From NCBI RefSeq assembly GCF_004359215.1, contig NC_090611.1, positions 4,852,089 through 4,916,088 on the forward strand: a DNA stretch of 64,000 nucleotides. The letters run 5' to 3'. Below the pieces are notes generated by a model. The model made no database searches. It had not been told where the DNA came from and was given only the letters and a program-made list of their open reading frames with translations. This document shows positions 1 through 64,000 of this stretch, piece by piece (the stretch's first letter is position 1; each line of letters begins with the position of its first letter). The DNA is from Bremia lactucae (Eukaryota > Oomycota > Peronosporomycetes > Peronosporales > Peronosporaceae). A program made the translations under genes and the position numbers.

Positions 1-740
1 GGTCGAATCTAATTTTCCCTTCTCCACCACAACCATCGGTAGATTCCCTTGGTGTTCAACGTTTTCGTGTGAAACGCATCGTTACTCACCGTGATGTGAA
101 GGGATAGCGAACGAGTTATCTTGGTCTCTGGCGCGATTATCCACCTTCGCATGACAGATGGGAGCCTCGTTCCCAGCTGTTTGTTGACGTTGAGGGCCTC
201 GAACGTCCGTATGACGAGACTCATCCGATGGATCATAAGTTTTATCGAGAAACGCGCCCCTGGCGCTTGTAAATCGATTGCAAAACGTCAATAGAAACGC
301 GCATCTCGATAGAGATGCGAGCCCCCCCCAGGGCGAAGATAGGGAACAAACATTCCCTTTTCACCCGTTTCGTGTTGAAGATACAACACGGCAGGGATCG
401 ACCAAGTGAGGCATGGAAGTCCTGCCTCACGAGACAGCCGACGCATGAAAATCTTGCACCGTATGGAGTACGTTTTTCCAACTCAACGCGATATCGCGTT
501 AAGTCTTTGAAGCCAGGCTTCGCATCCAATGTATTTGACATTGCGAATAAACGCAAACTTGCATCAACGAGCTTTTATCTCGCTTGTTGTTGCCACTATT
601 CCATCGATTCTTAAGGAAAACATCAAGATAAAGTTCTTCGCGCTGGGATCAAGGCCATTCAGCTTTCTCGGAATATATAAGGGATGTTATTGTGAGAAGT
701 TGTCTCTCAGACAAGCTACTGACTAGCCGTTCAGGCAAAA
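1..740 (-). pseudogene. Antisense reading frame of a gypsy element, copy 1 (decayed)
   Basis: Minus-strand frames here align by eye with the antisense frame found 3' of gypsy pol at 54697-56335. Shared features are a GGAR/GGRS stretch near 320, then a KRQGRVSR-like stretch near 245, then the MSLVIRTFEALNVNKQLG-type segment that also reads well in a second frame. The first 265 bases are an exact-looking reverse complement of 25192-25450. The frame is cut by the window edge and broken by several frameshifts, so no product is likely. Sense-strand gypsy coding would read on the plus strand to the left of the window. Function is unknown; no family is recognised. Confidence 0.5.
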
Positions 741-741
741 G

Positions 742-996
742 TCACGGCTTCTTCTCAGGGGCAAGACGAGACAATTTATTGTCTGCACTCCCCTGAGTGG
801 TGCCCACTGAAGCAGGGGTACCAGTAGAACTTTTGATACGATAGCTTACGCCATCGGCATCACCACGCACAGAAATAAGTGCGGGTGACGGCACGGAAGA
901 CGGTGCTGGCGATGAGGAATTTTCCTCATCGTCGGAACCAAACATGCTATAGCTAACGCTGTTAGCACGTCTATCCGATTGAGTCTCCTCATTCAA
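742..996 (-). CDS. Short acidic/Ser-Pro-rich reading frame, possibly the N-terminal part of antisense copy 1
   Basis: An 84-codon frame beginning MNEETQSDRR, with a run of acidic residues and serines (FGSDDEENSSS) and then a Val/Ser-rich stretch. The corresponding part of the antisense frame at about 55980-56074 has a similar acidic/serine motif (SDPFGAESSCDDS), so this could be its N-terminal region. It could instead be a tail of the adjacent LINE. No domain is recognised and the similarity is weak. Confidence 0.3.
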   Translation of the reverse strand: MNEETQSDRRANSVSYSMFGSDDEENSSSPAPSSVPSPALISVRGDADGVSYRIKSSTGTPASVGTTQGSADNKLSRLAPEKKP

Positions 997-1035
997 AATC
1001 TCATAGAGCTTTCATGACCATCTATTAACACATAG

Positions 1036-1340
1036 TTATGTGCAAGATGTCTGATACCTCCTAAGCCAGGACACAAGCTCCGGATATGGTAGCGCGTCGT
1101 AGCTGTCGCCTGAAGACACCGATCCGTCCCGAGGTTCGAGAGCAAATAGGTCTAAACAGGTATGTACGAGCGCCCCGACCACCGCTGTGTCAGGGCCTCG
1201 ATCTTCACGTTTCGCCAACGCGGTAAGATGGCGGAGCCCTAGCTCCCAGAAACGCGCTGCGCTGTGTGAAGCCGTCGACTGCACCCCTCGGAAGACAGCG
1301 TCGTTCCGCTCACTCCATAAGTGAGCTGCCGCCCATCAAG
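1036..1340 (-). pseudogene. LINE ORF2 extreme C-terminus
   Basis: Minus-strand translation starting near 1340 reads WAAAHLWSERNDAVFRG and then continues to a stop at 1036. A Trp-x-x-Arg-Asn-x-x-Phe motif of this kind follows the zinc-finger region in LINE ORF2 proteins. The frame from 1284 has lost its link to the upstream RT because the intervening 0.5 kb reads on the other strand (next entry). The region is 3'-terminal to the element and precedes gypsy-derived sequence. Confidence 0.5.
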
Positions 1341-1344
1341 GTCC

Positions 1345-1850
1345 GGCTCAAGTGTGGCGACATTCCAATGGCCTTTCCGACTATCAAGTCTGGACGTGCT
1401 ACCGGATCGCCACGAAGCAACTGAACCTCTACCATGCCGATCGACACGCGGACAATAGTTGTCGGGCTTTGGCAGAGTGTCACGGCTGTAAAGAAACGTC
1501 GGCCCATCTTTTGGGAGTGCCCCGAGGCTCGGGCGTGCTGGGGCGTGCTTATTGGTCATTGGACCGGTGAACGGGACGAGCGGCCGTTGAGAGCAAGCCG
1601 CTTCTTCGGTAGTGTGAATCGTCACGCGCCGGTTTTACCGGCCCGACAGAGGATTCGGATCCATAATCAGCTCCCGGATGACTTGGAGGCGGGGGTCGCT
1701 GCTTGGAACAGGATTTGGTTTCTCATGAGCAGCATTTGTCTGTCTTGCTGCCACGGATCCTGGCTAACGACGGCTTCTAAACGCTGCAACAGCGGTGCCA
1801 ACGCGCCCGCCAGCTGGCGTTTGTGAAGCGCGAAGGCCTGCCGTAAATTT
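1345..1850 (+). pseudogene. LINE ORF2 C-terminal zinc-finger segment in inverted orientation
   Basis: On the plus strand two overlapping frames together give a zf-RVT signature: CHGC-KETSAHLL, then, after one frame change near 1510, WECPEARACW. Downstream is AWNRIWFLMSSICL and a lysine/arginine-rich end at a stop near 1850. This is the part of ORF2 that should lie between the RT and the WSERND motif of the surrounding minus-strand element, but it is on the opposite strand. It is either an internal inversion or the 3' stump of a second LINE inserted head to head. Confidence 0.55.
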
Positions 1851-4273
1851 TTCGAACGAATTTACGGATTCCCGACCGTCTCGGCTACTGCCCAAGGAAA
1901 GCGATGATGGCGGGGATGAGAGTAAAAAACCACGCCGTGGTTGGCGCATTCTCCTGTCCCAGATGGACCGATCCCCAGTTGAAGGTGTGACCAACTCTGG
2001 TAGTGACGAAATGAAAAACCAGCGAATACCATCTTCACTCTGCTGCAGATGAACAGATCCGTCTGCTGAGGCGTGAGGCCCCTTACGTGTCCCGATCACA
2101 CGTCCCGGTCGCACAGTCGACCAGACGTAATCATACTGAAATGGAGGTGCATGTCGAAGCGACAACGGAGGCTCGAGCGCTAGTTCCGCCACAATGGGAA
2201 CAGATGGAGAAGCGAGCAAAATTGATGTCGCCCAACGCCGCAATTTGGGCTGCGAGTGATGGATAGAGCGAGGTCCTGCCGGCCGTATGTAAAAAATAAA
2301 TTCCGCCGGCCCCGTCCGCCGAATGTGCAAGTCCGAGATGGTGCATGTCGCAATACGGTCGTAGGCGGAGGCCCTCATTGGTAGGCCTTTGACATCCCGG
2401 ATCCACGGGTCAGTGCTCCAACCCAAGGTCCCCCAGAAGCGGCTCAGCGCTTCCTGCTGGGGATCGGCGGGCACTGACAGTTCTGGAAACGTATGATGGA
2501 ACGACAGAACCCAATCCTCCCCCTCCCACCAGCTACTTGCACCCTGGAGGAGTGTCGGAGTCAATGTTCGGGCCCGGTCCCCTAGCATGACGGACTGCGC
2601 AGCCGTTGGATGCAGTAGTCTGTCTAAGTCATGGACCCAAAAATCTTTACTCGGCGCCACAAAACAGGGAGCTTCCGCGTGTATCGGAGATCAGTGATGG
2701 AGTATTAAACTCGAAGAATTCGGCCGACCGTGATAAGCCCAGGTACACCAGGCACCAAAATACTTGTCCTGAGCTTGCGTAAGCCACCGGAGAGCGTGCT
2801 TAGTCCGTTGCGTCTTGATGGCCACCTCAAAAGAGGCCAAACCAACACTCCCTGCCTTTTTAGGTGGAAAGAGCAAGCCTGGGTTAACCTTATGACGGCT
2901 CGCATCTGTTGTAGTTGCATGAGCCCACAAAAATTGTTTGTAGAGATTTTGAATAGACCGTCGAGCCCACTCTGGCATGTCAAAAACCGCTGACGTAAAC
3001 AGCACGGACGGGAGGATGATGGAGTTTAGAATCAACACCCTATTCTCCACACTGGTTGCCACTCGGGAAGCGGTCATTAGCCGTCGTTGAAGTTTTCGAA
3101 GACGTAGCGCCCAGTTACGATTATGCAAGTCACATGTACCCACTTCGTAGCCCAGGTACCTCACCGTTTCCGCTGGCCCTAGCACAGGAACTCCTTTCAT
3201 GTCTGAAACTTGTACTGCCGTATTAAGACAAATAAGTCTGCTCTTGGATGGTTGAGCCTCAAGACCTGACAACTCTCCAAAGCGAGAGACTAGTGCAAGC
3301 GCCTGGTCAAGCTGACTGGCCTTGGCGAGAAAAATTGTTGAATCATCAACAAACGCCGAGAACTTGTGCGTAGTTAGATGATCACCCGGTACTGGAAGCC
3401 TCGTCAGATCCGGGATTGTTGCACCGCTATACCCAATATCTCCACCACGATGAGGAACAAGAGCGGAGCTAGCGGACACCTTTGACGAATGCCAGAGATG
3501 ACGGGTATCGGACGGGACTGTTCTCCATTAACAAGGAACGAGGCCGAAGTCCCAGTATGAAGCCTAGTTATTAGCTGTACATATCTCTCATCGAATCCAA
3601 AAAGTCGCAGGGCTTCGTACATGAATTCACGATCGACCGTGTCAGAAGCCTTGCGAAAGTCCAACAGGAGTATCACCTTGCTGTTGACGGCCTCTATCGT
3701 TGCATCTGATGTTGCCGACGCGAGTTGGGCAAGCATCATCATGACAAGTTTTGACATCTGGCGGCCGTGAACGAATCCTTGCTGGGAATCGCCAATAACC
3801 TTGGGTAATATACGCTGCAATCTTGTCGCCAACACCTTGGCAAAAATCTTGTAACTGGTTTGTAGCAAAGAAATCGGCCTGTAATCCATCGCATCCGCCG
3901 AGTCTCCCTTCTTCCGCAAAGGAATAATCAAAGCCTCCAGAAACGATGGCGGGGGATCAGCGCCAGCCATGATAAGGTTGCTGAGCTGCACCACCGCAGG
4001 GACTAAAAGCGCCGACGTGTCCTTGTAAAAATCATTATTCAGTCCATCAAGCCCAGCCGATTTGTGGCGGCTGAGTCCTGAGACGGCTGCTAGGACTTCT
4101 GCTTCCGTAACATCAGACAACAGAGTCTGGTTGTCGACGGACGATAGGACTCTGCAGGGGGGAACTTTGACGAAACGCCGGATGGACGAGGGTAAGTATC
4201 GGCTGGGATCCTTGCGGTGGACGACCCCTAAAACTGTAGACCATTCCGAAGCAAATTTATCCGCGATGGTCAT
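1764..4273 (-). pseudogene. LINE ORF2 reverse transcriptase and thumb/C-terminal region
   Basis: From 4273 to 3404 the frame shows RT blocks: HKSAGLDGLNNDFYK, DYRPISLLQTSYKIFAKVLA, QQGFVHGRQ, LDFRKASDTVDREFM (normally DFxKAYDxV) and SGIRQRCPLAPLLFLI. A frame change near 3450 leads to the 3479-2691 frame with the catalytic box SAFVDDSTIF, whose paired Asp lie at about 3342-3347, so the active-site aspartates survive. This frame continues to LRKLQRRLMTASRV and PKKAGSVGLASFEVA, typical of the LINE thumb. A further frame (2660-1764) gives the C-terminal domain, including WDRRMRQPRRGF. Two frameshifts at least make it non-functional as written. Y-to-V in the FVDD box is unusual and may reflect decay. 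Confidence 0.8.
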
Positions 4274-4330
4274 ATTGCGAGAGAAAAGTGCGCCGTGGAG
4301 CCTCGCTACGGTCGTGACGATGTGATCGCG

Positions 4331-5569
4331 TTACCAATCAGCCACTCTGCGATAAAACCATCGTACCTGGTCAGATGTCCTGGCCAGACGTTGACCAAGC
4401 CGTACAAGATGTTCTTGCCGTGCTTCTTCCAAATTGCACGAAATAAATTGTGGCCGAGAGATTAAGTTACGTCTTGCTCGCCTCCGAATATGGCGACGAG
4501 ACCTCGTACGGCGCTGTTTTAAGTCGCCTGCGTACATGTCGAATGCACTGACGACACTGGTCGACATCTCGGTCCCACGTCAGTGGTGAAACACCCTGTC
4601 CGATAGCCATTCCGTCCATTTCCTCGATGAGCTCAGTAATAACTCTGCCGGGGTCAGACGATAAAATCGGATAATTCACAATTCGACCATAAAGAGGTGT
4701 CTTATGCCCGCCGAGGACGCGCAAGTGTAACACCACTTCCTGATGGTCCAAATGATTGGGTGGCACCCGCGCCTCGACCCATGAGACTCGTCTTACCCAA
4801 CTCGCGGGCACATAAAATCTGTCTATTCGACTAGCCTTGTTTCCGCTCCAGTACGTAAAATGTTCGGTAGGGTCCCCAGAACCCTCATCATCGGCATGCT
4901 CTCTGAGCACTCTCGCATCAGCCAAACCCATCTTCGCGATGACCGCGTCCAATGCCGGGCTTTCCGACCTGTGGGACCGGTGAAAGCCAAATCTATCTAG
5001 CAGAGGACTTTGGACACAATTAAAGTCTCCAACTAGCATAGCACGTGAGGCGTCCAGTTCCCAGTCGATAAGAGATGTAATGAAATCCTCCCGCTCGTGC
5101 CGTAATATGGGTGCGTAAACGTTGAGTAGAACATCTCCTCCAAGAGAAATTGCTATAGCCCGAGTAGACCAACGTCCCAGCTGATAGACCGAAGCCAAAC
5201 CCGCAGCATGGGGGCTGAGAAGGATGGCAACCCCAGCGCAGCTGGACGATCCAATACTCCAGAATGATAGAGCTGGAGCATGTGGGTTCAGATATTGACC
5301 CCACAACCGGGCCCAGCGAAATTGCAGTTCCGCTGCCTCATCTTCAGTGCGTACGTGAGTCTCCTGGAGACACCAAGCCTGCGGGCGAAGTATTCGAGGC
5401 GCCTGACGCCACGCCGATAACCAACTGTCCTGAACGGTTTTTTTAAACCTCGCACATTCTGGGATATATAGAATAGATCTCCCGCTCGCGCTGCCGACGC
5501 AAGGGTGTCGTGAAGTCCCGGAGTCGGCCAGTCCCTAACCATGCGATGACGGCCATATGCGTCCGCCAT
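4331..5569 (-). pseudogene. LINE ORF2 N-terminal AP-type endonuclease
   Basis: The 5569-5288 frame gives the start of ORF2 with ISQNVRGLKK, the N-x-R-G block of LINE endonucleases. After a frame change near 5300 the next frame has NVYAPILRHERE, LVGDFNCV, TYWSGNKASRIDRFYV and NHLDHQEVVLHL, which correspond to the active-site blocks of exonuclease/endonuclease/phosphatase-fold LINE nucleases (Asn, Asp-x-Asn, Asp-His). All key residues can be seen. A basic linker (4567-4331, RRTRSRRHIRRRARR) leads to the RT. In an intact LINE this domain nicks the target DNA to prime reverse transcription. Confidence 0.8.
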
Positions 5570-5756
5570 GTCAAGGACCGGATCTCCGATACTATGTAAA
5601 GTTCTCCTTTGTGAGCTGCTCTTAGTACTCGAGCAAGAACTGCTGCTCCGCAGGAGCCAGCGCCGTAGTAAAGAAGTTAACCAGCGAACACCAGTCCACT
5701 TGGGCTCAACCGGAAAAGTAATATGCGTCCTTGTAGGCTGTATTCGTGTGTAGCAT

Positions 5757-6316
5757 TCAAAAATGACCTCGGAGGAGCTCGGGAGTGCTTTGCGGTTTCA
5801 CGCCCGTCCCCAGCAGCGCGAAGATCTCGCTGTCAAACATGATGGCGCAGAGTACGTGGTGACTCAGGCGAACACGTCGTCGTGGGTCGCACAAGCGTAA
5901 AATGTCGTCTGCTGCGTAGTTGACCTCTCGAAGCTTCCGCCAATCATCTGAATTGTCAAGGAGTGGTGCTAATCGAGACGTCGGTAGGCACAGTTGTGTA
6001 CGGGCAATCCATTGGTCGATCCAATTAGCCGTATGTTGATCCGTCACCTTCTGGCGGTACGCTGACAGCCCCGATTATAAGCATTCCTGGCGCCAGCGTT
6101 CCGTCCATAGTACAAAAACTGAGTCAGCCAGACTATCCAACAGCTCACCAGGAAAGAAAAAGCGGCGGGAGTGATGTAGTAGCATCTCAGGCTCCAAACG
6201 TGCAGCCGCTTCTCACTCAGCTGGGTCACTGTAGACCAGCGGGTACGGTGTGCAGGTCGAAGCCGGCCATTCGACACCAAGTGACTGCCAGAGCTCGGGC
6301 CAGTCATCACGGTCAA
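5757..6316 (-). pseudogene. LINE linker frame between ORF1 and ORF2, unknown domain
   Basis: Two frames, 6316-6044 and 6047-5757, follow each other with a 4-base overlap and read as one protein after a frame change: FLVSCWIVWLTQFLYYGR, then NAYNRGCQRTARR, then ANWIDQWIARTQL, KLREVNYAADDILRLCDPR and VLCAIMFDSEIFALL. It looks coding rather than random, is helix-rich and has one hydrophobic stretch, but I recognise no domain. It lies between the OTU-bearing ORF1 tail and the endonuclease, and it is absent from the second LINE copy, which is truncated at 22924. Confidence 0.45.
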
Positions 6317-6334
6317 TTCTTTCTTCCATATCTG

Positions 6335-9300
6335 TTAACAAAGGTTGCTGCCATCAGACCGAACCCGACCTTTTCTGTGAGAAGCGAGATTCCGTCCGTC
6401 GAAGTCAGATTCTCCGTCCGCCGCCAGAAGAGGAGGGGAGCTTCTGAAACCCCGTTTGCGAGCCGCTGAGGACCTGCCTGGCCCCACGCTTGCACTAGAA
6501 TCCGGCATGATAGCTAATTGGGATGATGGAGACGAAGGCAGCGGTGATACTGCGTCTCCCGCGTTGTATATGACGAGATCCGTATGACACCCACTGGCTG
6601 GCTGGTAATCATCCACCAACGGCATGCTGCTGGAGCGCTTCTCCTCTAACTGCTGCCCAGCTGTGGTTTTGTTATTCTCTTGACAGTGACCGGGTCCCTG
6701 CTGCATCGTTGCCTTCGTTTCGTTCAATAAATTCGTCAGGTTTAACCAGTCGACCCCTCGTCCGTATGGATTAATGCCGAATAGAGGTTGCCCTCACATC
6801 GAAGCACCAAAGGCGGAACTGGAGATTCTCCCACTTTCGTCGCTTGGATCTCATCTATACACGCCAGTATAGAAAGTGGATATTCTTTAGCGGAAGCCAC
6901 CGCCCGCCCCTTAATCTGAAGCGCTAACGGGTGGTACTTCCGACAGCTCCATTTGTCAGCGCCTGCCTCTCCTTGGAGGACAAAAATGTCTTTTTGTAAG
7001 AAAATTGCGGCCATACCCAGTATGTCTCCCTCCCCCAACAACCGGCAGGCACCACCGAGGTCCTGTCCGACGGGGTGGCCGCATAGTCGGTCAAGAACCA
7101 TCGCAGTTGGGAAGCCGACTTTTTGCGTGTCATACTCGACCATCCCCTGCCAACGTTTACGAGGGTCTGAGTTCTCTGGTCGTGAGGAAACTGTTCCTCC
7201 AAATTTAATAGCCCTGAACACTTGATGCCTCGTTTCATACAGGCTGTCAAGAGCTCAAGATCTTTTGTAGGGGCTGTCAACGCAGACTCTGCGACAGCTT
7301 GAGCGAGCGAAATCGCCAAACAATTGCCCGTAGCCGGCGTTACCACCTCACGAAGCCCGAGGATGCGAAGAAGCTCCGTTAGGTGTCCAGGTGCAACCGT
7401 CGGCTTGGGCTCTATTGGTAGTGGGTATCGCTGCTCGTCCGGCAGCTACTTGAGGAGCCGCTCGTAAGTCAACCGCTCCCGTCGCTGCTGGGTCAGCAAA
7501 GCTGGGCCCGCTGTGACTACCGCCGGGCCTCGATCTCCGGCTTCTTTTTTACGCGCTAAATCCTTTGGTTGCAACTGAGGAGTCGCTTTCGTACCGGACG
7601 ATTTTGGAATCAGCGTGGACGCAGAAGCCTCCCGGATTGAACCAGAGGCCTCTCCTCCTCCCGATGGAGCCGGGGATTCTTCCTCGTCCAAGTCTAGATC
7701 CTGCAAAACATGAAAGCCGCCGCTGCTAACGTTTACACTGGTTAAAGTAGCCGAAACTGGGGTCTTGAGCTTGCGGCCACTTCGATTGGGGCGCGTCAAC
7801 CACGGATGCTCGGGCCGGGGTTTCGGGGCAGGAGGGGGTGACCCCTCGTGCAAGACCCGAGTAGTGTACACCGAGTACCCAGGGATTCCAGTCGTCTGGG
7901 GCTCGGAGACCGGCGGAGGAGAGGAAGCAGCAGCAGGCGCCGCCGGCGTCACCGCAGCTTGTGCCGCCTCATCGGCCGATTGCTGCACACTTAGACGCCG
8001 CTGCGCCATCTGTCGCATCTCTTCCGGGCTACCGAAAGGTTTGGCGAGGTCTTCTACCCCTTGGAGGTCAGCCTCAAGAACCTCTAGCCCACCTGGACCG
8101 CGCAGTTGAGCATCCGAGAACTGACACCTTGACGCCGGGTGCCCGAGAGTGCCGCACTGCAGACATTGCAGGCGACGTCCGACGTCTGGATGCCTGACGA
8201 TGATCTGTGTCCCGAACCAAAGAATTCGTACGATGCCTTGTAGAAACGTTGGACATCCCGCTAAATGAAATGTTACTTTCCATGCGGTAGAAGTGCGGGA
8301 GTTTGGGGTGCATGTGGCCATGTGTCCATGTCCTCCAATTCAAACTCTGTCGGTATCTTTAAGCGCAAATACGCGAAGAAGCGTCCAATATCATCAAATC
8401 GAGTTAAATTGGAAAGCGTTACAGTGTACTCCGCCCTCGGGTGCCCGGAACGCCCGTCGGGACCACGCTGATCTGACCACACCGATCCCCTCACCGGCTA
8501 GTGGACATTCTCGACCGTGTACACGCGCCCTTGGAACGGGACGAGAACATCCTGGTTTTCGCGGCAGTAGCTCGCGAAAAAAATGAAAGTGAATGGATCG
8601 AGTAGCTCTGTTGTAGCTAATCGCTTTGGACAGTCCAAGGAATCGGTGCAAATCCGGCAAGCTGACCCGCAAAACTTCCGCAGATTCCAATATTGTTGCC
8701 GTGATGGCATGCGTTGTCCGCGGCCCAATGGGCAATTCTCTCCCATGATGTAGATGTAAAACCAACTGTCCTTCGACCTGGGCTTGCACGGTACGGCAGA
8801 GCCGAACTTGCTCATCACTGTTGAAGACAGAATGGATAAAATCGGGCATCCGTCGACACGCTATATGCCCTTCTGCAATCCCGATGAGGATGCCCCATTC
8901 ATCATCCGTACCCTCCCGTAAACGGTGGGCACCTGGTACGCTCAGACGTGTCGAACAGATAGCCCGTAGCTTCGTAACTTCCTCCACCGAAAACTTGGCT
9001 GGATCAAACATAAAGTCCTCGAACACGGGACGTCCCTTGCCCACATCACATTCAGGCCCTTTCGGCCCTCCCTTACGCACAACCTGCGACCACTGTTGAG
9101 GAACTGGAGCCACGGCCCACTTGTGCCGGCTAGCCTGTTTGCGTAAAATCTCCTTGAAAGCCCACTTAGTAAGTAGGACCTCCTTGCTTAGCTGATGGGC
9201 CAGACGAGTCCATTCGGTGTAACTGCCCGAAGACAGTACAAAGCATTGACGAAACAGATCCAGGAACATGGTCAACTCCGAGCCCGTAAGCTTCGGAAAC

Positions 9301-9651
9301 CGTTTGCGCTCTGCTGGCATCTCCTCCAGCTTTACCGGTATCTGGGCAAATTCCCGCGAAAATAGCTCCTGAATGGTCTGGCGCCAAACGTCCAGGTATG
9401 GCGGCCCAGCCGAAGCGGCCATCTCTGTGGTAAGGGCGTCGAACATATCCCGCGGTGGTGTGGGTCGGACGCGAGCCGGATCGGCAGACTGGGCTGAGCG
9501 CGGTGAAGAACGAGGGGAGGTCCTGGTCGACTGCCCTCCGGTCCGGCCTCCTCCCCCCCCTTCGCGGAGACAGTACGCCTGCGGGCACGGAAGATGCCGT
9601 GGGCAAGTCAGCAGTTGGCTTCGACATAGAATCTTCCGACTGAACGGCCAC
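6335..9651 (-). pseudogene. LINE ORF1: gag-like N-terminus, CCHC zinc knuckle, proline-rich linker, OTU-like domain
   Basis: Pieces in order: N-terminal segment 9651-8394 (starts MAVQSEDSMS, frame change near 9450 to MFDALTTEMA), then VTLSNLTRFDDIGRFFAYL in another frame near 8400, then 8321-7446 with a CCHC knuckle (C-x2-C-x4-H-x4-C, CLQCGTLGHPASRC, near 8165), a Pro/Ala-rich stretch, and then 7346-6742 with an OTU-like peptidase fold. The final 6727-6335 frame is a low-complexity tail. ORF1 in LINEs binds the element RNA. A TAG at 7446-7448 replaces CAG present in copy 2, a simple nonsense change. Other breaks are 1-2 base indels, some in homopolymers, and could be assembly errors. Confidence 0.75.
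6742..7346 (-). pseudogene. OTU-like cysteine protease domain within LINE ORF1
   Basis: The block VTPATGNCLAISLAQAVAE matches the catalytic-Cys block of OTU proteases (usual DGNCLF). Downstream, across one frame change, CWGGGDILGMAAIFLQ resembles the W-G-x-x-x-x-L-x-x-x-A block, and PPLVLRCEGNLYSAL occupies the position of the C-terminal block normally ending in N-H-Y. Thus Cys is kept, but Asp of DGNC is Thr and the catalytic His is Leu. Both LINE copies share these changes. It is probably not an active deubiquitinase, though the fold seems preserved. Assignment rests on motif recognition only. Confidence 0.55.
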
Positions 9652-9887
9652 GTTTAAGGGTTCGTCTGGGGCTGTCGCCCCCGTCCCGTGTGCGATGGGA
9701 GAGGGGAGGCAAGAGCTAGTGCCCGTCCCATCCGCACTCCTAGGAGAGACTGGTTAGGATGCGGGGAGTTCCAAGACGGCCGGCATACCTCCCGGCGAGG
9801 GCGCGTCGTCCCCCTCCCCTTCGATCGGGGGACAAGATGGCGGCACAATGGCTGTCGTTCGTGCGGAGCTGGCGGAAGCCAGTTCAT

Positions 9888-10274
9888 GACCGTTTATGCT
9901 CCTCTACCCAGCAACGCTGATTGAAGAGTGGTTTCAAAATCTCATAGTTAGCCGCCTGACGATGATCAGGCGACTGTTCTGCTCTCCCCGAGTCGGCCAT
10001 TTCGACCGACTCGCATTCATAGTCGACCTGCTCGCAACATCTAGTGTTGCGGGAAAAGAGGATACTACGGCAGACGAAATGTCTGCTGCAAGAGACAATA
10101 ATGCGTCGCCTGCGGCTGCATGTTCGCTGACCGCATGGACTATGCAATACAATTGTAAATGATGATTTTGACCAATCAACATCGTTTTCAATTAAGTGGT
10201 CATTATACATATTGTCTTATAATGACCACTCTTTTCAATGACAGTCAGAGTAATTGTCGTTTAAGGGAGAGGTG
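9888..10274. other. No gene recognised between LINE 5' end and solo LTR
   Basis: Open frames exist on both strands (plus 9896-10162, minus 10210-9884), but neither shows a known motif. The sequence has several short inverted repeats, for example around 9950-9975 and 10000-10020, of the kind seen in the gypsy family of this window, so it may be an old gypsy fragment. Confidence 0.3.
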
Positions 10275-10719
10275 TCGTAACGGGGTGTATTGTTACATGA
10301 AATGAATACTTGAAGGTTGATAATTAATATATTATCTAAAAGGTAGATTTTATTTGGAGAATATGAATTTTACATAATTATGTTCGGAAAGCTTATCCAT
10401 TCGTAGATATTGGCCATTATATCTACTAGCTCCGCCGGTCCAGTCAGCACTGGACGCGCGCAAAGAGAGAGACAGATAGGACTTTATTAAATGTTTTGTA
10501 TTAGTTTATGATTAAGTTAGAAGTAAATAGATAGAATCGGAAGAACTTAATTGTATAAAATACAGTTTACTTTTGACCGTCTTTAAAGCAAGTGTTTTAA
10601 GAGAGAGTCTTCCTTTGCACGTACTAGTGTACGTGAAGTGACGTGTGGCCCCACTTGCACTTAAGGAGTACAAAGTGGACTTGTACGGAAGCAGTACAAT
10701 TCGGCAGTGCCCCGTTACA
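10275..10719 (+). mobile_element. Solo LTR of a gypsy element
   Basis: It begins gtaacggggtgta and ends cagtgccccgttaca, mirroring the 5' LTR at 43475-43897, whose termini are TGTAACGGGG and CCCCGTTACA. The two share, in opposite orientation, the CGCGC plus agagagagacag block, the gtttattagtt/atacaaaac block and the acgtacta block. No primer-binding site or gag follows at 10720, and no internal region or second LTR is nearby, hence a solo LTR left by recombination. The first base is C or lost, so the left terminus is slightly damaged. I see no target-site duplication. Confidence 0.75.
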
Positions 10720-10834
10720 TCTACTATAACTACAGCCAAACCAAAACAGGGCAATCCAGTGTACAGGTGGTGCACGTCGAACTCAAAGACAGAAAAGAGC
10801 TGAACTAAGGAAAGCTGCCGTTGGCTGAAATCTT

Positions 10835-12430
10835 TTGCTTAAATACTTTCCTGTTGCAGGACCAGCTTTACAAGAAGCTGAGGTTGAAGATGAGGGTGAT
10901 GACGAGGGTGACGAAGAGAATGACGATGAGGATGGTGCAGTCTGGACCAGGAAGAGAATGACAACAACGATTAACACACTTGCCACCCTATCAAAAACTG
11001 GCTACGTCGTTGAAGACCGGCGTCCTGGAATGATTTCTTAGCTTCGGCTGGTAAAAAAGAATTTCTGGATATGCCCGAATAGCAGTTACCACACTGATAG
11101 CGGAAGGTGCTGGGAGGGGGGGGGGCAATTTGCACGCTCTCTGCGTGCTTGGGCCACAGTCTGCCTAGGGTGTAGAATTGCCTTTGTCACGGACGGGAAT
11201 CATGCAAAACGGAGAAGCTGTCTGCAGGATGAAGACTGCAAATTTCTCCTGCAACAGTATCTTCGAGCAAATAAGTTCAGCGTAGAAGTATCAGCTCTGA
11301 CAGCGCATTCTAATTAGAACATCATTCCGCAATTTGGATACGCCTATCTCCCAGAATCTCTGAAAGGACTGCGACACGCTGGCTACATTCACTTGACATC
11401 AAGTACCGCTAAGTGACTAACGGAATACATTGATGACCATGATCAGGACAATGTCATTGCATACCGTTAGCACTTTTTGAAGCGAATGGCTGACTATGAG
11501 GCACAGATGCCGTTTGTTGCTGGGAAGGAAGAAGTTGAGGATAACATACAAAGTTCACTGCAATCACCTGAACCTCTATAATGGCATCTCTACACTCATC
11601 TTGGTAACTCATGATAAAAGTACTTTTGCAGCTCATGATGGACTTAAATGTCTTTGGTTACCAGACGGTGAGCTTCCATTGCGAAAAAGGGCAGGGCAGG
11701 ATTATTCACGTCAGCGACTTCCTCTGCAACTTCATCGGCCATTTAGAACTTGCTGAAGAAAAGGCTGCTCAGGATCCTGACCTACCAGCAGCAGCATGCA
11801 TCATCATGCATCGTGGCACGCAGCCTGACGAGTGGTGGACATCGGAGAAACTGTGCAAACAAGTGTGTGACTTGGCTATTCCAATCTTCGAGTCAAAATT
11901 TCTAGGCTGTCAAGCTCTTTTTGCGCTCGACAATGCGACTAGCCACAGTGCATTTGCACCCGATGCCCTTCGAGCCAGCAAAATAAATCTGTCAAGCAAT
12001 GGCAAGCAGCCAAGGATGCGTGCAACGACGTGGGGAAACGGAGTCGTTCAGAAAATGATTTTTGCTGATGATCATCTAGATAAAACGCTCCGTGGTCAGG
12101 CAAAGGGATTGAAATTTGTGTTGGAAGAACGCGGACTGTAGGAAGCTGGCCTGAAGGAGCAATGCAAAATATGCCTTGTGGATTGCACAACCTGCTGTGC
12201 CAGAAAAGGTATGGCCTGTCAATCGGGCTTCAAAATGCAAGTTGGAATGATAGAGGAGCGCATAATTGCCGCTGGCCATAAAGTGATATTTTATGACGAA
12301 ATCTTTCGGCACTCCTGAAAATTTTACGATACATGGACGTTTGCCGAAATGGTCTCACCGGAAAAGCTGAGTACTACAAATCCCTCAGACGTGTGCTCAA
12401 TTCTATTTTGATGAATGTGGTTGTTATACA
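10835..12430 (+). pseudogene. Decayed DDE-type transposase gene
   Basis: Plus-strand frames joined across stops and shifts give an acidic N-terminal stretch (10835-11041), a region near 11410-11560 reading YIDDHDQDNVIAYR and FLKRMADYEAQM, and then the best frame, 11611-12141, with GRIIHVSDFLCNFIG, FALDNATSHSAFAPDALRAS, KQPRMRATTWGNGVVQKM and GLKFVLEERGL. The DNATSH block fits the second catalytic Asp of a DDE transposase. Further pieces to 12310 read AAGHKVIFYDEIF. The blocks resemble a transposase group that I know from fungal and oomycete genomes but cannot name. Multiple stops show it is dead. Confidence 0.55.
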
Positions 12431-13490
12431 AGATAAATAGTGAGTATCAAACTGCGGCTTTGCTGATGGTTTTCGCTGACAGTTTATTGATAATAACCTG
12501 CAAAAAATCAAATATATGTCAGGATAAAAACCCTATTCGTAGGCGGCCAAGTTCTCTCCGGCCTGGGCAAAATGCCAAAATTCAGATGACTTTTGCGGTG
12601 CTACTGCTCCATGAAAAGTTGAGATAGTAAATTTCCGAGACTTGTGGAGGGAAGCTTAGGGCATACACTATTTGTTCCTAAAGGCTTCGGTTCTGTGGAA
12701 TTTGTATTCAGGTCAAGCCTTAGCGATTTTTGCAGAGCCACTGACGTTGCTGCTTTTAAGTGTCGTAAACTGTACAACTAGGGATTTATCCTTATTGTGT
12801 CACACATCATATTACGGTTAACAAAAGAAGAGTTACCCCGTTGCACTAATTAGAGCTTGGATCACATCAAGCTTGCTGTCGGTTGTGGCTGTTCTTTACT
12901 CAAAAGATTTGCCTCTTTTGCGACGTTTTTTATTGGGATGATTTTAGTAGTGATGACGAAGAGATCCTTGATTTGCTTAGCAAAAATTACCTTAAGTCGG
13001 ACGTTACTGGTAAAATTGATGAGATCAGATACATATTTATATATGTATTTACACTCACAGAATTCATGATTATCAGACATCCTAGTGGATAGACTTGGAG
13101 CTCGCTTGATCGCGCAGGCGTAAAGTGTCCCATTACATGCAGGTACAGGCTTGTCCCGCTAAAGCGAGACAAATAGTGAGGGTTACGATTCAATCAATCG
13201 ACAAAAATTCTTGATATGAGATAGACATATGATAATAAATTAAGCTAGACGACTTCTCAATTATGTAGCGAATGAATATTTGAATCAGCGCAAAAGCGTA
13301 CAAACGTCGCCGTAAAAAAAAACGTTGTTTTATTGTCACCGTGCCTGTGATGATAAATATAAATAAAGTTGCCGAAATACATTATGGTCTTTCTACCTCC
13401 CTTGAGATAGCGCAGTGTATCGCTAGCAACGGCGACAGGCACCATACCAAAATTGTATACATCCCACATGCCGTTTATTATATGCGCCAA
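12431..13490. other. AT-rich interval, no gene recognised
   Basis: Only short frames are present. One plus-strand frame near 12940-12990 reads WDDFSSDDEEILDLLSK, which looks coding-like but is isolated. No transposon ends or RNA genes were recognised. Confidence 0.3.
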
Positions 13491-13493
13491 TTT

Positions 13494-13860
13494 TTACGGG
13501 GTACCTTTCGTAAAATACTGCCTCCGTACTATCTAATACACAACAGTGAAGGTAAAGGTGCCTCCGAATACTCCACGTACACATCATGCAGAGAAAGGTT
13601 TTTATTTGCAAAGACTTTCAGCAACAAAAGTACTCTACTAAGATTGACCTCGTATTTAGAGAAAGAAAAACTGTATCAACACAGGTATTTCCTACGTATT
13701 TGAACCTTCTGACTGTCTTAATATACAAGTCAAGCAAATTGCGACTTATTGCTAATCGCATACTCGTGCGTCTAGCAGCGATGGGGGGGGGGGTTGATTT
13801 GATTACTTAAATCATCTAATGAATAGAATTGTCAACTACTGCCACAATTATAATATAAAG
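13494..13860 (+). repeat. Decayed LTR-like repeat (related to 47410-47780 and 48008-48420)
   Basis: All three copies share a start like acggg(g)tacctttcg, then a gtgcctccg/ctccacgtac block, a cacgt..tgcagag block, agaaaaactgta, and a late block g(c)gggttgattt..aaatcat..aat(g)aataga. The order and spacing are similar, giving about 350-400 bases per copy. TGTAACGGGT at 48010 resembles a retroelement LTR terminus. These are diverged solo LTRs of one family, probably not the family at 10275 and 43475. Confidence 0.45.
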
Positions 13861-13862
13861 GT

Positions 13863-13920
13863 GATATTTTTGGGGAACCGGTATAGACACATCCCCCGTT
13901 TTGGTATAGCCACACACCCT
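13863..13920 (+). repeat. Orphan transposon terminal repeat (GTGTGGCTATACC motif pair)
   Basis: This stretch matches the inverted ends at 44534-44590 and 47134-47193: a terminal gatattt..ggggaaccggtatag followed by two tandem copies of the tatagcCACACaCCC motif about 24 bases apart. No partner end in opposite orientation is visible nearby; a single motif recurs at about 14073-14087. Confidence 0.6.
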
Positions 13921-14727
13921 CATCGTTTGTTCATATCGATTAAATAAGAATACACATTAAAAATAAACAGTTCATTTTTCCGCTAAAGCGCAAAATTGAC
14001 AATTGCTCAATTAAAATCGATATTGATCCTTTCTGGACCTTGGTACACCCCGCTAAATTACATTTGGGAAGCGATATAGCCACACCTTGTTCCGGCGCGG
14101 CTGCTAAATGCGTATCGATCACATAACTCAACACAGGTACTCGGAACTTGACCGACGACTTCAATACTCAGCTCAAAATGCAGGATCAGGTGAGAAATCT
14201 TCAGCAAAAATCCCTTAAGCAACAAAGTCTGGATAAATTTTTTGAAGTGGTCCCCCGGCAGTAGTTTCATATTTGTACGGCGATAAATTTTTTTGGCCTT
14301 AATAATAAAAATAAAGAGAGCTTTTAAATATTTGGCCTGCCCAACATGGGACTCGAAAAATAAGGGGTTTTATTGACCAATTTAATATTTAAGAAATAAA
14401 TAAAGTCGTTTTCCAAAATTGAAATTAGTTTTATGCTCATCGTTTCAATCCAAAAAGTAACTTCTATATAAGTTGGCATTTTAAGGAAATAAAGCAAAAT
14501 TACCGATCAGTCTCATTCGGAACGATGACTCCAAATATGTTTTTAAAGCAATGACCCCATCCAACAATTAGATGAAGGCCTGATTTTAGAAATATGTTAG
14601 CACTCCGAAATAAACGATAGTATAACTCGGCGATCAGTCTTCCTGCCCCTGTCAAATCCTCCTGCTTGCTCGGCTCAGATGCCTCGCAGCTGCCCCCCCG
14701 AGCCTCCACTTCGACACTTTCCAAGCC
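13921..14727. promoter_or_regulatory. AT-rich upstream region of the GIP-like gene
   Basis: No gene is recognised here. A TCTCATTC stretch near 14510 resembles, with a mismatch, the oomycete initiator consensus YTCANTYY, about 215 bases before the ATG at 14728. A C-rich run precedes the start. The rest is AT-rich and featureless by eye. Confidence 0.2.
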
Positions 14728-15537
14728 ATGAAGACGGCACTTTTCACCACTGTGATCAGCGCATTCGCACTGATCTCAGCGCCTGCGCGTGCTTCTCCGA
14801 TCGACATTCGACGGAAGCTCATTCTCGGAGGTTCCGTTGTTAAAGGCCACGAAAAGCCGTACATGGTTGGACTTCGCTCGTCGGAAACTGGCAAGATCTT
14901 TTGTGGCGGAGCACTCGTTAGTTCTACCCACGTACTTGCGGCATCGCGCTGCACGATGAAAGACATTCGCTGGGCATCTATTGGCTCTCATACCCGCAGT
15001 GGCAACAACGATGGAGAACTACTTAAAGTCATGTCAGTCATGAACCACCCGAATTATTCGCTCAATATCGAATTTAGCCACGATTTTGCGCTACTAGAGC
15101 TTGAAAGACCGAGTTCGTTTGCCCCCGTGAAGCTTGCGGCAGCCGACGACTCGGACTTTAAGGAAGGAGCGATGGCGACGGCCATCGGTTTTGGACTCAC
15201 GAGCGAGGGTGGTGTCATGTCCGAGAAGCTCCAGCGCGTTAATTTGCCGCTTCTCCGAGACGACGAGTGCGAAAAATCCGTTCGAATCGACGATTCCATG
15301 GTGTGTGCAGGTGGTGTAATCAGCGCGGATGTCTGCGATGGCGACACGGGAGGCCCGCTCGTTCTCGAAGCTGCGAATGGACATGGCAACGATGTTTTAA
15401 TGGGGGTTGTCAGCTGGAGTCGAAACAATGCGTGTGGCCGTGGGCCTTACTATCCGGGGGTATACGCGCGGGTCTCCCGTGCTCGAAAGTGGATTGATTC
15501 GCTCGCTACCAAGTCGTGTTTTATTAGCGGCAAATGA
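14728..15537 (+). CDS. Secreted trypsin-like serine protease homologue, catalytically dead (glucanase-inhibitor type)
   Basis: The protein has 269 residues. Residues 1-22 are a signal peptide (hydrophobic core, Ala-x-Ala before SPIDI). A short propeptide leads to ILGG, the position of the trypsin N-terminus (IVGG). CGGALVSSTHVLAASRC holds Arg74 where chymotrypsin-fold proteases have the catalytic His (usual TAAHC). Asp119 is kept (HDFALLELE). The Ser block is DVCDGDTGGP, so the nucleophile is Thr207; the trypsin-specificity Asp (residue 201) is kept. Loss of two of three catalytic residues with an intact fold is the hallmark of oomycete glucanase inhibitor proteins (GIPs), known in Phytophthora to bind and inhibit host endo-beta-1,3-glucanases in the apoplast. 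It is intact, intronless and isolated from mobile elements by 0.5-0.8 kb. Role as a GIP is inferred; it could be another inactive homologue. Confidence 0.85.
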   Translation: MKTALFTTVISAFALISAPARASPIDIRRKLILGGSVVKGHEKPYMVGLRSSETGKIFCGGALVSSTHVLAASRCTMKDIRWASIGSHTRSGNNDGELLKVMSVMNHPNYSLNIEFSHDFALLELERPSSFAPVKLAAADDSDFKEGAMATAIGFGLTSEGGVMSEKLQRVNLPLLRDDECEKSVRIDDSMVCAGGVISADVCDGDTGGPLVLEAANGHGNDVLMGVVSWSRNNACGRGPYYPGVYARVSRARKWIDSLATKSCFISGK

Positions 15538-15840
15538 TTATTAAACCCAGGTAGAGAGCACTTGATGCGACATAATTTTTACGATAAAGTTTTTTTGCAT
15601 TAGAAAAAGTCGGGAGGTCGAGTTTCTAGAAATTCCTTTTTCAAACGTCACATTAATTTAACTCATTCCCTCGAAATTTCTCTTGAAAGCATATCAAATG
15701 AAAAAAAGTGTCGATGTTTTCTTGAAGTAGCAGTGATTTCTTTATGGAAGTGTTGAAAATGTTTGATTGGTCGATTAATTGATGAAAATCCTGCTTATTT
15801 TTTTCTATTCAGTTTAATTTTTGAGTCGCAACCGCGAGGA

Positions 15841-16332
15841 ATGGACCTATTCAACAAAGCCAAGGAGACATTAAAGAATGGTGGCAACTCAAGCAAAAGT
15901 GGCGGCATCAAGGACATTGACGTGGTTCTAGGTAAAGTATTTAATGTGATGGATAAGTATCAAGTAAAGGAAAAGGCAGCTGAATTTGCCCAGAAGCAAA
16001 TTAGCAAGAGAGAAGACCAACCTCGGCACGTGGGGAAGAAGGATAAGTCCATTATCGTCAAGGCTAAAGAAGCTGCGGAGGATTTTCTCGCGAAACAAGG
16101 CAACAAGCCGGTGGCAAGCAGACCTGTTCAGTCGAACGGGACTAATTACGGTCCGTCACAGAGCTATCCTGTTCCAACAAGCACGTACGAAAGCTACCAG
16201 GAGTACTGGAGTCGACACGGCAGCTCTAATAACGGCCCTTCCATGCCGACACACTACAGTGAAGCCATTCCTTACGCTATACCTATTAATCATCAGCCAT
16301 CTTCAGCGTCATGTCATCCTCCCTACGTGTGA
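15841..16332 (+). CDS. Lysine-rich hydrophilic protein, paralogue of 16750-17103
   Basis: A 163-residue protein starting MDLFNKAKETLKNG. I chose this ATG over the in-frame one at 15763 because the paralogue starts with the matching MDFLNKA and because a good context (gaggaATGG) precedes it. Residues about 25-85 align with the paralogue: VMDKYQVKEKAAEFAQKQ, KKDKSIIVKAKEAAEDFLAKQG. The C-terminal 75 residues are Ser/Tyr/Pro-rich and absent from the paralogue. There is no signal peptide or membrane segment. It is helical, charged and probably cytosolic; the function is unknown. A pyrimidine-rich ttctattcag lies at 15805-15815 and could be a 3' splice site of a 5'-UTR intron. Confidence 0.7.
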   Translation: MDLFNKAKETLKNGGNSSKSGGIKDIDVVLGKVFNVMDKYQVKEKAAEFAQKQISKREDQPRHVGKKDKSIIVKAKEAAEDFLAKQGNKPVASRPVQSNGTNYGPSQSYPVPTSTYESYQEYWSRHGSSNNGPSMPTHYSEAIPYAIPINHQPSSASCHPPYV

Positions 16333-16749
16333 GAGTCTATCGAATCAGTGCCGTGAATCGCTTCGTGGCTTGTCTAAGGCGGCTTGTCAGGGCCGACTTC
16401 TATCAAATAAGGATCGGACTTGAATGGAATTAGCAGGGTTTGAACAATTGGCGTTGTCTTTTCCAGTGGTCGAGCTCTTCAGCTGTGCACATCTCGCTGC
16501 TTGCTAATCAACTACAACATTTAACCATTTAAGCATTTTGCAACAATATTTTATCGGGCAATTTTTTGAATTTAATAAAATAAGTCAGCCGCTGTCTTAC
16601 AGTAAGCTGATTTATCTTTTGTGATTGCAACTTTTAACAATTCCCTAGAACGTTTTTAGGCGCTGTTTACGTGCATAGCTCCAATAGCGGAACTTCGAGT
16701 TAAGCTTTACAATATTTAGTTCAATGCGAATAAAAACGACCACCAAAAC
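16333..16749. other. Intergenic region between two convergent genes
   Basis: The two lysine-rich genes converge here, so the stretch holds both 3' ends. It is AT-rich in its second half (aataaaata near 16575). No frame or repeat is recognised. Confidence 0.4.
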
Positions 16750-17103
16750 CTAAAAATTCTTTGAAAGAAAACCCTTGGCCTTGCCAAAGACATCGTCCAT
16801 TTGATTGTCCTTTTTCCCCTTAGTGTGCTGAGGTTTCGACTGACCCTGTTTCGCTAGAAAGTCCTCTGCGGCTTCCACGGCCTTGTCGATCTTCGACTTA
16901 TCCTTCTTCTCAACGTAATTGGGAGTTTGTTTCTCACTCTCGCGCTTGGCCACGCGTTTTTGGGCAAACTCGGACGCCTTTTCCTTAGCGTGGTATTTAT
17001 CGGCGGCATCCAAAGCTTTGTTAAGAATCGAATCTTTCTTCTTGCTCTTACCAGTCGATTTATCGGCGGAGAACGTACCCACAGCTTTATTGAGGAAGTC
17101 CAT
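16750..17103 (-). CDS. Lysine-rich hydrophilic protein, short paralogue
   Basis: A 117-residue protein, MDFLNKAVGTFSADK at the start, then DAADKYHAKEKASEFAQKRV, VEKKDKSKIDKAVEAAEDFL and a Gln/Lys-rich linker ending FGKAKGFLSKNF. About 60% of the central region matches the neighbour at 15841-16332 on the other strand, so the two are an inverted (tail-to-tail) duplicate. No signal peptide, membrane helix or known domain is seen. Alternating charged and Ala-rich helices resemble stress-type hydrophilic proteins, but that is only a resemblance. Its 5' flank starts 24 bases from a large inverted repeat (17127-17748), which may affect its transcription. Confidence 0.7.
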   Translation of the reverse strand: MDFLNKAVGTFSADKSTGKSKKKDSILNKALDAADKYHAKEKASEFAQKRVAKRESEKQTPNYVEKKDKSKIDKAVEAAEDFLAKQGQSKPQHTKGKKDNQMDDVFGKAKGFLSKNF

Positions 17104-17126
17104 GGTGTACGTGCGACTGCTGTTGG

Positions 17127-17748
17127 AAAGTGAAGACTTGGGTGTAGTGGATTTTACGGAGAAAAAAAGACTTCATCATATGACACAAATCGTATTAGAT
17201 GCATCCCGTATGATGCAAAATTCCTCTTGCACAGTACAAAAAAGTTCAGGAATTAGATGATAAATTAGTTTTGCGACGATGTTTGCTCTTCGTTCTTAAG
17301 AAAACAACTTGCTTATGAAGATTATATTTAAGATATTATATTTAAGATATAATCTTCATAAACAAGTTGTTTTCTTCGTTCTTTAGAAAACAACTTGTTT
17401 ATGATTTAAGATATTATATGTAAGATATTATATTCAAGATATAATATATAATCTTCATAACCAAGTTGTTTTCCTTCGTTCTTAAGAAAACAACTTGTTT
17501 ATGATTTAAGATATTATATGTAAGATATTATATTTAAGATATAATCTTTATAAACAAGTTGTTTTCTTAAGAACGAAGAGCAAACATCGTCGCAAAACTA
17601 ATTTATCATCTAATTCCTGAACTTTTTGTACTGTGCAAGAGGAATTTTGCATCATACGGGATGCATCTAATACGATTTCTTTCATATGATGAAGTCTTTT
17701 TTTCTCTCCTGTAAAATCCACTACACTTAAGTCTTCAGAACGAAGAAA
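17127..17748. repeat. Large inverted repeat with coding-like arms (about 200-bp arms)
   Basis: The left arm, about 17127-17345, and the right arm, about 17530-17748, are reverse complements, roughly 95% alike by eye. Both, read inward, carry the same peptide: SEDL-VVDFT-EKKRLHHM, IVLDASRMMQNSSCTVQK, and in the right arm uninterrupted QELDDKLVLRRCLLFVLKK. The left arm has small indels that break the frame. The outer 17 bases (gaagact..gtgtagtgg) would be the terminal inverted repeats. It is either a foldback transposon or an inverted duplication of a gene fragment. A transcript through it would fold into a long hairpin. Confidence 0.75.
17295..17580. repeat. Tandem cluster of nested palindromes between the large arms
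   Basis: The loop of the large inverted repeat holds three successive palindromic units of about 75-90 bases. Each starts with aagaaaacaacttg(t/c)ttatgaag and ends with its complement, around a core of atattatatttaagatat. The units abut through ttcgttctta. Confidence 0.7.
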
Positions 17749-17749
17749 A

Positions 17750-17905
17750 ACAACTTGTTTATGAAGATTATATCTTAAATATAACATCTTAAATATAATC
17801 TTCATAAACAAGTTGTTTTCCTATAAACGAAGAGCAAACATCGTCGCAATACTAATTTATCATTGTGGAATTCAATTCTATTTATAGATTAAATATAATT
17901 GAATT
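17750..17905. repeat. Additional palindromes and partial third arm copy
   Basis: A fourth aacaacttgtttatgaag palindrome lies at about 17750-17820. A partial arm copy (acgaagagcaaacatcgtcg) follows at 17826-17866. A separate palindrome with a gtggaattcaatt arm follows at about 17863-17908. Confidence 0.6.
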
Positions 17906-18756
17906 CCACAAATATATAAAGGCTGTAACTGTAATCAAGGTGATGTCATCGCTCACAATTGATACGTTCAGAAGGCTTTTTGCAATGGCCAAGATTTAAG
18001 CTAAAGCGTACGCACGTCCTATTACCAGGTAGTAGTCTGTCAAGTGACCATTTCTTTCCTTGCTCACTACTCTCCTCAGTCTTATTAGCAAGCTAATAAA
18101 GTTAGTGAACGTAACAAGCCCAATCATTGTGTCTTAAATATTCTCGACAAAGGTTAAAATTAGCGATACATTAATTTCCCAGCCTTGAGCCAATATAACT
18201 TGTAGGCGGGCACGTCTTAATGCGGCCACGCTTTACCTAGACACACACCCTAGCACAGCGAGGAAGCGGTTAAACCGTCTTCTCTTGCGTGCAGTAAGGT
18301 AGTTGTGGTGGGCGCCTTAGCGACCTCACCCAACGCACTAAGTACTCAAGTAAAGTGTCGTCACGGGAGCGGTAATCCGGCTCCTCGTGCGCACTTACTA
18401 AGTAGGAAGTTTTTTTCAGACTAATTTATATTTAATCGTATTAAATATAAAACCTAATTTTACCAATCAAAAATGTCATCTCAGTAGATAAAACTATTAT
18501 GTATTGCGAGCGTATCTTTCTAGATACCTCGCATAATGGATGACGCTAGGCGTCATCCCTCCTAATGTGAATGCACCCATGTGCATCACATACACAAGGG
18601 GTTGGTCACGAATGTGCACCACACCCGAGTGCTGGGTCTAATCACTTTAATTTAGTAGTTGACCATCCCCTTAAGTACACCAAAAAAGCACTGTGTAACA
18701 TTAGGGCAACTTTAGCCCGTTACACCATCCCCCCCTTTAAGAACCATTTTAGTTCA
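17906..18756. other. Probable LTR/leader of the decayed gypsy that follows; not resolved
   Basis: No gene is present. At 18693-18724 there is a hairpin whose outer arms are TGTAAC..GTTACA, like the termini of the LTRs elsewhere, and inner arms GGGC/GCCC. Short hairpins also occur near 18530-18560 (gatgacg/cgtcatc). I take it as degenerate retroelement 5' sequence, but no paired LTR can be shown. Confidence 0.3.
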
Positions 18757-21475
18757 GGTTGAACTCGCCTTCAGCTTTGGTGACTTCTCTTGTAAAGAGA
18801 AGTTTACAGTGCTAAGTATAGAGAGTCTGTATGACCTCATCCTAGGCAAACACCAACCAGGGATAGACTGGCGTACACGCACAGTTGCGAACTCTACGCA
18901 AGACACCGGAAAGGATGTGCTCATGCGAGAGGCGTATGCAACTGATGTCGTGTCAAACACAGTTGAGGGTGCGTTGACGGGATGTCAAACGTCACCAATT
19001 CCTACCCAGCTCGTGGAGACTGGGGTAGTGAAAAGGACGATGACAAGTAGTCATGCGCTCGAATGTCCTGCACAGAGCTAATAGCATGTGGCAGTAGACG
19101 GCGAGCTGACAGGAAGTCAAGCGTCGCATGAACCGGCACAGTGCCTAGAGCCTGGTGCGGTTGGAAGGGGTGCGTTAGCCAGGAGTGCAACGGCACCTGC
19201 TTCACAAAAAACGGCTGTGGTGACTCAAAGAACGAGTACCCGATAGATTAGGACGATCAAAAGCACGTCTAAACGGGTGTGACCTTTGGATCTGTTCCTA
19301 TTAAAGAGGACGGGCCTTCGAACGAGGTGTTCGAGGCCGTCAAAGACAAAGTTGCGGAGGCATCCTCAGTTGAGGTGCTCCGGCAAACCTTTAAATTTGC
19401 CGAGGAGATAGTAAATCTCCCAGATGTCGTGGGATATGTTCCTTGTCGAATTACAGGAAGGAACGATTCACGGAGTAGTCACACCAGTTCCAGAAGAGAA
19501 CTTGGTGGATTGTTACTTGTCGTCCACAATAGATGAGAGCCTCCTAGAAACGGACAAAAGTAAACGGTTCGCTGCTCAAGGCTGGGGTGCCTAAAGAGAC
19601 AGTCTGTTCTTGAGGTTCTGTGTAAACATCGCGATGTGTTCCCAGAAGATGTGCCGAGCCGCCTACCAGCAGAGAGGGGCATCGGGCACGAGATAGACCT
19701 CGAACCTGGCACCAAGTACTGTGTGACCATGGCCGTTGCCGAAAGAACAAGTCGATTATATCGATGAGTTCTTCGACAAACGAGCCAAAGCGGGACATAT
19801 GCGTGAGAGCAAATCGCCTCACTGCAGCCCAACCTTTTGTGTGCGCAAAGCCACAGGTGGATGGCGCGTGGTTCATGCTTACAATAAGCTGAACACGGCG
19901 ACCATACCGGTCAAACGCCAATTCCGCGAAAAGACGTTTTGTTGAACTCCATGAGAAAGTCAACTATTTTTTCCGCGTTGGAGTTAAAGGATGGCTACTA
20001 TCAGGTACTCATGCGAGAGTCCGATGTAGCTAAAACAGCTGTAAGCACCCCAAGCGGTATGCGTTGGGAGTGGTTTCTGATGCCTTAAGGTTTGAAAAAC
20101 GCACCAGCGACATTCAATCGAGTTGTGGCTCTCGTGATGCGTCATCAACGTGCCTACGCGCTCCACTACTTTGGCGACGTATTCGTGCATAGTAGGGCGA
20201 GGATGGGCTGAGCGCATAAGAGTCGCACAAGCGTCATTTAGACGCTGTGTTGTAGACCTTAAAGAAAGCTTAATTGTACGTCAACTTGCGAAAGTGCGTC
20301 ATAGGGGTCCCTGAGATACCTGTGCTGGGTTGCATCGTAGGTACACATGGTGTACGAGCAGACCCAGACAAGGTAAAATCGGTAAAGGAATGGCCAATTC
20401 ATTCCTAGGGTTGGCTAATTATATATTTGCATAAATATGGCAAGGTTATCTGAGCAAACTAAATCATCATCTGATCTCCTTAAAAAGGACACAGAATGGG
20501 TCCGGTCAAACGAACAAGAAGATGCGTCCCATCGGTGAAGCAATCGCTTGTAGAGGCACCGGTCTTGGCATTGCCAGACGCGGATAAGCCATTTTGCGTC
20601 ATGCGATGCAAGTAATTTTGCAATCGGCAGCGCGCTCATGCAGAAGGATGACTACGGCGTTGACCGCGTCATCTCTTATCAGTCCCGGCTTTTAAAAGTG
20701 CGGAACTGAATTACCCTGTGCATGACAAAGAGCTACTTTCAATAAAGTATGCTCTTGTCAAGTTTCGTGTGCACCTATTGGGCACCGAGCCATTTGTGGT
20801 TTATGTGGATCACGCATTACTGCGGATCGCAATAAATCCACCGCAACTTTCGTCTAGAATGGCAAGATGGTTAACATTCTTCTCTGATTTTTTTTCAAAT
20901 TTGAATACAAGCCGAGTAAGTCAAATGTCATGGATGATGCTTTATCGCGCAGACCAGACTTCGAGGTAAGACACCAGGAAAGTTTTTCTAGTGCGAAAGC
21001 ACAATTTCAGCCGTCGACGTTGGCAGCCATGAAGGCATACCACGTGACGAGCTCATTAGCCCATGAAATAAAAGAGAGCTACAGTCAGGACGACTATTGA
21101 CGCCTGCTGTTGGATCTCTTTGGTGGACGAAAGGTAACCCTTTCGTCGCACCTGAAAGCAAAGCTAAATGCTAAGCTACAGTGATGGCCTGGTATGACAT
21201 CAGCTGTCACTTTGTGATCCCTTGAGAATCTATGTGTCTCATGACACAGATCTAAAGATGATGATCCTTCACGAGCTCCATGATGCGCCATCGAATGGGA
21301 ATATGGGCCGTGAAAATAGATTTTTTAAAAGTGCCAGAGGTATTTTGGTGGCCACACCAATATCGATGAGTGGCCAACTATATTCGCTTTTGCGAACAGT
21401 GTCAGCGCATTAAGCCTGCACCGTCCAGCAGTGCGCCACTGAAGCCGCTACCGATTTAGCGGATTTTTGGAATTC
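18757..21475 (+). mobile_element. Decayed Ty3/gypsy pol remnant
   Basis: The protease region (18800-18900) reads YDLILGKHQPGIDWRTRTV. The RT lies at 19680-20210: HEIDLEPGTKYCV, then MPKEQVDYIDEFFDKRAKAG, ESKSPHCSPTFCVRKATGGW and VVHAYNKLN, then ALELKDGYYQ and GLKNAPATFNRVV. RNase H lies at 20540-20960, with HDKELLSIKYALVKFRVHLLG and VYVDHALLRIA. The integrase zinc-binding region lies at 21240-21465, with LHELHDAPSNGNMGRE and CEQCQRIKPAPSS. The polymerase catalytic box is lost among frame changes. Stops and shifts occur throughout, so it is old. The 3' end runs into copia sequence near 21475. Confidence 0.75.
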
Positions 21476-21479
21476 AGTA

Positions 21480-22922
21480 CGGTAAAGGAAGCCGACAGCG
21501 AGCGCATTTCATTTCTTGCGCATACTCTTGCAGGGATCGCTTTGCTTGTCGAATTCCAAAGAAGTGCGCCTGAAGCTACACTTCGTTGTTCGGCGGCTGG
21601 TGTATGGAGCGAATCTTTTCCTTATATGTCTCATCGACGATTACTCGCGTTACGTCATCGCGTATTTCGGCAAGAAAATGAGCGAGGTACCTGATCGTTT
21701 CGCTGAATGCAAAGAGCTTATGGGAACTCAAGCTAGTTGTCCCATCCAGCGTGTCGCAGCGACAATGGAGGGGGTATACCGGTCATTCTTATGTGTAACT
21801 ACTGTACGAAAAATGGCATCGCTCATCAAAGGTCTGCCTCGTATACTCCTCAACAGAACGGACTTGCAGAAAAACAAATCGAACCCTTGTAGAAATGGGA
21901 AGACCGATGTTACACTTCCAGCAACTGAGCAAGGAATGGCCAGGTTCTCTTGCAAAAAAAAACGTCTTCGAACGCGTTCCGAGGTGACATAACACCTAAC
22001 GAGATGGTCTGCAAATCCAAACCTAATTTCAAATCCCTACGTGTATTTGGATCACGTGAATTTTGTACATGTTTTAAAGCTGCGCCGTTCCAAGTGGGAC
22101 AGTAAGTCACATCACTGTATCTTTCTTGGCTACAGTACGAGATCTAAAGCATATCCCGTATGGGACGAAGTGACAAACGTCTTATTACATCTCGCACAAT
22201 TGAATTAGATGATTATGGACCCGTGGACCGTCTCGTTGCATAACAATGACAAGATCTGAATTCGTACCTGATCAGTTCGTCGACACCGATGATATTGCAA
22301 ACGACCAGGGTTTTGTTCCAGCAGCGACACAACCTATTGTTGATGTGGACATGGAAACGGTTAACCACGATGATAAATATTGATATCATTGAAATGCCAT
22401 ACCTCTTCATCATATATATCAACCTTCGTCGGCACTGCAACAGACTCATCATGGAGCACAATCAAGAACAGCAGCTATACAATTGAGAGTGTTACAAGAA
22501 TATCAACTTACCACAGCGATCAGAGCAGGGAAATAATCACATCATATTTAGCAAGTTGGGTAGTAGAAGCCGCCGAAGCTATCACAAGCCTTATACTATT
22601 GCCAATTTACCAGAAATATATGTACGAAGATCACCAGCTCTTAGTGTTGCACCATCGAGTTCCACATGTCTAGTGGCTGGTTGCTTTTAAAAGTAACTCA
22701 CAACTCATAGGGCCGATCGCTACTTAAAACACCGGACGAAAGTAGTGAGTCTGATCCCAAAAGGCTTCGTTTCGTTTTAACATATTTCGAGCTTGCCTTA
22801 TCAGCAGTGGATGTACCTCAGAGTTGTGCTGAAGCATGAAGCGGCTGCCTCATAAGAAGCTATTCATGCAGAATTACATCAATCACACAAGGGATATTAT
22901 CGAAAGCCCCCCCCTGTAATGG
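21480..22922 (+). mobile_element. Decayed Ty1/copia integrase region, truncated at contig edge
   Basis: Frames joined across shifts give CLIDDYSRYVIAYFGKK, FAECKELMGTQASCPIQRV, SYTPQQNGLAEKQ, MLHFQQLSKEWPGS and YEMVCKSKPNFKSLRVFGS-like blocks, the order of a copia integrase and its C-terminal region. The stretch 22790-22915 reads VDVPQSCAEA and HAELHQSHKG-like, the lead-in to the copia RT. It stops at the single n at 22923. The next expected block (VIGCKW..ALK) is found at 63260, in another contig. Confidence 0.7.
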
Positions 22923-22923
22923 N
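22923..22923. other. Single ambiguous base joining two contigs
   Basis: One n separates a copia fragment from a LINE fragment, both cut mid-domain, after a run of nine C. This looks like a forced join in the assembly rather than a biological junction. Confidence 0.7.
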
Positions 22924-25091
22924 GACCGAACCCGACCTTTTTTGTGAGAAGCGAGATTCCGTCCGTCTAAGTCAGATTCTCTGTCCGCCGCCAGAAGAGG
23001 AGGGGAGCTTCTGAAACCCCGTTTGCGAGCCGCTGAGGACCTGCCTGGCCTCATGCTTGCACTAGAATCCGGCATGATAGCTAATTGGGAGGATGGAGAC
23101 GAAGGCAGCGGTGATACTGCGTCTCCCGCGTTGTATACGACGAGATCCGTATGACACCCACTGGCTGGCTGGTAATCATCCACCAACGGCATGCTGCTGG
23201 AGCGCTTCTCCTCTAACTGCTGCCCAGCTGTGGTTTTGTTATTCTCTTGACAGTGACCGGGTCCCTGCTGCATCGTTGCCTTCGATTCGTCCAATGAATC
23301 CGTCAGGTTTAACCAGTCGCCCCCCTCGTCCGTATGGAGTAATGCCGAATAGAGGTTGCCCTCACATCGAAGCACCAAAGGCGGAAAAGGAGATTCTCCC
23401 ACTTTCGTCGCTTGGATCTCATCTATACACGCCAGTATAGAAAGTGGATATTCTTTAGCGGAAGCCACCGCCCGCCCCTTAATCTGAAGCGCTAACGGAT
23501 GGTACGTCCGACAGCTCCATTTGCAGCGCCTGCCTCTCCTTGGAGGACAAAAATGTCTTTTTGTAAGAAAATTGCGGCCATACCCAGTATGTCTCGCCCC
23601 CCCCCCAACAATCGGCAGGCACCACCGAGGTCCTGTCCGACGGGGTGGCCGCATAGTCGGTCAAGAACCATCGCAGTTGGGAAGCTGACTCTTTGCGTGT
23701 CATACTCGACCATCCCCTGCCAACGTTTAGGAGGGTCTGACTCCTCTGGTCGTGAGGAAACTGTTCCTCCAAATTTAATAGCCCTGAACACTTGATGCCT
23801 CGTTTCATACAGGCTGTCAAGAGCTCAAGATCTTTTGTAGGGGCTGTCAACGCAGACTCTGCGACAGCTTGAGCGAGCGAAATCGCCAAACAATTGCCCG
23901 TAGCCGGCGTTACCACCTCACGAAGCCCGAGAATGCGAAGAAGCTCCGTTAGGTGTCCAGGTGCAACCGTCGGCTTGGGCTCTATTGGTAGTGGGTATCG
24001 CTGCTCGTCCGGCAGCTGCTTGAGGAGCCGCTCGTAAGTCAACCGCTCCCGTCGCTGCTGGGTCAGCAAAGCTGGGCCCGCTGTGACTACCGCCGGGCCT
24101 CGATCTCCGGCTTCTTTTTTACGCGCTAAATCATTTGGTTGCAACTGAGGAGTCGCTTTCGTACCGGACGATTTTGGAATCAGCGTGGACGCAGAAGCCT
24201 CCCGGGTTGAACCAGAGGCCTCTCCTCCTCCCGATGGAGCCGGGGATTCTTCCTCGTCCAAGTCTAGATCCTGCAAAACATGAAAGCCGCCGCTGCTAAC
24301 GTTTACCCTGGTTGAAGTAGCCGAAACTGGGGTCTTGAGCTTGCGGCCACTTCGATTGGGGCGCGTCAACCACGGATGCTCGGGCCGGGGTTTCGGGGCA
24401 GGAGGGGGTGACCCCTCGTGCAAGACCCGAGTAGTGTACACCGAGTGCCCAGGGATTCCAGTCGTCTGGGGCTCGGAGACCGGTGGAGGAGAGGAAGCAG
24501 CAGCAGGCGCCGCCGGCGTCACCGCAGCTTGTGCCGCCTCATCGGCCGATTGCTGCACACTTAGACGCCGCTGCGCCATCTGTCGCATCTCTTCCGGGCT
24601 ACCGAAAGGTTTGGCGAGGTCTTCTACCCTTGGAGGTCAGCTTCAAGAACCTCTAGCCCACCTGGACCGCGCAGTTGAGCATCCGAGAACTGACACCCTG
24701 ACGCCGGGTGCCCGAGAGTGCCGACTGCAGACATTGCAGGCGACGTCCGACGTCTGGATGCCTGACGATGATCGGTGTTCCGAACCAAAGAATTCCTACA
24801 ATGCTTGTAGAAACGTTGGACATCCCGCTAAATGAAATGTTACTTTCCATGCGGTAGAAGTGCGGGAGTTTGGGGTGCATATGTCCATGTCCTCCAATTC
24901 AAACTCTGTCGGTATCTTTAAGCGCAAATACGCAAAGATGCGTCAAATATCATCAAATCGAGTCAAATTGGAAAGCGTTACAGTGTACTCCGCCCTCGGA
25001 TGCCCGGAACGCCCGTCGGGATCACGCTGATCTGACCACACCGATCCCCTCACCGGCTGGTGGACATTCTCGAGCGTGTACACGCGCCCTT
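22924..25091 (-). mobile_element. Second copy of the LINE ORF1 region (partial)
   Basis: It corresponds base for base to about 6356-8530, same orientation, roughly 97% identical by eye, and is bounded by the n at 22923 and the gap at 25092. The difference pattern is point substitutions plus indels in homopolymers (for example the C-run at 23596-23606). Both sides end within coding sequence. Confidence 0.9.
23479..24588 (-). pseudogene. LINE ORF1 middle part (copy 2): proline-rich linker plus OTU-like domain, open for 369 codons
   Basis: This copy reads through the position that is a stop in copy 1 (CAG instead of TAG), giving a frame from MRQMAQRRLSVQQSA through the Pro/Ala-rich part, RKLKTPVSATSTRVN, FHVLQDLDLDEEES, and on into the OTU-like block VTPATGNCLAISLAQ and GGGETYWVWPQFSYKK, where a shift breaks it. 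The continuation (23654-22924) has PLVLRCEGNLYSALLH, so the expected catalytic His is Leu here as well. The CCHC knuckle near 24740 is damaged by a 1-base loss. Confidence 0.7.
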
Positions 25092-25191
25092 NNNNNNNNN
25101 NNNNNNNNNNNNNNNNNNNNNNNNNNNNNNNNNNNNNNNNNNNNNNNNNNNNNNNNNNNNNNNNNNNNNNNNNNNNNNNNNNNNNNNNNNN
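25092..25191. other. Assembly gap (100 N)
   Basis: Exactly 100 N, a conventional filler length, so the real distance is unknown. It separates LINE ORF1 from gypsy antisense sequence. Confidence 0.98.
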
Positions 25192-25870
25192 AGGGGCGCG
25201 TTTCTCGATAAAACTTATGATCCATCGGATGAGTCTCGTCATACGGACGTTCGAGGCCCTCAACGTCAACAAACAGCTGGGAACGAGGCTCCCATCTGTC
25301 ATGCGAAGGTGGATAATCGCGCCAGAGACCAAGATAACTCGTTCGCTATCCCTTCACATCACGGTGAGTAACGATGCGTTTCACACGAAAACGTTGAACA
25401 CCAAGGGAATCTACCGATGGTTGTGGTGGAGAAGGGAAAATTAGATTCGACCAATGTATTGGATCGAGAGTCGAAGATCGACAAACTCGACCACTACCTC
25501 CATGTATTGAATGGGTCTTTGAACACGAGTGCGGTAAGCGTCACTTATTGGAACAGACGGTGTAGACTCACCGTATCGAACGGTTGGAAGACCGTTCGAA
25601 AAGTGCGTACTCAATGTTGGAGTACGAACGGAAGTACCACGCTCTTCGTGACACTATCGTCAGCTCGTCGCGATTTCGAGGAACTTCGAAATTCGGCATG
25701 AGAATCTTCAAGCTTAACATGAGAATCTAGTTCGTGATCACAAGAATATTTTAGAAATCCTTGAAAGGGTTGGTCAGATCCGTCCGCTGAAGAAACCGCG
25801 TACTGATGGTACGGGCGGAGCCGACCAACGTAAAACGAAGAAGGCGTTCGCATCCTTCGTGGCAATTCTA
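25192..25870 (+). pseudogene. Antisense reading frame of a gypsy element, copy 2
   Basis: It lies on the strand opposite to the gypsy pol at 25610-28331 and overlaps its 3' coding end. Frames read DESRHTDVRGPQRQQTAGNE, then NVEHQGNLPMVVVEKGKLD, DRESKIDKLDHYLHVLNGSL, EYERKYHALRDTIVSSSRD and, after a shift, VRDHKNILEILERVGQIRPLKKPRTDG. The last half has heptad-like spacing and is probably a coiled coil. The frame ends near 25870, inside the region that codes the chromodomain-like tail of pol on the other strand. The same arrangement occurs at 54697-56335. No known domain is recognised. Confidence 0.55.
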
Positions 25871-26551
25871 TTAGGTACGCATTGCCTCTGCGATGCAGTT
25901 CACGGAATGGCCAATGAACTTGGTTAGTAGTTTAGTACTACTCACATTAGTGCCTAAATGCTTAAGTAAGTTTACCGTAGACAATGTACTAGATCATCCA
26001 TTTTAAATTAAAGAACATCTGCTCTTCCATTGTTGTCTGCATTCCGTTTCTATTGGTCCACTGCGTTGGCAATGGAATCCTGTACGTAAGAGACCACTGA
26101 TTCTCGAGCCAGCAGGAATTCCTCTACTGACCTATTAGGTTTGTCTTTTTCAGTGCGATGTGCGCACTGCCATGAGATCTTTATCTGCTTCGATGTCGAT
26201 TGCTTCGACTTCGACATTATTCGCGTCGTTGGTAATTTCGATGCGTGATAAGCATGAGCCAGAAATGTTTTTGCTTGTGCGAGTTCACCCCCCCCTTAAC
26301 CTAAAGGATCCCTCTAATCGAGTAGGTTGCGTGGATAGCGCAAGCCATTGACGAAGAGCGGTGTATACGTTGTAGATGCATGTACCAAATTGTTGATGGC
26401 GAATTCGACTATCGGTACGACCTCGCTCCAATTAGGATACGATTGGACGTAACCTCGAAGTATCTCTATGAGGACGCGATTTACGCGTTCCATCAGACCA
26501 TCTCCGGATGATCAGAAGTTGACATAGTCAGCCGTGTTCCAAGAGATTGGA
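25871..26551 (-). pseudogene. Gypsy integrase C-terminal region
   Basis: Minus-strand frames joined across shifts read ANRVLIEILRGYVQSYPNW-like near 26510-26440, EFAINNLVHASTTYTPLF and NGLRYPR near 26400-26330, and LLKHLGTNVSSTKLLTKFIG near 25960-25900. These are the conserved blocks downstream of the integrase core in this family. The stretch 26100-26290 is poorly coding. Confidence 0.55.
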
Positions 26552-27104
26552 ACACGGATTGCCTGAACTCTGCCGTGAACCGGGGACTTTACTGGAGACC
26601 AGTTCATGGGGTAAACCGTGGAGTCTGAATACCGTGTCGTATTAGACACGGGCACAGCCCGGAGGCGTGATTGACTCTGGTATCGAACAAGATGTACCAA
26701 CTTGCTGAATCTGTCTACAAAAACAAGGGTTCCATTGTTTTTGTGATCATCTTCGGTAAATCCGAAGACGAAGTCCATAGATACGGACTGCCAACACTCT
26801 GCCGGAAGTGCTAGAGGTTGAAAAATGCACAGGATGAAGGGCTAGGCTTCACCCGTCGACATACTTCGCAATCACGAATGTACTTGCGCACGAACTGATA
26901 CTGGCGGGGCCAATTAAAGTCGCGACTTACTGTAAGGTAAGTCTTCTCACGTCCACGATGTCCACTTGTTGGAGCATCGAAACACTCATATATGATGCGC
27001 AAGCGCAAATCATTGTGAGTTGGGACGACGACACGTGGAGTGTCGCCAGCAACGGCTATGTAGTACCGTAATACGTTGCGTGTGGGGTATCGATCGGATG
27101 ACAA
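26512..27104 (-). pseudogene. Gypsy integrase: HHCC domain and start of core
   Basis: The 27104-26811 frame has the HHCC zinc-binding region: YECFDAPTSGHRGREKTY, then FVRKYIRDCEVCRRVK. After a shift, 26778-26512 gives MDFVFGFTEDDHKNNGTLVF and VDRFSKLVHL, the first Asp block of the DDE core. The remaining catalytic Asp and Glu blocks are not in frame. In an intact element this enzyme inserts the cDNA into the genome. Confidence 0.75.
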
Positions 27105-28114
27105 TCGATATAAGCCAGTAAATCTCGAGACGATTTGTTGAGTGAATTCATCAGATGATTCATTGAACGCTGAATGTCTTTATCTTTTCTGTATGCTTTC
27201 TTTATGTAATCAAACAAAGTTGACGACTGAACACTTGTAATGAGTGTTGCAACAGAGGGATTATTACCACTGTTGGATTGCGCAGCCGGCTCGAAATCAA
27301 GTCGGCACGAAAACGTATCAGCTACGACATCAAGTCGTCCTGGTTTATATTCCACGTAGAAATTATATATTGCGAAGAAGGATAGCCACCTCGCCAGTCT
27401 TTGCGAGAGGTGTGGGCTGTTTACGGCCGTGCGTAATGACGCATCGTCCTAATTAACGATGAACGGCCAATCTCCGAGGTGATAGACCCTAAAATTAGCC
27501 AATGCATGTTTCATGGCAAGAAGTTTCTTGTCATGCACTGAGTAATTGCGTTCAGCTGGTTGCAGCTGACGCGATTGGGAACCGACGACGCGCTCCGCGC
27601 CGTCTGTATCGTATCGCATTAACGCGCAGCCGATTGCAAAATCGCTGGCGTCACAGACCACATGGAATGGTCTGTCTTGATCTGCAGTCGCCAAGATATG
27701 CGATTGCATCAAGCTTTGTTTGACACCTTCAAACGAACGCTGACAATCAGCGTTCCATAACCATTTCTCCTTCTTTTTCAGAAGACAGGAGAGATGAACT
27801 GTCATCTCAGCATAATTGCGTGAGTACTTGTGCAAGTACGCCGCTAGCCCAAGGCACTTTCTAAGTCCCTTGACATCGACTGGAACTGGCCAGTCGGTGA
27901 TCACCTTGATCGTTGTGGGATCAGGGCGCACGCCGTATTTTCCGACGATGCACCCGAGAAGTGGTATTTCGCTCGCAGAGAATATACACTTCTTGAGATT
28001 TGCGTACAACTTATGCTTTCGTATAAGTGTAAGAACCTGACGAACGTGAGTTTTATGAACTTTCACGTCCGTCTTTCCGTCCATAGCCGGGCAATGGACG
28101 GAATACATCGTCAA
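27056..28114 (-). pseudogene. Gypsy RT connection and RNase H
   Basis: The 28114-27449 frame reads HKLYANLKKCIFSASEIPLL, GCIVGKYGVRPDP, AAYLHKYSRNYAEM, then RNase H: PFHVVCDASDFAIGCALM, SRQLQPAERNYSVHDKKLLA and MKHALANFRVYHLG. The 27355-27056 frame adds YKPGRLDVVADTFSCR, the end of RNase H. Catalytic Asp in CDASDFA is kept. A shift near 27449 separates the two. Confidence 0.8.
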
Positions 28115-28331
28115 AATGACTCTGGCAAATTCTCACACCGGTCTCAACAGATTTGTTACACATCTGTTAAATGTTGCAGGGGCGTTACTAAGCCCCTGAG
28201 GCATCACTAGCCATTCCCAAAGCATCCCACTCGGGGTGCTCATTGCTGTGTACGGGATGTCCCGTTCACGCATAAGGTTTTGATAAAACCCATCCATCAG
28301 ATCCATAGACGAAAAGATCGTACTCTTAGAC

Positions 28332-28431
28332 NNNNNNNNNNNNNNNNNNNNNNNNNNNNNNNNNNNNNNNNNNNNNNNNNNNNNNNNNNNNNNNNNNNNN
28401 NNNNNNNNNNNNNNNNNNNNNNNNNNNNNNN
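28332..28431. other. Assembly gap (100 N) immediately before telomere repeats
   Basis: Exactly 100 N. The left contig ends inside gypsy RT and the right contig begins with telomere repeats. Confidence 0.98.
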
Positions 28432-28643
28432 CTAAACCCTAAACCCTAAACCCTAAACCCTAAACCCTAAACCCTAAACCCTAAACCCTAAACCCTAAAC
28501 CCTAAACCCTAAACCCTAAACCCTAAACCCTAAACCCTAAACCCTAAACCCTAAACCCTAAACCCTAAACCCTAAACCCTAAACCCTACACCCTAAACCC
28601 CACACCCTAAACCCTACACCCTAAACCCTAAACCCTAAACCCT
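28432..28643 (+). repeat. Telomere repeat array (CCCTAAA)n
   Basis: About 30 units of the 7-base repeat CCCTAAA, perfect for the first 150 bases and then with variant units (CCCTACA, CCCCACA) before unique sequence. TTTAGGG is the known telomere repeat of oomycetes and of plants. The C-rich strand reads left to right, the orientation of a left chromosome end. The perfect part lies outward and the degenerate part inward, as expected of a true telomere. It starts exactly at a gap, so the contig to its right is probably a chromosome end wrongly placed inside this scaffold. Confidence 0.97.
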
Positions 28644-29010
28644 CACAATTGAAAGAAATATCTTTTATAATTTTTAAAATTATTGTTATATTCGAATTCA
28701 GCGGCAATATTGCAAAAACTCACAAATTTGTAAAGTTTTCAAAATTTTATTACGGAACCAAAAATTCAAGTTACAGAACAATATTTTGATATTCACATAA
28801 TTGTGAAACTTAACAAAATATTCTGAAACTTTACCGGAAATTGAAGTTATGACAATACGCGAATGTTCGTGAGGTTCAAGTCTAAATATAAGAGTACATC
28901 CTACTGATAAAGCAGAATTGCGATGTTAGTCTCATAGAATAATTTTTATACTGGCTTTAGGATAACCTAAGTTTTGTGGTAGCAACTTAGTTATCTCCTA
29001 AACCTTAAAT
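28644..29010 (+). repeat. Left pseudo-LTR / 3'-end remnant of an outer Penelope-like copy
   Basis: It matches 32066-32435 at roughly 80% by eye over its length: blocks aaaactcacaaatttgt, ggaaatt.aa.tt, tgttcgtgagg, aagtctaaatataa, catcctactgat, gttagtct, ggataa(cc)taagttt and acttagttatctcct. It joins the telomere array without other sequence. It ends in tctcctaaaccttaaat, itself telomere-like. Confidence 0.7.
28898..28940 (+). ncRNA. Decayed hammerhead-like motif in left pseudo-LTR
   Basis: It corresponds to 32328-32370, but the core reads CTGATAA rather than CTGATGA, and GAT rather than GAA, so two invariant hammerhead bases are changed. The GTC at the cleavage position is retained. It is probably inactive. 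Confidence 0.35.
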
Positions 29011-29572
29011 GTAATTAGGTTTTAAGTAAATCAACCCGTGCCTTTGAGGACCTGTGCGTTATTTGTATTGCTAATCGGGACACCCATTCGCAAGGAAGTT
29101 TTTTCCATTAGGGAAGTTTTGACTCTGCAGGCACACAGGAGTGTGAGTGAGCAGCACCCTGGAGATAGGAACCTAGAGTGTCTCCGTCTCGAACATAAAA
29201 TGTGCCGTGGTTTACGTAAAACTCGAAAGTGATATCGGGGCTTGGTAGAGAGAGAAGTTGTACTTTTCCCCAGCTATTTGTTTAGTAGCGCTGGATCCGG
29301 AATAAGATTTCTTCTGTTATTCCTCCCTTATTCAACTTAAATCGATACACGAGTAGGGCAATACGTCAAAATATCCGACGGATTAAGGCCTGCAGCCGAG
29401 CGCGCGGCCTCAAGAACCGACTTTCGGACCCGACGAAGACCCGACCAAGACAAGATCCGACCGAGCCGACTAGCCGACCGCGACGACCGACAGTTTGTGC
29501 TTTCGCAAGCCGACTGTTTCGCCATTCACATCCGACCTACTCTACTTCAGACCTAGGTTACGACACTTAAGG
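29011..29572 (+). other. Penelope-like element 5' untranslated region
   Basis: Between the left repeat and the ORF1 start at 29573. A 64-codon frame at 29038-29232 has no recognised motif. The section 29380-29560 is rich in cgac/gacc steps. Confidence 0.3.
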
Positions 29573-30429
29573 ATGGACCCGAGTAATCTGACTCGCCGCA
29601 GTCCGCCGCAAATCGTGATGAACATCATCGACTCCACGCTCAAGAAATATCGAAACCTTTCTGCCAAGATTAAATCGAAGCAGACAGCTCTTCAACGACT
29701 AAAGTTGGTCCCGCCCCGCTCCGTGAAAACTAAGATTTCGTTGAACGTGTCTAAAGACCTCGACAACACAGACAGTGCAAACTACCCCCGCTAAAGTTCA
29801 ATAAGCAGCTCGCCGACAACGAGAATGCTCTTGCATCCATCATCAAGGAAGCAACAGCTGTCGAGCTAGAGCTACTTCAACGCGAACAGGACGCACTGGC
29901 AACAACGTGTACTAGTGAGATAAGTTCTTTCTATAAAGATGTTCACACAATGCTCGCACCAAAAGTTCCACCCTGGGAAGATGCAATTGCTTTCCATACA
30001 GGGCAAACCTCCATGGCAGTAACTGACTTCCTTAATGCGAAGGCCATGTTCTACACAGGCTTGACGCAACTACGCTACGATTTGGCTCTCGAACAAGTCA
30101 TCATAACTCGTAAGAAGGCTGCCAAGGAAGCCAAACGAGCCTCAGCCATGGAACTCGACTCCGAAACTCCAATGGCTACCTCCGTTCAGGAGCTCGTCCG
30201 CCAACGCATCCAAAAAGAGATAGCACCTTTGAAGAAACAAGTCGCTGGTCTCAAGGTAGCGTTAAACGACAGCGCCGGTCGTCCACGGGGCACCGATCGG
30301 TGCAAGAATACTGCAACGCCCCAGCAGCAAAAGAAGAAGCAAAACGCAAAAGGAAAAGCGGACGTTTCCGGAGCAAACAAGTCCGGAAAGCGAAACGCCA
30401 AATCGAAATCAGGGAGCAACGCCAAGTAG
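29573..30429 (+). pseudogene. Penelope-like element ORF1, coiled-coil and lysine-rich
   Basis: It starts MDPSNLTRRSPPQIVMNIID. A frame change near 29790 leads into NKQLADNENALASIIKEATA and TAVELELLQREQDALATTC, then WEDAIAFHTGQTSMAVTDF, RYDLALEQVIITRKKAAKEA, a second coiled coil with EIAPLKKQVAGLKVAL, and a basic tail rich in Lys/Asn/Ala ending NAKSKSGSNAK. Long heptad-like stretches suggest oligomerisation, and the basic tail suggests nucleic-acid binding. ORF1 proteins with coiled coils precede the RT in Athena-type Penelope-like elements. The 3' end overlaps the RT frame, which runs on from about 30300. Confidence 0.6.
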
Positions 30430-31983
30430 AAAAACGCGAAGAACGCGAAAGGCAAGACCCAATCCAAGTAACTCGATCAGATCGCGGTAATGCCCTGGCT
30501 CTTTTTGCCAGGAGCAATGTTAAGGAATTAAATAGTTACGCTAGGAACTTAGCTTTTCGTAACTATGTTCCTAAATCCATACCTATCCCGCCCGCTCCAA
30601 ATCGTTTACTAGGCCTCAACCTTAAATTCTGCCCGACTCCTCGACCTATCCAACCGCCCGATCTTCATGCTGCACTTCCCGACTTTGAGCGTTGAGTACG
30701 ACTCTCCGCTCAATTCGGGAACGCTCTCGGAACATACAATCGCAAGATCTATGTTCCGAACACATCTTTTCAACCAAAACTAGCATCAGCTAAAGTTGAA
30801 AAAAAAATTGAAACGTGTCCGTGACGCTGTCGAACATGAAACCTGGACTCCTACAAAGTACAGAAATCTCAATACGACGCAACGCAACACATATCACTTG
30901 CTGAAAGGCCGTCCAGACCTTAAGGTTGTAGAGTCTTGGACCGGCACTTTTCACTCTACTTTGTATCCGTCCCATTGTCTCCAATAGCGGGAGCGTATTT
31001 GAAGGAATTTCAATATGGCTCGACTACATGCTCCAGCCTATTTACCAGTCCACGCAGACATACTTACGCAATTCCGACCAGCTCCTACATGACCTTCCAA
31101 ATCAGACATTTCCGCAAGATACGCTGCTTATCACTGTGGATGTAGAATCACTCTACACTAACATCCCCATCGAAAGAGCACTTCAAGCTATCTCGGCTCG
31201 TCTATCAAAACACCCATGGAAGGACGTTATCATATCAGGACTCCGACTGGTGATGAACAACAACTATTTCACCTTCGCAGACTCGTGCTGGCGAAAATTG
31301 CGCGAAACAGCAATGGGAACACCGGTCGCTCAGGCTTTTGCCTCGCTCTATGTAGCTCATGTCGAAGACACTACTTCCAGAATTTTCCTCCCATGTATAC
31401 TACCGCAAGCGTTGTATAGATGATATTTTTCTTCTATGGAGCCACGGTAGCAGCCTACAGCTTCAAGCACTTCCTAGCCAAGTTTTCTCAACGATCAGGT
31501 CTGTGCTTTACAAGCACTACATCTAGGACTGAAGCCGTCTTTTTAGATCTCTGCATCATCCGAGACAACGACAAGGTTTACTCTCGTACATACCAGAAAG
31601 CTCTGAACTTGTACTTGTACATTCCTGCTAACAGTGCTCACCCCCCAGGTGTTCTGAAGGGACTAATCTTTGGACTAGTTCGGAAATATCGCAAACAAAA
31701 TAGCAGATCCCGCGGCTGCAAGCAGATAGTCAAGCTACTTTATGCCCGAATCCTGGACCGAGGATACACCCCTTCGACGCTGAAACCACTGTTTGAGAAG
31801 GCTCTCGACATCTCCCCGACGCCGAAGCCACCGAATACAACAGCACCTATCGTCTTCAAGCTCCAATTTGACCCAAATGTACTTTCACGAGCGAGACTTA
31901 GATCACTCCTACAAGCTGATCTGTTGGAACAAGCACTCAATAAACAGATCAAAATCTGTTACCTAAAGCCTCCAACTCTTTAG
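30300..31983 (+). pseudogene. Penelope-like reverse transcriptase, frameshifted, no GIY-YIG domain
   Basis: Frame 30300-30695 has a basic helix, then NLAFRNYVPKSIPIPPAPNR and LGLNLKFCPTPRPI, the N-terminal signature of Penelope-like RTs. After shifts: KYRNLNTTQRNTYHLLKGRPD (30850-30925), RPIVSNSGSVFEG (about 30968), TLLITVDVESLYTNIPIERA (31125-31175), RETAMGTPVAQAFASL (31295-31345), RCIDDIFLLW (31410-31440), AVFLDLCIIRDND and YLYIPANSAHPPGVLKGLIF (to 31670). The catalytic box is CIDD instead of YxDD, one base from YIDD, with the Asp pair at 31419-31424. The frame closes at 31983 after KICYLKPPTL; no GIY-YIG or downstream zinc motif appears before the right repeat. Confidence 0.8.
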
Positions 31984-32065
31984 ACTCTGCTCTGTCCTAC
32001 GACACTCGCTACAACTGCCCCATCACCTGCGGCTCTACATCAAGACCGTACAGGTGCTAAGGTGT

Positions 32066-32435
32066 AAATCCTAAATCCAAAATTTGTGAAATATTTTAAA
32101 ATATTTTGAAATAATTGTAGTATTCAAGTTTAGCGGTAACATTGTGAAAACTCACAAATTTGTTATGTTTACATAATATTTTATCACGACACCGGAAATT
32201 CAAGTTACAAGACTTCATTTTGAGATTCATAAAATTGTGAAACTAAACGAAAAATTTTAAAACCGGAAATTCAATTTATGATAAATACGCGTATGTTCGT
32301 GAGGACCAAGTCTAAATATAAGGTAACATCCTACTGATGAAGCAGGATAGCGAAGTTAGTCTTACAGGATAATTTTTAGACTAGCTTTAGGATAGCTTAA
32401 GTTTTTGTGGTAACAACTTAATTATCTCCTACTCC
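32066..32435 (+). repeat. Right pseudo-LTR / 3' untranslated region of the Penelope-like element
   Basis: The partner of 28644-29010. It is preceded by taaatcctaaatcc, a degenerate telomere-like stretch, and it ends near 32435 where the minus-strand gag-like frame begins. In the Penelope family such repeats arise from partial tandem copies. Confidence 0.7.
32328..32370 (+). ncRNA. Hammerhead ribozyme-like motif in right pseudo-LTR
   Basis: CTGATGA (32334-32340), a short stem II closed by GC/GC, GAA (32352-32354), a very short stem III and GTC (32359-32361), in the order of a minimal type I hammerhead. Stem I is supported by ATCCT (32328-32332) pairing with AGGAT (32366-32370), plus an inner A-T pair; an internal bulge lies between. 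Minimal type I hammerheads are known in Penelope-like pseudo-LTRs. Weak points: position 15.1 is G rather than A, stem III would use wobble pairs, and an A precedes stem II. The predicted cut is after 32361. Confidence 0.5.
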
Positions 32436-33448
32436 CAAAGATAGACGTAGGATCATTCGTCTGAGCAAAAAGCACTAATTCCTCCGCTTGTCTCAAAAAG
32501 TCATCACGCTGCAGATTATAACGCGCGAGTAGAACTCCTTGAAACGCACTTGATGAGCAGGCGTACTTAGCGATGTTCTCGAGTACCTGGTCAGGCGCTC
32601 CACTGACCGCATCACTCACAGCCATCATATACATCATGTGATCATTCCATGACAATCTTTCTTCTTCGACGTGAAGAGCTTGAGTGCTTGAGATCTTGAT
32701 ATTCTAGGGCCAAACTTCATGTGCATCCTGTCCATCGCACACCACACTTGTGGATTTTCGGAATACCAGGTATCCACTTGGCTGTGAAAGTGTTGGCCAG
32801 CTTTGCCGATCAAAATTTTTCCTAGGACGTCCAGCTTAATGTCTTCCGTCCACATGCACTCACTGAGTTCTTCCGCGATACGAACTTGACGAAGAAATCG
32901 CTTTCCCCAAGGACCGAATCCAGCTCCAAGTCCAGGATACACCTCCTTCCCTTCGAAGGCCTCAATCGCAAGCTTTAGGTCCCAGAATTCCGGCCCCCTT
33001 GGCGCCGCAAGGTACGTAGGAGCTTGTGTCTGTCTATGTGCAGCTTTTTGTGGATGCTGTGGATGAAAACCTATCCCCCCGACTGCTCCTCCTGCCCTCT
33101 CTTGCCTAAATCCTGCTGCATAGTGTTGCGCTGGACTTGGCGTGACTTCGTCTTCAAGGGAAGCCATTGTCATGCTGCGACCGCGTCCCGTGCGCGCCTC
33201 CGCATAAGTGCGGAAGGTGCTGCTACAGGCAGACGCAACCGAAGCTTGGTCACCTCCAACTTGTCGAGCTTCTAGCCTGTTAAGGTGAGCTCCGATATCA
33301 CCCTTCATTTCCGTCTTTATTTCCCCAGCAGCCTTGCCACAGCCTCGTCCGTGTCGGAGCCTGTACTAGCTCCGGCATCGACGGCGTGCGGCGTGCTTGG
33401 CGCTTGGGGTCGATGTGGAGCGCCCTCATCCGTTGGATTTGGGCTCAT
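32422..33448 (-). pseudogene. Gag-like protein of an unassigned retroelement
   Basis: It starts MSPNPTDEGAPHRPQAPSTP at 33448; a 1-base insertion near 33320 shifts into IKTEMKGDIGAHLNRLEARQ. It then reads Pro/His-rich sequence, PRGPEFWDLKLAIEAFEGKE, LDVLGKILIGKAGQHFHSQV, HMKFGPRISRSQALKLFTSKK and, after a shift near 32650, MSWNDHMMYMMAVSDAVSG, ending FAQTNDPTSIFG. A helical core with a Trp-containing patch and a K-F-x-x-R-x-S block is gag-like. No zinc knuckle or pol remains. It abuts the 3' end of the Penelope-like element at about 32435, so that element or a telomeric break truncated it. Confidence 0.5.
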
Positions 33449-34033
33449 AACCTGCCAAACACGAGAGGAAAAGATGCTGCTACAAAGAGTGTGGCAAAGG
33501 ACGAAGTGAGTATATTGTTCTGTTTAAACTGCTTTCTCTTCACCTAGTCCCAACTGTTTTTTTACCTGTTTTGTGCCGTTTTCCTGTCACTGACGTATGT
33601 CCGCGCCGAGATCAACTTCATCGATGGTGTCGGTAAGTCGGTCGACTACACGTTGCTTTTTAACACGTAAGGACTTGACCTACAAGTAATGGTCGTTGTA
33701 GGGTCAGTAGGCAAATAGGACATCAGTGACAGGAGATTAAAACAGAAAATACACCGTTAAGTTCGAAAGTCGCTCTTATCGCTCTCCTAACATTGATTCC
33801 ATGTATTTTTGCGGCAGGGTACACAGCACCAAGGCACGCTGCAAAATTTGTGTCAGTATTAACATTTAACATCTTGAATTTGTATCTTCACTCTATGGAG
33901 CCTCCTCTAAAACTTAATGAAAACTATATATTTCCCCTCTACAAAAAATAAAATATCAGCTTCTTGATTACAGTATTTTGCACCCAATCATCTTCCATCT
34001 TCTCGATCCTTAACTTGATGTTTTTAGGCCGCC
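33449..34033 (+). promoter_or_regulatory. Upstream region of the Mios gene
   Basis: No gene is recognised. TTCACTCT at 33887-33894 fits the oomycete initiator consensus YTCANTYY, about 140 bases before the ATG at 34034. The start context gccgccATGA is strong. The nearest mobile element is the gag remnant about 600 bases upstream. Confidence 0.3.
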
Positions 34034-37000
34034 ATGAGTAAGCGTACCGTGGTGAAATGGTCTCCGCACGACGCGTCGCTTTTTGCGGTGGGTGCGGATA
34101 ATCTGCGCTTGTTCGAGGTGACAACATCTTCTTCTCTTAATCATGACTATGTCGACGCCGTGTCCGAGGCAGCAGCTCTCACGACGCAACGCAAGCGCGC
34201 TTTTCGCGTCGTGCGGATCAACGCGAAAGTCTCACAACTCAAATGTTTACAATGGTATCCGTTCGAAACCAAGCCACTACTAATCGCCACAGGCACACAA
34301 TCTGGAAAAGTATTTTTATGTGACTTTGAAGACCCTCGAGCGCGCGTAATGCGTGAATTTTTGCCAAAATACAGTCGTCCATGCCACACCGTGGCCTGGA
34401 ATCCATCAGTATCGAATCAATTGGCTGCAGGATTTGAAAAAGTTCGAAGTGATTTTTGTACATTCGTATGGGACTTGAATACGAGTAATGCCGTCGGAAC
34501 AGCAGCAGGGGGGCAGAGTGTCACGGGAAGCAGCAGTGCTAGCAATATCGAGGGCCACGTGGACCAAGACGGAGGTATGGAGAGAGCTCTAAATAACAGA
34601 AAAGGAGGAAATACTGGTGGAGGCACTGCAAGTGTTGGAGTCGGAGCAGGAGGCAATCAATTCGCCCCAACGGACTCGAAACCTGTGTATGAATTGGCAA
34701 ATTCGGAAGCTACATTGGCACTTTCGTGGGTACCAGTTCAGCCAACGTGCTTGGCAACGGGTACTGGATTCAAGTGGTTACGAATTTACGACTTAAGAGC
34801 TAAAGGGTCGTCGCCCATGAGTGTCGTGGCCCATCATAAAGCAGTGCTAGGAGTGGTCTTTGATCACCATCGTCCACATATGCTTGCAACGTATAGTGAT
34901 GCACCACAAGAGCCGGTAAAAGTCTGGGATATTCGTCAATTAGAGTCGTCGTCTGGACCCATAGTGTCGCTATACCATACAAGTCGAAGCCTTGCGCAAG
35001 TGTCGTGGTGTCCCTCAAAACCAGGTATTTTAGTCACAGCATCAAATGAAGAGAAATGGGTATCCTTGTGGGATATTACCAAGCCAGAAAGTGAATCTTC
35101 GATGCTCAAGAAGCCGTCCCGTCGACGGTATACATCGGAACCCTTGACTTCGTTTTCATGGCAGCATATTGACTTGCAAAGATCACGAACGACCAAAGGA
35201 AGCAATCGTAAATGTACGAAAAAACACGAATTATTGGCCGCCGCGTTTCCAAATCGATTGTTAACAGCATCGATTACTGGCGAGCTGGGAGATCTCTCGG
35301 TGCATGATGCCATGCCGCTTTCCTTGTCATCGCATGGAGCGGTGACGTTTGGATGTGGAAGGTTATTGTTTGGAGGTGCGAGTGGATTAGGAACGTCTGC
35401 TATGACTCGACTTACATTAGAGGAAGAAGCTTTCAAGGGCACTCGTGTAGACGACGACATTTCAAATGAAATGTATAAACGTGCGAAGCAAGGGTACTCG
35501 ATTGGTTTACCTACGAATCTTAAGCTCTTTAGCGAGCATAGTCCACGCAGTCGGCAATTGCGTCACCTCTGGGTGTGGGTGGATCAAGTCGAAATGCTGC
35601 GTACGATACAAGCGTCACGGATGGAGCAATCACGTGCTTCGAGTGTTGGAAATAGTACGACAAATGCGGGAATGATTGGTCCTTTGCGTGGATGGCCTGT
35701 TGATCCGAATGCGCTTGTTTTCGCCGGTGTCAAGAGTCTTTTAAAAGCTTCCGGAGATCCGTTGACAACTTCCAAAGCTAATTTGTCCAGCTCGGTTACC
35801 GATCAAGAAGACTCGCGTGAAGAAGAGCTTATTGTGACAATTGTCTCGGTCATGAAGACGGATCAAATCCTTGGATGTTTGTATTTTGAAGGGCTTGGAC
35901 GACGATTAGCTCTATTAGCGTGCAATTGGGATCCCGATTCTGGTCAAGGTGGCGCTCGTACAACAATTGTTGGAGGTGGACCTGGTCTGGAGAGCGCCGC
36001 AGGAGGAAGAAACATGCATCGCAGTAGTTCGAGTACGTGGAATTCTCAAAAACTATTTGACGAGAATGCACGTTTGGGGAATCGACCCGGGTTTGAAAAT
36101 GGACATCACGAGCTCTCGAGTATTCTGAATCGCTGTGAAGTCGAAGGAAATTACGCGCGCGCGGCAGCACTTGCGGTGTTTCATGGTGATTTAAATACCG
36201 CAGTAACCCTTTTACAAAAAGGAGCGTCGTGGGTGACACAAATGCAGCATTTAAACATTGGCGTCGTGTCGCCGTATTCGCCTGATTTATTGCAGCTCGT
36301 TGCCATGTCGGTTGCAGGGTATTCAACGTCAATTGCAAGTGCTGGAGGCATTTCGTTATGGTCGACTATGACGCAGCAATTGTTGAAACGAAGTGAAATT
36401 GTATCCCAAGCAAATCCTCGGTACTTTCACGCCATGCTGTCTTTCTTGTGCGTTATAAGCTCGACGTTTTCATCGACCACTACTGTCAATTCGATACGAG
36501 CGCAGCCTTTACGGCGTCCCAATGGTCGAAGACAATGGGGAAGTTCGGAAGCATTGGCAGCATACGGAGCTCGACAGGTAAGTGCTGGTGCCTACTCGGC
36601 AATTCTACACGACATTACGCTTCCGTTAAGCGATCGTCTTGCATTTGCTTGTCGATATCTTCAAGCAGATGAGTTGCTTGCGTTTGTGGCGCAGCACGAA
36701 GAAGAGAGTGAACAATTTGGACGTCTTGAAGGGATTATTGTCACAGGATTCAACGTTGATGGTATTCGACTCTTGCAAACGTACTTGGATCGAACAGGAG
36801 ACATTCAAACACTTGCGTTATTCGCTGCACGATTGCCAGCGACGTATGTATCGGAATCAGCACAACTACACCAGTGGATTCAAATTTATAAAGATTTGCT
36901 GAATCAATGGCAACTCTTTCATGAACGTGCGCGTTTTGATGTCGGACGTGCACAATTGCAAGATAGGTTAAAAGGGTTTTCGAGTTTATTGTCTCGAAAC

Positions 37001-37987
37001 TTTCAAAGCTTATCGAAAGATTCGTTGAAAGCATTTACGCAGTCCGTGCCACCGCAATTGTATGTGCGTTGTAACTTTTGCAATGCATCGTTGTCGTTAG
37101 CAAGTTTGCTTCGACTCGGTGGATCTCATTCTTCGTGGCTTAATCGTGCAAAACCAAAATTAACGTGCTGTCCGACGTGTCGAAAGCCCCTTCCACAGTG
37201 CGCATTGTGCTTACTACCCTTTGGGTCCCTCAATCCGTACTTTGAATTGGCCCGTCGAAGTTCTCGACAAACGGCAGATGCTGTAAGTTCGTTACTTAAT
37301 ACCGTGGGTAGTGATCCTGGAAGTGTTTTGAAAGAACCCCAGAATGGTATCCACGAGAATGAAAACCTCGCTCAATTGTCAAGTATCCCATTTGTCGAGT
37401 GGTTTACGTGGTGCCAATCGTGTAAACACGGAGGACATGCCCATCACTTGGCCGATTGGTTTCAAGCTCATTGCGTTTGTCCTGTCACGGACTGCAAGTG
37501 TCAATGTCAACACTTGGACTTGCCACTCGTGGGAGATCAAACGCAAAAGCACTTGATTGAACACCAACGCGCTGCGACATTACGAGCTGTGGCACAAGGC
37601 AAAACAAAGCAATTGGAAGGACAGCAGTCGAAGGAGGCAAAAGTTTCGATACGTGGATTAAAACATTCGTTTTCGGACAAACAACAGCAACAGGTGGCAT
37701 CCAGGCCCCAGAATGGACAGCATCCTTTTTCCGTGGCGTCGTTAGGATCTGGATCAACGTTTCGATCGTACTCGTCGGCTCAACTTCGACCGAGTGGCTC
37801 ATCGAATGGCTACCCACCTCCATTTTCGTTATCCGGAAGCAATTCCATGGCGAATTTGTCGAGTGGCATCAATAGTGTGGCAACGGGGGGCACGAATGTT
37901 GGTACTGGGACACTGAGTGATGGTTTTTCGCTTGGCAACAAGCTGGATCAACTGGAAAAAGAGAAGAAGAATTATCAGTACATGTAA
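34034..37987 (+). CDS. WD-repeat protein Mios (GATOR2 complex subunit; yeast Sea4 homologue)
   Basis: An uninterrupted 1317-residue protein. Residues 1-400 form WD repeats: KRTVVKWSPHDASLFAVG, LQWYPFETKPLLIATGTQSG, PVYELANSEATLALSWVP, LATGTGFKWLRIYDLR, APQEPVKVWDIRQLE, KPGILVTASNEEKWVSLWDI. Residues about 660-990 are helical (alpha-solenoid). From 1013 there is a zinc-binding C-terminus: CNFC, CCPTCRKPLPQCALC (about 1044-1059), WCQSCKHGGHAHH (about 1126), and HCVCPVTDCKCQCQH (1146-1160), a RING-like arrangement typical of Mios. The tail is Gln/Ser-rich. Mios is part of GATOR2, which signals amino-acid sufficiency to TORC1 at the lysosome/vacuole. The 160-250 segment is a Gly/Ser-rich insert in the WD region. 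No intron or frameshift, so this is a genuine host gene. Confidence 0.93.
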   Translation: MSKRTVVKWSPHDASLFAVGADNLRLFEVTTSSSLNHDYVDAVSEAAALTTQRKRAFRVVRINAKVSQLKCLQWYPFETKPLLIATGTQSGKVFLCDFEDPRARVMREFLPKYSRPCHTVAWNPSVSNQLAAGFEKVRSDFCTFVWDLNTSNAVGTAAGGQSVTGSSSASNIEGHVDQDGGMERALNNRKGGNTGGGTASVGVGAGGNQFAPTDSKPVYELANSEATLALSWVPVQPTCLATGTGFKWLRIYDLRAKGSSPMSVVAHHKAVLGVVFDHHRPHMLATYSDAPQEPVKVWDIRQLESSSGPIVSLYHTSRSLAQVSWCPSKPGILVTASNEEKWVSLWDITKPESESSMLKKPSRRRYTSEPLTSFSWQHIDLQRSRTTKGSNRKCTKKHELLAAAFPNRLLTASITGELGDLSVHDAMPLSLSSHGAVTFGCGRLLFGGASGLGTSAMTRLTLEEEAFKGTRVDDDISNEMYKRAKQGYSIGLPTNLKLFSEHSPRSRQLRHLWVWVDQVEMLRTIQASRMEQSRASSVGNSTTNAGMIGPLRGWPVDPNALVFAGVKSLLKASGDPLTTSKANLSSSVTDQEDSREEELIVTIVSVMKTDQILGCLYFEGLGRRLALLACNWDPDSGQGGARTTIVGGGPGLESAAGGRNMHRSSSSTWNSQKLFDENARLGNRPGFENGHHELSSILNRCEVEGNYARAAALAVFHGDLNTAVTLLQKGASWVTQMQHLNIGVVSPYSPDLLQLVAMSVAGYSTSIASAGGISLWSTMTQQLLKRSEIVSQANPRYFHAMLSFLCVISSTFSSTTTVNSIRAQPLRRPNGRRQWGSSEALAAYGARQVSAGAYSAILHDITLPLSDRLAFACRYLQADELLAFVAQHEEESEQFGRLEGIIVTGFNVDGIRLLQTYLDRTGDIQTLALFAARLPATYVSESAQLHQWIQIYKDLLNQWQLFHERARFDVGRAQLQDRLKGFSSLLSRNFQSLSKDSLKAFTQSVPPQLYVRCNFCNASLSLASLLRLGGSHSSWLNRAKPKLTCCPTCRKPLPQCALCLLPFGSLNPYFELARRSSRQTADAVSSLLNTVGSDPGSVLKEPQNGIHENENLAQLSSIPFVEWFTWCQSCKHGGHAHHLADWFQAHCVCPVTDCKCQCQHLDLPLVGDQTQKHLIEHQRAATLRAVAQGKTKQLEGQQSKEAKVSIRGLKHSFSDKQQQQVASRPQNGQHPFSVASLGSGSTFRSYSSAQLRPSGSSNGYPPPFSLSGSNSMANLSSGINSVATGGTNVGTGTLSDGFSLGNKLDQLEKEKKNYQYM

Positions 37988-38107
37988 GTAGTTATTAAAA
38001 CTTTGAGCAGCTTAAATACAGGTACTGCGCCTAATACGGGTAGAACAAAATATTTTTTTAGTGGAAATTAAAAAAAATAACGTGAGTGATTTGAAGTTTT
38101 ACAAAAT

Positions 38108-38467
38108 CTAGGAACTTGTCACGCCCAAAAGGGAGACTCGACGACTGTAGTCGTCCAGGATTTCTTGCTCGGTGGTACCTAGACGCTTTATTGCTCGTTC
38201 GCGGTGCAACTGTTCATCGTTAAAGCCAAAGATGAACTCCACTTTCGATGTTGGCTTCAATTGAGATACGCCAGTATATCGGCGCAATTCCTCACTTTCA
38301 ACGATATCGCCGTCACAAATGCCAAGCTTCTTCATGCCCTTTTCCTTTTTCAAAATGTCCAAGTTCACACCAAGACGATTAAGGGCACGTCGACTTATTC
38401 TGTTTGACGTTTTCAGGTGGTGTTTGCTTGATAGGGTTCTATCTGACACCGGTAATTTTGACATCAT
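38108..38467 (-). CDS. Small basic protein of unknown function
   Basis: A 119-residue frame, MMSKLPVSDRTLSSKHHLKT at the start, then SRRALNRLGVNLDILKKEKG, GDIVESEELRRYTGVSQL, KVEFIFGFNDEQLHRERAIK and TEQEILDDYSRRVSLLGVTSS. The composition and even spacing of charged residues look genuine. No signal peptide, membrane segment or known domain. It converges with Mios (120 bases apart). The start could be either of the two adjacent ATGs. I do not recognise the family. Confidence 0.55.
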   Translation of the reverse strand: MMSKLPVSDRTLSSKHHLKTSNRISRRALNRLGVNLDILKKEKGMKKLGICDGDIVESEELRRYTGVSQLKPTSKVEFIFGFNDEQLHRERAIKRLGTTEQEILDDYSRRVSLLGVTSS

Positions 38468-38482
38468 AGAGGGCTTACAGAA

Positions 38483-38725
38483 TTGGCTTATAGGAAAGAA
38501 CTAGGCGTGTCTTTCCGAGGTGAGAGACTATTTATAAAATTGCTATGGGAGCTTTGCCAGCTTCGCAGAGGGTCAGCCATTGGGACAGATCATTTGGATA
38601 AAAAACCAATAAGCAAAGATCATAAAAAGTTATATATTTCATATAAGGATTCGAAGACGGGTCGCGAGCCGTTGTTCAAGCTGCTTGAAGCGGAAGGCAT
38701 AAAGGATACAACGTTCTTGGATTAA
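38483..38725 (+). CDS. Possible small ORF or gene fragment, divergent from 38108-38467
   Basis: An 80-codon frame, whose later half looks coding: GTDHLDKKPISKDHKKLYIS, YKDSKTGREPLFKLLEAEGI. It starts only 15 bases from the start of the gene on the other strand, so either its true start is elsewhere or it is an exon fragment. Not recognised. Confidence 0.3.
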   Translation: MAYRKELGVSFRGERLFIKLLWELCQLRRGSAIGTDHLDKKPISKDHKKLYISYKDSKTGREPLFKLLEAEGIKDTTFLD

Positions 38726-38991
38726 AATTGGTGGCAACCGCTTAAGATTTATACAATAAGGAATTCGTTTGTAGTCAAAAGTATTGGCAGGCACGGCATT
38801 CAAGCTAAATGGGTAGTGCATGCTTGTATATAATAGGTTGCTGGGGATAACGACAGCTGCTCTTTGTGTGGTTTTCTTCCGCACTTCTTGCTAAATTTCT
38901 ATTTTCACAAAATCTGGATGCTTTTTGCGGAATTCGTTGACTTGTGAGAAATTAAATACGGCGTACGTTTTGCTCTCTCATTGATGTCGCT
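38726..38991. other. Contig end, no gene recognised
   Basis: A minus-strand frame at 38884-38639 is present but without a motif. The contig stops at the single n at 38992. Confidence 0.3.
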
Positions 38992-38992
38992 N
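38992..38992. other. Single ambiguous base joining two contigs
   Basis: The sequence changes from host intergenic to mid-integrase gypsy at this base, with no LTR or duplicated target site, so a forced join is likely. Confidence 0.6.
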
Positions 38993-39536
38993 TTACGCGT
39001 TCCGTCTGACCATCTATCTCGGGATGATCAGAAGTTGACACAGTGTCCAAGAGATCGGAACACGGATTGCCAAAACTCCGCCGTGAACTGTGGATCTCTA
39101 TCAGAGACTAGTTCACGGGGTAAACCGTGGAGTTTGAATACCCTGTCGATAAAGACACGGGCACAGCCCGTAGCCGTAAATGACTCTGGTACTGCAACAA
39201 GATGTATCATCTTGCTCAATGTGCTTTAAAAACAAGGATTCCATTTCTTTTGGACTTCGGAAAATGTACTTGCGCACGAACTGATACTGGCGGGGCCAGT
39301 AATAGTCGCGACTTACTGTGATAAGCTCTCTCGCGTCCACGATGCCCACTTGTTGGTACATCGTGACACTCATACATGATGCGCAAGCGCAAATCCTTGT
39401 GAGTGGGGACGACGACACCTGGAGTGTCGCCTGCAACGGCTTTGTAGTACAGAAAGCCGTACCGATCGGATGACGATCGATATAAAGCCGGTAAATCTTT
39501 AAATGAATTACTGAATGGATTAATCAGATGATCCAT
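38993..39536 (-). pseudogene. Gypsy integrase, truncated
   Basis: Frames read YKAVAGDTPGVVVPTHKDLR, YECHDVPTSGHRGRE (HHCC) and, after a shift, MSKMIHLVAVPESFTATGC, VFIDRVFKLHGLPRELVSDR, DPQFTAEFWQS, so the second catalytic Asp block (SDRDPQF) is intact here. A deletion of roughly 100 bases removes the piece between the HHCC and the first Asp block. It stops at the contig edge. Confidence 0.75.
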
Positions 39537-39582
39537 AAAACGCAGAAGTTATTTACCGTCTGTGAAGGCTTTCTTTATGTCA

Positions 39583-40083
39583 TCAAACAAAGTTGACGAC
39601 GGAACACTTGTAATTAGTACTGTAACAGTGGGATTTTCTAACTGTTGGATGCGCAGCCGACTCGATATCGGGTCGGCGTGATGACGCATCAGCGACGACA
39701 TTAAGTTGTCCTGGTTTATATTCCACGGAGAAATTATACTCCGCGAAGAAGGATATCCACCTCGCCATTCTTTGCGAAATGTGTGGGCTATTTACGGCCG
39801 TGCGTAATGACGCATGGTCCGTATATACGATAAACGGTCTATTTCCGAGGAGATAGACCCTAAATTTAGCTAGTGCATATTTGATGGCAAGAAGTTCCTT
39901 GTCATGCACTGGGTAATTGCGATCGGCTGGTTGCAGCTGACGCGATTGGTTACAGACGACAGGCTTCGCGCCGTCTGTATCGTATTGCATAAACGCACAG
40001 CCGATTGCGAAATCGCTGGCGTCACAGACCACATGGAATGATCTTTCTTGATCTGCAATCGCCAAGATGGGCGATTGCATCAA
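39583..40083 (-). pseudogene. Gypsy RNase H
   Basis: A 166-codon open frame: RSFHVVCDASDFAIGCAFMQ, SRQLQPADRNYPVHDKELLA, IKYALAKFRVYLLGNRPFIV, YTDHASLRTAVNSPHISQRM, ARWISFFAEYNFSVEYKPGQ, LNVVADASSRRPD. Catalytic Asp (CDASD), Glu (DKELLA) and Asp (TDHAS) positions are all kept. This is the best-preserved RNase H of the family in the window. Confidence 0.85.
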
Positions 40084-40128
40084 CGTTTGCTTGATACCTT
40101 CAAAGGAACGCTGATAATCAGATTTCCA

Positions 40129-40986
40129 TTACCATTTCTTGTCTTTTTTCAAGAGACGAGAGAGATGAACTCTCATCTCGGCATAATTGCGTGAGTACTT
40201 CTGCAAGTACGCTGCTAGCCCAAGGAACTTTCTAAGTCCCTTGACATCGACTAGAACTGGCCAGTAGGTCATTGCCTTGATCTTTTCGGGATCAGGGCGC
40301 ACGCCGTGTTTACCGACGATGCACCCAAGAAGTGGAATTTCGCTTGCAGCGAATATACATGTCTTGAAATTTGCGTACAATCTATGCTTTCGCATACGTG
40401 TAAGAACCTGACGAACGTGAGTTTTATGAACTTCCACGTCCGTCTATCCGTCCATAGCCCGACTATGGACGAATACATCGTCAAAATAACTCGGTGCGAA
40501 TTTCGCACCGGTCTCAACAGATTCGTTACGCATCTGTCGAATGTTGCAGTGGCGTTACTAAGCCCCTGTGGCATTACTAGCCATTCCCAGAGCATCCTTC
40601 TGGGAGTGCTCACTGCTGTGTACGGGATGTCCCGCTGACGCATAAGGATCTGCTAAAATCCATCCGTCAGATCCATAGACGAAACAATGATACTCTTAGA
40701 CATAACATCTATGATTACGTCTTTTCTAGGAACTGGCGTTTGAGCCGGTACCGTCGCAGCATTCAGTTTATTGAATGCGTGCACAATCCGCCAACCTCCT
40801 GTGGCCTTTCGCACACAGAAGGTCGGAGAGCTATGTGGGGAGGTTGACTCCCTTACATGGCCAGCTTTTAATCGATCGATAAAGAATTCACCGATCGCAA
40901 GTACTTGTTCACGAGGCAGTGGCCAGTGCTTCATGATACAGTACTTCGAGCCCGGTTTGAGCTCGATCTCATGTCGAGTGCCTTAA
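40129..40986 (-). pseudogene. Gypsy reverse transcriptase
   Basis: The 40934-40653 frame: WPLPREQVLAIGEFFIDRL, ESTSPHSSPTFCVRKATGGW, RIVHAFNKLNAATVPAQTPV, SIIVSSMDLTDGF (first catalytic Asp). After a shift, 40643-40269: QRDIPYTAVSTPRRMLWEWL, VMPQGLSNATATFDRCVTNL, then the catalytic box in a third frame near 40495-40475 (YFDD), inside a perfect hairpin. The 40437-40129 frame: RMRKHRLYANFKTCIFAASE, AYLQKYSRNYAEMRVHLS. It is broken by three shifts. Confidence 0.8.
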
Positions 40987-40989
40987 TCC

Positions 40990-42280
40990 TTAGGTAACTC
41001 GCATAAAAAAATCCTTTAGGCAATACATCCCAGAATTCAATCAAACCTTTGTATCAGGATCTGTCTCAAGTGACTCCCAGGATTGAGTAGTATATATCTC
41101 AATCCGAGTCATCACACCGAGGATACTTTCGTCCATCGATGAGCTGCTGAGAACCCGTTTGTTCTCTGCAAAATTTTGCCGCTGACCGAATATAGCTTAC
41201 GATCCATCTTTTGTGACGAGTACGCAGATCTGCTCGATTCTACCACTATGCAGATCTCTCAAGAACCGTTTAGGTTCGGGGGTTGGTAATTGAGTAATCT
41301 TCGCAGTTAACTTCGGAGGCGCATACAGATAATGAGTATATAGGCGCCTACTCTTGATCCGTCATTAACCAAGACATTCAATGTCTCGATTTTTTCCCGG
41401 GATTATTCACAGGCTGCCGAGGTTTTAATCCCTCGGGATGCTGAAGTCTAGTCACTTCAGCATTTACTATTTGAGGAGATTTTCCTCAAGTACCTGGGTA
41501 CTTATTCCTTCAACGTTTTGCGAGTGTGATTGCGCTATCACAGTCGAGTCCCCTACAATCGACCTAGGATCATCGGGTCGTCCCTTTTATACAACCGGTA
41601 TATTCCTTGAATGTCGCTAGCTAGGCGTACATTCATGTCTCAATCTACTCGACTTTTTCGAGTGGTGCACCTTTGGCGTTGCTGTGCGTTCGCACATTCG
41701 CCGGCAGCTGACTCCACAGTGTGATTAGTCATCACACTGTGATCTTGTGTAGTCGTACTAGCGATCGTACCACAAGTGAGGCCATCGCTTTCACTCGTAG
41801 TACATCCACACGCTTGTGGACGCTCCAAAACGTTCATCAAGTGGCAGGCATCTTTACGGATCGATGTTGCTAGCTGATTCTTGGCTCATATTTCTGATCC
41901 AAGGTTAACCTAGGATGACATCAAATTTGTGATCCGAATCCAGCACGATAAAACCATCATTGTACTGTAAATCTTTTGACGTGGAGTGAATTTTCACTAC
42001 GCGTTTCATTACTGTTATTGATGCACCTGTCGCTAGACGCACCGTCATCCTCGTTGGAGGGATGTCGCGCTACACATATTTGAGCCTACGACTTTCTAGC
42101 TTCTGTCGACGAGTAAAATTATTCGACGCCCACAGTCCACTAGGGCTCTAAGTGACAATTCATTTGTCACTTTTAACTTTAAGGTATGAGGGATACCTCA
42201 TTGCCAGATGCAGAGACACATAATGATTGTGTGTCTGGAGCCACTTTAATCAGGAGATTTGCAAATTCTCTTGAGGTTGC
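40990..42280 (-). pseudogene. Gypsy protease and linker region, heavily decayed
   Basis: The 41840-41640 frame reads NVLERPQACGCTTSESDGLT, matching NVLERPQVCGCPTTECDGLT at 49700 in the plus-strand copy, so this is the segment just after the protease. Flap and core blocks around 41870-42060 read in several frames (DLDSDHKFDVIL-like near 41920). Not translatable as one product. It is crowded with inverted repeats. Confidence 0.55.
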
Positions 42281-42287
42281 TGGATCA

Positions 42288-43193
42288 CTAGGGCGTTGCC
42301 CCCCTACTGTCCCCGACCGTTTTTTTGCGTTCCGCCTCGCTGTTGCGATTTTGCAATAACGTCGGACCCGCGACAGTTGCCCTTTTCGGCATTCGGTTCA
42401 TAATTACGTTCAGTACCTCTCGTATTGGGCGTGGGGTACTACGCTCATGAGCGTGGTGTCCTAACTTCTGACAGCGATTGCATATCTGCAATCGCTTATT
42501 GTTCAAAAAGCGAGATTTCTCGCTTTTGACATAAGAGGGGTCCATAGGTTCTGGACCTCCAAGCTCGTGTCTTCTTGGAGGACGATACTTTGACTAGCTA
42601 GCTTGATCCTGTCTCAAGCTAAAGTCTCCTGTTCCGCTGCTTATATTGCTTCTTTAAGCGTATCATGTTCCAAGCGGAACTTGTGGGTCTTTACGGGACC
42701 ATCCGTAAGACCTTGCATGAACACCGTAATCAACGTGTGTTCGTGGACTGGGTTGTTTGTGATACAACTCGCTAAGAGTCGTATATGCTGGGCATAAGCG
42801 TGAACATTACGCTTGGCTTGCTTGTGTTTTGAGAAGCTCTGATCGAGCTCTGAACTCAGCCCTAGGCAGTTCAAACGTCTGTTTGAGCCGGGCTTTAAAA
42901 GCCTTTAGCAACCCAAAGACATATGGGTCGCGCAACTTAAGGCCTAGTGCCCAAGTTTTGGCACGACCTGCCAAATTTGACTGAGCAAATGCGGCTTGCA
43001 TTTGCTCGTCGACGATGTGACGAGCCCTTATGTCATTGTCCAACTCGACGAACCATTCTAAGAGGGAGTCTTCTTCGACCTTCCTATACTTAGAGATCTC
43101 AGTCTTAAAGGTTTCGGGACGACGCGTGTGCATCATCCCAGGTACGGGGTCTGTACCTGTTGTAACCTCAACAGTCCTGCCTGTTGAGAGCAT
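42288..43193 (-). pseudogene. Gypsy gag with degenerate zinc knuckle
   Basis: The 43193-42807 frame: KTEISKYRKVEEDSLLEWFV, ELDNDIRARHIVDEQMQAAF, SNLAGRAKTWALGLKLRDPY, LKARLKQTFELPRAEFRARS, the retrotransposon gag core. 42874-42641 continues with AYAQHIRLLASCITNNPVHE and FMQGLTDGPVKTHKFR. 42545-42288 has ICNRCQKLGHHAHERS, a knuckle whose last Cys is lost. Gag packages the element RNA into particles. Frame breaks near 42860 and 42600. Confidence 0.8.
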
Positions 43194-43460
43194 TGCTGAT
43201 TAAGCAAGGCTACCTTCTCCTTTGCCTCTTCAAGTTCATGTTGTATGAACTTGGCGATGGCTGAATGGAGGGCTTCTCTGTTAAAATCGGACAGCATGGC
43301 CAAGACGGTATCTTTTCTATGGTCGAACTCATTTGTTCGACCGCACTCCTTTCCATGTCACTTAGAAAGGAGTAGCTATCAGCGAAACGTGATGTGTATT
43401 CCCTTTATCATCTCACGTTTCCATGCTGGATGATAGGACTGTGGTCCTTGGACGGACTAC

Positions 43461-43472
43461 AAAGTGCTACCA
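43461..43472 (-). other. Primer-binding site of the gypsy element
   Basis: Two bases after the 5' LTR on the minus strand comes TGGTAGCACTTT. TGGTA plus (G/T)CA is the start of sites complementary to the 3' end of initiator Met-tRNA; the plus-strand gypsy at 58181 has TGGTATCACTTT at the same position. Complementarity to the oomycete tRNA itself could not be checked. Confidence 0.5.
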
Positions 43473-43474
43473 GG

Positions 43475-43897
43475 TGTAACGGGGCACTGCCGATTTGTAC
43501 TGCTTCAGTACAGTCCACTTCGCGCTGCTTCAACGCGAGTGGTGCTTCACGTCACCTCATGTACCCTAGTACGTGCAGAGGGAGACTCTCTTTAAAACAC
43601 TTGCTGTAAAGAGGGTTAAAAGTAAACTGTATTTAATATAATTAAGTTCTTCTGTTTCTATCGATTTAATACTAACTTAATTATAAACTAATACAAAACA
43701 TGCAATAAAGTCTTATCTGTCTCTCTCTTTGCGCGCGTCCGGCGCTGAATGGACGGCGGAGCAAGGCCTATATCTACCATGGATTAGCTTTCTGAATCTA
43801 CTACGTAAAGTAATATTCTCCAAATCGTATCGACGTTTTAGACAATATATTCACAACCTTTAAGTGTTAATTTTATGTATCGATACACCCCGTTACA
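43475..43897 (-). repeat. 5' LTR of the minus-strand gypsy element
   Basis: It is bounded by TGTAACGGGG and CCCCGTTACA, 423 bases, followed by a primer-binding site on the pol side. It matches the solo LTR at 10275-10719. It includes ctctctctttgcgcgcg and a TATA-like aatataatta. Confidence 0.8.
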
Positions 43898-44533
43898 TAG
43901 ACTTTATATGGGAAACGTTTATGCAGACCTTTTCAGCTGTAGTAGCTCGGAAGGTCTGCAAAATCTTCGCAATGTATGCGTAATTTCATGTTAGAATTAG
44001 CAAGATGCTTTTTCAACAAAGAAATTACGAACGAATGCCGACAAAAACTGAAAGATAAGGAAATTGTGGCTCATGGTGGGTACTAAAGAGCACTTAGATA
44101 CGCCTATTAGAGGCATTTCCGCAAAAGTTGGTAGAAGTAAAGTTAAATCAATTTATCCTTAGCTTCCCTTCCGAAGACTAACTAACATGCATGCCCTTAT
44201 CGCATATTTTCAGCTCAACTTCCCCCTTGCTGCTCGGTTTGCTGCTCTTTCTTTTCGCTCTTTTTATGGCTTGCCAATCAATTGCGGGCGCTCTTGGTTT
44301 GTTCTCACCTGTAAGAGCCGTACATTTAACATCGCCAAACGAAAACACGGTTTCTGATGTGCAGTCACTACTCTCATGTAGATAATTAGGGTGTGTGGAT
44401 ATAGCGATTCTCTAATGAATTTTGGGGGTGTGATGTTCCAAGGCCAAAAGAGCGATCTAAAGACGATTCTAAAGGAACAACAACTGTTGATTTTTGGATG
44501 TACTGGAATGACCTTTCCAGTGACTATTTATAT
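43898..44533. other. Flanking sequence, no gene recognised
   Basis: An old-looking stretch with a short frame at 44191-44385 (hydrophobic, LLLGLLLFLFALFMACQ, possible membrane segment but isolated). gtgtgtggatatag at 44391 is a partial transposon-end motif. Confidence 0.3.
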
Positions 44534-44689
44534 GACGTTTTTGGGGAACCGGTTTAGGCACACACCCCTTTTGCTATAGCCACACCCCTAAAAATTTCAA
44601 AAAATATAATCGAAAAGGTACCGCAACCCTCGTTTACAGTAAAAAATATTCTTCCGTTATTTCAGGGAATGAATGTATCGCACCGATCT

Positions 44690-44905
44690 GGTGATGTAGT
44701 GGTCCGCCACTCACATCAGGACTGGGAGGTTCCGGGCTCGATACCCGGGGCCGACAAATCCTCCAAAGTATAATGGGAGGTGGTCTTGTCCTGTGCACCA
44801 AAAGGTGAATATGATAAGAAATGCAATAGCTAACCAATCATCAATTGAAGGGCAAGTCCGTTATAACACTCCAGGGTGTGCACCGCTACAACTCAGCCAA
44901 GATTA
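44690..44905 (+). mobile_element. tRNA-derived SINE-like element
   Basis: Positions about 44694-44756 resemble a tRNA: an A-box-like tggtgatgtagtgg, and a T arm with stem CCGGG/CCCGG around CTCGATA, which contains a B box (GGCTCGATACC). The acceptor arms do not pair well (ACCGATC against GGCCGAC), so it is not a working tRNA gene. The following about 150 bases have no tRNA character and would be the SINE body. It may be transcribed by RNA polymerase III. Confidence 0.5.
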
Positions 44906-44921
44906 ATACTCGGTCTTCATC

Positions 44922-46760
44922 ATGCCGCTTATTCGATCTCCAGAACACATTTATGAGACTCATAGGAAGCGGGGGAGGCAATTAAAACGTTTGCGTGACA
45001 AGAAGGTTATTCAACGGAAAAATAACGCACGAAGGCCGCCAAATACCGAAATACTAGGAAGGTGTGGCTTGCTTGCATGGTGGTGGGTACATAAGCAAGA
45101 GCACAAAGATACGCCACGTCGACACGGCTTCTTATGTGCTCATGGGCAGTCACTATTCAGTGCGAACTGAATTGATATGCTGGGCATGAATGGAGAGTAA
45201 GTGTGGTTGTTGCAACACAAACCAGAGGCGACCGATAATCTTGCAGCATTTCCGGAATTCAGGGCGTTGAACCAGCTGCAGAAGCAGCATATTTTTGGAC
45301 TTTTCTTAAGGTCGAGCACCTCCGCGATTTATTTTGAGCATTATGATGCGATTAGATCCTGCTTTTCTAGCCACTGATCAAGATATTTACAAGTCAAAAA
45401 AACGAGAACAAGAATAATTTCTCCTTTGAGCGCTACTAGACACACTGGAGGAAAATGCAATTCGGCACAATTCGATCGTCGAATAAACTCACACGCCTCT
45501 TATTTGCACCAAAGTCTTGTATCTCAACAGATAAGGACTATTCTTCAGGAGGCGTTTTTAAGTGGATTCGACATGCAAAATCAGCAGGTAGTAAATTGTT
45601 TTAAAATTATATTTTATTTGTACTAAAAGCGGACAAATCTCCAGGTTTCAAATGCACCGCTCCATGTCATGGGTATGGCATTCACAAACTGTTTTATATT
45701 CTTGCGATACGAATCAGAGGACAATTACATCTGTACACTTCAACAAATGAGACACGTTCTTTAAGACAGAATCGCTGGGCCTGTTGTCATTGTCACTGAC
45801 AGAGAATTGGCATTGATGGCGGCAATCTCACTGATTCTACCTCTAGCAGTGATATTCTTTGCATATGGCATATTGATAAGAACGTGCTGAAAAAATACTA
45901 AAAAGCTTTTTTCGCAGGATGAAGACTGGATTTTTTTACACAAAGTGGTGCGAGCTGTATCACTTTGCCATTGTAGCGGATTCGAAGATAACTGGATGAT
46001 TCTCAAGGAGGCTATCAGAGACTGGCTATGCATATTTGCTATCTACATGAGTTGTGCACAAAGGAAAATTAATTCTTGCGTGGACATCTATCTGTCTTGG
46101 TGAGAGCTTCTGGACAAATTTGAACAAAGATTTTGCATCATGCTGTGAACGAGGTAAGCATAGCTAACTTTGGCTTTCATTTCCATAAAGCACAAGCAAA
46201 TATATATGAACTGACCACACTTTGCTTCCTTTAGGTTTTCAAGCAGTCCCAAGGGATCTATCAATGGAGTACAATGATAAAAGCACTGGAGTTTTTACAA
46301 GCACTAAAGGATTGTTGTGCTTCCATACAATCCGAAAGCTGCAAAAGATGAAAGTAACATTGCCGAAATATCATTATCACCAGCTGTGGTGGCTTAACAA
46401 GCCTCTCATTCAGGCTTGTCTCCGCACATACAATGCCTCCTGGAGCAAGATCTTAATAACCTCGTATCTATTTCAAGCACATTGATAAATGATCCGGCCT
46501 CAGTGGCTACATATGGACGGCCAAAAGGGTCAAAGAATATAAAAGCGATTCGTCAGCATTTATGTACCTTGAAATGACGGGGCAAGGGCCACAAAAACGA
46601 AGATGCGGGGCCTGCGATTAAGGTCACAACAAGTGCACGTGTCGTCAAACGAAAACAAATTACTAAATCTACGCCGGCTAATGCCTTCATTGCGGCAAAT
46701 CTTCTCGACCTTGCTACTCAAGTTACAGTATTTGGCCTCACGAGAATTGTGATATTTTTT
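44922..46760 (+). pseudogene. Decayed MULE transposase
   Basis: Frames on the plus strand: a basic segment at 44922-45170 (HRKRGRQLKRLRDKK), then near 45775-45900 GPVVIVTDRELALMAAI and LCIWHIDKNVLKKY, the Asp block and the C-x-W-H-x-x-K-N block of MULE transposases, then FEDNWMILKEA near 45980. Near 46505-46530 there is a GRPKGSKN-like piece, and near 46595-46640 a CGACD-stop-GHNKCTC zinc knuckle that ends such proteins. Stops are frequent. Confidence 0.65.
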
Positions 46761-47409
46761 ATGGAGGTACCTCGAGATTAATTTCGCTTAGGAAGCACCT
46801 TCTCGCGTGGCCAGCAAACTCGGAATCTCGATTTGCATCCGCGTTGGATAATGAGTTGTAAGAAAAGCTTCAATACTAGCACCGTAGTAAAATATTGCGT
46901 CATGATTACCAAGTCTTCTTGAAGCAATTTAATGAATTGGTAGGCCACACAGTAGCAGTATACGTATTATTTTTCAGTATTACATCTATGTATCTAACAA
47001 ATCGTCCACGTCCAAGACTGTATAGGCTGGTATGTGGCGATACCGAATTATTTATGGGTGTATGCCGGGGTGTATGGCTACACCGAAAGAGGTGTGCGGC
47101 TATACCGGCTCCCCATTTTTATTAATACAGACGGGGAGGGTGTGTGGCTATACCAAAAGGGGTTTGTGGCTATACCGGCTCCCTATAAATATCGTGTTTT
47201 TTATATTGTACATGCCTTGTTTAATAAAAAACCTAACATATGTATTTAGTACTGTCCGGTCTTCCGTTTATTATTGGCCTCTCAGGGAAACAAAAAAACA
47301 TTGATCGTGCCTTTCTTGTGAGAGCAACCGACGGGGCATCAAATTATAAACTAATTTTAATTTATTTGAACATTAGGGACATATTATACGAGACAGGCTA
47401 CCTAGGTCA

Positions 47410-47780
47410 CAATTTGACGGGTGCATTTCGATAGTTCTATGCTAATCTACACGAATACGGCGTAGGGAAGGTACCTCCGATTACTTCACGTACCCGACGT
47501 GCAGAGCAAACATTAAATTGCTAAGCGATAGCACAGGAACAAGATAAAGCTAAGTTGTGCTGAGTTAGGAAAAAGTAAAACTGTTTCATAATAATTAAAA
47601 TTTTTATGTACTTATACTTTCTTATAGTACTGACTTAATATAATAACATTTAGCTATGTATAGTGACTCATTGATCACCGCTCGTTCGCGCGTCTCGCAC
47701 CGATTAGCAGGGTTGATTTCAAGACTTAAATCATTCAATGAGTATAATTGTCGCGATGCCGCTACAATGTTACCATGTAT
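47410..47780 (+). repeat. Decayed LTR-like repeat, copy 2
   Basis: It shares block order with 13494-13860 and 48008-48420 (acgggtgc start, ggtacctccg, ttcacgtacc, tgcagagc, taaaactgt, agcagggttgatt, aatcattcaatgagtataat). Confidence 0.45.
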
Positions 47781-48007
47781 GGCAATATTGATACAATTTT
47801 GAATCAAGATAATGTTTCCTATAATTCCTCTTATTTTTTGGTAATATGCATCTGTATCGGAAACAATACGCCAAAAAATATCATGTTTGGTATATTTACA
47901 TATCAATTATCAATATTGTACAAGAAAAAAATATTCTCCATCCGTCGCATAATTACTTTAAAACTAAAAACTCACAAAAGTTTTATATCCCTTCAAGGAA
48001 AGGCAAA

Positions 48008-48420
48008 TTGTAACGGGTACCCTTTGCTAGTACTTATAATAGTACTAGTCAACCTACACTTATTACAGTAATAGTGGGGCGCGTCGACTACTCCACGTTC
48101 ACGACGTGCAGAGGAAGGTTCTGAGTAGCTCAGAGGTCTAAGCTACTAATGGTAACATTTTATGCTTTAAGATAGGAAAAAAGTAGAACTGTATTAATTT
48201 ATTAAAGTTCCTACGTAACGTTCTTCGATCTACTGCTGACTTTATAATTTTAATAACGAATTGTGTATGGCGCCTACTTGCGCACCGCACAATCATGTCT
48301 TGTGACGATTGGCGGGGTTGATAAACTTAAATTAAGTAAATCAATAGAACTGATGTCTTATTGCGTCAATATTACCAATTCGGTAATATTGGAATTATTT
48401 AGTCAAATTTAAAAAAAAAA
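48008..48420 (+). repeat. Decayed LTR-like repeat, copy 3
   Basis: It begins TGTAACGGGTACC, the best-preserved start of this family. It shares ctactccacgttcacgacgtgcagag, gtagaactgtatt and ggcggggttgataaactt blocks with the other two copies. Confidence 0.5.
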
Positions 48421-48625
48421 TTAATTTTGCGATTCTTTTTTATTTTCTCTCATAGGACATAATACTTATAATTCCTCACATAGGAAATAATTAATATCTT
48501 TTCTCTTATAGTAAATATTAATATTAGTTCTCTTATAGGGTAACCACGTCTTCTTCGTTCTGTAGACTAACTACAATACGGCTTGCATTTACACCAGCGC
48601 GACACAAGTTAAGGACAGACTGGTG
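48421..48625. repeat. AT-rich degenerate tandem motif
   Basis: Successive units around ctcatagg(a)cataatacttata, 28-30 bases apart, resemble those at 56495-56615. Probably the interior of an LTR family. Confidence 0.4.
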
Positions 48626-49132
48626 CTAGTTCTCGCTCAAAGCACGGCCTTGTGGATGTACGGACTGGTCGGCAAACGTAGCGTGATTGTGCCGGGCATT
48701 TACGACCACTACTGCCCACCGATCGTGAGCCACACGTTGAATGGCACAGCTGCATTGACATTTGGTTGCGCGGCTGGTGCCTCTTCGCTGACGTGGTCCT
48801 GCAGCAACAGGAGGCTTTCTTACCTGCGAACAGACAAGCGTCAATCCTTTTCCTCCACCTCCTTTTTTATTCCCAACCGTTCGCATCCGTTTGACGGCCA
48901 ACACGTACCCTTGGCTTTGTGCATGCCTGTCTATTGAATCGCGAGCATCTTTTAAGGGTTCGTACTCTAGTTCTGGTGGTCGCAGGAGGTTAGACAGGGT
49001 AGGTGGTCGCGTTCTTTTGTGTATTATTACGGAATGAATGGTCGTGTTTTTTCTGTCTTGCTGTCGGAATGGTGTAGTGTTTGCGTAAAAGTAGCGCAGT
49101 GGAATTGAGGGGTCATGGAGTGGTGCAATCAA
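48626..49132 (-). CDS. FAR1/MULE-type DNA-binding domain protein (isolated)
   Basis: A 168-codon open frame. Residues about 55-160 read DARDSIDRHAQSQGYVLAVK, then KGLTLVCSQVRKPP, RRGTSRATKCQCSCAIQRV and DRWAVVVVNARHNH, which fits the FAR1/WRKY-GCM1-like zinc domain (C-x(n)-C-x(n)-H-x-H) found at the N-terminus of MULE transposases. The first about 50 residues are less convincing. The catalytic part does not follow, since sequence upstream of 48626 on this strand's 3' side is LTR debris. It could be a transposase fragment or a domesticated DNA-binding gene. It is open for its full length, which is notable among decayed neighbours. Confidence 0.5.
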   Translation of the reverse strand: MIAPLHDPSIPLRYFYANTTPFRQQDRKNTTIHSVIIHKRTRPPTLSNLLRPPELEYEPLKDARDSIDRHAQSQGYVLAVKRMRTVGNKKGGGGKGLTLVCSQVRKPPVAAGPRQRRGTSRATKCQCSCAIQRVAHDRWAVVVVNARHNHATFADQSVHPQGRALSEN

Positions 49133-49196
49133 AATGAGTGAATTTGACCAATCAATTAGCCATCAAAATGAGAAAATTTGACCACTCAGTTAGTGG

Positions 49197-49257
49197 GTGA
49201 GGGCTCATTAGCGAAAGGTGAGGGCTCATTAGCGAAAGGTGAGGGCTCTTTAGCGGT
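49197..49257. repeat. Short tandem repeat, 21-base unit, about 3 copies
   Basis: tgagggctcattagcgaaagg is present twice perfectly and a third time with small changes. It lies just before the 5' limit of the plus-strand gypsy. Confidence 0.85.
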
Positions 49258-49329
49258 TCCCTCCGCGATTTAGCCCAATTGATACAGCTACAGCCGTTAG
49301 AATTCATAACATCACCATCGTGCTCCTCT

Positions 49330-50320
49330 ATCTCTTCAGCTGTATTCAAATCCGCGTCAGATAAAGGTAGCGCCGAACTCTTTACAGCATTCGACTGTGG
49401 GGAGTCGAAAAAATTCTTAGACGCCAATCGTTAGAATATCGCAGACTCAAATTTATTGAGCGCTATATTCCTCTAACGAGGAGGACAGTGCACCTAGCAA
49501 CAGGCGCATCTGTAACGGTTAAGAAACGTGTAGTTGCTATCCAATTCACGTTAAAGGGTAAACAGTACGATGTTGATATCATCGCACTAGATTCAGAAGA
49601 CAAATTTGATGTCATCTTTGGATTACCATGGCTCGGAAAGTACGAGCCATGTATAACTTGGCAGCATCAAGCCGTGACGATGCTTGTCTCTTGTTCATCA
49701 GATGGCCAACTGATGAACGTCTTGGAGCGCCCACAAGTGTGTGGATGTCCTACGACTGAGTGCGATGGCCTCACTTGTGGTTCGGTCGTTAGCATGACTG
49801 CACAAGACCTCAGTGTGAATACCCAACACATTGTGGAGTTAGATCCCGATGGCTGTGCCCAAGCACAGGCAGCGGCGAAGGTCCACCATTGTGACGTGGA
49901 CATAGTTACCGACGGCTGTGCATAAGCACTGGCAGCGTCGAAGTTCGACCACTCGAATAAGTTGACAGGTACGAAACAAGGATGCCTGCTAACAAAGCAA
50001 TATTCAAGAAAGTTTAAAACGACAGCCTATAAGAGATAGTGCGAAAGTCCTAGATCGGCTGGAGAGTCGATCGTAGAGGATCTCGCTGTGGTAGCGCAAC
50101 CACAGCTAAAGACAGTTGGGAAGGATACTCTCCAAATAGTTTATGTGGGAATTATTCTTCGGAAACCTGTGGTCAAAGGTTCCCAGGTACCTTTGGAAAT
50201 AAGTTCTAAAAAAGAAATTGAGACAATCTATGTCTTAGTAAACAATGGATCAAGTGTTGGCGCTTATACACTTGATCTATTTGCGCCTCCAAAGTTAACT
50301 TCAAAGATAACTTAATTGCC
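49330..50320 (+). pseudogene. Gypsy protease and linker
   Basis: DCGESKKFL near 49390 is the active-site block, with Glu in place of the usual Ala after DCG. After a shift, HLATGASVTVKKRVVAIQFT, QYDVDIIALDSEDKFDVIFG and LPWLGKYEPCITWQHQAVTM give the flap and the I-L/F-G block. The linker NVLERPQVCGCPTTECDGLT follows. The next frame (50088-50315) is a weakly conserved spacer. The protease would cut the polyprotein. Confidence 0.7.
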
Positions 50321-50579
50321 AACGCTAGAACCGAAACGGTTTTTGCGTGATCTGCGTAGTGGCAAAGTCAAGCAGATCTGCGTACTTGTCACAGGTAACA
50401 ACTACGTGACCGATATTCGGTCGGCAATAGAATTTCAAAGAACGAACGGATTCTCAGTAGCTCATCGATGGACGAACGTGTCCTCGATGAGAAGACTCGG
50501 CGTGAACGTTTAACGTCCCAATCCTCGGGTCGTTGAAGACAAATCCTTTATATAAGGATTTGATCAAATTTAAGGATGT

Positions 50580-51160
50580 ATTTCCTGAAACCGTATCGTG
50601 CGAGTTTCTAAGGACAAATGCACTCGACACGAAGTCGACCTCATACCAGGTTCGAAATACTGTGTCATGAAGCAATGGTTATTGCCTCGCGAACAAGTAA
50701 TAGCGATCGATAAATTCTTTGCCAAACGCTTAGCAGCGGGCCATGTGAGGGAATCAACTTCCCCACATAGCTCTCCGACCTTCTGTGGGCATAAAGCAAC
50801 AGGAGGATGGCGGATTGTGCATGCGTTCAATAAAATGAGCGCTGCAGCGGTACCGGCTCAAACGCCGATATCACGAGTAGACGTACTCATTGATGGTATG
50901 TCAAATAGTACTATCTTTTCGTCAATGTATCTGAAGGATGGATTCTATCAGATCCTTATGGGTGAACAGGATATTCCGCTTACAGCAGTAAGTAACCCAG
51001 CGGAATACAATGGGAGCGGCTTGTTGTGCGACAGGGGCTTAGAAATGCCCCTGCGACGTTCTACAGATGTGTATCCAATCTGTTGAGATCGGTGCGGAAT
51101 TTTGCACCGAGTTAATTTGAAGACGTCTTCATTCATAGCACATATATGAACGGACGTCAT
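50580..51160 (+). pseudogene. Gypsy reverse transcriptase with inverted-duplication scar
   Basis: The frame to 51086: CTRHEVDLIPGSKYCVMKQW, LLPREQVIAIDKFFAKRLAA, ESTSPHSSPTFCGHKATGGW, RIVHAFNKMSAAAVPAQTPI, TIFSSMYLKDGFYQILMGEQ. The first catalytic Asp (FSSLDLxDG in relatives) is Tyr here. Past 51086 the frame is lost; the sequence that should code LRSVRNFAPSYFDD is present at 51080-51130 in another frame and again inverted at 51155-51201. Confidence 0.75.
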
Positions 51161-51239
51161 CAAATTAAGTCGGTGCAAAATTCCGCACCGACCTCAACTG
51201 AAGTACATCGTAGCCACGTCCGAAAGGCTCTACAATTAT

Positions 51240-52110
51240 GCGTAAGAATAAGTTGTATGCAAATATCAAAAAGTGTATATTCCCTGCAAGCGAAATACCA
51301 CTTCTTGGGTGCATCATGAAGAAACACGGTGTACGCCCTGATCCCGAAAAGATCGAGGCGATCACCGACTGGCATGTGCCAGTCGATGTCAAGGGACTTT
51401 GAAAGTTCCTCGACTTAGCGGCGTACTTACCTAAATAATCCCGCAATTATGCCGAGATGACAGCTCATCTCTCACGTCTCTTAAAAAAAGACGAGAAATT
51501 GCTATAGAACGCTGATTGTCAGCGATCTTTGAAGGTATCTAGCAAAGCTTGATGCAATCACCAATCCTGGCGATTGCGGACCAAGGCAGACCATTTCATG
51601 AGGTCTGTGACGCCAGCGATTTTGCAATCGGCTGTGCGCTAATGCAATACGATGGAGATGGCGAAGAGCGCGTCGTCTGATATCATTCGTGTCAGCTTCA
51701 ACCAGCTGAACGCAACTATCCCAGTGCATACCAAGGAACTCCTTGCCATCAAATATTCACTGGCTAAGTGTAGGGACTATCTCCTCGAAAATAGACCGTT
51801 TATTGTTTATACGGACCATGCGTCTTTACGAACGCCCTAAACAGTCCACACCTGTCGAAAAGAATAGTGAGATGGTTGTCTTTTTTCACGATGTATAACT
51901 TCTCCGTGGAATATAAATCAGGGCGACTCAATGTCATCGCTGATGCCCTTTCGCGCAGGTACGATTTCGAGCCAGCAGCGCAGAACAACAGTGAGGAAAG
52001 CTCACTGTTGCAACAATGAATTTTACGACGTCAACATACTTGATGATGTTAGAAGAGCCTATCAAGACGCTAAGGCTCTTATAACATTTGGTACGTCAAG
52101 AACCAATTTA
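51240..52110 (+). pseudogene. Gypsy RT connection and RNase H
   Basis: Frames near 51240-51480 read RKNKLYANIKKCIFPASEIP, GCIMKKHGVRPDPEKIEAI-like and AEMTAHLSRLLKKDE. RNase H follows near 51560-51960: DASDFAIGCALMQYDGDGEE, LQPAERNYPSAYQGTPCHQ-like with a shift (open frame 51652-51840), VYTDHASLRTP, then YNFSVEYKSGRLNVIADALS. Several breaks. Confidence 0.65.
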
Positions 52111-53286
52111 AAAGTGTAGATGGCGGTAACAGCGCAGTCGCGAAATTGCAATAAATCACTCCATACATAAAGGGAAAACGCTCAAGAACACTTACCTGTG
52201 TCTTGTGCGATTACCATCGCGTCACGGACTTTTTGTGTGATGGCCAATCGCTTATTCGCAATGCGTTGAGCCTCGCTCACGCATTTAGCATCAAACTCGC
52301 CTTTATCGTTTGAAGCTGCGCAAAGTAATTCTTCGTCGCGATGCCGTTGAATTGGTACGACAAGAAAACGGACGCCGGAACCTACAGGCCTCTCGTGTGT
52401 AGAGCCAAGCAACTCTTGCCTTTCCGATACAAAAAGCCATATAATAAGAGTGAAAAACGAAATAAGAATTGAATATCTCTTATTTTCGATAGAAATTACG
52501 TTGTCTAATAATTTAAACTAGCCCAAATACGGTGTTTTACCTATTAAGTACGATTTAAGTTGAGATGCGTCATTTATATTACGGAATTCATCAAAAATAT
52601 GGTCAAATGGAGCTACTTTACGTACATCTTCGCGCTGCTTCGTAAGGCTTTCGTAGGTTCACCCGTATAATTTCCATCGACATGGGTGGTAATGTAACAC
52701 GTTTGGAATGCTAAGGTAGTTTGACCAACGTTTTGTGAATGCTGGAATAGGTTGTTAGGTGGTAAATTCTGCATTTTCGGCAAAATTTTGGTGGCGTCAA
52801 ATAAAAAATTTAAAATCTCGCATGTAGGCCGTACTTTTGACTTTCTTGTATGCAAGGTGTCTGAAGAAAATGTGCATTTTGATTCGTTCTTATAGCAACA
52901 CGAATTGAGGGTCTGACGCACAGTTTGGTGTTTCGCGGTGATAAATGCCTATACATAAAAAAATCATTAACAATTTGGTCGCTGTTTTGCACTTTTTTAT
53001 ATTTCTACGTTAGGCTTTCTTAGGCTCACCTATATAAGCTTCCACCGAAATAGATGGAAACGATACGTGTTAGAGATGCTAAGGTAGCGCGCCTAAGGCT
53101 TGGTAATATCTTAAAAAAATTGAGTGAGGTAGCAGGCCTAAGGCTTGGTAATTTTTTTTAATAAAGTTGAGTGGCGTGAAAAGCATAATTAGTACAAAAA
53201 ATAATGAAAATCATCGTGCGCAGGCCGTACTTTTGACTTTCTTGTATGCCTTCCGTAAAAATTGATCACAACAATCCACAAAAAGA
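52111..53286. other. Foreign 1.18-kb segment inserted in the gypsy
   Basis: It interrupts pol between the RNase H end (about 52110) and the integrase start (53287). It has no gypsy-like frames. It holds an exon-like minus-strand frame (52517-52196) and two diverged copies of a 230-bp sequence at 52645-52870 and 53012-53255 (shared: aggttcaccc.tataa, ggaatgctaaggtag, ggccgtacttttgactttct). No terminal inverted repeats were recognised. Confidence 0.55.
52196..52517 (-). pseudogene. Exon-like fragment of an unknown gene
   Basis: An open minus-strand frame bounded upstream by ..GGGCTAG (possible 3' splice site) and downstream by CACAG/GTAAGT (good 5' splice site at 52195-52190). It reads ILISFFTLIIWLFVSERQEL (one hydrophobic segment) then GSGVRFLVVPIQRHRDEELL, DAKCVSEAQRIANKRLAIT, QKVRDAMVIAQDTG. 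No domain is recognised. It may be a host gene piece carried by the insertion. Confidence 0.3.
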
Positions 53287-54240
53287 TTGTTGAAATTGTA
53301 TAGATTCTCAACAGACCGATACACAACACGCAATGGGTTACTGTGTTGTACAGCCATTGCTGGCGACAAACCTCGTGTCGGCACCCATTATGATTTGCGC
53401 TTGCGCATCATGTATGAGTACCACGATGCACCACTAAGTGGTCATCGTGGACGTGAGAAGACTTATTTCACGATAGTCGCGACTTCTTCTGGCCACGCCA
53501 GTATGGGTTTGTCCGCAATTACACATGTGCTTGCGAAGTTTGTCAACGGGTAAAGCCCATTGCTTCATCCCGTGCTCCGTTACAACCACTGCCTGTACCG
53601 GTAAAGTGTTTGCTGTCGGAATCTATGGACTTCGTCTTCGGATTTCACGAGGACATTCGCAAAAATAATGGTATTCTTGTGTTTGCTGATGTTTCAGCAA
53701 GTAATACATCTTGCCGCCGTCCCGGAGTCGATAGCAGCCAACGGCTGTGCTCGTGTCTTTATTTACACGATATTTCGACTCCATGGGTACCCCGTGGACT
53801 GGTCTCCTATTGAGACGTTAGATTCACTCAGAATTTCGGCAACCTGCATTCGAATCTCTTGGAATACAGTTATAAATGTCAACTTCTGACCTCCTGAAAC
53901 AGATGGTCAGGCATAACGTGCAAATCGTATCCTCGAAGAGATATTTTGCGGATACGTCCACTCTTTTACGAGTTGGAGCGAGCTCTAGGCGATGGTAAGA
54001 TTTGCGATCAACTATTGAGTGCATGCTTCTACAAAGCATACACCGTTTTTCGTGAATGGCTTACGCCACCCACGTATGACCACTTGGTTTGAGAGTGGCT
54101 CTTATTCAAGGTGGGGGGAGGACTCGCTCGAGCAAAGAAACCTTCTAGCTCTTGATTATCACGCATTAGCACTAAGGTCAATGCGAAGGATACTAATATT
54201 TAATTAACATTGAAGTGGACAAACTCAGTAATAACAATAA
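53287..54240 (+). pseudogene. Gypsy integrase
   Basis: HHCC region: RLRIMYEYHDAPLSGHRGRE then ITHVLAKFVNG in a shifted frame. Core: MDFVFGFHEDIRKNNGILVF, IHLAAVPESIAANGCARVF and FRLHGYPVDWSPIETLD, the second Asp block, corrupted (SDRDP lost). The C-terminal part near 53990-54060 reads HASTKHTPFFVNGLRHPRMT. Not functional. Confidence 0.75.
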
Positions 54241-54696
54241 TGCTATTACTGACTTAGACAACGATGCTTAAAGACTCGGTATCGATAACGAAGAGACTGA
54301 TATCTTCGCAGTGCGAGTCGGTCGCACTGAAACAAATTTAAAACCGAGTCAGCAGGTGCTTTCGTGTTGGCTAGCGAAGCAGTGGTCCGTTTCGTACAAG
54401 TTTTATCGCTGATGCGGTGGACAGACAGAAACGAAACTCTAAAAAATAAAATGCAAAATTTCTTTCAATTAATGTTATCCATCTAGCCCTACTGTCTATG
54501 GTAAACCCTTCAAAACATGTAGCAAAAATGTAGGCAGTAATAAATTACAGCCCAGGTATTCCGGCCTATTTCGTGTACTACATCGCCAAGGCAATGCAAA
54601 CGCGATCGGGCTGTCTCGTAGGATGCGTACGCATCCTACGTTTATGTCGGGCGTCTCCGCCCGTATCATCTGTATGAGGCTTCTTCCGATTCCGGA

Positions 54697-56335
54697 TCAC
54701 CCGGGACGGTCTGCGGCGTCTGCCAGAGCCTGATGAAATCGAGCTAAAGCATGATAGTCTCGGGACAGAGTATGGTTCTCACGAACAAGACGATACACAA
54801 CATTCTCCAAATGTGCGATCTTTTGACGAGCTGTCACCAGCTCGTTTTGAAGGGTTGATATGTCCGTTTCCTCGCCAGTTGGTCAACCGCAAATTAGGCA
54901 TACTTTTTTACTGGCCACAGGAAACATTATCGACCATCACCGCTAACTCGCGGCGACAGGATCGCTCGTGATCAATGTCTTCTCTCAAATAGTGAAGGGT
55001 GTGATCAAATTAACGCTGTTGATTCGGGTTCGTCATACGAGGCGAACCCGATCCCCCCCCCTCCACGTCCGTTGACGTATTCGAGTGGTCAGAAGCATTT
55101 TCTTGTTGAACGCCTCTCGGACCACCGTGAGAAAAAGGGGGTTTAAACGAGTTAGCTCGTTCGTTGGCGAGGGTACCACCCTCGCATGATAGTTGGGAAC
55201 TTCGTGTCTAACTGATTATGGACGTTCCGGGTCTCGTACGATAGTACGACGAGACCCATACTCCACGACAGAAGGTCCATCAGAGAACGAGCCCTTTTGC
55301 GTTCGTAAAGGATTGGAGGTTCTCAATCCCTTGACGCATCTCACAAGAGATGAGCGTCCTCCAATAAGGATCTTCAATAGAGTATGCTTCCTTAGGGGCG
55401 TAACCTACGCCCCTAAAACAGCATGGGCATGAGTCCCCCCACGAGAGGTATTATAACCCTGCCTCTCTAGACAAACGGTGCAACCTATAGCGTCCACCGA
55501 CTACGGTCCGTTTTTTTTTGAACCGTTTTCGGAAAGCATCGAGATTGTCAAGCCTGACCTCGCGGCCTATGCTTTGGACATTCTGTACAAATGCTTCTTA
55601 AGCCTCGAAAAATGGAGTGAAACCCTTTGCCCGCTTACAAGTGTACCACCGAAGCCGTAACAAGCATCGGTATAGGTTTCCGTTTCGTCCTCACGTGGCT
55701 TGTGAAGCCTGGATGAGCCGAACAACGGATATGGCATCTATCCTTGGTCATACCAGACCAAGGAGTTAGGTTGCCCTTAGAGGGCAGGCTGCCAAGGCTT
55801 CTTTTGGGGAGCAAACCGCAAAATGTTGCGGACCCTCTCCCGTTGGCTCATGTTAACATTAACGCTAACATGGCTCTTGGCGCGATCCTTAAAATCACCC
55901 GTTCCTGGTGAGGTATGCTATCACCACCAGTAGCATTCATATTGAAGTGACCTTTACGGTCACTTCGCTTCTGGTGATGCATACTGACATCACCAGAGTG
56001 GTCGTCTCCATGGAGTCATCACAAGATGACTCTGCGCCAAATGGGTCTGACGAGGCGTCAAACAACTCCGTCATCACCTCTTAGGTTGTCACGTGAGATT
56101 TCGAAGGTTTCGCGGACGTGGCCGTGGTTGATTCCAAGGCCTTAACAGCTTTCACCGAGTCGGGCGATGATGCCGACTCGGCCCAGTCACCCCTACCACG
56201 GGGTAGCAGGTGACTTATACCAACGACTCCAATTAAAGTAAAAGGTGACTTCTTCCCAGCAGTAGACGCATAAGCGTCTACTCAAACTTGTGCATTACTA
56301 ACAGCTGCACTGATTCGTACAGCTGCCAATTTTGG
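54697..56335 (-). pseudogene. Long antisense reading frame 3' of gypsy pol, copy 3 (most complete)
   Basis: Minus-strand frames joined across about six breaks give one protein of some 500 residues: AGKKSPFTLIGVVGISHLLP; DWAESASSPDSVKAVKALES; MTELFDASSDPFGAESSCDD; RAKSHVSVNVNMSQRERVRN, ILRFAPQKKPWQPA; SRLHKPREDETETYTDACYG, FGGTLVSGQRVSLHFSRLKK; SGLTISMLSENGS; PTIMRGW; HYLREDIDHERSCRRELAVM; and at the end TGEETDISTLQNELVTARQK, IAHLENVVYRLVRENHTLSR, DYHALARFHQALADAA, a clear coiled coil. The stop lies at 54697, inside or just past the pol tail on the other strand. Homologous frames occur at 1-740 and 25192-25870. Function is unknown. Confidence 0.6.
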
Positions 56336-56716
56336 TTTTGAACAAAATCAATCATGTAAAAAATTGGAGTTTTGAATAAGAAAGCAATAATGTAAATTTA
56401 CAGGGGAAGGCATAGTAGTAGTTTTCTTCACTCCAAATCAGTCACTATTGTAACTGTTAATGAAGAGGAGGGGGTAAAAAGGGTGTCCGGTAACATAAAT
56501 ATTATTCCTTTAATAGGAATAATACTTATTATCTCCTATACGAGGAATAATATATAAAATTTTCTATACGAGGGATAATATTTATTATGTACGATAAGAG
56601 GAATAATATTTGTTATACCCCTCGCGACATCTACAATATCTGTTAAACAGAGCGCCAGCGAGTACGAGCGGGCCGGTCTCCGCTGGCGGCTCTGCTTAAC
56701 AGTCTGGCGGCCGAAT
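56336..56716. repeat. AT-rich degenerate tandem repeat and spacer
   Basis: At 56495-56615 the unit gaggaataatat recurs about every 28 bases, four times, similar to 48452-48540. The rest has a pair gagcgccagcg../..cgctggcggctc near 56650-56690 forming a hairpin. Confidence 0.5.
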
Positions 56717-57516
56717 ATGCTCAATATTTACAAAGAAGACCATCAACAAAACCTGACGCATCTCTTGATAATCTCGCCTTCCGCCAAAGAGATATGCACT
56801 AATTTCAGTGCCGGAAAGCTTTGGCTACTTGATGCCACCTACAAAACAAACCGGTTTGGCCTACCTCTGTTGCATATCGTAGGAGTGACGGCAACAGCGC
56901 AAACCTTCACCTTTGCATATTGCTTCATGTCGGCAGAAGAAGGAAAAACTACACGTGGGCAATGCATCTTGTCCATAACGTGTTCCACGATTGTGGCGTT
57001 GCTGCAAAGACTTTTGTGACAGACTGCGAACTTGCGCTTATGGGTGCTCTAGATGATGTTTTCCCTTCAACGAATTGCCTACTCTGCCGCTGGCACATCA
57101 ACAAGAATATACTGGCAAGGTTGCGACGAGCATTTGACACAGCTGACGCATTTCAAGAGCTTGTCACTCAATGAAACATTCTTGTTGCGACACTTTCTTC
57201 TGCTGACTATGATGACCAGCTTCGGAAAATGCGACCAACCTTTGATGTGCTAGTAATGCAGTGTCTTGCAAATACATGGCTAATCTAGAAGGAGAGATTT
57301 GTCACGGCTTTTTACGTGACAAACTTCACTTTGGTCATGCGACAGCGTCGCGCGTGGAGAATGCTCACGCTGCGTTAAAAAAAATGGATTGCCGTCTCAA
57401 CTGGCTATCTTTCTCAGTTGAAACAGCATGTCTACTAGCAAGCAGCCGTCAGCTAGCTTCCATCAAACATACAACAGCAAAGCAGCGAGCCATTCCAGAT
57501 ATGCAATTAGGACCGT
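56717..57516 (+). pseudogene. MULE transposase, split by a gypsy LTR
   Basis: Frames: KLWLLDATYKTNRFGLPLLH and IVGVTATAQTFTFAYCFMSA (first catalytic Asp), then after a 1-base shift YTWAMHLVHNVFHDCGVAAK, TFVTDCELALMGALDDVFPS (second Asp) and CLLCRWHINKNILARLRRAF; later KYMANLEGEICHGFLRDKLH and FGHATASRVENAHAALKKMD (the E-N-x-H-A-x-x-K block). It ends at AIPDMQLGP, where the LTR starts at 57517. The remaining part would lie beyond the gypsy's 3' LTR, outside what is seen. Only a few shifts, so a relatively young copy. Confidence 0.8.
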
Positions 57517-58178
57517 GTAATGGGCCTCTCATTACATGTCTTAGTACTTACCATAGTACATATACAAAGGTGCTGGGCACCGGAGATGAGACGGAGGGAA
57601 GCGGGACATGTATCTACAGGGTAAAAAATGGAGCCAGGGCTAAAGGTAGCCAGTTGTGCTCTAGATGAAGTGATGACGCCGCATCGTCATTACTCATCTT
57701 CCTAGAAACCATCTGGCGACACTGCATCGTCGACATGAGAGTTTCAAGTTCAAGTTCAGAGCTTCCCAGTCGAAGTTCAAGATTTACATTCAAGTACAAA
57801 ATGATGGTTCCTGCTTGGGACCTTCACTGGTGACGCGTCCAACGTGTCTCTACCGGTTGAAGTGAGTGGCGTGAGCCACTCACTTCGCAGGGAATTTTCC
57901 ACAGGACTACAAGTTCAAGGTCCTATGGGTTGAACCTCAGTGTACCCAAGGTTTTATACATCAGTTCGTAGGTTTTATTCATGCATGTGTAGGTTTTACT
58001 TGTAAAACCTCTAGGAGCTCTTGAGGCTAATTAGGAGTAGCGACAGGAACCATAACAGCTTTTCAATTCAGTTGTCATTTTACCTCCAACCTCGCAAGTG
58101 CCCTCCAACGTTTCCTCGCCACGGTTCAGTCTCCTCTTTTGGTGAGCTGAATAAGGGACTTGGCCTAGTCCCATTACA
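57517..58178 (+). repeat. 5' LTR of the gypsy element that follows
   Basis: It starts TGTAATGGGCC and ends CCCATTACA (inverted termini), 662 bases, followed after two bases by the primer-binding site. A different LTR family from that at 43475 (TGTAACGGGG). It inserted into the MULE transposase frame. Confidence 0.75.
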
Positions 58179-58180
58179 CC

Positions 58181-58196
58181 TGGTATCACTTTAAGG
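58181..58196 (+). other. Primer-binding site (Met-tRNA type)
   Basis: TGGTATCACTTT starts two bases after the LTR end. TGGTATCA is the usual start of sites complementary to the 3' end of initiator Met-tRNA. Confidence 0.55.
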
Positions 58197-58258
58197 AGTC
58201 CTTCCAACTCCTTGACTTGGCCAGTGTGCTCTGTTTCCCATTTTTCCCCACGGAATCA

Positions 58259-59190
58259 TGGATACATTGAGAGAGAATTTCCCCCACCTATCCGATCCGG
58301 AGTGGGCAGCGTAAGAGCGCATGGTCACTATCTTCGGCGAAGCAAGTTTGATCAACATGTTGAACACCTTCAATCCCGAAGCGCAGAAGTTGACGGCGCT
58401 CAACTTCATGCGCCAGGAGGTTGTTGGAGCGCAACGGCAGACCACAACTCCTGTTGCAAGAGTTGTGCCTCTAAAACTCGATGTGAACCATTACAAAGGT
58501 GGCGAGAATGAGCCCCTTTTACGTTGGTTCGTCGAGATGGATACAGCCTTGAGAGTTCAGCAGATTTATGATCCCGATCATCAAGTTGCTTTCGCAATGT
58601 CGAAGCTCGGTGGACGTGCGAGAAGCTGGGCATTCGGTCGTCGACTCACCAACCCTGGATGCTTCCCGGACTATGAAGCCTTCAAGTACGAGTTGAAGCT
58701 AGCGTTCGAGCCGCCGAAGAACAAATTCTCAGCTCGAGCTGAGTATCTGGACCTGCGCCAAGGACGTCTGGAGTTTCACGACTACGCGCAACGCGCTCGA
58801 TACCTAGTGTCGAGTATCGTGAGCAATCCAGTCGATTATGCACTCAGGTCGTCACGTTCATGAAAGGTCTGAACGATGGTCCAGTGAAGACTCAGCTGTT
58901 CCGAGAGTATCCGGAGACGATGGAAGACGCGATCAATCGCGCTCTTCAGGAAGAGTTCAGTCTTAGCCAAGCTCGCATCCACTAGAGTTCAACCCGGCAG
59001 CCGCGCCGGCAGTACCAGCCACGCCAGTACTACGACGGACCTGAGCCAATGGATCTGTCTGCTGTGTCCACACAAGCCAACGGGAATACGCGGTCGAGAC
59101 CGATGTTAAGTGTTTCCGATGTGATCGGATGGGCCACTTTGCTCGAGATTGCCAAGCGTCGGTCAATAACAGGCCGCTCTCGCAGCGCTC
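58259..59190 (+). pseudogene. Gypsy gag with CCHC knuckle
   Basis: It starts MDTLRENFPHLSDPEWAA then a stop and restart at 58321. The core reads LKLDVNHYKGGENEPLLRWF, VEMDTALRVQQIYDPDHQVA, MSKLGGRARSWAFGRRLTNP, YELKLAFEPPKNKFSARAEY. A shift near 58845 leads to TFMKGLNDGPVKTQLFREYP, MEDAINRALQEEFSLSQARI, PMDLSAVSTQANGNTRSRP and, in another frame, CFRCDRMGHFARDC (C-x2-C-x4-H-x4-C) near 59110-59155. It packages element RNA. Confidence 0.85.
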
Positions 59191-59307
59191 CCGCCCAACC
59201 TCGTCAGGTCGTGCTTTCAGCCGACCCCAGGGGCGGAGCGAACAAGCAAAAAACGGCAACGACCAGTAGGAGCGGGGCTCCCTACTGGCCGAGAACCAAG
59301 TTCTGCA

Positions 59308-59700
59308 ATGACGGTGGAGTCACAGGACTTGGGCCCCAACGTGCAACCTGCACACATGAAGTCCACCAAGAAGAAGACCAGTGTCGATCAGCGGTCAAAG
59401 CTGATAGTTTTGGACGTAAAGGTGAATGAGTCAGATCCACCTTTGCGTGCCCTGGTTGACACAGGTGCCTCGAACAACTTTGTTCGAGAGCATGCCCTCT
59501 CAGATAGCAACGTATTTGCACCTGATGTGAAGGAAATGGGCAAGATGGTCGTTCGATTCGCGGATGGATCAACAACCCAGATGGTGAAAGAATTGTTACT
59601 CTACACCTGGGATGTGAAGTTTTCCGAGGAGAAGATGAATTTATCCTTCTCGACCTCGATGACAAGTATGATATGATACTTGGGATGCCATGGGTGATGC
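59308..59700 (+). pseudogene. Gypsy aspartic protease
   Basis: The frame reads KLIVLDVKVNESDPPLRALV, DTGASNNFVREHAL (active site DTGAS intact), MVVRFADGSTTQMVKELLLY. A shift near 59640 moves the I-L-G-M-P-W block (YDMILGMPWVMRYQP near 59670-59710) to another frame. Length and motif order are normal for the family. Confidence 0.85.
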
Positions 59701-60209
59701 GCTACCAGCCATAGATTGATTGGAGACGGTATCTTATCAGTGTTCAAGGTTCGAACACAGTGCAGTGGGAATCTGCTGATGAGGAACAAGTACTATGGGT
59801 ATACGCCTCGGTTGAAGAAGTTCCAGATCCCTTTAGTGATTTCGCGGCGTGCGATGGCCCCGCATCTTCACAAAGTGGATCTGTTGAGCACAAGAAGGAA
59901 GCGCACCGACCAAGAAAAACCAAGAAGACTCAACCGAAGTCGTGGAGAGTCGCAACGAATGAGAACGTTCAACTCGTTCGTTGTGATCCGTCATGCGAAG
60001 CTAGTCCAGTTGAGACACGTACCTCTGAACAAGGTATGCATTCTCCTGCCACGCTAACTGACGAAGGAAACATCAACGGCCACGATGTTAAGCGAAAAAC
60101 ATGTTTAAGCTTTTGCTTATGACGATGTGGGGGTGGCACAGGGTGTCTGCAACGTATAGGTTGATAATCCCCCAAGCTCATTATCAAGTTTGCTCTCTCT
60201 CTGGGAGAA

Positions 60210-61010
60210 ATGAGCAAGAAGTCGTTCGTCCGCAGTCTCAAAGATGGCGAGATTGCCCAAGTGTGTATGATCGTTGCGCAAGCCGATCGCGAAGAAATAA
60301 ATACTTCGTCCAACATGGACATGGATGTACTGGAAGACAAGACCCGGATTGAGAGATACGAAACTCAGTCGTGGGATGCGCTCAAGGGAAACCCAGTGTA
60401 CGAACTTGCACTGGAGCTTAACGACAACTTCCCAGACAAGGTACCAGAGGAACTCCCAGTGAACCGTGGAGTCCATCATGAGATTGACTTGTCTCCTGGT
60501 GCCAAGTATTGCGTCACGAGACAGTGGCCATTGCCGAAGGAACAAGTCGAGGCAATCGACAAGTTCTTCGAGCAGCGTCGGACAGCTGGTCATGTGCGTG
60601 AGAGCAAGTCTCGGCACAGCAGCCCAACATTCTGTGTTAAGAAGACAACGGGTGGTTGGCGAATTGTTCATGCTTTCAATAAGCTGAATGACGCCACCAT
60701 ACCTGCTCAGACACCTGTTCCTTGGAAAGACATGATTCTTGATGGGATGGTGAATAGCACAGTCTTCAGCACCTTGGATTTGTTGGATGGTTTCTATCAG
60801 ATCCGAATGCGCGAGGCTGATGTTCCTCTGACAGCGGTTAACACGCCAAGCGGCATGCTGTGGGAATGGCTCATGATGCCACAAGGGTTAAAGAATGCGC
60901 CAGCGACGTTCAATCGCATAGTGACAAACATTCTTCGTCCCTTACGTGACTTGCTCCGAGTTATTTTGACGACATCTTCGTCCACAGCAGGCCACGTATA
61001 ACCGTGGGGA
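60210..61010 (+). pseudogene. Gypsy reverse transcriptase
   Basis: Open for 263 codons: HEIDLSPGAKYCVTRQWPLP, KEQVEAIDKFFEQRRTAGHV, SRHSSPTFCVKKTTGGWRIV, HAFNKLNDATIPAQTPVPWK, VFSTLDLLDGFYQIRMREAD (first Asp), MLWEWLMMPQGLKNAPATFN. The catalytic box YFDDIFVHS is present near 60963-60990, one base out of frame. The loss of one base at about 60955 is the only break in the RT. Confidence 0.9.
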
Positions 61011-61049
61011 CTTGGATGTTCACCTGATCACTTACGACGCCTATTCGAA

Positions 61050-62243
61050 GTGATGCGAGAGAACAAGCTCTACGCGAATCTGAAGAAGTGTATCTTCTGC
61101 GCGCCAGAAATCCCAGTCCTTGGCTGCTTTGTTGGCAAGAACGGTATCCACGCTGACCCAGAGAAAATCAAAGTGATCGACAAATGGCCTGCACCTCAGA
61201 ACATGAAGCAACAGCGCCAGTGGTTGGGTCTGGCCAATTACCTCCACAAGTACACACGGAACTACGCGGACATGACTCAGCCGCTTACGCGCCTACTCAA
61301 GAAGGACGTTGAGTGGAAGTGGGAACAGGAACATGAAGTGGCTTTCGAGTTGGTCAAAAGGAGCTTGCGTGAAGCGCCAGTGCTTGCGCTTCCTGATGAC
61401 AACAAGCCTTTCCATGTATTTTGCGATGCGAGTGATTACGCCATTGGTTGTGCATTAATGCAGCACGATGCCAATGAGCGAGAGAGAGTTATCTCCTATC
61501 AATCGCGGCAATTAAAGCCAGCAGAACGGAACTACCCGGTTCACGACAAAGAGTTATTGGCTATGAAATACTCTCTTGTGAAGTTCCGAGTCCACCTTCT
61601 CGGTGAAGAGCGCTTTGTGGTCTACACAGATCATGCGTCATTGCGCACTGCCGTGAAGGCCCCTCACTTATCCCAGAGGATGGCACGATGGATTGCATTC
61701 TTCTCGGAGTACAACTTTGTTGTACACTACAAGCCAGGCAAGGCAAACATCCTTGCTGATGCGTTATCAAGACGTCCGGATTATGACTCTCGATTGTCAG
61801 AGGATGTGCTAAGCGCCGCCTGCAAGAGTTGTCCAAGTGATCAAGAATCTGTGAACGCTACCGCAGTCCAAGCTCGCTCATTTGTTCGTGAGGACATTGC
61901 ACGAGCATACAAGGACGACGAAGGTTACTGGGAAATGCTGCAGGACCTCAAGAGCCCAACGGAGGATAAGCTGAAAAAGCTATCTCCAAGAGCGCGATCA
62001 CGGACCCACAGATATTCCATCCACGATGGTCTACTCTGCTATGGGGTTAACGATGACGACGTGCCAAGAGTTGTCGTTCCAAACGACGAAGAACTAAGGC
62101 ACCGTCTGTTGTTTGAGTACCACGACAGTCCCCGTGGAGGTCACTTTGGTTGCGAGAAGACTTTCATGAGCACTATTAGTGGCCGCATATGTACAAATGG
62201 GTGCGCAAGTACGTCCGTACTTGTGAGGTGTGCCAACGCGTGA
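61050..62243 (+). pseudogene. Gypsy RT connection, RNase H and integrase HHCC start (397 codons open)
   Basis: NKLYANLKKCIFCAPEIPVL, GCFVGKNGIHADPEKIKVI, RQWLGLANYLHKYTRNYADM; RNase H: PFHVFCDASDYAIGCALMQH, AERNYPVHDKELLAMKYSLV, YTDHASLRTAVKAPHLSQRM, YKPGKANILADALSRRPD, with Asp, Glu and Asp kept. The integrase zinc region begins LLFEYHDSPRGGHFGCEKTF, and a shift near 62180 ends the frame. Confidence 0.9.
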
Positions 62244-63142
62244 AGCCTTCGGGTAGTACTCAGGCACCACTGCGGTCACTACCGATCCCAATTGACAGTT
62301 GGAAGTCTGTGAGCATGGACTTTGTGTTCGGACTTCCTCGCGACTCGCAAAACCGGAACGGCATTCTGGTGATAGTGGACCGATTCAGTAAAATGGTTCA
62401 TCTGATTGCCGTGCCGGATACCATCGATGCGGAAGAGACAGCACAAGTCTTTGTGGATACTGTCTTCCGACTCCATGGGTTGCCTGAGGAGATCGTCTCG
62501 GATCGAGTACCCGATTCACCTCCGCCCTGTGGCGCGCAGTTTTTGAGCGCCTGGGTACGAAGTTGTCGATGTCGACAGCTGCACACCCTGAAACGGATGG
62601 GCAAAGGGAGCGTGTGAATCGCGTGCTGGAGGACATACTGCGAAGTTATGCTACGTCATTCGAGGAATGGAGTGCCTTTCATCCACTGGTTGAGTTCTCG
62701 ATCAACAACTCAACGCACGCATCTACCGGGTACTCTCCCTTCTCGCGTGCCAGCGACACTCATGGGGGCGGTTTCTACTCTTGGTGGGGGAGGAACTCCA
62801 TTGGCAACGGAGTTGAACACCGCGAGTGCGACGGATATACGGGCCAATTTTGACGTTTTGGACTCCACGTCAAACATGCCTTGACGAGATCAAAAGAGGA
62901 TCGAAGACTTTGTCGGCATGAGACAAATCATCGTAAGGTTTGTGCGCGACGCAATTGCTCAAGCTTAAGATTGGTAGAAGGAGCAAGCGGACAAGCATGG
63001 AAGAAAGAGCATGAATTGTTTCAAGGTTGGAGATCTCGTCCTACTTAGTAAAGGTAACCTTCTTGAACATGCAGTGTCCAACCTTGGTAGCAGCAAGCTA
63101 CTACCTCGGTTTATTGAACCATTCAAAGTTCTGAAATGCAAC
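62189..63142 (+). pseudogene. Gypsy integrase core and C-terminal part
   Basis: YKWVRKYVRTCEVCQRVKPS (C-x2-C), WKSVSMDFVFGLPRDSQNRN, VDRFSKMVHLIAVPDTIDAE, VDTVFRLHGLPEEIVSDR; the D after SDR is lost by a small insertion at about 62505 (SDRDPRF expected). Then AHPETDGQRERVNRVLEDIL (the Glu-bearing block) and FHPLVEFSINNSTHASTGYS. The 63011-63142 frame has FKVGDLVLLSKGNLLEHAVS and KLLPRFIEPFKVLKC. The gap follows. Confidence 0.85.
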
Positions 63143-63242
63143 NNNNNNNNNNNNNNNNNNNNNNNNNNNNNNNNNNNNNNNNNNNNNNNNNNNNNNNNNN
63201 NNNNNNNNNNNNNNNNNNNNNNNNNNNNNNNNNNNNNNNNNN
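63143..63242. other. Assembly gap (100 N)
   Basis: Exactly 100 N between the gypsy integrase tail and copia RT, two unrelated mid-gene sequences. Confidence 0.98.
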
Positions 63243-64000
63243 CCCTTCCCGCGGTGAAAGTTATCGGTTGTAAATGGTTACTTGCGCTAAAGCACAACGA
63301 AATAGGTGAAATTATGAGATTCAAAGCCCGTATCGTTGCACTAGGTTCTCTGCAGACTTATGGAAATTGTTTCACTGGAACGTACCCTCCAGTTGCTAGT
63401 TTAGCAACAATCAAATTTTTCTCTCAATGTGCTGTCAGCTCGGTCACGTTATTAAACAATTCGACATTGAAACAGCATACCTGAATGAGACTCTTACATA
63501 CGTAGTGTACATGAAAGTATCGCATGGTGTCAAAGCTGAAACCGAATATGTTTGCAAGCTGTGAAAGAGTTTGTATGGCTTAAAGCAAGCTGGTGATGGA
63601 TGGCATGGCACAAGACAACTCGGGAAGTCTTTATTTAGACTGGAATTCGACAGTGTTTGTCAGACCAGTGTCACTTCATTCGAAACAGCACACATGGACC
63701 TGTGTTAGTGGCTTTATACATTGATGATCTTCTTGTTGGATGAGCAGATGCTTCAGAAGTAATTTGTGTTAAGAATCTTCTAGCCGAACAATTTAAAGTG
63801 AAGTCACTCGGTAACACAAAAAAATATTCGTGGAATGGAAGTATACTCAGGGTCGTCTAGTGCTTGAGCAGGCACAATTTATCGACAGGATGCTAAACAC
63901 CTTCGGTTAGAGAGATTCACATGCAGTAAGAAACCCGAATGTTCCGGTCCAGGCCAAAACCTAATGGACTGGCAAAGCTGACCAAACCATATCCAGAGCT
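63243..64000 (+). mobile_element. Ty1/copia reverse transcriptase region
   Basis: It starts at the RT entry: VKVIGCKWLLALKHNEIGEI, MRFKARIVALG, YPPVASLATIKFF; after shifts, QFDIETAYLNETLTYVVYM (near 63450), SLYGLKQAGDGW (near 63570), the catalytic box LYIDDLLVG (63710-63740), and then LLAEQFKVKSLG near 63775. Tyr-Ile-Asp-Asp is intact, but a stop and several shifts break the frame. It begins almost exactly where the copia fragment at 22922 ends. Confidence 0.8.

Follow-up and report, generated by a model that had tools for sequence, protein, structure and literature searches.

A decayed Penelope-like element beside a telomere-repeat array in the oomycete Bremia lactucae, from an endonuclease-lacking family probably primed from free DNA 3′ ends

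Endonuclease-deficient Penelope-like elements (PLEs) of the Coprina type are telomeric, and their copies are 5′ truncated and capped; Gladyshev and Arkhipova are said to have described Coprina in 2007 together with other endonuclease-deficient PLEs of fungi, stramenopiles and plants. By this general description the PLE of Bremia lactucae is like Coprina, being endonuclease-deficient, telomeric, 5′ truncated and capped. The Athena elements and Terminons of bdelloid rotifers, as described in PMC6431247, share with it a reverse transcriptase (RT) frame without GIY-YIG, two ORFs, head-to-tail arrays, 5′ truncation by telomeric repeats and a 3′ end that carries a short telomeric stretch in reverse complement. 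The Bremia PLE differs from them in its oomycete host, its TTTAGGG repeats, its compact 3.7-kb unit with pseudo-LTRs (pLTRs) and the presence of telomere-like units at the pLTR 5′ border as well. In canonical Penelope elements a single ORF encodes both RT and GIY-YIG, and these elements can generate target-site duplications (PMC6431247, PMC3846280); the Bremia PLE resembles them in its pseudo-LTRs and in having an RT of the same general kind, judged by its motifs, but neither GIY-YIG nor target-site duplications are seen. We class it as a further member of the known telomere-associated, endonuclease-deficient PLEs because it lacks GIY-YIG, is located at telomeres, reads inward and has 5′ caps and a telomere-complementary stretch at its 3′ end. 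Among the papers listed in our literature searches, none describes such an element from oomycetes in its title or the opening of its abstract.

The window analysed here is a 64,000-nucleotide stretch of B. lactucae scaffold C2, and the decayed PLE lies at 28644-32431 within it, its sense strand running inward from a CCCTAAA array whose inner units are partly degenerate (CCCTACA, CCCCACA), which is the polarity given in the first-pass annotation (Table 1). The Penelope RT motifs quoted in that annotation are present, CIDD (read by eye) being the decayed form of the YIDD found in intact copies. The upstream ORF1 that it reported is also there, with a basic C-terminal part, but in a broken reading frame. 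The 5′ pseudo-LTR begins, as judged by eye, at the natural 5′ border of the family, and the direct repeats at 28655-29000 and 32088-32431 are 81% identical; where the window 3′ pseudo-LTR has decayed TAAATCCTAAATCC, intact copies have TAAACCCTAAACCC. The stops, the CIDD motif and the 240-bp RT deletion mark this copy as dead. Its end had been placed at 32435 but lies at 32427-32431, since the letters at 32428-32435 (CCTACTCC) are shared with the adjoining LTR retrotransposon, which lies outside the PLE and to whose gag region the PLE 3′ end is joined through CCTA. The first host gene inward is MIOS-like, and it identifies the host.

Table 1. Features at the window locus, in window coordinates
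Feature	Position	Strand	Details
100-N scaffold gap	28332..28431	.	directly outside telomere array
Telomere array (CCCTAAA)n	28432..28643	+	30.3 copies, 96% matches; repeat search
5′ pseudo-LTR	28644..29004	+	ends in CTCCTAAACC
5′ untranslated leader	29005..29572	+	from alignment to intact C10 and C7 copies
ORF1 remnant	29573..30471	+	frame broken, premature TAG
ORF2 remnant (RT)	30036..32061	+	several stops; YIDD decayed to CIDD
240-bp in-frame RT deletion point	30954..30955	+	also in C6 copy
3′ pseudo-LTR	32062..32431	+	opens with decayed telomere-like units
Truncated LTR retrotransposon	32428..33666	-	gag-like region and LTR, named by eye
MIOS-like WD-repeat gene	34037..37987	+	99% to Bremia lactucae CCR75_003941

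Intact relatives on scaffolds C10 and C7 have a 761-aa RT frame and no endonuclease; those on C10 form head-to-tail units that are 99.95% identical. ORF1 in the intact copies has 299 aa with a basic C-terminal part, and the RT frame, ORF2, lies in the -1 frame relative to it, such that the RT would be made by -1 frameshifting. The genome holds the family of the window PLE (family A) and at least two more families (B and C). The assembly contains many gaps and has undergone gap filling, which could have created identical copies artificially; the C7 copy starts at a single N.

The first-pass annotation had proposed mapping the genomic copies, with random positions counting against a telomeric habit. 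The RT loci are instead non-randomly placed beside TTTAGGG arrays: half of them (12 of 24) lie less than 10 kb from an array, with 0.075 expected, and several PLE copies directly abut one. A PLE reading frame was absent from the 1.4-3 kb of inner flank examined at 9 of the 17 arrays in the genome. The native telomere-complementary sequence CCTAAACC / ACCCTAAACC occupies the pLTR 3′ border, so placed that the RNA tail ends in CCTAAACC, and this is the usual joining place of telomere repeats; in the innermost C10 copy and an older C7 copy the telomere units are joined 26 and 6 nt short of the usual tail position, respectively, and the copies in the window, on C6 and on C16 have 3′ ends without a telomere-repeat junction. 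Telomere repeats cap the 5′ ends of the window copy, of a family B copy at C7:3450773 and of a truncated copy on C11.

New here are 18 scars of the extreme PLE 3′ end (about 25-90 bp), situated at 15 internal places and found by a 3′-end pattern search. They mostly share one common tail, while their 5′ truncation is variable. Where target sites were compared, four of the five have 4-6 nt in common with the tail, although the in-register matches are uneven (8, 8, 7 and 5 of 11 bases, and random 11-mers reach 5 in 12% of cases); the fifth target (C15:642585), compared with a diverged locus, has 2-4 of 11. By these sequence comparisons, the scars support a putative endonuclease-independent priming from free DNA 3′ ends.

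Taken together, we think it very probable that the window PLE is a dead copy from a telomere-associated PLE family that lacks an endonuclease and takes free DNA 3′ ends as its primers. In the proposed cycle a telomerase-like RT would copy an RNA with the 3′ tail ...UUAUCUCCUAAACC and, because there is no endonuclease, would be primed by a free 3′ end of DNA, in the normal case the G-rich overhang of the telomere. Pairing of the overhang GGTTTAGG with the tail CCUAAACC would explain both why telomere repeats immediately follow the 3′ end and why the sense strand reads inward. Occasionally an internal break may expose an end that matches the tail at a few bases and serves as the primer, leaving a short 5′-truncated scar. 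Full copying would leave a telomeric G-strand end, specified by the telomere-like units at the pLTR 5′ border, that telomerase or the next element could extend, and this would produce telomere caps and head-to-tail stacks. The sequences show the anatomy, the lack of an endonuclease, the positions, polarity and junctions of the copies, and the scars; the priming event itself, the regrowth of caps and the -1 frameshifting for the RT are inferred. The reading given in the annotation is supported for the family in its RT with a telomerase-like fold, missing GIY-YIG, positions, polarity and tail. It is not supported for the window copy, which, with its 3′ end running into the gag region of an LTR retrotransposon, was as it stands not primed from telomere repeats.

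Clustering near telomeres might also be passive, with insertions occurring anywhere, surviving in gene-poor subtelomeres and spreading as copy arrays by recombination between ends. Exchange between loci has indeed happened, since the window and C6 copies have their 3′ junction and RT deletion in common; the near-identical tandem units on C10 could also result from unequal exchange, and 8 of the 24 RT loci lie on contigs without an array, with 2 more at least 40 kb from one. We nevertheless consider this improbable, because telomere repeats adjoin the majority of 3′ ends at, or close to, a single defined place, in register with the native tail, because 11 of the 13 RT loci less than 20 kb from an array read inward (the exceptions being C4:9048-10731 and C10:7129214), and because the internal pieces recovered with the 3′-end pattern are tiny 3′ fragments. 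That this is an ordinary endonuclease-bearing Penelope family, with GIY-YIG lost from the local copies, is scarcely credible. Absence of the domain from the window copy proves little, since that copy is broken, but the intact RT frame stops 28 residues past the KPPTL motif with no GIY-YIG following; precomputed domain annotation places PF01541 (GIY-YIG) in none of the 215 homologues listed, and a profile search of the whole genome, window PLE included, gave no match at Pfam sensitivity. The claim that the element lacks GIY-YIG was therefore borne out, and the domain in full-length relatives that had been named as decisive against it was found neither in intact copies nor elsewhere in the genome. 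Likewise, the scar sites that were compared show no apparent target-site duplication.

Unlikely, though less so, is the suggestion that the scars belong to an independent family of short interspersed pieces, or are cDNA fragments taken up during end joining, and so are uninformative on priming. Fourteen of the pieces are 87-96% identical to the window pLTR end over 38-85 bp, two clusters (C15:642585-642782 and C6:3639347-3639500) hold 5 of the 18, and microhomology is also used by end joining. Against this, 13 different upstream match lengths occur among 15 pieces, yet the tail is reached by 15 of the 18, its last 8 bases showing no more than 3 changes (the other 3 stop short); the last bases of the C1 and C2 scars differ from the tail just as the target does, which is what a primer would leave; and at the targets either bases are missing or two different repeats are joined. 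Considering the window locus only, there is a substantial chance, somewhat short of even, that the array is interstitial, or that the contig is misjoined or from an alternative haplotype, and that this is not a present chromosome end. The annotation was right that an array adjoins the PLE, but the chromosome end it assumed is unproven: the array stands inside scaffold C2 at 4.88 Mb, with the gap outside it, and an internal locus on C10, in which the LTR element continues past the junction, matches window 32839-38991 at 98-100% identity. On the other side, 14 of the 17 arrays are bordered outwardly by a gap or contig end, as expected of real ends, and Hi-C scaffolding combined with telomere co-localisation could wrongly join true ends; Hi-C was used for the B. 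lactucae assembly (PMC6570648), and all telomeres co-localise in Hi-C maps of the related downy mildew P. effusa (PMC11540230).

The end-priming model is directly testable, given that the genome has intact, near-identical copies stacked where a scaffold ends, three or more families, and scars that can be compared base by base. It predicts that the family A RT would extend primers ending in GGTTTAGG, GGTTTAGGG or GGTTTATG on the 3′ RNA tail, and that scrambled ends would not be extended. We also entertain, as a prospect close to evenly balanced but slightly disfavoured, that the PLE serves as an internal break patch, in which an exposed 3′ end matching the tail primes the RT and primer mismatches are fossilised, while two telomere seeds let the element take turns with telomerase. 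If true, there would be a seed at each end, one priming on the telomere and one restoring it; element and telomerase could alternate in maintaining oomycete chromosome ends, as a living analogue of a step between retroelement and telomerase. This bears on how an RT without an endonuclease finds its primer and on the origin of telomerase from such elements.

The closest parallel found to the scars comes from mammalian telomerase, which left patches of telomeric and telomerase-RNA sequence where breaks offered microhomology (PMC2246262); the PLE differs in that its template would be its own RNA and the patch its own 3′ end. The predicted fold of an RT homologue (P0003) has telomerase RT (TERT) as its best structural match, a likeness to telomerase which supports a relationship of the family RT to telomerase RT and a telomerase-like fold, as modelled through this homologue. 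The RT tree contains sequences from this genome, one Pythium oligandrum protein and other database sequences, none of them named Athena, Coprina or endonuclease-bearing Penelope. For the hammerhead ribozyme, a feature of Terminons and Athena, 12 sources gave no Rfam match at gathering level, and in two searched up to E 10 no hammerhead was found. A CTGATGA..GCGAAA string is conserved, and its minimum-energy fold is not hammerhead-like but a different hairpin.

The element at window positions 28644-32431 (plain numbers are window positions; C2, which carries the window, C10 and the like are contigs or scaffolds) is a family A Penelope-like element (PLE), and this copy is dead, because neither ORF1 nor ORF2 is intact, its reverse transcriptase (RT) has CIDD in place of the catalytic YIDD, and 240 bp of RT have been lost in frame at 30954, a loss also present in one C6 copy. 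The neighbouring host gene is 99% identical to B. lactucae CCR75_003941 over the 450 residues compared. The source genome comprises 115.9 Mb in 220 contigs, and the window corresponds to C2:4852089-4916088; the published B. lactucae assembly is given, in extracts of its description, as 115 Mb, Hi-C scaffolded, with 24 Mb of gaps (PMC6570648).

Features at the window locus from left to right, and telomere arrays with PLE sequence nearby
Feature	Coordinates	Remarks
100-N gap	28332-28431	leftmost feature
CCCTAAA array	28432-28643	right of the 100-N gap
5' pseudo-LTR, then ORF1 and ORF2 remnants		right of the CCCTAAA array
3' pseudo-LTR	end at 32427-32431	
Truncated LTR retrotransposon		right of the 3' pseudo-LTR
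Host gene (MIOS-like)	34037-37987	1.6 kb inward of the window copy
Arrays with PLE sequence within 5 kb	C2, C4:4, C4:10848, C4:7468112, C7:6910, C7:3450773, C11, C154	

A DNA search of the same genome found copies on C10, C7, C6, C13, C16 and C11, as well as a distant copy on C4. The C10 terminus consists of head-to-tail units with a 3738-bp period, their sense strand running inward (from chromosome end to interior), each with one pseudo-LTR (pLTR, the flanking direct repeat) that is shared between units. Its two inner units are 99.95% identical, the C7 copy, which begins at a single N, matches them at 99.93%, and the outermost unit, which runs off the contig, stands at 94%. Inside this last unit (C10:7146441-7148212) identity shifts from about 100% to about 87-89%, and it may be a mosaic copy or a chimeric contig end. 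The intact C10 and C7 copies have an ORF1 of 299 aa, with K+R making up 31% of the last 70 residues, and an RT frame of 761 aa without stops; RVT_1 alone exceeded the Pfam cut-off. The first-pass annotation had seen no GIY-YIG endonuclease (EN) motif between the RT and the right repeat; across the whole genome the PF01541 profile found no match, while matching 12 of 14 control genomes. A protein search of the genome, in which 59 of 67 candidates were scored, yielded 68 matches, and these were grouped by hand into 24 RT loci. Family B is intact at C7:3452042-3454246 and 46% identical, and family C, on C154, is 43% identical over its better piece. In all three families the RT frame is -1 to ORF1 where the two overlap, a shared arrangement that is apparently new; the first Met of the RT frame comes late, and slippery-looking heptamers (GTTAAAC, TTTAAAC and AAAAAAC) lie at the overlap. 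In the 3' part of the family A pLTR (e.g., 32352-32431) a CTGATGAAGC..GCGAAA string is conserved, and a strong hairpin of 11 bp precedes the tail, the telomere-complementary last bases of the element; together these were not recognised as a hammerhead, and are possibly a binding structure of the RT.

Telomere arrays, taken as at least 12 perfect units, were found at 97 pattern places and grouped by hand into 17. On the outer side, 14 of them meet an N gap or the end of a contig, and a fifteenth (C7:6910) meets three Ns. Eight have PLE coding sequence or a pLTR no more than 5 kb away; nine gave no ORF match over the inner flank covered (1.4-3 kb). Whether copies sit beside telomere arrays had been put forward as a check, and their placement is non-random: 12 of the 24 RT loci fall within 10 kb of one, against 0.075 expected (computed with 18 arrays, including an 11-unit array on C10), although loci within one stack are non-independent and the significance is thus overstated. 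The same check asked for a common orientation. Thirteen loci lie no more than 20 kb from an array; 11 of these read inward, and C4:9048-10731 and C10:7129214 are opposite. On C4:1-10931 a family B fragment of opposite polarity lies between two CCCTAAA arrays of like orientation, and may mark a rearranged end or an assembly error. By eye, the flanks of several arrays (C154, C4:7468112, C16:121485, C8:15103) share an AT-rich stretch, which may come from the leader or pLTR of a further PLE family and is reversed at C8.

Telomere seeds are present at both pLTR borders, which also appears to be new. The native pLTR ends in CTCCTAAACC in family A and CAACCCTAAACC in family B, sequences that recur at the pLTR-to-leader transition; it starts with two telomere-like units, TAAACCCTAAACCC in both families, within which the ORF2 stop codon falls. 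Eight family A 3' ends were read, window and C6 counted as one. Telomere repeats follow directly from the native pLTR end on C11, C7 and C154; the innermost C10 copy joins telomere units 26 nt before the usual point and an older C7 copy 6 nt before; degenerate repeats follow on C13, and no telomere repeats follow on C16 or in window/C6. Telomere-like repeats follow the family B 3' copy. At the 5' pLTR border, arrays are fused to the element in the window and in family B (C7), and on C11 a 5'-truncated copy is flanked by a 4-5-unit and a 16-unit array. The junctions agree with a model, inferred from sequence, in which the G-rich telomere overhang would prime reverse transcription and the telomere would regrow after the element had been copied.

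The 2007 paper founding the group of EN-deficient telomere-associated PLEs reportedly names stramenopiles. Titles and abstract openings listed by literature searches described no telomere-associated PLE in oomycetes and nothing pairing Bremia lactucae with Penelope. The B. lactucae family belongs to this known group because it matches the features given for it in the sections available, namely 5' ends cut short by telomeric repeats, copies arrayed head to tail and, at the 3' end, a telomeric stretch in reverse complement (PMC6431247).

At its 3' end the window copy is fused to an LTR retrotransposon, within the latter's gag-like region. In five element-free copies of this retrotransposon (C14, C8, C9, C1, C10) the sequence reads ...CCCTACTCCCAAAG... 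or a close variant, while the same site in window and C6 reads ...ATCTCCTACTCCCAAAG..., with CCTA overlapping the tail. A C10 counterpart (C10:5283011-5289208), 98-100% identical across 32839-38991, lacks the element. Because of this junction and this counterpart, we conclude that the window copy was attached at a non-telomeric site; the telomere array now lies at its 5' end. The locus may be a healed chromosome end, a product of recombination between loci, or partly a matter of assembly. The 6-kb block shared with C10, which includes the MIOS-like gene, lies beside the array on C2 and in the interior on C10; it may be a recent duplication, the other haplotype or a misplaced contig. Both the 240-bp deletion and the LTR-element junction are common to C6:72066-74645 and window 29850-32435, whose flanks diverge by 11-12% and elements by only 4%; one explanation could be gene conversion, or an exchange that ran as far as homology reaches.

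Short internal pieces of the element's extreme 3' end, or scars, with microhomology to the tail are apparently new as well. A DNA search with the final 80 bp of the pLTR hit many further places, and the pattern GTAGCAACTTAATTATCTCCTAAACC, allowing up to three mismatches, occurs 26 times in the genome (reversed control, 0), 11 times at pLTRs of longer copies and 15 times as short internal pieces. Three more scars emerged only from the DNA search with the pLTR end, which brings the total to 18 pieces at 15 places, with a group of three on C15 and a pair on C6; flanks were read in two sets of 14 and 15 pieces, 11 in both. Upstream, the match beyond the 26-mer runs for 0-63 nt, with 13 different values among 15 scars. 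The 3' ends, by reading, are exactly CCTAAACC in 5 of 18 and CCTAAACC with 1-3 changes in 10; the remaining three (C8, C13:1367373, C15:642585) stop up to about 8 nt short of the tail end.

Target sequence could be compared at five junctions. The C1:3263933 scar sits in a Copia-like pol (by eye), where the filled site measures 550 bp against 520-528 bp in all 39 other matches listed; alignment to two unfilled matches indicates target loss, with target TCTACTAAATT opposite tail TCTCCTAAACC. The C2:948122 scar joins two different repeats, the right one reading AACATAAACC; no scored match apart from the site itself spans both flanks, and C112 has both repeats close together in opposite orientation. 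At C107:786662 about 22 bp of target are replaced, with AACC in common, and at the window junction CCTA is common to target and tail. Set in register against the 11-nt tail, four targets match at 8, 8, 5 (5-7 depending on the copy) and 7 (3-7 depending on the copy) positions; random 11-mers give 8 matches in 0.28%, 7 in 0.9% and 5 in 12%, rates that are a guide only, since the register was picked after the junctions were seen. C15:642585, set against a diverged locus, shares 2-4 bases with the tail and does not support the priming model. No target-site duplication is apparent at the compared sites. The closest parallel to the scars that we have met is the patching of breaks by mammalian telomerase, as outlined in part of one report (PMC2246262).
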